Source: an uncultured Mediterraneibacter sp. | GTDB lineage: Bacteria; Bacillota; Clostridia; Lachnospirales; Lachnospiraceae | Direction of reading: 5' to 3' | Assembly (NCBI GenBank): GCA_944377745.1 | Contig: CALWFV010000041.1 | Span: 1-33,166 of the forward strand | Length of the DNA stretch: 33,166 nucleotides | In this document: piece after piece, positions 1 through 33,166 of the stretch | Layout of the letters: each line of letters opens with the position of its first letter | Position numbering within the stretch: the first letter of the stretch is position 1 | The notes under the pieces: model-generated | The model's database searches: none | What the model was told of the DNA's origin: nothing | What the model saw: only the letters and a program-made list of their open reading frames with translations | Program-made: the position numbers and the translations under genes

Positions 1-60
1 ATTCCATGACAGATATCCTGGCAATCTCATGACAGCATGACAGGGCGAGATCATGACAAC
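1..60. mobile_element. Probable end of an insertion sequence (IS21-like?)
   Basis: Four copies of CATGACA/CATGACAG stand within 60 bases, at 5, 28, 36 and 52, and the series ends near base 58 with TCATGACA. Repeated short boxes beside a terminus that reads TGTCATGA inward from the other strand resemble the multiple transposase-binding repeats at IS21-family ends. The lipoprotein reading frame that crosses this stretch changes character here: it becomes rich in Cys and His and loses its WG-repeat style. That suggests foreign DNA joined to the gene. The rest of the element lies outside the window, so the family is a guess. Confidence 0.45.
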
Positions 61-1189
61 CCAGGAGAGCATTAACAATTGGCTCAAATTTAAAGTTGCC
101 GAATTCATCAATCATAGTAACATAAGAATTCCCATCGCCTCCGTCAATATAAAGCGCACTATTTCCACCATCATAATAGAGTTCATTACTCTCCAATGCT
201 ATATCTGCGATACCATTTTCGCCTAACAGATTGCCTTCAAGATCAAAGGTTTTTATATGAACTCCATCTCCGCTATACTCATTGTATGTCAGACTTATTA
301 CTTTATCATCGGATAATGCCAGGTCGGTATCATACTCTTCTTCAAATTCTATTATTGTATTTCCTTGATTTTTGTACAGTACCCCGCCATTTACAAGAAG
401 ATTCCCATTTCTATATTCTGAAACTGATCCCTTATTCGGATAGTAAATCCCTTGATTTGCATCCACAACCATATTTGTATCCGGAAAATAAGCAACCCCA
501 CCTTGACAATAAGCATTACCCGGTGTTGGTGACAGCAAATTTCCGCCACAAACTTCTGCAAATTCTTCTGAAACTGGAATCACTTCATTTCCATACCCGT
601 CTATTACACCCATTTTTTCTGTTTTTTGCTGATAGCCTGTCGCTATTTCCTTAACAAGCATATATCCATTTCCCATCAGATTTCCATAGTATCTACCAGT
701 AATGTCACATATTATTGCTCCCTCCAAATTTAGAGCAATATCTCCATCCCAAATATATTTTCCATTCTTATCTATGCATTCATCTTCCCCCAGACCTTGT
801 GCCAAATTTCCGCCAAACTCTGTTTCTTGAGTAAATTCAACTTTCGCCGATGTTTCACTTTCTTTCGGAAAAACAAATAATCTTTTTCCACTTTGATCAA
901 TAGCAACTACTCTTTTTTCTCCATCCACTTCATTTTCTTCTACCGCAATCGCAATATTGTTACAGTAATCTGTACCTGAAACCAATTTCCAGTTCTCTTC
1001 TTGCTTCCCATTTTCGTCCATATTTTCTTTTTCATCATTTATAACATCTTTCTGCACTTCGTACTCCGTTTCTTCTCGTGTTTGAGTTTCCGTTATGCTC
1101 TCATCATTTTTATTTTTTGTTTCTTTTCCACATGCCACAACCGATATAAAAACTGTAATTAAAAGTATTAAAATCGAAACTCTTTTCAC
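1..1189 (-). CDS. WG-repeat-like lipoprotein, 3' end cut by window edge / insertion
   Basis: The frame opens with GTG at 1187-1189, preceded by an AGGTGGGG ribosome binding site 8 bases upstream, and stays open to base 1. The first 20 residues form a lipoprotein signal: Lys-Arg, a hydrophobic stretch, then a lipobox-like VVAC with Cys20 as the likely lipidated residue. An acidic, Lys/Glu-rich linker follows, then a Gly/Asn/Asp-rich beta domain with units such as KMGVIDGYGNEVIP and TMIDEFGNFKFEP, which resemble WG (KWG) repeats. It should sit outside the cell on the membrane. The last ~20 codons are unlike the rest and coincide with the insertion-sequence-like repeats at 1-60, so the true protein is probably truncated. 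It is the last gene of a unit with the two zinc-ribbon genes. Function unknown. Confidence 0.75.
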   Translation of the reverse strand, partial: MKRVSILILLITVFISVVACGKETKNKNDESITETQTREETEYEVQKDVINDEKENMDENGKQEENWKLVSGTDYCNNIAIAVEENEVDGEKRVVAIDQSGKRLFVFPKESETSAKVEFTQETEFGGNLAQGLGEDECIDKNGKYIWDGDIALNLEGAIICDITGRYYGNLMGNGYMLVKEIATGYQQKTEKMGVIDGYGNEVIPVSEEFAEVCGGNLLSPTPGNAYCQGGVAYFPDTNMVVDANQGIYYPNKGSVSEYRNGNLLVNGGVLYKNQGNTIIEFEEEYDTDLALSDDKVISLTYNEYSGDGVHIKTFDLEGNLLGENGIADIALESNELYYDGGNSALYIDGGDGNSYVTMIDEFGNFKFEPIVNALLGCHDLALSCCHEIARISVME

Positions 1190-1261
1190 CTTCGTCCCCA
1201 CCTTTTTTTGTTATGTTTTAAATCTCTTTGTTTCATATAAAATTCCACGCTACTTAAAACA

Positions 1262-1729
1262 CTACTCCCGTTTCACAAATACCGACTGGTTATCTATCCC
1301 TTCCTGCGTTAAAATAAGCCGATTTCCACTAAATTCATACTCAAATGTTTGCGCCTCTGTCCAACTATATATATCAATTTCTCCATTATACATTTCATAC
1401 TTTCCTTCCATTCCATTGCTTAAAACAGTCCCATCTTCATTAAATGACAAACTGTTTCCCGTCTCTTCACCCGATTCATCCACCTGCATCCACCTTCCTA
1501 AAATCCGTTTATTATCGGTATGGGTATACAAAAAGATCCCCACAGCGATACAGCAAGCTATCAAAACAAGTACTCCGATTATTTTCCAAGAGGCTTTTGT
1601 ATTTTTGACATTCCCCCCCGTCCCTGCTATCTCTGAAAGCGGAGTAATTCGTTTTCCGCACTTTCCGCAAAAACGTACATCTCCTACCAGCTTTTCCCCA
1701 CAGTACGGACAAAATTTCTTTTCTTCCAT
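1262..1729 (-). CDS. Zinc-ribbon membrane protein with small extracytoplasmic domain
   Basis: The 155-residue protein begins with a zinc ribbon of the CPYCGEKL...FCGKCGKR type (four Cys in two CxxC knuckles, residues ~7-26). One transmembrane segment follows (~48-68), then an ~85-residue outer domain with GRWMQVDESG, SFNEDGTV and a final RLILTQEG. That tail looks like a small beta-barrel/lipocalin-like domain, as in several Firmicute zinc-ribbon proteins. The start ATG has AAGGGAG about 9 bases upstream. The gene lies 40 bases after the neighbouring zinc-ribbon gene and 72 bases before the lipoprotein gene on the same strand, so the three are probably co-transcribed. The ribbon would be cytoplasmic. 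Role unknown. Confidence 0.8.
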   Translation of the reverse strand: MEEKKFCPYCGEKLVGDVRFCGKCGKRITPLSEIAGTGGNVKNTKASWKIIGVLVLIACCIAVGIFLYTHTDNKRILGRWMQVDESGEETGNSLSFNEDGTVLSNGMEGKYEMYNGEIDIYSWTEAQTFEYEFSGNRLILTQEGIDNQSVFVKRE

Positions 1730-1769
1730 TTTGTACTTCTCCCTTCAATCCAATAATATTCTGATTTAT

Positions 1770-2366
1770 TTATCTCACTATTTTCATTCCACACGATGTA
1801 CAAAACTCTTGTCCTTCATCCACTTTACTTCCGCAGACCGGACAAACATTCTTTTGAATTTCCACTTCTTGCTTAGTTTCCGCTATTTTTCCCGTAATCC
1901 TTGTCCCGCAGTTTGTGCAGAATATAGTCCCATCTTCTGCGTTTTTTCCGCAATTAGGGCAGATATGTACATTTAACTTTTTTTCTGTCTCTACATTTTT
2001 ATTTTTAAGCGCATCCTTAACATTAGCTCCACACATACTGCAAAACACTGAACCTGACGATATGACCGCTCCACATTCCGGACATCTTTCAGCCCCTTTT
2101 AGCTCATTGACTCTTGCATTACACTGTTCAACCTTTTCTTTACTCTTCATAATCTGTTCTCTCAGACTCTTTAATTGCTCATCAATTGTCTCCGGAAACT
2201 TTTGGTACACATATTCCCCCATTTTTTGTAACAATTCTGTCTGCTTTTCTTCCTCTTCTCTTATCAAACTCGACAAACGTACTGTCTCCGACATATCTTT
2301 TGTTTTCTTTATCGCGCTTTGCCCCAAGTGTGAAAGTGTTTTGTCCATATTATCTAAAAATGCCAT
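1770..2366 (-). CDS. Coiled-coil protein with three zinc-ribbon units
   Basis: The 198-residue protein has an N-terminal alpha-helical, charge-rich part (~1-90; EEEEKQTELLQKMGEYVYQ and a long Glu/Lys/Gln helix) that should form a coiled coil. Three zinc-ribbon units follow, each with two CxxC knuckles: CPECGAVIS...CSMCG, CPNCGKNAE...CTNCG and CPVCGSKVD...CTSCG. It has no signal peptide or membrane segment, so it is cytosolic. The start ATG has AGGAG 9 bases upstream. It is the first gene of the leftward unit driven by the promoter at 2427-2455. Such proteins are common in Clostridia without a known role; a scaffold or sensor function is inference. Confidence 0.8.
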   Translation of the reverse strand: MAFLDNMDKTLSHLGQSAIKKTKDMSETVRLSSLIREEEEKQTELLQKMGEYVYQKFPETIDEQLKSLREQIMKSKEKVEQCNARVNELKGAERCPECGAVISSGSVFCSMCGANVKDALKNKNVETEKKLNVHICPNCGKNAEDGTIFCTNCGTRITGKIAETKQEVEIQKNVCPVCGSKVDEGQEFCTSCGMKIVR

Positions 2367-2426
2367 TTTCCGCTCTCCTCATTTGTCTTCTATAAACTGT
2401 ATAATTTTTCTATTTTTACTAATATT

Positions 2427-2455
2427 ACTTTATCACTCTCTATACTTTATGTCAA
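2427..2455 (-). promoter_or_regulatory. Sigma-A type promoter for the zinc-ribbon operon
   Basis: On the - strand a perfect TTGACA (2450-2455) is followed after 17 bases by TAAAGT (2427-2432). It lies 61 bases upstream of the coiled-coil zinc-ribbon start. The -35 and spacing are ideal; the -10 is 4 of 6. Confidence 0.6.
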
Positions 2456-2470
2456 TTTTAAACATCATTT

Positions 2471-2486
2471 TGATAATGCAATATCA
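2471..2486. promoter_or_regulatory. Possible operator between the divergent zinc-ribbon and XRE genes
   Basis: TGATA (2471-2475) and TATCA (2482-2486) form an inverted repeat with a 6-base centre. It lies between the leftward promoter at 2427-2455 and the start of the XRE regulator. An autoregulatory site for that regulator is a guess from position only. Confidence 0.25.
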
Positions 2487-2525
2487 TAAAGATTAGTTTA
2501 CTATCACCTTCAGAAAGGATAAAAA

Positions 2526-2807
2526 ATGGTATCTGACAGAATTAAACAACTGCGCCTCTCCAATAATATGACGCAGACCGATCTTGCCAAAAAACTGAAT
2601 ATTACCCGCAGCAGTGTCAATGCATGGGAAATGGGGATTTCTACTCCCTCTACAACATATCTGGTTGAACTGGCTCAGCTTTTTCATGTATCGACAGATT
2701 ATCTTCTCGGCTTATCAGACGGTGTCTCTCTTGATATTTCTAATCTGAGCGAGAAAGAAGTCCAGCTCGTGTATGATCTCGTACGGTATTTTCGTGAAAA
2801 AAAATAG
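2526..2807 (+). CDS. XRE-family helix-turn-helix regulator
   Basis: The 93-residue protein carries a lambda-repressor/Cro-type HTH over residues ~4-62: IKQLRLSNNMTQTDLAKKL, then TRSSVNAWEMGISTPS as recognition region, then LVELAQLFHVSTDYLLG. The last ~25 residues (LSEKEVQLVYDLVRYFREKK) form a short helix that probably dimerises. AAAGGA lies just upstream of the ATG. It is the only rightward gene in the left 23 kb, faces the zinc-ribbon operon and is followed at once by a strong terminator. It may repress itself or the divergent operon; the target is not shown by the sequence. Confidence 0.88.
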   Translation: MVSDRIKQLRLSNNMTQTDLAKKLNITRSSVNAWEMGISTPSTTYLVELAQLFHVSTDYLLGLSDGVSLDISNLSEKEVQLVYDLVRYFREKK

Positions 2808-2864
2808 TTCTGTATGCATCTCTGTAAAAAAAGATGTATACAGAACTCATTATTTTTCTTTTTC
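2806..2864. terminator. Bidirectional intrinsic terminator
   Basis: Sixteen-base arms at 2806-2821 and 2832-2847 pair with one G-T wobble around a 10-base loop. On the + strand the hairpin is followed by TTATTTTTCTTTTTC; on the - strand it is followed by ATTTTTTTTCACG. It can therefore end the XRE transcript (the left arm begins inside its stop codon) and also the leftward ATPase transcript that stops at 2899. Confidence 0.85.
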
Positions 2865-2898
2865 AACTTTCTCAATCCGGCTGTTTTCTCCGCAGAAA

Positions 2899-4227
2899 TT
2901 ATTCAGACGTTTCCTCCGTAAGATACTTATTCAGGTTTCCAACAGAATACAGCGGATAATTCACCATCCAGTTCTGGTCCCGATAATCCGACATGGATGT
3001 TCTGACCGCATATTTTATATTATATTTCTGTACAAATAATCTCAGGCTTTTTGCCTGAAGATTCTCTTCCGCCTTTACCTCGATCGGTACGATCTTATCA
3101 TCCATCTGAACCAGAAAATCAATTTCAGCCGTTCCCCGTTCTGCGGACCAGTAAAATATATCATTCTCTTCGTTTACAATAAGCTGCTGCAGTACATACT
3201 GTTCTGTCAGCGCGCCTTTAAATTCCTCAAACAGGCTGTCTCCTTCAAGAAGTATCCTCGCGTTTAATCTGGACATCGCACCAAGAAGCCCTATATCTAA
3301 TATAAAGAGCTTAAATGCCGTGAAATCCTGATATGCACGCAAAGGAAAATCTGGTTTATTTACCCGCCCGACTTTATAGACAAGCCCTACATCCATCAGC
3401 CAGGTGATCGCCACCTCGTATTCCCGTGCCCTCGCCCCTTCTCTTACGAGTCCGTAAATAAATTTTTTATTTTCCCTCGCTAACTGAGTCGGAATGGAAT
3501 TCCAAAGCATCCGGATCTTTGTCACGATCTCAGCCGGAGCATATTTAGACAGATCATTTTCATAAGCCATCAGCAGTTTATTCTGCACACTCCGCACAGC
3601 CTTCAGATCTTTTGTTTCCAGATAGATTTCCACTGCTTCCGGCATCCCGCCCACATAATAATAGAACTTTAAATAATCTATGATTTCTGTCCTGAAGTGA
3701 CTCATCATCTGAAAATCACCAGAATCTATCAAATCTGTAAATCGCTGTTGTCCGCATGCAAGAAGAAATTCACGGAAGGTCATGGGATAAAGATTCAGGA
3801 AATCCACTTTTCCAACAGGAAAAGAAGTACCTTCATGTAACGCGATTCCCAGCATAGATCCCGCTGCAATGACATGGTACTCCGGCGTCTGTTCGTAAAA
3901 GTACTTTAACGCCTTTATTGCCCGCGGAACTTCCTGTATCTCATCAAAAATGATAAGCGTATCCTCCGGAGCGATCTGAAATCCAACCTCGATCTCCAGC
4001 GACTGAATGATACGTTTTACATCGAATGCGTCCCTGAAAACACTCTCCATCCTCTCATTTTCATCCATGCTGACATAGGCGCACTGCCTGTAATACTTTT
4101 TTCCGAATTCCTTCATCAGCCAGGTTTTTCCAACCTGCCGCGCGCCTTTTATGATCAAAGGTTTTCTGTGTAGGCTGTTTTTCCAGGACTCCAGCTTCGA
4201 GATTGCTTCCCTGTACATTTTCTGCAT
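2899..4227 (-). CDS. P-loop ATPase with DUF4143 / PD-(D/E)xK-type C-terminus
   Basis: This is a ~442-residue member of the AAA_14/DUF4143 family of gut bacterial ATPases. Walker A is GARQVGKT (~28-35), Walker B LIIFDEIQE (~91-99), and AAGSMLG looks like sensor 1. The C-terminal half ends in a restriction-nuclease-like motif: AEIDF, then IEVKAE about 13 residues later (E368, D370, E383, K385). The family is widespread but its biochemistry is poorly known. I take ATG 4225-4227, because AGGAG sits 5 bases upstream; a GTG directly before it is too close, and ATG 4216-4218 (MYREAIS) is also possible. It has its own promoter at 4245-4273 and ends at the bidirectional terminator. It follows a second ATPase-nuclease-like gene on the same strand. 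Confidence 0.85.
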   Translation of the reverse strand: MQKMYREAISKLESWKNSLHRKPLIIKGARQVGKTWLMKEFGKKYYRQCAYVSMDENERMESVFRDAFDVKRIIQSLEIEVGFQIAPEDTLIIFDEIQEVPRAIKALKYFYEQTPEYHVIAAGSMLGIALHEGTSFPVGKVDFLNLYPMTFREFLLACGQQRFTDLIDSGDFQMMSHFRTEIIDYLKFYYYVGGMPEAVEIYLETKDLKAVRSVQNKLLMAYENDLSKYAPAEIVTKIRMLWNSIPTQLARENKKFIYGLVREGARAREYEVAITWLMDVGLVYKVGRVNKPDFPLRAYQDFTAFKLFILDIGLLGAMSRLNARILLEGDSLFEEFKGALTEQYVLQQLIVNEENDIFYWSAERGTAEIDFLVQMDDKIVPIEVKAEENLQAKSLRLFVQKYNIKYAVRTSMSDYRDQNWMVNYPLYSVGNLNKYLTEETSE

Positions 4228-4244
4228 CACCTCTCCTGTTGACT

Positions 4245-4273
4245 ATTATATGGGTTTCCTGCTGGCTTTACAA
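4245..4273 (-). promoter_or_regulatory. Promoter for the DUF4143 ATPase gene
   Basis: On the - strand TTGTAA (4268-4273), 17 bases, then a perfect TATAAT (4245-4250). The expected transcript start is just upstream of the AGGAG site, giving a leader of only ~12 bases. Confidence 0.7.
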
Positions 4274-4281
4274 CACTCTAT

Positions 4282-4337
4282 CACATTTTTCAAAGGACTT
4301 TTATGTTTTTGCCCACATTTTTCAAACGACTTTTGTG
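4282..4337. repeat. Two-copy tandem repeat, 32-base period
   Basis: A 24-base unit beginning CACATTTTTCAAA occurs at 4282-4305 and again at 4314-4337. The copies differ at three positions within the unit. The second copy covers the last codons and stop of the 558-residue ATPase, so the 3' end of that gene has been duplicated. The first copy lies just upstream of the promoter for the next gene. Confidence 0.7.
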
Positions 4338-5998
4338 ATTTCCCTGTATTGAACCTCCACTTCCTTCCCCCGATGTCCAAGTCCGATGCAAAGAACCTCT
4401 CCCCGCATCTCTGCCATATAATCCTTTTCCACAATCTGATCCAGCGCCTCTTCTGCCAGTTCCCTCAGGTCTTTCTTCTCATCTTTCGTATACTTGAACT
4501 CCATGATAATATTGGCGCGCTCCTTCCGGCGTGCTTTTAATGCGATGTCGCACCTGCCTTTTCCCGCTTCGCGATTGCTTTTGACCTCATAATCGCGGCT
4601 CAGGAACGTACACATTCCCAGCATCATCATGTGATAGCTGTTTTCTTCCTTCAGGTCATGATAAGAGGGGAGCGTCTTCAAGATCCGCCGGTAGCCGTCC
4701 GTGAATGCCTCTATGTTTTTCTCCGTCAGACGCAGGAACATCTGAGACATGTTTCCCTCCCGTATTCCCAGATAGAATGAAGTCAGTTCACGGAAAGCGC
4801 GCATCACTTCCTGGTTCGGGACCCGGAGGATACATCTTCCCTCTTCCAGCACTTTCTCCGCCGTCACCATCCCGGAGCTGAGAAGCAGCCCCCACAGTGT
4901 TTCCACATCACTGATCTCATAATAGGAACTGTCCATCTTCACTTCCGTGCAGTACTCCCCTTTTTCGATCAGTTCTTCATATCCCGGGCGGAACGCCTCT
5001 CCCAGTTCTTCCATCGCGGCACGGATCAGGCTGTTCTCACCGGTATTCACCCAAAACGGTTCCAGCCGCTTTCTTTTCGCATAAGATATGACAGACCAGG
5101 GATTGTATATATGATCTTCTCCAAACCGGTATCCGTCATACATCTGCCTGACCTTTTCATCCAGTTCCAGCCCACAGGCTTCCAGCAGTTTCTTTGTTTC
5201 CTCCTCCGTAAATCCGAAACAGTCTGCATATTCCGGCGAATTGACAGTATATACTGCAAGATTATTGACCCCTGAGAAAAGATTTTCTTTCGCCACACGC
5301 TGGATCCCGGTCAGATATGCGCTTTCCAGAGAAGGATTGCCTTTCAGAAGACTCCCCAGCATAGCAGACAGGACAGGGCGTACTTTCCCGTAAAACCCCT
5401 CAACCATCGCCTGGATAAAAGGCGTATCGTATTCATCGATAAAGACCTTTACCTTCTTCCCGTAATACCATTCCAGCGCTGTACACAGCTCCGTCAGTGA
5501 CTTCGTAAGATAGAGGTTTCTGTCCGGCTTTTCCCTGTCCCACAGAGACTCATAGATCTCGCTCAACGCTCTGTTCATATTCTCCGGTACTTTTTTCTCC
5601 TCCCACAGAAATTCATACCGCATATACTCTTTTCGTACTTCTAATGCCAGAAAACTGAAAAGGAAATCTTCGCTGTCTCCTCTTGCATTTCCAAAAGACA
5701 GACTGATGACCGGATAGCGGTTCATCTCAGATACCCACTTCGTCCCCATGATCTCCGTTCCCTCAAAGATATCCGACGAATCTTTTGTGATATCAAAAAA
5801 CTCCGCCAGCATGGACATATTGAGCGTCTTCCCAAAACGTCTGGGACGGGTGAGCAGAGTCACCTTATCTTCCGCCTCCAGATATTTTGAGATCAGCCTG
5901 GTCTTGTCCACGTAATAAATCCCTTTTTCCCGCATCTCCCTGTAATTTTCTATTCCGATTCCCATCCGTACTTTTTCCCGCTGCTCTGTCAATTTCAT
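4322..5998 (-). CDS. AAA-ATPase-like protein with PD-(D/E)xK (DUF1703) C-terminus
   Basis: The 558-residue protein starts with the family signature MGIGIENYREMREKGIYYVDKT. A Walker A-like RPRRFGKT follows at residues 51-58 and a Walker B-like VFIDEYDTPF near 180. This is the AAA-ATPase_like / DUF1703 arrangement very common in Lachnospiraceae and Bacteroidetes. The C-terminus has the nuclease-fold motif GRCDIAL (D484) and IIMEFKY (E500, K502). No biochemical role is established for the family. ATG 5998 has GGGGTG 5 bases upstream and a good promoter at 6062-6090. It is separate in sequence from the neighbouring DUF4143 ATPase, though both combine a P-loop domain with a PD-(D/E)xK domain. Confidence 0.88.
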   Translation of the reverse strand: MKLTEQREKVRMGIGIENYREMREKGIYYVDKTRLISKYLEAEDKVTLLTRPRRFGKTLNMSMLAEFFDITKDSSDIFEGTEIMGTKWVSEMNRYPVISLSFGNARGDSEDFLFSFLALEVRKEYMRYEFLWEEKKVPENMNRALSEIYESLWDREKPDRNLYLTKSLTELCTALEWYYGKKVKVFIDEYDTPFIQAMVEGFYGKVRPVLSAMLGSLLKGNPSLESAYLTGIQRVAKENLFSGVNNLAVYTVNSPEYADCFGFTEEETKKLLEACGLELDEKVRQMYDGYRFGEDHIYNPWSVISYAKRKRLEPFWVNTGENSLIRAAMEELGEAFRPGYEELIEKGEYCTEVKMDSSYYEISDVETLWGLLLSSGMVTAEKVLEEGRCILRVPNQEVMRAFRELTSFYLGIREGNMSQMFLRLTEKNIEAFTDGYRRILKTLPSYHDLKEENSYHMMMLGMCTFLSRDYEVKSNREAGKGRCDIALKARRKERANIIMEFKYTKDEKKDLRELAEEALDQIVEKDYMAEMRGEVLCIGLGHRGKEVEVQYREITKVV

Positions 5999-6061
5999 AA
6001 AAACACCCCATTCAATTCTCCGTACTTTCCTGCCTCTTCATATATCGCCCTCTTATCTGAC

Positions 6062-6090
6062 AGTATAACCTGCCGTCTTCGGTTTTTCAA
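6062..6090 (-). promoter_or_regulatory. Promoter for the 558-residue ATPase gene
   Basis: On the - strand TTGAAA (6085-6090), 17 bases, TATACT (6062-6067). The leader also contains a 9-codon frame (6012-6041, MKRQESTEN) with GAGGG 6 bases upstream of its ATG; whether it is translated is unknown. Confidence 0.65.
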
Positions 6091-6123
6091 TTTTCTCTGA
6101 CTTATATTCAGAAGAATTTATGC

Positions 6124-6154
6124 AAAAAGCGCCGGATCTCCTTCGACGCTTTTT
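6124..6154 (-). terminator. Terminator at the end of the long core operon
   Basis: AAAAAGCG (6124-6131) pairs with CGCTTTTT (6147-6154). On the - strand the stem closes in TTTTT, about 40 bases beyond the stop of the YARHG gene. The T run is part of the stem, so strength is moderate. Confidence 0.55.
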
Positions 6155-6193
6155 CTATGGCAGTTTACTTTCTGCCCTTACTGTTACACGTAT

Positions 6194-7153
6194 TTATTCA
6201 TGTGCCAGGATAAATTCTACATTCTTGCTCTCGATCTCCGAAAGGGAACTGTCCTGGAATTCCTCTGAATCTGCTGTCCCTTTATACCAGGGTTTGGACT
6301 CGAAATACTCCTGCAGGTCCGAACTGCCGAAGATCCTGCCGTGTCTTGCGAAGATCTCATTTCTCGCAAGGCGGAGCTGTTCTGAAGAAAGTCCTTCCAG
6401 ATCTTCCTCTGTCAGGAGCCTCTTATTGCTCTCCGGGAGGATGTAATCCTCAGGATTTCCTTCGATCAGGTCTTCCCCGTCATCCTCCTCGTCTTTCTTA
6501 TCTTCATCATCCTCATCCCTGTCCATCAGTCGGTCGGACAGGAGACTTACTCCATTCTGGTAGTACTGTTCGGCGTTCTTCTGCACCTCCTCTTCGAACG
6601 GCGCATAATTCCTTCCCATCCCGCTTCGGTAGCAGATCAGGCCGCCGTCCTGATAGAAGTAATGAAACATCCGGCCTTCGCTGTCTCTTTCGTAAATATA
6701 GATGAGTTCCTCATTATCCCCGAAAAGATAGGTGAACGTGTTTCTATCGCTCTCCTGAACAAATCGGACCGCCTTTCCACCTTTTTCATAGTAATCCGTC
6801 CTGCCGCCATCTGAATATACCGTACAGTCTGAGCTTCTGATAAAACTGCTGGACTGGTTCCATCTCTCGGCGGTCTCGTTTACGGCCGTATCAACCTGCC
6901 TTGAATCCATCTGTTCATCCCGGGGCGCTTCGGTCTGTTCTTCCGTCTGCATACCGCTCTGAGCCTCCTCAAAGGATTTCATCAGCTCTCCGGTGTCTTC
7001 CCCGACAGACTGCTGATCCCGTTCCTGAGTCCCGGAGTATTTATCCAGGTTCACATATATGATGCACCCGGCTATGATCCCGATGACCAGAATGAGACAT
7101 ACCAGCAGAGCCAGCACAAGTCCCGCTCTCTTCTTTTTCTTCTGTTTCGCCAT
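6194..7153 (-). CDS. YARHG-domain membrane-anchored protein
   Basis: The protein has a Lys-rich N-terminus (MAKQKKKKR), one transmembrane helix (~11-34) and a long acidic outer region that includes a DEDDEDKKDEEDDGED run. It ends in a C-terminal YARHG domain: LRLARNEIFARHGRIFGSSDLQEYFESKPWY, about residues 260-290. YARHG domains occur in extracellular parts of Firmicute proteins, often beside zinc-ribbon or kinase genes; their ligand is unknown. I prefer ATG 7151-7153 to the in-frame GTG at 7160-7162, which overlaps the lgt stop and has AAGGA only 3 bases before it. It is the last gene of the core operon, translationally coupled to lgt. Confidence 0.85.
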   Translation of the reverse strand: MAKQKKKKRAGLVLALLVCLILVIGIIAGCIIYVNLDKYSGTQERDQQSVGEDTGELMKSFEEAQSGMQTEEQTEAPRDEQMDSRQVDTAVNETAERWNQSSSFIRSSDCTVYSDGGRTDYYEKGGKAVRFVQESDRNTFTYLFGDNEELIYIYERDSEGRMFHYFYQDGGLICYRSGMGRNYAPFEEEVQKNAEQYYQNGVSLLSDRLMDRDEDDEDKKDEEDDGEDLIEGNPEDYILPESNKRLLTEEDLEGLSSEQLRLARNEIFARHGRIFGSSDLQEYFESKPWYKGTADSEEFQDSSLSEIESKNVEFILAHE

Positions 7154-7158
7154 GAACG

Positions 7159-8118
7159 TCACTTATCCTTGAATTTGAAAATCTTATCCCTGTTTTTCGG
7201 CGGCTTCTTTCCTACGATCTTGTCCGGCATAGGCTCATACTGCTTCTGTGTTTTCATAAGCGGCATACGCCTGTGGTTCTTTCTGAGATAAAGGAGCGCC
7301 GCCCCTGCAAAGATCACTACGCATCCTGCAAGAAGCTGTGATACCGGAAGTCCGATACCCGGGAGCAGAAGCTGATCAGTCCGGAGACCTTCGATCCAGA
7401 CTCTCCCCAGGCCATATCCGAAGATATACAGAAGGAAAAGCTCCCCCTCGTATTTCTTATGCTTTCTGTACAGAACAAGAATGATCAGCAGGACACAGCA
7501 CCATACAGATTCATAGAGAAAGGTTGGGTGCACCTGGATATAACTGACTCCGTCGATCCGCTCAATGTGTTCCCGCATCCGTTCCGTCACGTCGCCGGAA
7601 CGTACCGCGTCCAGCGGAAGACGCATGGCAAAAAGGCTGTCCGTATATTCACCGAACGCTTCCCTGTTGAAAAAGTTCCCCCATCTTCCCAGCATCTGCC
7701 CATTCAGGAGCGCCATCGCGATCGTATCAAGAATCTGAAACGGAGATAGCCTTTTGATTCGGGCAAGGACAAACACGGCGATCACCGCGCCGATCACACC
7801 TCCGTAGATCGCAAGGCCTCCCTCCCGCAGATTAAAGATATGGAGCAGGTTATCCTTGTACATATCCCAGGAGAAAATGACATAATAGACCCTTGCCCCT
7901 GCGATCCCGGCGATGACTCCGATGATCCCCATATCCAGATAATCCTCCGGGTTCTGCCGCGTCCGCTTCGCCTCTGATGTCGCGATCAGAAAACCGATCA
8001 GGATCGCACACCCGATAATGATCCCGTAGTAAGCGATCTCAAATCCGAATATGCTGATGTTCTTCCCCACATGGTCCAGATAAATCCCAAGATTCGGGAA
8101 ACTGATGTCATAATGCAT
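7159..8118 (-). CDS. lgt: Prolipoprotein diacylglyceryl transferase
   Basis: Lgt transfers diacylglycerol from phosphatidylglycerol to the lipobox Cys of prelipoproteins at the membrane. The 319-residue protein has about seven hydrophobic segments. It shows the family signature GRWGNFFNREAFGE (from residue 144) and REGGLAIYGG (~98-107). It also has the HPTFLYES motif and the C-terminal GYGLGRVWIEGLRTD. Family length is 260-310, so the Lys/Arg-rich tail (~285-319) is slightly long. GGGGG lies 8 bases before the ATG. It follows ychF by 36 bases and overlaps the downstream YARHG frame. The lipoprotein at the left edge of this window would be a substrate. Confidence 0.97.
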   Translation of the reverse strand: MHYDISFPNLGIYLDHVGKNISIFGFEIAYYGIIIGCAILIGFLIATSEAKRTRQNPEDYLDMGIIGVIAGIAGARVYYVIFSWDMYKDNLLHIFNLREGGLAIYGGVIGAVIAVFVLARIKRLSPFQILDTIAMALLNGQMLGRWGNFFNREAFGEYTDSLFAMRLPLDAVRSGDVTERMREHIERIDGVSYIQVHPTFLYESVWCCVLLIILVLYRKHKKYEGELFLLYIFGYGLGRVWIEGLRTDQLLLPGIGLPVSQLLAGCVVIFAGAALLYLRKNHRRMPLMKTQKQYEPMPDKIVGKKPPKNRDKIFKFKDK

Positions 8119-8154
8119 CTCTGTACCCCCTTATCAAAACTTCCCCTCTCGACT

Positions 8155-9252
8155 TTATACATTAAAACGGAACAGTATGATATCGCCGTCCTGCACAACA
8201 TAATCCTTTCCTTCCAGACGGATCAGGCCCTTTTCCTTCGCCGCATTGTGGGAGCCGCACGCGATGAGATCGTCATAGCTCACCACCTCGGCGCGGATGA
8301 ACCCTCTCTCGAAATCAGAGTGGATCTTTCCCGCCGCCTGGGGCGCTTTTGTCCCCTTTTTGATCGTCCACGCGCGCACCTCCGGCTCTCCCGCCGTCAG
8401 GTAACTGATCAGTCCCAGCAGATGATAACTTGCCCGAATCAGTTTCTCGAGCCCGGATTCCTTCAGCCCGAGATCCTCCAGGAACATTGCCTTCTCATCG
8501 TCGTCAAGCTGGGAGATCTCCTCCTCGATCTCGGCGCAGACTACGAACACCTCGCACTCTTCCTTTTCCGCGTATTCGCGGACTGCCTGCACGCCCTCGT
8601 TTAACGCCCCGTCGTCCGCAAGATCGTCCTCGGATACATTGGCCGCAAAGATCACCGGTTTGGCGGTAAGAAGATTATATTCCGCGAGCCATGCCGCCTC
8701 ATCCTCGTCTTCCGTCTTGAAAGTCTTTGCTAATTTGTTATCCTCCAGATGGGCTTTCAGACGCTCCTGAAACGCCAGTTCTTTCGCCGCCGTCTTATCG
8801 TTGCGGGAAAGTTTCACCGTCTTTGACATCCTTCTCTCCAGCACTTCCAGATCAGAGAAGATCAGCTCCAGGTTGATCGTCTCGATATCTCTCATGGGAT
8901 CGATACTCCCGTCAACATGGACGATATTCGTGTTCTCAAAGCATCTGACTACATGGACGATGGCGTCTACCTCACGGATATTCGCAAGGAACTGATTCCC
9001 CAGTCCCTCTCCCTTGGACGCGCCTTTGACCAGCCCGGCGATATCCACGAACTCGATGACCGCCGGGATGATCTTCTTTGTATGATACATCTCTCCCAGG
9101 ACATCCAGCCTCTTGTCCGGCACTGTTACGACTCCCACATTCGGGTCGATCGTACAGAAGGGGTAGTTCGCTGACTCAGCCCCCGCTTTTGTCAGTGAAT
9201 TAAACAGTGTGCTCTTTCCTACATTCGGTAAACCTACGATTCCTAATTTCAT
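8155..9252 (-). CDS. ychF: Redox/ribosome-associated P-loop NTPase YchF
   Basis: This Obg-family NTPase of 365 residues (family ~363) prefers ATP to GTP and binds ribosomes. G1 is GLPNVGKS (7-14), the switch region carries PFCTIDPN, G3 is DIAGLVKGASKGEGLGN, and G4 reads NVSE instead of NKxD, which is the mark of YchF. A coiled-coil insert and the C-terminal TGS domain (TAGEPEVRAWTIKKGTKAPQAAGKIH) follow. GGAG lies ~13 bases before the ATG. It sits 26 bases after thiN and 36 before lgt, inside the operon. Confidence 0.97.
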   Translation of the reverse strand: MKLGIVGLPNVGKSTLFNSLTKAGAESANYPFCTIDPNVGVVTVPDKRLDVLGEMYHTKKIIPAVIEFVDIAGLVKGASKGEGLGNQFLANIREVDAIVHVVRCFENTNIVHVDGSIDPMRDIETINLELIFSDLEVLERRMSKTVKLSRNDKTAAKELAFQERLKAHLEDNKLAKTFKTEDEDEAAWLAEYNLLTAKPVIFAANVSEDDLADDGALNEGVQAVREYAEKEECEVFVVCAEIEEEISQLDDDEKAMFLEDLGLKESGLEKLIRASYHLLGLISYLTAGEPEVRAWTIKKGTKAPQAAGKIHSDFERGFIRAEVVSYDDLIACGSHNAAKEKGLIRLEGKDYVVQDGDIILFRFNV

Positions 9253-9278
9253 ATATCTTTTCTTCTCCTTTCCCTGCG

Positions 9279-9932
9279 TCAGTCCCTGGTCTCCATCAGT
9301 ACGACCACTCCGAAAGCAAAGGATATCTCCACCGTATCTTCCCGGAATTCATTGCTCACACAGAGACTTCCGTATGGTTTCAGAATATGGTTCTTCAGCG
9401 GATATTTTGCTCCCGTGATATTAAAGTCATCTACCGGGACCTCCAGCGGAAACACAGAAAAATACGGACCGAACGCCTCATCCTTTTTCAGAGTAATGCC
9501 GTGATCCAGAAGCCGGATCTGATTATGGCTGTCAATGATACGAGCATCTGCTCCCGCGTCAAGCGCGATCTTTAAGCATTGTACGTTTGCCCACAGATGA
9601 TCCACGCGCCTGCCGGTCCCTCCCAGGATCCAGATCTCATGTCTGTGGAGTCCCAGGCAGAGCCGCAGCGCGATTTCTGTGTCCGACGCATCCTTCACCG
9701 GGTTGAACTCCCGGATCGGCACTTTTGTCTCCTCCCGGTAATATGTCACGATCTCATTCGGGGTACTGTCAAAATCACCCACGATATAATCCGGTATGAT
9801 CCCGTGTTCGTACAAGAATACAAGGCCTCTGTCCACACCGATAATAAATTCCGTATCTTCACTTTTTAAAATGGAGAGGACGAAATCTTCTTCCAGCATT
9901 CCGCCGCTCACGATCACTGTACGCTTACTCAT
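9279..9932 (-). CDS. thiN: Thiamine diphosphokinase
   Basis: The enzyme makes thiamine diphosphate from thiamine and ATP in the cytosol. The 217-residue protein shows GVDRG (32-36), GDFDS (52-56), DASDTEIAL (81-89) and GGTGRRVDH (104-112), the core motifs of the family. Length is typical. The ATG overlaps the end of rpe by 8 bases, which implies coupled translation. An rpe-thiN pair behind rsgA is a standard Firmicute arrangement. Confidence 0.95.
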   Translation of the reverse strand: MSKRTVIVSGGMLEEDFVLSILKSEDTEFIIGVDRGLVFLYEHGIIPDYIVGDFDSTPNEIVTYYREETKVPIREFNPVKDASDTEIALRLCLGLHRHEIWILGGTGRRVDHLWANVQCLKIALDAGADARIIDSHNQIRLLDHGITLKKDEAFGPYFSVFPLEVPVDDFNITGAKYPLKNHILKPYGSLCVSNEFREDTVEISFAFGVVVLMETRD

Positions 9933-10587
9933 ATCTTTTCAAAATCTCCATGAAATCCTCAGTATTTTTTCTGATATCCCCTTTAAATACTCCTGAACCG
10001 GATACGATGACATTCGCCCCCGCTTCCAGCACTTCCGCCACATTCGAATGGTAGATGCCTCCATCCACTTCAATATCCGCGCCAATCCCTCTCTCTTCCA
10101 GGAGAGACCGCAGGTTCCGGATCCGCTCCAGCGACTCCGGGAGAAAGGCCTGCCCGCCGAATCCGGGTTCTACAGACATGATGAGGAACATCTCCGCCTG
10201 ATCCAGATATGGGATCAGTGTTTCCACAGCCGTCCCGGGCTTGATCGAAATCCCGGCCTTCACGCCGCATCCATGAATCAGATTCAGCGTTTTCTGCAGA
10301 TCCTCACAAGCTTCCTGATGGACCGTGATGGAATCCGCACCGCATTTTGCAAACTCTTCAATATAGCGCTCCGGATCCACCACCATAAGGTGAACGTCCA
10401 TAGTCTGGCCTGTCACTCCTTTTATCGAGGAGAGCACAGGCATGCCAAAGGAGATGCTGGGCACAAACATGCCGTCCATCACATCAAAATGAACATACTG
10501 AGCTCCCGCCTTCTCCGTGGTCCGGAGCTGTTCCCCGAGGATCTTAAAATCCGCGGATAATATGGATGGCGCCAAAATGTTTTTCAT
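9925..10587 (-). CDS. rpe: Ribulose-phosphate 3-epimerase
   Basis: Rpe interconverts ribulose-5-phosphate and xylulose-5-phosphate in the pentose phosphate pathway. It is a TIM barrel of 220 residues, the usual length. Visible motifs are APSILSADF, the metal-site HFDVMDGMFVP, MDVHLMV, MSVEPGFGGQAF and EVDGGI near the end, then the phosphate-binding VSGSGVF. GAGGT is 8 bases upstream of the ATG. Only 3 bases separate it from rsgA. Confidence 0.97.
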   Translation of the reverse strand: MKNILAPSILSADFKILGEQLRTTEKAGAQYVHFDVMDGMFVPSISFGMPVLSSIKGVTGQTMDVHLMVVDPERYIEEFAKCGADSITVHQEACEDLQKTLNLIHGCGVKAGISIKPGTAVETLIPYLDQAEMFLIMSVEPGFGGQAFLPESLERIRNLRSLLEERGIGADIEVDGGIYHSNVAEVLEAGANVIVSGSGVFKGDIRKNTEDFMEILKRYE

Positions 10588-10590
10588 AAT

Positions 10591-11469
10591 TCAGTACCTC
10601 TTTCTTTCCTGCAGTTCTCGGTACATCTCTGTGTAATCCTGATACCGCACTCTGTGTATCTTTCCTTCCTCCACAGCCGCCTTCACCGCACATCCGGGTT
10701 CATGGATGTGATCGCATCCCTTGAAACGGCACTGCCCCTCATAAGGATCAAATTCAGGAAAATAGTGTTTCAGTTCTTCTTTCTCAAAATCATTGACATA
10801 GAGCGAACTGAATCCCGGGGTATCCATAATGTAGGAATCCCTCCCCAGGACGAGCAGTTCGGAATGTCTGGTGGTGTGTTTTCCACGTGCGATCTTCCGG
10901 CTGATGCTTCCGGTCTCCATCTTCACTTCTGACTGAAGAAGGTTGATCAGGGATGATTTCCCGACTCCGGAGGGTCCCGCGATCGCAGTTGTCTTTCCCT
11001 TCAGCAGTTCCTTCAGTTTTTCTATGTTCTCTTCTTCTTTTGCGCTGGTGAAGAGGACGGGATAGCCGCACCCTGAATAGATCTGTTTCAGTTCCGTGAT
11101 CGCGGGACTTTCCGCAATATCCGTCTTATTGAAACAGAGCACAGCGGGGATCGATTTTCTCTCCATCATCACAAGAAAACGGTCCAGAAGATTAAAATGG
11201 GGCTCCGGCCGGGTCACAGCAAACACCACAAGAGCCTGGTCAATGTTCGCCACAGCAGGACGGATCAGATCATTCTTCCTGGTCAGGATCTTCGTGATAT
11301 TCCCTTCCATATCTTTTTCATCGAGGATCTCGATCTCTACATTATCCCCCACAAGGGGTTTGATTTTCTCTTTTCTGAAAACCCCTTTTGCCTTACACTC
11401 ATAAACACCGGATTCTACTACGTGAACATAGTAGAATCCGGCAATTCCTTTTACGATTTTTCCCTGCAT
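10591..11469 (-). CDS. rsgA: Ribosome small-subunit-dependent GTPase A
   Basis: RsgA is a circularly permuted GTPase that checks 30S maturation. An N-terminal OB fold (MQGKIVKGIAGFYYV...) is followed by G4 NKTD, G5 TSAKE, G1 GPSGVGKS and G3 DTPGF, in the permuted order. The C-terminal zinc knuckle is CRFKGCDHIHEPGC. I take the ATG at 11467-11469, because AGGCGG is 4 bases upstream and the protein then begins as relatives do. An ATG one codon earlier and a GTG pair at 11488-11493, overlapping the prkC stop, are alternatives. A perfect 13-bp inverted repeat lies within the first 25 codons. Confidence 0.95.
   Translation of the reverse strand: MQGKIVKGIAGFYYVHVVESGVYECKAKGVFRKEKIKPLVGDNVEIEILDEKDMEGNITKILTRKNDLIRPAVANIDQALVVFAVTRPEPHFNLLDRFLVMMERKSIPAVLCFNKTDIAESPAITELKQIYSGCGYPVLFTSAKEEENIEKLKELLKGKTTAIAGPSGVGKSSLINLLQSEVKMETGSISRKIARGKHTTRHSELLVLGRDSYIMDTPGFSSLYVNDFEKEELKHYFPEFDPYEGQCRFKGCDHIHEPGCAVKAAVEEGKIHRVRYQDYTEMYRELQERKRY
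11408..11441. repeat. Perfect intragenic hairpin near the start of rsgA
   Basis: Arms CCGGATTCTACTA (11408-11420) and TAGTAGAATCCGG (11429-11441) are exactly complementary around an 8-base loop. They fall in codons 10-20 of rsgA, which read GFYYVHVVESG, and there is no T tract after them. Confidence 0.8.
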
Positions 11470-11486
11470 CATACCGCCTGTCTCTG

Positions 11487-13613
11487 TCACCACTGCATCG
11501 TTGTATCTGTGCCTTCACCGGAAGTATCTGTACCGGTCCCGTCCGGCTCAGTTCCGTCCGTGGGCTGCTCCGGCTCAGGCGCCACCTGCTCCGGCCCAAG
11601 GCTTACCCAGAATTCAACCGTCGTACCTTCCTCTACCTGTGTACCGCTGCTGACTGACTGATAAAATACCTGTCCCGCTCCGGCATCATTATGTTCTTCG
11701 CCGGCAAACACCGCGGTAAGTCCTGCCTGCTGAAGCGTTTTCTCCGCCGTGTTCCGGTCCATTCCGGTAAGATCCGGAACGCTGACCACTGTCATCTCAG
11801 GTCCTCTGCTGACTGTATAATTGATCGTCGTACCCTTGGACACTTTTCTGCCCGCCTCAGTATCCTGGGAGATAACAAGTCCCGCCGCTACCGAATCACT
11901 GTATTCCTCTGAAGCACTGCCGCTCAGTCCCGCATTGGAAAGGGCCGCCTCTGCATCCGACTGGCTCATTCCCTCTATGGACGGGACCTCCGCCGGCTGA
12001 GAACCAAGGCTGATCACAAGTCTGACTGTACTCTCCTCATCCACCTCTTCTCCTACACCGGGGTCACAGGAGATCACATATCCTTCCTGCACGTCGTCGC
12101 TATAATCCGAACCTTTTGCAACCTTAAGGTTTGCATCCGCCAGCATCTTCTCCGCATCCGCCTCTTCTTTTCCGACTACGTCTGGCACTGTAGTAGTCTG
12201 CGCTTCCTCGCCGCTGCTGAGCGTCACATAAACCGTCGTATGGGCATCGACTTTCTCTCCCGCAGCAGGATCACTGCTGACGACTTCCCCCTCATCATAC
12301 TCGTTGGACGGTACTCTCTCATTCTCCACCTTGATTCCAAGTCCAAGATCGTTGAGTTCTTTTGTTGCCTCATCCTCTGTCATGCCTCTGAGATCCGGAA
12401 TCTCTACCTGCTCCTCTTCCTTCGTTGTGGAAAGCCCCGGACCGCTGAAAAGACCAACCGCATTTCCAACAAGGAACAGGATCAGAAACGCGATGATCAC
12501 CGACGCAACAATCATGAGGATCCTCATGATCTTCTTTGTATCGGGATTTACATCCTTCTTTCGCCTGCGGTCATCATACTCGTCCTCATCATAGTCATCT
12601 TCATCGTACTCGTTGTCATAGTCACCGTCATCATAGTCGTCATAGTCGTCGTCATAATCGCCATCGTCATCATAATCGTTGTCCGCGCTGTACTGTCCGT
12701 TCTTGATCCTGTCGATCTCCTCGGTGGACATGACAACAGTACGGTCCGAACCGACTGCTGCGGCTCCCCCTGTCAGAACAAAATCGCCGTCCGGATCGAC
12801 AAGAGAACGCTTCAGATCCAGAAGGAGTTCCTCACAGCTGCTGTAACGCTTCTCCGGATTTTTCTGGGTACATTTCAGGATGATGCACTCCAGGCTGTAT
12901 GGGATATCCGGCACTTCCTTTGACGGTGACACGATCTCCTCCTGAAGATGCTTCAGCGCTACCGTCACAGTGGAATCTCCGTCAAACGGAACATGACCGG
13001 TGATCATCTCATACATGGTGATACCGGCTGAATAGATATCACTCCGCTCGTCCACATGTCCGCCTCTCGCCTGCTCCGGGGAAGTATAATGCACGGATCC
13101 CATCACGCTTGCGCTGATGGTCTGCGTCGATGTGGTCGCACGGGCAATCCCGAAATCTGTTACTTTTACTTTTCCCTCTTTCGAGATAATGATATTCTGC
13201 GGCTTAATATCCCGATGGATGATATGCCTGTTGTGCGCCGCCTGGATCCCGGTCACCATCTGGATCGAGATACTGATGGTCTCCTTTGCAGAAAGCTTCC
13301 CTTTCTTCTCAATGTAGTCCTTCAGGGTGATGCCCTCTACCAGTTCCATGACCATATAGTAAAGTCCGCGGTCCTGTCCGACGTCGTAAACATTTACCAC
13401 ATTCGGATGCATCAGCCCCGCGGCAGCCTGCGCCTCACTCAGGAACTTCTGAATAAACACCTCGTCAGAGCGGTAGTCGCTCTTTAAAACCTTGATCGCC
13501 ACATACCGGTTCAGCTTATGGTCCTTGCCCTTGTAGACATCCGCCATCCCGCCTGAACCAATCCGGCCCAGGATCTCATATCTTTTTCCTAAAAAAACTC
13601 CTTCTTTGATCAT
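11487..13613 (-). CDS. prkC: PASTA-domain Ser/Thr protein kinase (PrkC/PknB)
   Basis: A membrane kinase sensing muropeptides/lipid II. The 708 residues run as follows. A cytosolic kinase domain (~12-270) has the Gly loop GSGGMADV, Lys41, HRD 133-135, DFG 153-155, a TT/ST-rich activation loop and SPE 178-180. An unusual Asp/Tyr/Glu-rich linker covers ~311-347. One membrane helix lies at ~363-388. Four PASTA repeats follow, starting near VEIPDLRGM, TTVPDVVGK, AEVPSIEGM and VSVPDLTGM. The tail is rich in Pro, Thr and Gly. The ATG overlaps the stp stop (ATGA) and has GAGGTG 7 bases upstream. It pairs with the phosphatase Stp just before it and sits in one operon with murE and lgt, which fits control of envelope growth. 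Confidence 0.96.
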   Translation of the reverse strand: MIKEGVFLGKRYEILGRIGSGGMADVYKGKDHKLNRYVAIKVLKSDYRSDEVFIQKFLSEAQAAAGLMHPNVVNVYDVGQDRGLYYMVMELVEGITLKDYIEKKGKLSAKETISISIQMVTGIQAAHNRHIIHRDIKPQNIIISKEGKVKVTDFGIARATTSTQTISASVMGSVHYTSPEQARGGHVDERSDIYSAGITMYEMITGHVPFDGDSTVTVALKHLQEEIVSPSKEVPDIPYSLECIILKCTQKNPEKRYSSCEELLLDLKRSLVDPDGDFVLTGGAAAVGSDRTVVMSTEEIDRIKNGQYSADNDYDDDGDYDDDYDDYDDGDYDNEYDEDDYDEDEYDDRRRKKDVNPDTKKIMRILMIVASVIIAFLILFLVGNAVGLFSGPGLSTTKEEEQVEIPDLRGMTEDEATKELNDLGLGIKVENERVPSNEYDEGEVVSSDPAAGEKVDAHTTVYVTLSSGEEAQTTTVPDVVGKEEADAEKMLADANLKVAKGSDYSDDVQEGYVISCDPGVGEEVDEESTVRLVISLGSQPAEVPSIEGMSQSDAEAALSNAGLSGSASEEYSDSVAAGLVISQDTEAGRKVSKGTTINYTVSRGPEMTVVSVPDLTGMDRNTAEKTLQQAGLTAVFAGEEHNDAGAGQVFYQSVSSGTQVEEGTTVEFWVSLGPEQVAPEPEQPTDGTEPDGTGTDTSGEGTDTTMQW

Positions 13614-14353
13614 AATACACTCACCTCATCCGCGAACGGCTCCACCAGAACTACTCCAATATTGTCTGTACCGCCGTTCTCTTTTGCCGCCTCGACCAGC
13701 GCCTGGCCGGCCTCGACGATGTCTCGTCCTCCCTGCACGATATGGAAGAGCTCTTCATCCTCCACCATATTACTCAGGCCGTCTGTGCACATCAGAATGA
13801 TGTCTCCCCGCTTCAGACGGTGCTCATAGAAATCCACGTCCACATCAGCCTTTGCGCCGATCGCACGTGTAATGATATTCTTATCCGGGTGATGCTTCGC
13901 CTCCTCGGGCTTGATCCCGCCGAGCCGTACCATCTCTTCCACCAGAGAATGGTCTTTCGTCAGCTGCTGTATCCCCTGATTGATCAGGTACAGACGGCTG
14001 TCACCCACATTTGCAAAATACATCATCTGATTGATGATAGTAGCAGCCACCACAGTCGTCCCCATGCCCTTGAGATGCGCGTCCCTGGAGGCTTCTTTTA
14101 TGATCTCCCGGTTCGCGGTCTTGATCGCTCCGACGAGAACACGTTCCACATCCTCGCCCTCGCTCAGTTTCAACTCTCTCTGAAGGACTTCCACAGTATA
14201 TTTGGAGGCGTAGTCCCCGGCCTGGTGTCCTCCCATACCGTCGGCTACCACAAACAGATTACGGAGAATACCCAGCGGTCTGTCTGTCGCATAGACATAA
14301 TCCTGATTCACCTGTCGTACCATTCCTACGTCTGTAATTGAAAATGTCCTCAT
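13610..14353 (-). CDS. stp: PP2C-family Ser/Thr phosphatase (Stp/PrpC)
   Basis: A cytosolic metal-dependent phosphatase that reverses PrkC-type phosphorylation. I set the start at ATG 14351-14353 (MRTFSITDVGMVRQVNQD), because AAGGAG lies 6 bases before it. The longer frame back to 14410 would overlap rlmN and adds residues not seen in the family. At 247 residues it matches the usual length. Metal-binding motifs are VADGMGGHQAGD, GDSRLYLI, CTDGLSNMV and NGGTDNIGVVLV. It lies 10 bases after rlmN and shares the ATGA overlap with prkC. Confidence 0.96.
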   Translation of the reverse strand: MRTFSITDVGMVRQVNQDYVYATDRPLGILRNLFVVADGMGGHQAGDYASKYTVEVLQRELKLSEGEDVERVLVGAIKTANREIIKEASRDAHLKGMGTTVVAATIINQMMYFANVGDSRLYLINQGIQQLTKDHSLVEEMVRLGGIKPEEAKHHPDKNIITRAIGAKADVDVDFYEHRLKRGDIILMCTDGLSNMVEDEELFHIVQGGRDIVEAGQALVEAAKENGGTDNIGVVLVEPFADEVSVL

Positions 14354-14363
14354 AATTTTCTCC

Positions 14364-15428
14364 TTATATACTGTCTTTTGCAGGGGGTAAGGCTTCTCCG
14401 CCTTCCGCATACCGGCGCCTCAACTGGCCGCAGGCTCCGTCGATATCAGAGCCCATTTCCCTTCTTATAGTAACATTTATTCCGCTTTTTTCAAGTTTAT
14501 TTTTGAAATTCAGGGCATTTTCCCGGCTCGGACGGACGAAATCACGCTCCCGGACCGGATTGACCGGGATCAGGTTCAGATGGCAGTTTCTTGGCTTTAA
14601 GATCGCCGTCAGCTCTCTGATATCCTCCTCCGTATCGTTGACTCCGTGGACAAGGCTGTACTCAAAAGTCACTCTGCGCCCTGTTTTTTCAAAGTATTCG
14701 TCGCAGGCAGAAAGCACCTCTGAAAAGTCGTATTTATTAGCCACAGGCATGAGTCTGCGCCTCTTCTCCTGAGTTGATCCGTGAAGGGAGAGAGCCAGTG
14801 TGATCTGCAGTTTCTCCTGTGCCAGCTTCCGGATCCCCGGGACGATCCCGCAGGTGGAAACGGTCATGCTCCTCTGGCTGATGTTCAGCCCTCTCTCGTC
14901 TGTGAGGAGACGGATAAACCGCAGGAAATTATCGTAATTATCCAGAGGCTCCCCGGTTCCCATGACCACCACATTGGACACCCTCTCACCGGTGATCTTC
15001 TGGATCTGATAGACCTGCCCCAGCATTTCCGAAGCCGTCAGGTTCCTCTGCAGTCCTCCGATCGTAGAAGCGCAGAACGCGCACCCCATGCGGCATCCGG
15101 CCTGGGAGGAAATGCAGACGGAGTTCCCGTGCTTATATTTCATCAGCACGCTCTCCACCACATTGTCGTCATAAAGCCGGAACAGAAACTTGTTGGTCCC
15201 GTCCAGCTTTGACACCTGCCGTTCCAGCATCTGCACCGGAAATATCTCGTACTCTTCCGCCAGCTGCTCCCGGAATTTCTTCGACAGGTTTGTCATCTCA
15301 TCAAAATGGTCCTCCAGCCTGACATGGAGCCACTCGTAGATCTGTTTTGCCCGGAAGGGCTTCTCTCCCATGTCCCGGATCTCCTTTTCCAGTTCTTCAT
15401 AATATAATGAGCGGATATCCTTTTTCAT
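14364..15428 (-). CDS. rlmN: 23S rRNA (A2503-C2)/tRNA (A37-C2) methyltransferase
   Basis: A radical-SAM enzyme that methylates C2 of adenine in 23S rRNA and some tRNAs. The 354 residues include an N-terminal HhH-like helix domain and the cluster motif CRMGCAFC (Cys112, 116, 119). GTGEPLDNYDN and STCGIVPG are SAM/core motifs. The C-terminal Cys in DIDGACGQL (~333) is the partner Cys used in catalysis. Length is standard. It lies 25 bases after rsmB. The C-terminal ~15 residues are a short family-variable tail. Confidence 0.97.
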   Translation of the reverse strand: MKKDIRSLYYEELEKEIRDMGEKPFRAKQIYEWLHVRLEDHFDEMTNLSKKFREQLAEEYEIFPVQMLERQVSKLDGTNKFLFRLYDDNVVESVLMKYKHGNSVCISSQAGCRMGCAFCASTIGGLQRNLTASEMLGQVYQIQKITGERVSNVVVMGTGEPLDNYDNFLRFIRLLTDERGLNISQRSMTVSTCGIVPGIRKLAQEKLQITLALSLHGSTQEKRRRLMPVANKYDFSEVLSACDEYFEKTGRRVTFEYSLVHGVNDTEEDIRELTAILKPRNCHLNLIPVNPVRERDFVRPSRENALNFKNKLEKSGINVTIRREMGSDIDGACGQLRRRYAEGGEALPPAKDSI

Positions 15429-15453
15429 GTTCTCTTCTTCCCTCTGTAACTTT

Positions 15454-16803
15454 CTAAGCCTTTTTCACCAGACGCGCGATGAAAAATCCGTCGCATTTAT
15501 GTATCCCGGGCAGGAGCTGGATGCAGCCTCCGTCCTGCACATCGTCCCGGAGTTCCGGGCAGAGTCTGCCTTTGATGTCATCCAGTTTAAATTCCGGATG
15601 ATTTTCCAGGAACCAGTACAGGTTCCCCGTGTTCTCCGCCTGATCCACCGTACATGTGCTGTAGATGAGCGCTCCGCCCGGCTTCACATAGCGATGGACG
15701 CAGCTTAAGATCTCTCTCTGCAGATGGACAAGGCTTTCCGTCCCCTCCGGAGACGCCTTGTATTTCAGATCCGTCTTCTTCCCCAGCACACCCAGGCCGG
15801 AGCAGGGAAGATCCGCGATCACCAGATCTGCCTTCCCTTCGGAATCCGGGTCAAACACGGAAGCATCCTGCACCTTTGTCTCAATGTTTTCCAGGCCGGA
15901 CCTGTCAATATTTTCCCGGATCAGGTCCGCTTTGTACTCGGTCAGATCCCTGGCTTCAACATGTCCCGTACCGTTCAGCTTCTCTGCGATGTGGAGGGCT
16001 TTCCCGCCGGGGGCGGCGCAGACATCGATGACATACGCCCCTTTCTGCGGGTCCGCCGCTTCCCCCACCAGCATGGAACTGACGTCCTGGACTGCGAACA
16101 GCCCCTCACGGAAGCTCTCCAGACCTTCCAGATGGTCATACCCTGATATCTCAAACGCATAGGGCAGATAGGGGTGAGGCGTTACCGTTACATTTTCCTG
16201 TTCCAGGCGCGTCATCAGCTCTTCCGGCGTGATCCGGTTCTGACAGCAGCGGATGGTCAGCGGTTTTTCCTCCTGGAAATCCCGGAGCATGGCTTCGATC
16301 ACATCGGGCTCATATTCCTGCTGCCACAGCTTCAGTATCCACTCCGGGCAGGAATACCGGACAGACAGCGCCTCAAGTCCCTCCGTCGGATACTCCACAC
16401 CATCCAGTCCTCTCGCCACGCTCCGGAGCACGCCGTTCACATACCCTTTCAGCCCGGAAAAACCCTTCCGGACTGCCAGTTTCACCGCCTCGCTGCAGAC
16501 GGCATGGTCCGGCACACTGTCCATATATTTAAGCTGATACACTCCGCTCCTTAAGATATTGCGGATCACCGGCTTCATCTTTCTCACTTTTACTTTGGAA
16601 AACCGGTCCAGGATATAATCGATCTCGATCATATGCTCCAGCGTCCCTTCCGTCACCCTGGTGATAAAGGCACGCTCCCGCTTGACGAGATACTGGTATT
16701 TTGCGAGAACATCCCGCAGGATCCGATGGCTGTAAGCGCCGTTCTCCGTCACTTCCATCAGGATCTCAAGAACGATCTCCCGTTCGTTTACTGTTTTAGT
16801 CAT
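15454..16803 (-). CDS. rsmB: 16S rRNA (cytosine-967-C5)-methyltransferase
   Basis: The 449-residue enzyme has an N-terminal NusB-like RNA-binding domain (~1-140; NEREIVLEILMEVTENGAYSH) and a C-terminal SAM methyltransferase domain. VIDVCAAPGGKALHIAEKL binds SAM, DLPCSGLG carries one active Cys and YSTCTVDQAEN the catalytic Cys. The ATG overlaps the peptidase stop by 8 bases and has AGGAGG 11 bases upstream. Confidence 0.96.
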   Translation of the reverse strand: MTKTVNEREIVLEILMEVTENGAYSHRILRDVLAKYQYLVKRERAFITRVTEGTLEHMIEIDYILDRFSKVKVRKMKPVIRNILRSGVYQLKYMDSVPDHAVCSEAVKLAVRKGFSGLKGYVNGVLRSVARGLDGVEYPTEGLEALSVRYSCPEWILKLWQQEYEPDVIEAMLRDFQEEKPLTIRCCQNRITPEELMTRLEQENVTVTPHPYLPYAFEISGYDHLEGLESFREGLFAVQDVSSMLVGEAADPQKGAYVIDVCAAPGGKALHIAEKLNGTGHVEARDLTEYKADLIRENIDRSGLENIETKVQDASVFDPDSEGKADLVIADLPCSGLGVLGKKTDLKYKASPEGTESLVHLQREILSCVHRYVKPGGALIYSTCTVDQAENTGNLYWFLENHPEFKLDDIKGRLCPELRDDVQDGGCIQLLPGIHKCDGFFIARLVKKA

Positions 16804-17497
16804 CGTTTCTTCGTCCTCCTATGATCATCAGCCGCAGAAGCTGCAGTATCATGGACGCCGCGCTTGCCACGTAGGTCAGGGCAGCGGCCCCCAGCACCTT
16901 CTTCACCGCTCCGACCTCATCCGGATAGAGCATCCCCGAGGACTCCAGCACCCTCACCGCTCTCCCGGAAGCATTGAACTCCACCGGGAGGATCACGATC
17001 TGGAAGAGTACTGCTGCCGAGAACAGCAGTATCCCCAGATTGATCAGCAGGGAGGACATCTGTCCGCCCATGAGAAGGCCAATGATGATCAGCGGCCAGG
17101 AAATGGCCGAACCGAAGTTTGCCACCGGGACAAGTGCGCCCCGGATGGACAGCGGCGCATATCCCACGGAGTGCTGGACCGCGTGCCCGCACTCATGTGC
17201 CGCCACACCCACAGCCGCCACGGAAGACGAATTGTACACCGTGTCGGAAAGCCCCAGCGTCTTGTTCCTGGGATCGTAATGGTCGGTCAGGTTTCCCGGG
17301 ATATGGACCACACGGACATCATAGATCCCGTTCCGCCTCAGGATCCGCTCCGCCGCCTCCTTTCCCGTCATCCCGGAATGGCTGCGCATCCGGGAATATC
17401 TGTTGAACACACTGTTCACACGGGCTGAAGCGATCATGCAGATCACAACGCCGATCACGACAAGTATATAGGTTGGGTCAAAATAATAATAAAACAT
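16796..17497 (-). CDS. Membrane zinc metallopeptidase (YugP-like, Zn_peptidase_2)
   Basis: The 233-residue integral membrane protein has the zinc signature AAHECGHAVQ (His101, Glu102, His105) and a probable third ligand in ILPVEFNAS. An N-terminal membrane segment (~8-25) and two or three hydrophobic segments (~120-175, ~200-225) enclose the catalytic site. The family is conserved in Firmicutes and commonly lies between fmt and rsmB, as here, but its substrate is not known. AGGAGG is 8 bases before the ATG. An 84-base gap separates it from fmt. Confidence 0.92.
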   Translation of the reverse strand: MFYYYFDPTYILVVIGVVICMIASARVNSVFNRYSRMRSHSGMTGKEAAERILRRNGIYDVRVVHIPGNLTDHYDPRNKTLGLSDTVYNSSSVAAVGVAAHECGHAVQHSVGYAPLSIRGALVPVANFGSAISWPLIIIGLLMGGQMSSLLINLGILLFSAAVLFQIVILPVEFNASGRAVRVLESSGMLYPDEVGAVKKVLGAAALTYVASAASMILQLLRLMIIGGRRNDD

Positions 17498-17581
17498 TCT
17501 ATCATCCTCCTGAGATTCCAGTTGATCTTCTGTTCGATCATGCGCCCGGAATATTCCAGGGATCAGTTCGCATCCTCCGCG

Positions 17582-18517
17582 CTATTCCCGCGTGAATACC
17601 GTTCCTTCTTCCAGCGCATACCCCCTCAGGAATGCACCCGTCTCCATCCTTTTCTTTCCCGGGATCTGAAGCTCATATACCTGCAGGACTCCATCTCCCG
17701 TCTGGACCGTGAGATGATCCTTTGCAACCGCAAGGACTGTTCCCGGCTCTGCCTTTCCGGAATCTGCCTCTGCTCTCGCCCGCCAGATCTTCATCACCTT
17801 ACCGTTCCAGTGAGTATATGCGCTGGGCCAGGAATTTAAGCCCCGCACGAGACGTTCGATGCGGACGGCAGAGTCATTCCAGTCAATGTTTCCAAGTTTC
17901 TTATCCAGCATCCTTGCATATGCCGTCGGACTCTCTCCCTGTTTTTCAAAGGAAGCCGTCCCGTCTTCCAGGGCTTTCAGAGTCTCCACGCACAGCTTTG
18001 CGCCGGCATCCGCCAGTTTATCGTGAAGAGATTCCCCGGTCTCATCCTCCGCGATGGGGACTTCTGTCTTCATGATCATGTCTCCCGTGTCCAGCCCTTC
18101 GTCCATCTGCATGGTGGTCACGCCGGTGACCTTCTCCCCCTCGATGATCGCCCACTGGATCGGAGCAGCGCCCCGGTATTTGGGAAGCAGCGAGGCGTGG
18201 ACATTGATACATCCATAGGGAGTCAGCTCCAGGATCGACTTCGGAAGGATCTGACCGAAGGCGATGACCACCATCACATCGGCGTGATATTTTTCCAGTT
18301 CTTCCACGCACTGCGGATCCCGGATCTTTTTCGGCTGATACACCGGGATCCCGTGTCTCATCGCCGCCGCTTTCACCGGGGTGGGCTGCATCTCCTTGCC
18401 CCGACCTTTCGGCTTGTCCGGCTGGGTCACCGCAAGACATACGTCATGCCCCGCTTCTACCAGGGCTTCCAGTGTTCCCACGGAGAAATCGGGGGTTCCC
18501 ATAAATATGACTCTCAT
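17582..18517 (-). CDS. fmt: Methionyl-tRNA formyltransferase
   Basis: Fmt formylates Met-tRNA for translation initiation, using 10-formyl-tetrahydrofolate. The 311 residues start MRVIFMGTPDFSV. The catalytic region includes IAFGQILP, NVHASLLPKYRGAAPIQWAI and MDEGLDTGDM. A C-terminal OB-type domain binds tRNA. AGGAG is 6 bases before the ATG and just 3 bases separate it from def, its functional partner. Confidence 0.97.
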   Translation of the reverse strand: MRVIFMGTPDFSVGTLEALVEAGHDVCLAVTQPDKPKGRGKEMQPTPVKAAAMRHGIPVYQPKKIRDPQCVEELEKYHADVMVVIAFGQILPKSILELTPYGCINVHASLLPKYRGAAPIQWAIIEGEKVTGVTTMQMDEGLDTGDMIMKTEVPIAEDETGESLHDKLADAGAKLCVETLKALEDGTASFEKQGESPTAYARMLDKKLGNIDWNDSAVRIERLVRGLNSWPSAYTHWNGKVMKIWRARAEADSGKAEPGTVLAVAKDHLTVQTGDGVLQVYELQIPGKKRMETGAFLRGYALEEGTVFTRE

Positions 18518-18520
18518 CTC

Positions 18521-19018
18521 TTACTCCTCCGTTTCTTCCTCGTCTTCCTCCGGTTCCTCATAGGTCACGTCATGGAGACCGTCCTCTGTCTTGTCCACGT
18601 AAAGCTGCCCTGAGAGATGGTCGATCTCATGGCAGAACGCTCTTGCCAGAAGTCCTTCCCCTTCCATCTCAAAAGGTTCCATCTCCTGGTTCAGCGCCCT
18701 CACTTTTACATGGTCCGGGCGGGTAACATATCCCCATTTTCCGGGAACGCTTAAGCACCCTTCCTCCCCGGTCTGCTCTCCGGACGTCTCAAGGATCTCC
18801 GGGTTGATCAGTACGATGGGTCCTTCCCCCACATCGATGACCACGATCTTTTTAAGCACGCCCACCTGGGGAGCCGCAAGACCCACACCGTTCTTGTCGT
18901 ACATGGTCTCAAGCATATCCCCGATCAGGATCTTCGTCCGAAGCGTCATCTTCGGCACATCCTTACATTTCTTTGTCAGTATCTCATCTCCGATTTCTCT
19001 CACCTGTCTTATCGCCAT
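18521..19018 (-). CDS. def: Peptide deformylase
   Basis: A metalloenzyme removing the formyl group from nascent N-termini. I choose ATG 19016-19018 (MAIRQVREIGDEIL), because AGGAG lies 9 bases before it. A frame extended to 19066 would add a 16-residue leader, and an ATG two codons earlier is only 3 bases from AGGAG. The three motifs are GVGLAAPQVG (44-53), EGCLSVP (86-92) and HEIDH (130-134). The 165 residues end in a long acidic tail (EEPEEDEEETEE). It lies between priA and fmt. Confidence 0.97.
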   Translation of the reverse strand: MAIRQVREIGDEILTKKCKDVPKMTLRTKILIGDMLETMYDKNGVGLAAPQVGVLKKIVVIDVGEGPIVLINPEILETSGEQTGEEGCLSVPGKWGYVTRPDHVKVRALNQEMEPFEMEGEGLLARAFCHEIDHLSGQLYVDKTEDGLHDVTYEEPEEDEEETEE

Positions 19019-19062
19019 AATCATAATCTCCTTCCTGTTACATTCTGCACAGTGTTCTTTTG

Positions 19063-21348
19063 TCATATTCCCATCGGGTCAAAATCAAACTGGATCCGCA
19101 TCTTGTTAAATCCCGAGTTGATCTCAATATACTGTTCCAGCCTGTCCTTGATCCCTGTAAGTGTATCATATTCCGGCGCTTTTATATAGATGACCCGCCG
19201 GTAGATGTCCTTTACCTTGTCGATGCCGGGACTTGCGGGACCGATGACCGCCGCTCTTTTCCTTGTGTCCTCCGGGACGGTTTTCTGTCCTGCCGCTTTC
19301 TGTTCTCCCGCTTTCCTTGCGTTTCCGCTTACCCGGAGTGCATATTCTCTCAGATAGCGGCACCCTTTGTCAAGGAGTTCCTCATCCCCGCAGGATACGA
19401 GCACCGCCAGGAGATGCTCCGCGGGAGGATATCCCATCAGTTCCCTGTAGCTGATCTCCTGCGCATAAAACGCTTCGTAATCCTGGGCAGCCGCTGTCTC
19501 CACAGCATAATGTTCCGGGCTGTAGGTCTGGATCACCGCCTCGCCGGGGCGTTCTCCTCTCCCCGCCCTGCCCACCGCCTGGGTCAGAAGCTGGAAGGTC
19601 CGTTCCCCGGAACGGTAGTCGTCCGTGTACAGCGACATGTCCGCCGCCAGCACGCCCACCAGGGTCACATTGGGGAAATCATGCCCCTTCACGATCATCT
19701 GGGTTCCCACAAGGACATCCGCCTCCTCGTTGGCAAAAGCCGAGAGGATCTTCTCATAGGAATCCTTCTGCCGTGTGGTGTCCATATCCATCCGCAGCAC
19801 CCTCGCCTGGGGGAAGCGCTCCTTTACAATGTCCTCGATCTGCTGTGTCCCGGCACGGAACTCTCCGATGTGGCGGGAGCCGCATTCCGGGCACACCGTC
19901 ACTTTTGCGCGGGTATACCCGCAGTAATGGCACCGCATAGTCCCGTCCCGGTGGACTGAGAGGGACACGCTGCAGTGGGGACACTTTACCACATGTCCGC
20001 ACTCCCGGCAGGATACGAATCCGGAATAGCCCCTCCGGTTTAAAAAGAGCATGATCTGCTCCTTTTTCTCAAGCCGGTCTTCCATCAGCTCCTGCAGCTT
20101 CCTGCTCAGGATCGAACGGTTCCCCTCCCGGAGTTCCCGCCGCAGATCCACGGTATACACATCGGCAAGACGCTGCATCCGCGACCGATTCTTCAGTTCC
20201 AGGAGAATATACTCGCCTTTCCGCGCCCGATACATGGCTTCCAGGGACGGAGTCGCGCTTCCCAGCACTACTCCAGCGCCCTCCATCTGCGCCCGGCGGA
20301 CCGCTGTCTCTCTGGCATGATACCGGGGCGTCTGCTCGCTTTTATAAGTAGGTTCATGTTCCTCGTCGATAACGATCAGCCCCAGATCCGGGAAAGGCGT
20401 GAACAGTGCGGAGCGGGGACCGATCATCACGTCCACCTCCCCTGCCTTTGCCCGCATCATCTGGTCGTACCGTTCTCCCGGCGAGAGCCTGGAATTCATG
20501 ATAGAGACCCGGTCCCCGAAATTCCGGTAGAACCGCATCACCGTCTGATAGGTCAGCGCGATCTCCGGGATCAGGACGATTGCCTGCTTTCCCATCTCCA
20601 CAACAGTCCGGATCATCTCCATGTACACTTCCGTCTTCCCGCTGCCAGTCACGCCGTATAAAAGATAAGTATTCCTCAGCCCATTCTCATAGTCTTGCCG
20701 GAAACGGCGGATGGCAGACATCTGCTCCTCTGTAAACATGATCTTTTTTGCCGCCTGCTCCGTCTTTTTCACCGGATTCCGGTAGACCTGCTCCTCCTCG
20801 ATCTCAAGTACGCCCTGTTCTTCCAGGGCGCGGATCACGGGAAGAGTAATATTCAGTTTTTTTGTCACCAGATCATAGTCCAGCACCGGGTCGTCAAGCA
20901 GAGCCGCCATCAGCCTTGCCCTCGCCTTCTGACTCTTCTGCAGATAGAATTCCAGTTTTTCCTTTCCTTCCTCCTCGCCAAGCAGCAGACGGAGGCGGCG
21001 TTTCATCCTGGCATTTTCCTTCTGCTTGATGGGAAGGACCGTCTTAAGAGCCTGGATCATGGTACCGCCGTAGTTCTCCTTCATCCAGGCTGCAAGGGCG
21101 ATGAGTTTTGCCTCGATCTCCACGCCTTCCCTGGAAATATCCCCTATCTCTTTTATCTTTGACAGATCATAATCGCAGGTCTCGGAGATCCCTGTCACAT
21201 AGCCCTTCGTGCGCCGGTTTCCCTTCCCAAAAGGCACCAGCACTTCCATCCCGGCTTCCAGTTCCCCTTCCAGCCGTTCCGGGATCCTGTACTGGAAGAT
21301 CTTATCCAGCCTTTCATGTTTTATATCTATGATAATATCCGCAAACAC
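19063..21348 (-). CDS. priA: Primosomal protein N', replication restart helicase
   Basis: PriA binds stalled forks and reloads the replicative helicase. The 761 residues run as follows: an N-terminal DNA-binding domain, helicase Walker A GVTGSGKTE, Walker B DEEHEP, then a paired zinc module (CRECGH, CPHC, CHYCG, CPECG, eight Cys). The helicase C-domain (VGTQMIVKGHDFPN; QAVGRAGR) and a C-terminal domain complete it. That last domain holds a Lys/Ala/Gly-rich insert (about residues 680-705, near RVSGNARKAGEQK). The start is GTG 21346-21348; no other in-frame start follows the murE stop 15 bases upstream, and the binding site is weak, so coupling with murE is likely. Confidence 0.97.
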   Translation of the reverse strand: MFADIIIDIKHERLDKIFQYRIPERLEGELEAGMEVLVPFGKGNRRTKGYVTGISETCDYDLSKIKEIGDISREGVEIEAKLIALAAWMKENYGGTMIQALKTVLPIKQKENARMKRRLRLLLGEEEGKEKLEFYLQKSQKARARLMAALLDDPVLDYDLVTKKLNITLPVIRALEEQGVLEIEEEQVYRNPVKKTEQAAKKIMFTEEQMSAIRRFRQDYENGLRNTYLLYGVTGSGKTEVYMEMIRTVVEMGKQAIVLIPEIALTYQTVMRFYRNFGDRVSIMNSRLSPGERYDQMMRAKAGEVDVMIGPRSALFTPFPDLGLIVIDEEHEPTYKSEQTPRYHARETAVRRAQMEGAGVVLGSATPSLEAMYRARKGEYILLELKNRSRMQRLADVYTVDLRRELREGNRSILSRKLQELMEDRLEKKEQIMLFLNRRGYSGFVSCRECGHVVKCPHCSVSLSVHRDGTMRCHYCGYTRAKVTVCPECGSRHIGEFRAGTQQIEDIVKERFPQARVLRMDMDTTRQKDSYEKILSAFANEEADVLVGTQMIVKGHDFPNVTLVGVLAADMSLYTDDYRSGERTFQLLTQAVGRAGRGERPGEAVIQTYSPEHYAVETAAAQDYEAFYAQEISYRELMGYPPAEHLLAVLVSCGDEELLDKGCRYLREYALRVSGNARKAGEQKAAGQKTVPEDTRKRAAVIGPASPGIDKVKDIYRRVIYIKAPEYDTLTGIKDRLEQYIEINSGFNKMRIQFDFDPMGI

Positions 21349-21363
21349 ACACTCACACCATTC

Positions 21364-22851
21364 TCAGTCCTGTTTTCGTTCCTGCTGTTCCTCTCTCAGT
21401 TCCTCCAGCACCTCCGCGATCAGGACGCGTTCATCCATTGGGTATTTGACTCCCTTGATCTCCTGATAATCCTCGTGCCCTTTCCCTGCAAGAACGATGA
21501 CGTCCCCCGGCTCTCCGTGGGCGATGGCGTACTTGATCGCCTCTTTCCGGTCGCAGATCTCCACATATTTTCCGTCAGTCTTTCCAATCCCGGTCTTGAT
21601 ATCGTCGATGATCGCCTGGGGTTCCTCGAATCTCGGATTGTCTGACGTAATGATAGTCAGATCCGCAAGACGCCCGGACACCTCGCCCATCTCGTACCTT
21701 CTGTCTTTTGACCGGTTCCCGCCGCATCCGAACAGGCAGACGAGCCGCTTCGGATGGTATTCTCTCAGAGTAGTGAGAAGGCTCTCCAGGCTCATGGCAT
21801 TGTGGGCATAATCGATCATCAGGGTAAACTCGTCAGACACCTTGATCATCTCGATACGTCCTTTTACCTTCGCCTTCTTCAGCGCTTCTTTGATCTTATC
21901 CGCCGGGACGTCGAAGTAATGGCACACAGCGATGGCAGACAGAGAATTGTATACGCTGAACTTGCCCGGGATGTCGATCTCCACGTCAAAGTCCATCAGC
22001 CCCGCCACATGGTAGGCAACGCCCAGATAGCCCGGTCTGGATACCAGTTCCACATTTTCCGCCCGAAGATCCGCTTTTTCAGAGAAGCCGTAGGTCTCGA
22101 TCCGGCAGGTAGAACCCTGGAAGACGTCCTCAAAATATTTGTCGTCTACATTCGCGATCCCCAATTTACACTGCTTGAACAGAAGGCCCTTGCATCTCTT
22201 ATAATCATCAAAATCTTTGTGTTCGTTCGGACCGATATGGTCGTGTCCCAGATTGGTGAAGATGCCGATCTCAAACGGGATTCCCGCCGTCCGGTGGAGC
22301 ATCAGCCCCTGGGAGGACACTTCCATGACCACGCTGTCGCATCCTTCTTTTACCATCTCGGCAAAATACTGGTGGATGGTAAAGGACTCGGGCGTCGTGT
22401 TTGCCGCCGGGATATGCTTCCCGCCGATGATTGCCTCAATGGTCCCGATCAGCCCCACTTTGTGTCCCACTCCCTCAAGGATGGATTTGATCATATATGT
22501 GGTCGTGGTCTTTCCCTTGGTACCTGTGATCCCGATGATCTTCAGTTTCTCCGCAGGATAGCCGAAATATGCCGCGGACATGAGCGCCAGAGCATATCGG
22601 GTGTCCGGCACCCGGATCACGGTCACGTTCTCCGGCACTTCCACTTCCTTCTCCACCACCAGAGCCGCCGCTCCTTTCTCCGCCACATCCGCAGCGAATT
22701 TGTGTCCGTCTGACACCGCGCCGCTGATGCAGACAAAGACAGATCCCTTCTCAACCTTTCTCGAATCATTGACAAGTGTCGTCACCTCGGTCTGATCACT
22801 GCCCTGGATCACTTCGTAATCAAGACGTTCCAATAATTTATCTAATTTCAC
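21364..22851 (-). CDS. murE: UDP-MurNAc-L-Ala-D-Glu : diaminopimelate ligase
   Basis: MurE adds the third amino acid of the peptidoglycan stem. ATP site GITGTKGKTTTT, TTPES, then NLGHDHIGPNEH, YAHNAMSLE and the specificity motif DNPR in SDNPRFEEP. DNPR is typical of meso-diaminopimelate ligases; lysine ligases differ there. I start at GTG 22849-22851 (495 residues), because AGGAGG (22861-22866) is 9 bases upstream. The ATG at 22858-22860 directly abuts AGGAGG and cannot use it. It is the first gene of the 15-gene leftward operon. A -10-like TATAAT lies at 22876-22881, but the nearest TTGACC is 20 bases further, which is too far for a standard promoter. Confidence 0.96.
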   Translation of the reverse strand: MKLDKLLERLDYEVIQGSDQTEVTTLVNDSRKVEKGSVFVCISGAVSDGHKFAADVAEKGAAALVVEKEVEVPENVTVIRVPDTRYALALMSAAYFGYPAEKLKIIGITGTKGKTTTTYMIKSILEGVGHKVGLIGTIEAIIGGKHIPAANTTPESFTIHQYFAEMVKEGCDSVVMEVSSQGLMLHRTAGIPFEIGIFTNLGHDHIGPNEHKDFDDYKRCKGLLFKQCKLGIANVDDKYFEDVFQGSTCRIETYGFSEKADLRAENVELVSRPGYLGVAYHVAGLMDFDVEIDIPGKFSVYNSLSAIAVCHYFDVPADKIKEALKKAKVKGRIEMIKVSDEFTLMIDYAHNAMSLESLLTTLREYHPKRLVCLFGCGGNRSKDRRYEMGEVSGRLADLTIITSDNPRFEEPQAIIDDIKTGIGKTDGKYVEICDRKEAIKYAIAHGEPGDVIVLAGKGHEDYQEIKGVKYPMDERVLIAEVLEELREEQQERKQD

Positions 22852-22890
22852 GGTTACCATCCTCCTGATCTGGATATTATATTCTTATTT

Positions 22891-23123
22891 AACGATGCCA
22901 GGGTCAAAAGGTCCAAGCCTGCATGAGCTTGCTCATAGGCGAGTGAAAGACCTTGGGACCCGCCCCGATATGAGCATAAAAGTGGGATGTATATCCCACG
23001 ATATGCGAATATTGGGGGAGGATTGTGAAAGTGCGCAGCACGGAACAATCCGCAGGCATCGCAGTTGGGGGTTTTACCCCCAACATCATTACCTGTGTTA
23101 TAGAATACCACAATCTCCCCCCG
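22891..23123 (+). ncRNA. Structured non-coding RNA candidate between murE and agcS
   Basis: The segment folds into successive stems on the + strand. GGGTC/GACCC (22901, 22957), AGGTC/GACCT (22909, 22949), GCCT/AGGC and ATGAGC/GCTCAT (22923, 22931) are nested in one long hairpin. A second hairpin is GTGGGAT/ATCCCAC (22982, 22993) on GCATA/TATGC, then ATAT/ATAT separated by GA facing GA. A closing stem GGGGGAG/CTCCCCC (23014, 23115) encloses GATTGT/ACAATC with GTGC/GCAC inside, and a 9-bp GTTGGGGGT/ACCCCCAAC (23064, 23076). The GA/GA step forms tandem sheared pairs only as + strand RNA. Short frames here are not protein-like. The raiA RNA family of Clostridia has about this size, but I cannot assign a family. 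A weak promoter (TTACCA, 18, TATATT at 22878) precedes it. Confidence 0.6.
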
Positions 23124-23291
23124 GTTGCAAAATATACAATTTTTCTGGACAAAGACCGGGGATTACGTTATGCTATGGGAGCTGCTCTATCGGATAATCA
23201 CTGCATCAGATATGTTACAGCGCTTTTCAGGCTGTAACTCAGGTATTGACAAAACGATTTCAAAATAAGAATGGAAAGAGAGGATTTTATT

Positions 23292-24695
23292 TTGCTTACT
23301 GATTTTATCAACGCACTGAGCGATCTGCTCTACAGTTACATCCTGATCATCCTGCTGTTGGGAACAGGGATCTATTTTTCGATCAGGACCCGTTTCGTGC
23401 AGTTCCGACTTTTTATCGAATCACTCCGGGTGGTGGCTCAGCCGGGATCCGATGAGAACGGACTGTCCTCATTCCAGGCGCTGATGGTATCCACTGCCTC
23501 CCGTGTCGGGACAGGGAACATCGCGGGGATCTCCACCGCGATCTGCCTGGGCGGACCGGGCGCGGTCTTCTGGATGTGGCTTACCGCCATCCTCGGAAGC
23601 GCGTCTGCATTCATCGAGAGCACACTGGCACAGATCTACAAACGCCGTGCCGAGGACGGAAGCTCCTACGGCGGACCTGCGTACTACATCCAGGCTGCTC
23701 TGAAAAAGCACTGGATCGGCGCTGCTTTTGCCGTCTTCCTGATCCTTACCTATATGGGCGGGTTCAATCTGGTCGCCTCCTTTAATATTGCCGACTCCTT
23801 CCGGGCTTACAGCTTCTTCAACGAGTCCTCCACACCGTTGATCGTCGGGCTGATCCTGGCTGTGGTCTTTGCGGTCTGCATCTTCGGCGGGAGCAAACAG
23901 ATCTCCCGGATCACAGAGGTGCTTGTGCCGTTCATGGGACTGTTCTATCTGGCGGCGGCGCTGTTTATCGTGGTCACTCACTATTCGCTGATCCCTCAGA
24001 TGTTCTCGGACATCTTTTCCAATGCCTTTGATTTCCGCGCCATCTTCGGTGGGTTCACCGGCTCCTGCATCATGAACGGGATCAAAAGAGGACTGTTCTC
24101 CAACGAGGCCGGCGTAGGCTCCGCTCCCAACGCCGCTGCCAGTGCAGCGGTATCCCATCCGGTAAAACAGGGACTGGTCCAGATGCTGTCTGTATTCATC
24201 GACACGATCCTGATCTGCTCCGCCACTTCCTTTATGCTCCTGTGCTCGGGCGTAGCTCCCAGCGAAAAGCTCAAAGGGATGCCCTGGGTACAGGCGGCAG
24301 CGTCCGAATCCCTGGGCGGATTCGGAACGGTCTTTATCACCATCGCGCTCTGCCTGTTTGCCTTCACCACACTGATCGGCAACTTCTACTATGCGGAGAT
24401 GGGACTGAAATATCTCTGCGGGCGCACTCCGGGGAAAGCGCTCCTCAACACCTTCCGCATCATCGCCGCCCTGATCGTCCTGGCAGGCTCTGTCATGGAG
24501 TTCAGCCTGGTGTGGAGTACCGCGGACGTACTGATGGGCTTCATGGCGCTGATCAACCTGCCCGTGATCATCATTCTTGGCGGTCCGGCAATCCGGTGTA
24601 TGAGAGATTATATGAAACAGAAAAAAGAAGGAAAAGATCCCGTGTTCCGGGCGAAGGATATCCAGCTCGGGGATAAGACGGATTTCTGGAATTGA
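23292..24695 (+). CDS. Alanine/glycine:cation symporter, AGCS family
   Basis: A sodium- or proton-coupled importer of alanine or glycine with about 10-11 membrane segments. The family signature is STASRVGTGNIAGISTA, followed by GGPGAVFWMW, SYGGPAYYI and GLFSNEAGVGSAPNAAA. I choose TTG 23292-23294 (LTDFINALSDLLYSYILI...), because AGAGAGGA lies 7 bases before it and relatives begin at this point. The ATG at 23271 has no ribosome binding site. The resulting ~467 residues fit the family. A TTGACA at 23246-23251 has no convincing -10. It is transcribed away from murE, downstream of the structured RNA candidate. Confidence 0.94.
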   Translation: MLTDFINALSDLLYSYILIILLLGTGIYFSIRTRFVQFRLFIESLRVVAQPGSDENGLSSFQALMVSTASRVGTGNIAGISTAICLGGPGAVFWMWLTAILGSASAFIESTLAQIYKRRAEDGSSYGGPAYYIQAALKKHWIGAAFAVFLILTYMGGFNLVASFNIADSFRAYSFFNESSTPLIVGLILAVVFAVCIFGGSKQISRITEVLVPFMGLFYLAAALFIVVTHYSLIPQMFSDIFSNAFDFRAIFGGFTGSCIMNGIKRGLFSNEAGVGSAPNAAASAAVSHPVKQGLVQMLSVFIDTILICSATSFMLLCSGVAPSEKLKGMPWVQAAASESLGGFGTVFITIALCLFAFTTLIGNFYYAEMGLKYLCGRTPGKALLNTFRIIAALIVLAGSVMEFSLVWSTADVLMGFMALINLPVIIILGGPAIRCMRDYMKQKKEGKDPVFRAKDIQLGDKTDFWN

Positions 24696-24714
24696 TATTT
24701 TGATTATAGTCCAT

Positions 24715-24891
24715 CCCGCTACAGGTGTCATATCGCAAAACCGTTCCGCTTTACCTCAAAGATTGGAATGTTTGTAACGCCAAAGAATATGTTCGTGCAG
24801 TGGCACTCCATATCCTTTGTCTAACAAACAGAACCAATGCTTTTCGGAACGCTCTCACTTGATGTTTTGCTCACTTGACACCTGTAGCGGG
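24715..24891 (-). repeat. Rod-shaped inverted-repeat element, copy 1
   Basis: Terminal arms CCCGCTACAGGTGTCA (24715-24730) and TGACACCTGTAGCGGG (24876-24891) are perfect. Internal stems continue inward, including an 11-bp stem at 24781-24791/24809-24819 with one wobble. The sequence is homologous, in reverse orientation, to the element at 26668-26846. Homology extends into flanks, to about 24702 and 24914. It lies between the convergent 3' ends of agcS and the DUF2000 gene. The wobble pair is G-U only on the - strand, which hints at RNA made from that strand, downstream of DUF2000. It fills most of the gene-free stretch 24696-25031; I see nothing else convincing there. Confidence 0.85.
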
Positions 24892-25031
24892 ATTACTTTA
24901 TTCAAAACGGAAGATCATTTGAGAGAGGGGTAGGTCCATCCGGCGGGGTAACAGGAAGCACAAAAGATGCTTAAAATGCGCTATTAAATCTGTGTTCCGG
25001 CTTATTTTTTTATCCGGACAGCTTCACCTCT

Positions 25032-25454
25032 TTATCGCAACAGTGGCATGCTGCCCGTAAGCTTATTGACTTTTTTCTTTGTACCGCAGATTGCAATGCC
25101 TAAATAAGACAATTCTGGCTCGGATGCTGCTCTCATTCGCCCTGCAAACTCATCGTAAGTTTTGCAGCTCTGTGCCAGATCAGAGAAATCAACTACTGTC
25201 AAATCTGCATATTCCGGTTCAAACAGCTTTTTGCGGACTGCTTTTATCGTATCGACATTTTCCTTTAAAATGGGCACAGGAAATTCGATAATCCCTAAAT
25301 GGGCATTTCCATTTTTGTCACAAACATCTGCACCAACCACTTCCGGCATGTTTTTTCCCAGAGTAATGCCCATGATAGCCGCGGTATTTGCTATAAGCCC
25401 GGGCGGAAGTTGTTCGTCAATTATCATAACACATTTTTCATTTTGTAAATCCAT
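25032..25454 (-). CDS. DUF2000 family protein
   Basis: The 140-residue protein matches DUF2000, a family related in fold to peptidyl-tRNA hydrolase 2. Typical stretches are KCVMIIDEQLPPGLIANTAAIMGITLGK near the start, then EVVGADVCDKNGNAHLGIIEFPVPIL, and a terminal YLGIAICGTKKKVNKLTGSMPLLR. It has no membrane segment. GGAGG is 8 bases before the ATG. It is divergent from the CPBP gene with a 264-base gap and ends towards repeat copy 1. Relatives often sit beside transcription regulators; the molecular role is not known. Confidence 0.9.
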   Translation of the reverse strand: MDLQNEKCVMIIDEQLPPGLIANTAAIMGITLGKNMPEVVGADVCDKNGNAHLGIIEFPVPILKENVDTIKAVRKKLFEPEYADLTVVDFSDLAQSCKTYDEFAGRMRAASEPELSYLGIAICGTKKKVNKLTGSMPLLR

Positions 25455-25561
25455 TTCTATTCCCTCCGATTACGGATCATATTTTACAGATGTATTTTTC
25501 AATATTCTTATAAAATATCGTCAATTTTTCGAAATAACTTCCCGGCTTATCTCACCTGTAT

Positions 25562-25609
25562 TCAGACTTTTGCCTCTTTCAGAAACAAGGCAGAATTATC
25601 CTTGTCCAT
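25562..25609 (-). other. 15-codon frame with strong ribosome binding site, possibly a gene remnant
   Basis: ATG 25607-25609 has AAGGAG 6 bases upstream and reads MDKDNSALFLKEAKV, then stops. A one-base shift at the stop opens further sense codons (LNTGEISREVISK), so this may be the start of a frameshifted small gene, or a leader of the DUF2000 transcript. The frame overlaps the rightward CPBP promoter on the other strand. Weak evidence. Confidence 0.3.
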
Positions 25610-25630
25610 AAAAAGCTCCTTCGTTATAAT
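25602..25630 (+). promoter_or_regulatory. Promoter for the CPBP protease gene
   Basis: TTGTCC (25602-25607), 17 bases, perfect TATAAT (25625-25630), about 80 bases before the first transcribed gene start. Confidence 0.7.
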
Positions 25631-25718
25631 ATATTCACAAAGCGTCACTCTCTTTGTTCCTGACAGCATTCAGGAATATGAAGAATTTAATCATCGGAGT
25701 TACGGAGGAAAATAGTAA

Positions 25719-26594
25719 GTGTCAGATAAGAAAATCGTATTACAGTTTATCGCGTTGACCTTTGGAATCGCCTATGCGACGTCGGGCATATTGATCGTTC
25801 TTGGGCACTTTGGATACAGGGTTTACGGACTGGTCCATTCGTTCCGACAGTTTGCAGCGAATATCCCTTTTGCCATCTATATCCTGTCTCCTGCGATTGC
25901 ATCCTATGTCATTCTCAAAAATAACAAAAAGATATCCGGGGTTCAGGAATGGTTGAAAACCGTTTTTTGCGTAAAAAGTAAGAGTTTTGTTTATTTTGTC
26001 ATCTTCGCTGTTCTTGTACTGTATTTTGGAATAAATATGGCGGTGTCAGGACATGTGGGAATGGCTCTTCCCTTTTATATGTTCTTTCTCTCCCTGCCGG
26101 GAAATCTTTTTATCGGCGGCCTGGAAGAGGCGGGATGGACCTATGTACTGCAACCCAGGATGGATCAAAAGTATGGATTTTTGCTTTCTTCTGTCCTGGT
26201 TGGAATCATCTGGATTTTCTGGCATGTTCCTCTCTTCTTTATCCCCGGGACCGCTCACTGTGAAGGACAGATTGATTTTTGGATGTTCAACGTTCAGGTC
26301 ATATCATTAAGCTTTTTCAGAGGAGCCATTTATCGGATAGGGGAAGGAAATCTTCCCCTATCCCCGGCGATACCACGGGCAGCTCACGGCAAAGCCGTTC
26401 GCTGTCCGTTGCCCGTCGGATGTCCGCATGTCTTTCCGTTTATGCTTTTCCATACCATGTTTAACTCCGCATCCTCCCTGTTCGGTTCTACAACAATGAC
26501 ATGGTCAGGAACAATTACCGCAAATACTGCAATGATACTCATTTCAATATTGATCGTTAGCGTATATGGCAGGACACAAAGTCTGAAAATGTAG
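25719..26594 (+). CDS. CPBP (CAAX/bacteriocin-processing-like) membrane protease with in-frame insertion
   Basis: The 291-residue multi-pass protein has the CPBP motifs: GGLEEAGWTYVLQPRMDQKYG (Glu136, Glu137), then IIWIFWHVPLFF (His169), then MLFHTMFNSAS (His245). Relatives act as intramembrane proteases, some in bacteriocin maturation or immunity. GTG 25719-25721 is the start, with GGAGG 10 bases upstream. Between GAIYR and FPFMLFHTMFN lies a stretch (~206-240) of Gly/Pro/Arg-rich, non-membrane residues that I do not expect in the family. At DNA level it holds two hairpins. The frame stays open across it and the downstream His motif is kept, so activity is uncertain. It faces the DUF2000 gene and is followed by repeat copy 2. 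Confidence 0.85.
   Translation: MSDKKIVLQFIALTFGIAYATSGILIVLGHFGYRVYGLVHSFRQFAANIPFAIYILSPAIASYVILKNNKKISGVQEWLKTVFCVKSKSFVYFVIFAVLVLYFGINMAVSGHVGMALPFYMFFLSLPGNLFIGGLEEAGWTYVLQPRMDQKYGFLLSSVLVGIIWIFWHVPLFFIPGTAHCEGQIDFWMFNVQVISLSFFRGAIYRIGEGNLPLSPAIPRAAHGKAVRCPLPVGCPHVFPFMLFHTMFNSASSLFGSTTMTWSGTITANTAMILISILIVSVYGRTQSLKM
26334..26421. repeat. Palindromic insertion inside the CPBP gene
   Basis: Two hairpins in series. GGATAGGGGAAG (26335-26346) pairs perfectly with CTTCCCCTATCC (26352-26363). ACGGGCA (26375-26381) pairs with TGCCCGT (26410-26416), enclosing ACGGC/GCCGT (26386, 26394). CGGAT occurs at both ends (26334 and 26417). The exact borders are not certain: the 83-base spacing of the CGGAT copies is not a multiple of three. 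Confidence 0.6.
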
Positions 26595-26667
26595 CTGTAA
26601 AGGCAAAAACAAATAATTGCTTCACCTTCCGTCTTTCTATATTTTCTTCCGTTTTGGATAAAGTAAT

Positions 26668-26846
26668 CCCGCCGTGGGTGTCATATGAGCAAAACATCAA
26701 GTGAGAGCGTTCCGAAAAGCATTCGTTCTGGATGTTAGCAGGAGGCAGATGAAGTGCCATTGCACGAACATCTGCCTCCTGTGTTACATCCATTCGAATC
26801 TTTGAGGTAAAGCGGAACGGTTTTGCGATATGACACCCACGGCGGG
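26668..26846 (+). repeat. Rod-shaped inverted-repeat element, copy 2
   Basis: Terminal arms CCCGCCGTGGGTGTCATAT (26668-26686) and their exact complement (26828-26846) enclose further stems: GCAAAAC/GTTTTGC (26689, 26820), CGTTCCG/CGGAACG (26708, 26813), TTCG/CGAA (26722, 26795), GGATGT/ACATCC (26730, 26786), a 13-bp stem (26739-26751/26769-26781) and GTGC/GCAC (26754, 26762). It is an inverted homologue of copy 1 at 24715-24891. Shared flanks reach 26645 and 26859. It lies between the convergent CPBP and acyltransferase genes and may also serve as terminator. Confidence 0.87.
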
Positions 26847-26878
26847 ATGGACTTTTATCTACAAACATATTTTTCTAA

Positions 26879-27892
26879 TCACGAAATCACTCTTCCCCAT
26901 TTAAACCTGTGCAGCAGCCAGATGCATCCGAAGGACAGCCCGGCGATCACCACGGTCAGCACCGGGACTGCGCCCCATGCCGGAAGGGCTGTTACCGGCA
27001 CAAATTTCCTGTAAATGTCCAGGAAGAAGATATGGATCAGGTAGATGCCGAAGGAAGCCTTTCCAAAGGCGTCGATCACCCGCCGTGCTTTCTCAGAGGG
27101 AGTATATTTCGCCCCGCTCAGTCTGATCATAAACAGGAAAAAGAAAACACTGGTCAGGATCATAAATGGCGTGCTGTATGCCAGCATCTTGTCGCTGTGG
27201 GCATTGCCGGACAGCGTAAACCACATGGAGGAGCCAAAGGTGATCAGAAGGCTGACAATCGAGATGAGTACCGCCATTCTCTGGCCCACCCGGATATGCT
27301 TTCTGTATTTGAACAGATAGTATCCGATCAAAACGTAGAAGAAATAAACCCTGTCACCCACGATGGGGATATCATAATAGAGCTGTCCTCCTGCCACACC
27401 GGCAAGATAGTTTATAAGGACCGCTGCGCTGATCAGGATCACAAACACCTTTTCCAGCTTTATGGTCATGTTTCTGCAGAGGACCTGGAAGAAAGGCAGG
27501 ACCAGATAGATCGGGATCATCGCGTAGAGATACCACAGATGTGCCTTGGTGGGGACATACCAGATCTGTCTCAGGTCATAGTCTCTTCCATCGTAAAAAA
27601 TATTCCATACATAATAAAGCAGGCTCCAGACGATCAGCGCCGCCAGAAACCGCAGCAGACGTTTCGCATGTTTCTCAAGAGGTTCTTCCCTCCCCAGGAG
27701 CAGCGCCCCGGATATCATAAAGAAACAGGGCACACTCACTCTCGCCGCCGCATCCAGCAGCAGAGAGAACGTATAGTCCGGCAGTGTGATCTGCCGGAAG
27801 GACCGGCAGTAAAAATTCGTGATATGGATAACGATGACAAAAAGAAATGATATCATCCTCACCAGTTCCAGGTTATAGTTTTTTCCTCTCAT
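26879..27892 (-). CDS. Acyltransferase family 3 membrane protein
   Basis: The 337-residue protein has about ten membrane segments and belongs to the Acyl_transf_3 (OafA/WecH-like) family, which O-acetylates cell-surface sugars or related acceptors. Early landmarks are NLELVRMISFLFVIVIHITNF (the His is the proposed catalytic residue), VSVPCFFMISGALLLGRE, AHLWYLYAMIPIYLVLPFF and the C-terminal KASFGIYLIHIFFLDI. AGGGG is 9 bases before the ATG. It follows the Y-family polymerase gene by 30 bases. The acceptor is unknown. Confidence 0.92.
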   Translation of the reverse strand: MRGKNYNLELVRMISFLFVIVIHITNFYCRSFRQITLPDYTFSLLLDAAARVSVPCFFMISGALLLGREEPLEKHAKRLLRFLAALIVWSLLYYVWNIFYDGRDYDLRQIWYVPTKAHLWYLYAMIPIYLVLPFFQVLCRNMTIKLEKVFVILISAAVLINYLAGVAGGQLYYDIPIVGDRVYFFYVLIGYYLFKYRKHIRVGQRMAVLISIVSLLITFGSSMWFTLSGNAHSDKMLAYSTPFMILTSVFFFLFMIRLSGAKYTPSEKARRVIDAFGKASFGIYLIHIFFLDIYRKFVPVTALPAWGAVPVLTVVIAGLSFGCIWLLHRFKWGRVIS

Positions 27893-27922
27893 CTGTTCTT
27901 TCCCCTCAATTCCATTTCCGTT

Positions 27923-29191
27923 TTATATATCCCTGCTGTCCCGTGTGTTTTCTGCCCTTTCTGTTCTTGGGCCGCCGGAAGTTTTCGATCCGGGCCGCTT
28001 CATCAGGCTCGCCTTCACAACGGCGCCGCTTCCGTAACGCGTATTCAGTTCATCCAGAGCTTTTTTCAGCTTTTTATGCTTTTCGTCCGGCTCTTTCGGG
28101 ATCTCGATATCAAAGATCGAGAGCTGTTCCGGCTCTCCTTCGTCTACAAGTTTGGACGTACGGATTCCCAGAAGGCGCACCGGCTCCCCGCTCCATGCCT
28201 CCCGGAACAGGGAACAGGCAGTCTCATACAAAACGTCCGGATCATTGGACGGTTTCTCCAGCTGGGTCTGGTGGGAGCTGGAACGAAAATCATAATATTT
28301 GACTTCCATGCTCACCATCCCTGCCTTCTGTCCTGCCTTTTTCAGGCGTCTCCCAACACTGTCCGCAAGTTCCCGGAACACAGGCAGAGTATCTTCATAG
28401 GTTTGGGCGTCCTCCGAGAGAGTCGTGGAATTCCCGATCCCTTTTGCCTGCTCCGGTTCCGCCTGGATGAGATCCGTCCCGATCCCGTTGGCAAATTCCC
28501 AGAGCATCTTCCCGTGGCTTTTCAGATGGAGCATGATCAGCTTCAGGTCCGCCTGCGCCAGGTCGCCGATGGTATTGATCTCCAGTTTTTTCAGCACTTC
28601 CACGCTGGATCGCCCCGCCATGTACAGGTCGCTGATGGGGAGAGGCCACATCTTCTCTTTGATCTCCTCCGGGAAAAGAGTGTGGATCCGATCAGGTTTC
28701 TCAAAATCCGATGCCATCTTTGCCAGCAGTTTATTTGTGGAGATGCCGATATTTACCGTGAATCCAAAGCGCTCTTTTATCCCGTCCTTGATCTCCAGCG
28801 CCCCGTCCACCGGGGAGTTCCACCGGTGCGCGATGGAGGTAAAATCCATGTAGCACTCATCCACGCTGACCTGTTCGATCTCTTTCGTAAATGTCCGAAG
28901 ATAGTCCATCAGGAGCCGGCTCTTCTCCCGGTACATCCTGTGGTCCGGCAGCGCCGTCACAAGATTCGGACACTTACGAAAGGCATTCGCAACAGGTTCC
29001 CCCGTGCGGATGCCAAATTTTTTCGCGGCGGGAGACTTGGCGAGTACCACGCCGTGGCGGGACTTCTGGTCTCCGCCGATGATGGCAGGTATCTCGCGCA
29101 GGTCTACTGCCGCGCCGTTTTTCAGTTGTTCTACCGCTGTCCAGCTAAGATAAGCGGAATTCACGTCGATATGGAAAATAATCGATGCCAT
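27923..29191 (-). CDS. dinB: Y-family DNA polymerase (Pol IV type)
   Basis: A translesion polymerase of 422 residues. The active-site Asp9 is in IIFHIDVNSAYLSW, and Asp111/Glu112 are in SVDECYMDF. HRMYREKSR, VNIGISTNKLLAKMASDFEKP and a thumb region follow, then the little-finger domain. EQLSIFD at ~355-361 fits a beta-clamp binding motif. The last ~30 residues are Arg/Ser/Thr-rich and probably disordered. AAGGAG is 8 bases before the ATG. It is 35 bases downstream of clpB, so read-through from the clpB heat-shock promoter is possible. Confidence 0.94.
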   Translation of the reverse strand: MASIIFHIDVNSAYLSWTAVEQLKNGAAVDLREIPAIIGGDQKSRHGVVLAKSPAAKKFGIRTGEPVANAFRKCPNLVTALPDHRMYREKSRLLMDYLRTFTKEIEQVSVDECYMDFTSIAHRWNSPVDGALEIKDGIKERFGFTVNIGISTNKLLAKMASDFEKPDRIHTLFPEEIKEKMWPLPISDLYMAGRSSVEVLKKLEINTIGDLAQADLKLIMLHLKSHGKMLWEFANGIGTDLIQAEPEQAKGIGNSTTLSEDAQTYEDTLPVFRELADSVGRRLKKAGQKAGMVSMEVKYYDFRSSSHQTQLEKPSNDPDVLYETACSLFREAWSGEPVRLLGIRTSKLVDEGEPEQLSIFDIEIPKEPDEKHKKLKKALDELNTRYGSGAVVKASLMKRPGSKTSGGPRTERAENTRDSRDI

Positions 29192-29226
29192 CGGGCATTC
29201 TCCTTTTTTGAAGGACCCGTGCCGCC

Positions 29227-31830
29227 TTATTCTGCGGCAGTGATCTGTCCTTTGACCGTTGCCTGGAGCTTTCCGTCCGCCACGTCGATGAGGATCGTAT
29301 CTCCACGCCCCACATTTCCGGCGAGGATCAGCCTTGCGGCAAGAGTCTCCACATTTTTCTGCAGGTATCTCTTAAGCGGTCTTGCTCCGTACATCGGATC
29401 GTATCCGCCCTCCACGACGAAATCTTTCGCCGCATCGGTGAGCTCAACGCGCAGTTCCTTCTCTACAAGACGTTTGTTGACGTCAGCGATCAGTAAGTCA
29501 ATGATGGCATGAATATTTGTTTTCGTCAATGGTTTGAACATAATTATCTCATCGAGACGGTTCAGGAACTCCGGTCTGAAGTGTGCCTTTAACTCATTCA
29601 TGGTCATTTCCTGGCTGCTCTCGTCCAGTGTGCCGTCCTCCTGAATGCCTTCAAGAAGATAGTTCGCGCCGATATTGGACGTCATGATCAGGATCGTATT
29701 TTTAAAGTCCACGGTCCGCCCCTGAGAATCCGTGATCCGCCCGTCGTCAAGCACCTGAAGAAGTACATTGAACACATCAGGATGGGCCTTCTCGATCTCA
29801 TCGAAGAGCACAACAGAGTACGGTTTTCTCCGCACTGCCTCGGTGAGCTGTCCGCCTTCGTCATATCCTACATATCCCGGAGGCGCTCCGATCAGTCTGG
29901 ACACGGAGTATTTCTCCATGTATTCACTCATATCGATACGAACCATGTTGTTCTCATCGTCGAACAGGCTCTGGGCAAGGGCTTTTGCAAGCTCTGTCTT
30001 ACCCACTCCGGTAGGTCCGAGGAACAGGAAGGATCCGATCGGTTTCGTCGGGTCTTTGATCCCCGCTTTGGAGCGGATAATCGCCTCTGTGACAAGTTCC
30101 ACGCCCTCATCCTGTCCGATGACACGTTTGTGCAGTTCATCGGCAAGATGGAGGGTCTTGCTCCTCTCACTCTCGTTGAGTTTTGCCACCGGAATCCCGG
30201 TCCAGCGAGACACGATCCTTGCGATCTCGTCGTCTGTCACGGCTTCATGGACAAGGGACAGGTCTTTCTCCTTTACCTTCTCTTCCTCTTCTTCCAACTG
30301 TTTCTGGAGCTGAGGCAGTCTTCCGTACTGAAGCTCTGCCGCCTTGTTCAGATCATATTCTCTCTGTGCCTTCTGGATATCCTTATTGACCTGCTCGATC
30401 TCCTCACGGATCTTCTGGACACGCTCAACGGATTTCTTCTCATTCTCCCACTGTACTTTCTTGCCTGCATACTCTTCTCTCAGGCCTGCCAGTTCTTCCT
30501 GGAGATGTTCCAGACGCTCTTTGCTCAGGCGGTCCTCCTCTTTCTTGAGGGCTTCCTCCTCGATCTCAAGCTGCATCACACGCCGTCTTAACTCATCCAG
30601 CTCTGTCGGCATGGAATCAAGCTCTGTCTTGATCAGGGCGCAGGCTTCATCCACCAGGTCGATTGCCTTATCCGGCAGGAAACGGTCGGAAATATAGCGG
30701 TGCGAAAGCGTCGCGGCCGCAACAAGGGCGCTGTCCGTGATCTTCACGCCGTGGAACACTTCATAACGTTCCTTCAGACCTCTCAGGATCGAGATGGCGT
30801 CCTCCACACTGGGTTCATCTACCATGACCGGCTGGAAACGACGTTCCAGAGCGGCGTCTTTTTCAATATACTGGCGGTACTCATCCAGAGTGGTGGCGCC
30901 GATGCAGTGCAGTTCGCCTCTGGCGAGCATGGGCTTCAGCATATTTCCCGCATCCATAGCGCCGTCTGTCTTCCCGGCTCCTACGATAGTATGAAGCTCA
31001 TCGATGAACAGGATGATCTTTCCTTCGCTGTTCTTCACTTCCTCAAGGACGGCTTTCAGACGTTCCTCAAACTCGCCGCGGTATTTTGCACCGGCCACAA
31101 GAGCCCCCATATCCAGGGAGAAGATCGTCTTCTCTTTCAACCCTTCCGGCACATCGCCGCTGACGATACGCTGCGCCAGGCCTTCTACAACCGCAGTCTT
31201 ACCTACGCCGGGTTCTCCAATGAGAACCGGGTTGTTCTTTGTCTTACGGGAAAGGATACGGATCACATTCCGGATCTCCTCGTCACGTCCGATGACCGGA
31301 TCCAGCTTCTGCTCTCTTGCGCGCTCCACCAGATCCTGGCCATATTTGTTCAGTGTGTCATAAGTTGCTTCCGGATTGTCGCTGGTCACTCTCTGGTTTC
31401 CTCTGACCGTAGAAAGAGCCTGGAGGAATCCCTCCCGGCTGATGCCAAACTCACGGAAGATCTGTTTCATATCTCTGCTTGCATATTTTAAAAGCGCGAG
31501 GAAAAGATGTTCAACGGAAACATATTCGTCTCCCATCTGTTTTGCTTCGTCTTCTGCGTGGATCAGGACATTGTTGAGATCCTGTCCGACGTATGCCTGT
31601 CCGCCCTGTACCTTCGGGCGTTTTCCTATAGCCTGCTCTACTCTGTCGATGAAGAGCTGGCCCTGTATACTCATTTTTTCCATCAGCTTCAGGATCAGGC
31701 TGTCGTCCTGCGTCAGCAGGGCATAGAGCAGATGCTCCTGTGCCAGTTCCTGGTTGCCGTTATCCGCTGCGATCTTTTCACAGTTCTGGACTGCCTGCAG
31801 CGAGTTCTGTGTAAATTTATTGATATTCAT
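29227..31830 (-). CDS. clpB: ATP-dependent disaggregase ClpB
   Basis: ClpB, with DnaK, rescues aggregated proteins. The 867 residues comprise the Clp N domain (~1-145), AAA-1 with Walker A GEPGVGKT and [12 protein letters not shown], the long coiled-coil middle domain (~410-530, Glu/Lys/Leu-rich), AAA-2 with GPTGVGKTE and LFDEIEKAH, and the C-terminal D2-small domain. The presence of the middle domain separates it from ClpC/ClpA. I choose ATG 31828-31830 ([10 protein letters not shown]), because AAGGAGG is 7 bases upstream; an ATG two codons earlier abuts the site. A promoter and operator-like repeats lie just upstream. Confidence 0.97.
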
Positions 31831-31842
31831 GGTCATCCCTCC

Positions 31843-31920
31843 TTGCTAACCACTACTTGTTTTCGTGTTCTAGTAGCAATATAGCAAAAGTTGTTAGCCA
31901 CGTCAAGCCTCGAGTGCTAA
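31843..31920 (-). promoter_or_regulatory. clpB promoter with CIRCE-like half site and repeated boxes
   Basis: On the - strand TTGACG (31901-31906), 17 bases, TATATT (31878-31883). TTAGCACTC, an exact CIRCE half (+ strand GAGTGCTAA, 31912-31920), lies upstream; the other half is degenerate (TTAGCCAC at 31894-31901). TTGYTARCCAC occurs twice in the same direction, at 31843-31853, touching the ribosome binding site, and at 31891-31901. HrcA-like or other heat-shock repression is likely. I see no CtsR heptad repeat. Confidence 0.7.
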
Positions 31921-31930
31921 TTTCTTAAAT

Positions 31931-32095
31931 TTAAGTATAGAAAGTATAGAAAAAGTGGTTGATCCCGGAGACGCCTGTGCCTATTGAAAGCAGGTAATTT
32001 ACCCCTGTGACTGTGTCAACGACAATCTGTATTGCTCCAAATCCCAATGTCTGTTCTTCCTTAACCTGAAATCGCTTCTCTTTTTTCTCAAACAT
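31931..32095 (-). CDS. Small DUF6440-like protein, possibly C-terminally altered
   Basis: A 54-residue frame begins ATG 32093-32095 with GAGG 7 bases upstream. It reads MFEKKEKRFQVKEEQTLGFGA, then IQIVVDTVTGVNYLLS, which resembles the small DUF6440 proteins of Firmicutes (a charged start, then a beta-type core with TGVNYL). The family usually continues with a Gly-rich Leu-Thr-Pro-Leu segment; here the end is instead INHFFYTFYT beside a repeated TATACTTTC tract. The 3' end may therefore be altered. It is too short for a firm assignment and has no known function. Confidence 0.6.
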   Translation of the reverse strand: MFEKKEKRFQVKEEQTLGFGAIQIVVDTVTGVNYLLSIGTGVSGINHFFYTFYT

Positions 32096-32168
32096 TTTTT
32101 AACCTCTTCCTAATTTTTCTATTTTTGCCAGAACTATCGTCTGTCATGCAAAACGTGAAATGATAATG

Positions 32169-32501
32169 CTACTCCTTCAGATTTTTCAAGGCTGACGGAT
32201 TATTCTCCAGGATTGCGCCGACAGTGGAGCAGCTTTCTAAATCCGGACATTCACCGCAAGTAGCAACGCCCTTTTTCAGTGCGCACTGACGGATTCCGCA
32301 CATACTGTCGCAGAATACGGTTTTCGCGCCTTCAGCACGGCATCCCTGACAGTTAATGTGCTCCGGAAGGATGGGCGCATTATTTAATTCAGCCCACAAC
32401 TTTGCGGTCTTTTCCCGCAGCTTCTGGTCGTCATTGATCGTTGCAAGGTATGCGTCGCATTTTTCACAATCAAGACCGCAATATCCGATCATATTTTTCA
32501 T
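32169..32501 (-). CDS. DUF3795 Cys-rich protein
   Basis: The 110-residue protein opens MIGYCGLDCEKCDAYLAT, the hallmark of DUF3795. Paired Cys follow: INCQGCRAEG, FCDSMCGIRQCALKKGVATCGECPDLESC. About twelve Cys suggest bound zinc or an iron-sulfur cluster; neither is proven. GGAGGGAG stands ~4 bases before the ATG. It follows the gene fragment at 32470-32751, with a 32-base overlap. Confidence 0.9.
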   Translation of the reverse strand: MKNMIGYCGLDCEKCDAYLATINDDQKLREKTAKLWAELNNAPILPEHINCQGCRAEGAKTVFCDSMCGIRQCALKKGVATCGECPDLESCSTVGAILENNPSALKNLKE

Positions 32502-32751
32502 AGACTCCCTCCTTCAGAACAAATTTGTCTTTATAGATATTCAATGATCCGTAATATGTCGAAGACTGAGAGCGTTCTCCTGTTGTAAGAGCGAGCTCCG
32601 GACCATAGTTGAACAAATAGTAATACATATCATGTAATATTTCGAATGTATCATAAACATACTCCGCATCATGCGTTTCGGCCATTTCCTCCACTAACTG
32701 TATCAAGTTCTCAAAATCTGATTTATAGCAATCCAATAATTTATTGCACAT
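32470..32751 (-). CDS. Hypothetical protein, probable fragment beside the IS630 remnant
   Basis: From ATG 32749-32751 the frame encodes ~93 residues, with the protein-like stretch SDFENLIQLVEEMAETHDAE, then YVYDTFEILHDMYYYLF, acidic and helical. No ribosome binding site precedes the ATG, which lies within the last codons of the transposase in another frame. The natural reading is a gene whose 5' part was removed by the IS insertion. I do not recognise the family. The last 11 codons overlap the DUF3795 gene. Confidence 0.4.
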   Translation of the reverse strand: MCNKLLDCYKSDFENLIQLVEEMAETHDAEYVYDTFEILHDMYYYLFNYGPELALTTGERSQSSTYYGSLNIYKDKFVLKEGVYEKYDRILRS

Positions 32752-33109
32752 AACCACACGCACGAAACCATCCAATGCAATCTGAAATGTGGATGGTAGA
32801 AAACGCTTTCTCGATAGCCTCAGGTAACAGGGCTGCGGCACGTACTTTTTGCTTTCTCATATTGGCTTTAATTTTTGACCACATCTTCTCAATCGGATTA
32901 TAGTCCGGGCTATATGGCGGAAGATAGAAATATTGTATCTGCTTCTCATTTAAAAGATTCTTTACCACCTTCGCATGGTGGGAACGCATATTGTCCATCA
33001 CAACAATGTCATCAGGGCTTAATGTTGGAAGCAGATCCGATTTCAGATAACTTTCAAACCGTTCGGCTGTGGTACCTCCCTGATACGTGGTCTGGTCTCG
33101 GAAACTCAA
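32741..33109 (-). pseudogene. IS630-family transposase, C-terminal fragment
   Basis: The 122 residues match the DDE catalytic part of IS630 transposases: IVVMDNMRSHHAKVV (second Asp), then LPPYSPDYNPIEKMWSKIK (catalytic Glu), ending CGYVQ. The first catalytic Asp and the N-terminal HTH are missing. The frame is closed upstream by TGA at 33134-33136, and bases 33110-33166 do not read as transposase in any frame. It may be a frameshifted or broken copy. Confidence 0.85.
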
Positions 33110-33166
33110 ATTCCTTGAATTTCCTGACTTTTCTCAAATCAAAATTAATAGTTTCACCCCTATATT

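Follow-up and report, generated by a model that had tools for sequence, protein, structure and literature searches.

Facing rod-shaped palindromes in Mediterraneibacter look like the two halves of a mobile unit between converging genes

Introduction

MITEs, among them ERIC, BOX and RUP, are short non-coding repeats that lack an open reading frame (ORF), carry terminal inverted repeats and are moved in trans. Integron attC sites are folded single-strand sites located just after stop codons, with variable arms. To our knowledge, no bacterial element takes the stop-codon junction of convergent genes as its target. REPINs are described as doublets in inverted orientation whose hairpins show compensatory changes (PMC3116915), and REPs as preferring places downstream of genes and between convergent or unidirectional genes (PMC3733652). 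TIME-COMPs are described as two miniature elements bounding genes, the TIMEs having Tn3-related ends and often flanking direct repeats (PMC13367494). MRSC-65-2 is a multi-copy structured motif judged selfish and possibly relevant as DNA (PMC11109978).

Here we characterize a 2.18 kb segment within a 33,166-nt stretch of DNA from an uncultured Mediterraneibacter sp., the whole of which is referred to as the window. The segment has the appearance of a mobile unit lying between converging genes, and the DUF2000 and CPBP genes inside it look like variable cargo. The nearest known kind is that of the REP/REPIN and MITE-type repeats, with REPINs nearest.

Results

Two homologous rods in inverted orientation bound the segment

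The segment lies between the stop of a symporter ORF at 24695 and that of an acyltransferase ORF, on the minus strand, at 26879. Its parts are listed below, where R2 denotes a broader covariance model built from 31 elements on the more stable strand.

23271..24695, plus strand: left flanking gene, sodium:alanine symporter family (PF01235, E 9.9e-158)
24696..26878, no strand: whole segment, 2183 bp between the stops of two convergent genes; read as an insertion
24702..24914, minus strand: rod copy 1; core match to R2 at 24730-24876; the strand is the R2-matching, more stable one, outward from the islet
24915..26644, no strand: spacer with cargo genes; its content varies among species at the window locus
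25032..25454, minus strand: cargo gene, DUF2000 protein, 140 aa (PF09391, E 3.1e-44)
25719..26594, plus strand: cargo gene, CPBP/Rce1-like protein, 291 aa (weak match: PF02517, E 9.4e-5, 23.1 bits vs a cut-off of 22.4)
26645..26859, plus strand: rod copy 2; core match to R2 at 26683-26831; the strand is the R2-matching, more stable one, outward from the islet
26879..27892, minus strand: right flanking gene, acyltransferase (PF01757, E 1.2e-38)

The original prediction, made from the letters of the window, had placed two inverted homologous copies at 24715-24891 and 26668-26846. A repeat search confirmed them as the longest inverted matches in the window, at 24821-24914/26645-26738 (94 nt, 89%) and 24702-24778/26783-26859 (77 nt, 88%), although the predicted ends were slightly short on the islet side, where homology reaches 24914 and starts at 26645. 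Copy 1 (plus strand) and copy 2 (minus strand) each fold as a single rod, with z-scores of -8.3 and -14.9 against dinucleotide shuffles, and for each copy 0 of 200 shuffles was equally stable. The common structure of the two comprises 68 pairs, of which 56 are identical, 10 are changed on both sides, 2 on one side and none broken, in line with the predicted stems that differ between the copies yet stay paired. Compensatory pairing between the copies is thus far above chance. The loops named in the prediction are indeed kept, but unpaired columns are no better conserved than paired ones, differing in 14 of 69 cases vs 22 of 136 over the aligned stretch including flanks.

The rods correspond to no family that our searches could name, as had been anticipated. 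An Rfam search, proposed with the original prediction, gave no family at gathering score on the window rods, and a lax search of five loci returned weak matches to unrelated families, none of them credible, which sets the rods apart from the structured RNA families of Rfam. A terminator role of the rods themselves, one of the roles first suggested, is so far unsupported: inspection by eye of the sequence just after the paired rod arms in the window showed no run of five T. Our terminator pattern scan covers loops of 3-8 only, and the rods fall outside its scope.

The rods form a dispersed family

DNA matches were found in 37 of 99 related genomes, with up to 8 scored candidates per genome, and all of them come from one of the 38 genera, that of the window. 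Scanning named contigs for the pattern yielded 103 stretches, with the labels Mediterraneibacter, Lachnoclostridium, uncultured Ruminococcus, Lachnospiraceae or Eubacteriales, and many of these are chicken-gut assemblies by label. A first covariance model, R1, detected rods in 3 of 200 genomes of the family. In six whole genomes of one genus, R1 matches number 5, 66, 36, 8, 9 and 1, with 5 in the window's genome, 66 in the complete genome G028, 36 in G004 and 1 in the complete genome G018. The rods are therefore a dispersed family, present at many places in some genomes.

The covariance-model search of Lachnospiraceae suggested at the outset was carried out with R2 under strict filters, and gave matches in 9 of 397 genomes, or 7 of the 334 genera sampled, three of which (those of the window, G129 and G250) were in the training set. 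In each of the remaining four genera the number of matches is between 1 and 7, and the least significant of them has E 2e-8. At the level of the order, with the same strict filters, R2 matched 7 of 392 genomes and 3 of 173 genera, and in one of these three genera the match covers 34 positions at E 0.005 and is probably due to chance.

We did not favour a phage or plasmid origin: for one G028 unit we found no plasmid match, and no viral contig was found to contain the exact pattern. Separately, one fragment was seen where a faecal virome scaffold without annotation ends. We found no recognisable description of the rod family in the literature, which is weak evidence of absence given that subscription journals lay mostly outside the scope of the search. 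MRSC-65-2 differs in having a UYCCGG repeat and not the rod core, and the text describing it has no match to Ruminococc-, Lachnospir- or Blautia (PMC11109978).

A conserved core is combined with locus-specific arms that stay paired

A rod is a long imperfect hairpin of about 180 to 330 bp, with a conserved core, a conserved internal loop and no constant tag, in which the stem sequence is free and the pairing is kept. On the more stable strand the core reads roughly GRAGCGUUCCGAAUA ... GUUAG - tip hairpin - GUUACA ... GAUGAGGUARAGCG. The motifs GUUCCGAAUA and GAUGAGGUARAGCG are found again in the more distant genera of G129 and G250, accompanied by GUUAG or GUUGG and by a strand resembling GUUACA. 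Across the 28 core pairs, whose letters are highly variable, 96.7% of 1005 cells are paired, vs 79.9% in shuffles. Core covariation amounts to 0.461 vs 0.164 in shuffled alignments, a value that 0 of 500 shuffles reach, although this count is no probability as the 36 sequences are kin; sliding the core partners by 1 to 3 columns lowers covariation to at most 0.118. The 40-nt outer arms bind their own partner at -38.5 kcal/mol vs -15.0 kcal/mol for foreign partners, and the own partner binds best in 42 of 47 representatives, even though the left outer arms are locus-specific, with a mean identity of 0.35 between representatives. Pairing is thus maintained both between the two copies and across the family, as expected of the conserved structured element that had been proposed.

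Folded as RNA, the outward-reading strand is the more stable one for 141 of 144 elements; among representatives this holds for 48 of 49, and in both counts the elements share ancestry. We then counted single mismatches inside helices of the 49 representatives, using a fold without G-U pairs that is neutral between strands. In the core, G-U mismatches outnumber A-C mismatches by 18 to 7. The outer arms have 20 G-U and 21 A-C mismatches. Because the G-U excess sits in the core and the outer arms have none, the strand bias is no proof of RNA. The earlier argument from a G-U wobble for an RNA read away from the islet therefore stands in part: fold energy does favour the outward strand, but the bias comes from the core. 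The pattern in the outer arms is that expected of a DNA-level or two-strand process. For the working form, RNA or single-stranded DNA, both readings stand, and an RNA function is unproven.

The rods could primarily be a structured non-coding RNA, directed outward from the spacer, with a core loop that would be protein-bound or catalytic and with dispersal as a secondary matter. Such an RNA would fit the better folding of the outward strand, the G-U excess in the core, the alignment pairs 43-149 and 44-148, which are mostly UA or UG, and the retention of GUUCCGAAUA and GAUGAGGUARAGCG in more than one genus while the surrounding stems change. It fits poorly with the outer arms and with a range of 1 to 66 copies in six genomes of one genus, which is unlike a housekeeping RNA. 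Promoter-like sites also argue against it, their number being close to that in shuffled sequence (6 vs 4.7 in the window stretch, 3 vs 1.6 in one G028 unit) and the best of them (11/12, minus strand, 24731-24703) lying in the outer arm of copy 1, downstream of its core. We regard this reading as rather unlikely.

Equal numbers of G-U and A-C mismatches in the outer arms are what a DNA-level process would give, and they would suit a second explanation, in which the rods are ordinary degenerate MITEs of a known IS whose arm complementarity is kept, free of selection, by hairpin-templated repair. Rod units do resemble MITEs in being non-coding, in having terminal inverted repeats and in occurring as several dispersed copies, ordinary units containing no ORF. 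Templated repair, however, would be expected to erase the asymmetric internal loops and the core that are conserved across genera, and no IS carrying the unit ends was found in the loci read. Arms that are locus-specific yet paired are a further difference from MITEs. On this evidence we rate the explanation as improbable, at much the same level as the RNA reading.

Rods face each other across a short spacer that occasionally holds cargo

All 41 pairs of neighbouring rods separated by less than 2.5 kb are in facing orientation, a count that includes a few places seen twice, e.g. L007 and L065. As dispersed extragenic palindromes in inverted doublets they resemble REPs and REPINs; the exception seen is a tandem arrangement of two rods 564 bp apart in G756, another genus. 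In 36 of the 41 facing pairs the cores are separated by 85 to 222 bp, and the five pairs with longer gaps are L034 and the orthologues of the window locus L007, L065, L103 and L119. Longer core gaps were also observed in G028. A cargo-free unit measures about 0.67 to 0.88 kb. In one spacer each from G028 and M. surreyensis, both of ordinary units, a strong hairpin with flanking A and T runs lies between the rods (z -11.9 and -10.5), and in its predicted fold this hairpin looks like a bidirectional terminator. This arrangement of two rods flanking a terminator-like hairpin is another point on which the units depart from MITEs.

At the window locus the spacer content changes from species to species. 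The window itself has DUF2000 plus CPBP between the rods. Among its orthologues, L103 has RelB/ParE plus DUF2000, as shown by family tests, and L119 has ORFs at places matching those of L103; L065, at the same place as L007, has a CPBP-like gene alone, under the family cut-off; L008 has one rod and an ORF that by eye resembles a CPBP remnant; L009/L132 and L010 have a short rod pair and no genes. Since cargo content differs among these orthologous loci, the rods persist while the cargo changes. Moreover, because the cores of 36 of the 41 pairs lie no more than 222 bp apart, the most fitting reading of the islet is that of later cargo at this locus and not of defining content. We infer that the window unit is old, that its rods have diverged and that the DUF2000 and CPBP genes have since entered its spacer.

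Genes between the rods (CPBP, DUF2000 and RelB/ParE) raise the alternative that the rod pair forms a composite around its cargo and that the rods move genes, as in TIME-COMPs, where two miniature elements likewise bound intervening genes. An Rpn (YhgA-like) gene of G028, all 6 copies of which lie within 300 bp of a rod core, would suit this alternative. Yet at the window locus it is the cargo that changes while the rods stay in place, and most pairs (36 of 41) have no room for a gene; direct repeats, often present around TIMEs, were not seen in 21 G028 units. A composite of this kind appears distinctly unlikely.

Units often abut stop codons, and some are missing from the same places in relatives

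We located 62 unit edges in G028 by their end sequence, after dropping three other motif matches that lack it. With ORFs called simply as 60 or more open codons, an ORF stop is near 52 of the 62 edges, and in 32 of the 62 it is at a distance of -2 to 0, overlapping or touching the unit end; the first bases of these units often complete TAA or TGA. In the group of M. surreyensis and M. intestinigallinarum, 20 of 29 edges fall within -3 to +4 of a stop, compared with 93 of 3927 random positions taken from any part of related loci and 128 of 4000 random positions in intergenic sequence from which rods were excluded. Abutting stop codons in this way distinguishes rod units from REPs and REPINs. 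Among 90 units for which both neighbouring genes were called, 49 lie between convergent, 32 between tandem and 9 between divergent genes.

The original prediction had proposed a search for empty sites of the 2.1-kb segment, and three places proved to be empty, though the genomes concerned are of other species within the genus rather than of close strains. At a first G028 locus, alignments run across the junction in G040 and G027, and at a second the junction is aligned in G050, G030 and G039; none of these alignments contains a unit, and the extra bases number a few tens at most. At the window locus, G023 has no unit and the symporter and acyltransferase stops are 3 bp apart, while in G003 a palindrome of about 55 bp, identified by eye, stands alone between both stops. 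The suggestion that the rods are the ends of a mobile cassette thus holds in the sense that the whole segment is missing from the same place in relatives. At some orthologous loci, on the other hand, the unit is kept across many species, so its presence there is vertical. No target-site duplication was detected in 21 G028 units beyond the self-complementary AAATTT of the ends, the direct repeat at unit ends being 6.0 nt for own pairs vs 6.0 nt for swapped pairs; the units differ from MITEs in this as well.

M. surreyensis and M. intestinigallinarum have four loci in common with both flanks. At L067/L038, L089/L099 and L131/L046 the two species have the unit in opposite orientations, and at the fourth locus (L073/L068) its orientation is the same in both. 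In addition, unit L109 joins one flank of L101 to one flank of L036. Simple insertion does not account for these opposite orientations and joined flanks, which point instead to units having recombined with one another, a process that might explain them, or to insertion having occurred repeatedly.

Such rearrangements bear on a further possibility, namely that the rods are folded single-strand recombination sites, like integron attC or REP, and that the islet is a cassette exchanged between them. Like attC sites, the rods fold right after stops and have arms that are free but paired; the inverted units, the unit joining the flanks of two loci and the variation of cargo among species at the window locus would also agree with exchange. 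The rods, however, face each other instead of standing in tandem, their core sequence is conserved, the cores of 36 of the 41 pairs are at most 222 bp apart, and no recombinase was found among the cargo proteins identified. We judge this possibility very unlikely.

A candidate mobile unit between converging 3' ends

Taken together, the two copies probably, at a rough probability of two in three, form the facing halves of a mobile palindromic element that is non-autonomous and often lies between the stops of convergent genes. An enzyme acting in trans would recognise the folded single strand and move the unit, which would be inserted where two genes converge. There it could supply a shared 3' end to both genes and would be tolerated, or kept, because it lies between converging 3' ends. 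Against this mobile-unit reading stand the 41 of 90 units outside convergent gene pairs, the tandem rather than facing rods of G756, the lack of a target duplication beyond AAATTT and the fact that no mover was found. If it is correct, some gut Lachnospiraceae have tens of gene pairs per genome whose 3' ends are remodelled by a repeat family, and small gene islets like that of the window are cargo in a recurrent insertion site.

More tentatively, the rods may represent a new class of element in which a folded single strand, RNA or DNA, does the work. An element of this class would insert precisely at the junction of convergent stops, complete the stop with its own first bases and act as a portable two-way 3' end that insulates each gene from the transcription of the other. 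The combination of a core conserved across genera with free but paired arms makes both the reader of the fold and the enzyme that places it directly testable.

Candidate movers near the rods

We searched for a mover among IS630, Rpn and Y1 transposase candidates and found none. IS630 was rejected, as it has its own ends and sits as an insertion in the spacer hairpin of two G028 units (L181/L182). Shorter IS630 relatives are present in five further units of the 15 G028 units read, so that IS630 or a miniature relative occupies 7 of these 15 spacers. The Rpn gene was rejected as well: nine Rpn loci of G000, G034 and G020 have no paired rod motif, and G004, with its 36 rods, has one broken Rpn match only. 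Single TTCGGAAC octamers occur in 4 of these nine loci.

Y1 transposase (Y1_Tnp) matches were obtained in 8 of 9 genomes tested, at 21 places. Six of the 21 were read with 1.5 kb on each side and contain no rod core; REPs and REPINs are associated with RAYT transposases. REPs are shorter than rods, at 20-40 bp, and carry a GTAG or CGTC tag. GTAG is found in many G028 unit ends and GTAT in others, while units of the surreyensis group have AATTCGTGTTTGTT or close variants of it at their ends. Because the units do not hold to the GTAG/CGTC tag and a RAYT linkage is at best tentative, we do not file the rods under REP/REPIN. G028 has a single Y1 transposase match, some 2.1 kb away from a rod pair, which makes it a possible lead to a mover.

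Unit orientation in two species

When units, usually two facing rods with a spacer between them, were compared between M. surreyensis and M. intestinigallinarum, three of the four loci common to both species carried the unit in opposite orientation (L038/L067, L089/L099 and L046/L131). A fifth unit, L109, joins flanks of two M. surreyensis loci, one from L101 and one from L036.

Genes and transposases near the rods

In G028, a complete genome with 66 rods, all six copies of an Rpn/YhgA-like gene (PF04754) lie less than 300 bp from rod cores, and these copies are 93-100% identical to one another. The loci concerned are L180, L184, L186, L187, L197, L202 and L203 of this genome. Between the single Y1 transposase match in G028 (locus L307, G028:C1:480655-481008) and a rod pair roughly 2.1 kb away lie one Rpn copy and the truncated end of a unit.

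At two loci an IS630-type transposase is inserted into the spacer hairpin:
L181, 1712-2983
L182, 1684-2874
Shorter relatives, of about 200 bp and about 120 bp, are present in L183, L184, L185, L193 and L194.

In G756, a genome of another genus, runs of masked bases lie next to rods (L296-L301), and L301 contains a tandem pair of rods separated by 564 bp. An unannotated scaffold from a faecal virome also carries a rod fragment at its end (L316, 4767-4852; MT838801.1).

Other features of the window

22893-23061: a Clostridiales-1 RNA (130.8 bits; RF01699) that precedes the symporter gene
24731-24703, minus strand: promoter-like match (11/12 bases) inside the outer arm of rod copy 1
4282-4341: two direct copies of an AT-rich 28-nt sequence

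The promoter-like match is directed outward, away from the DUF2000/CPBP islet, and reads into the symporter gene from its 3' end. The AT-rich copies are 89% alike, with a start-to-start distance of 32 bp.
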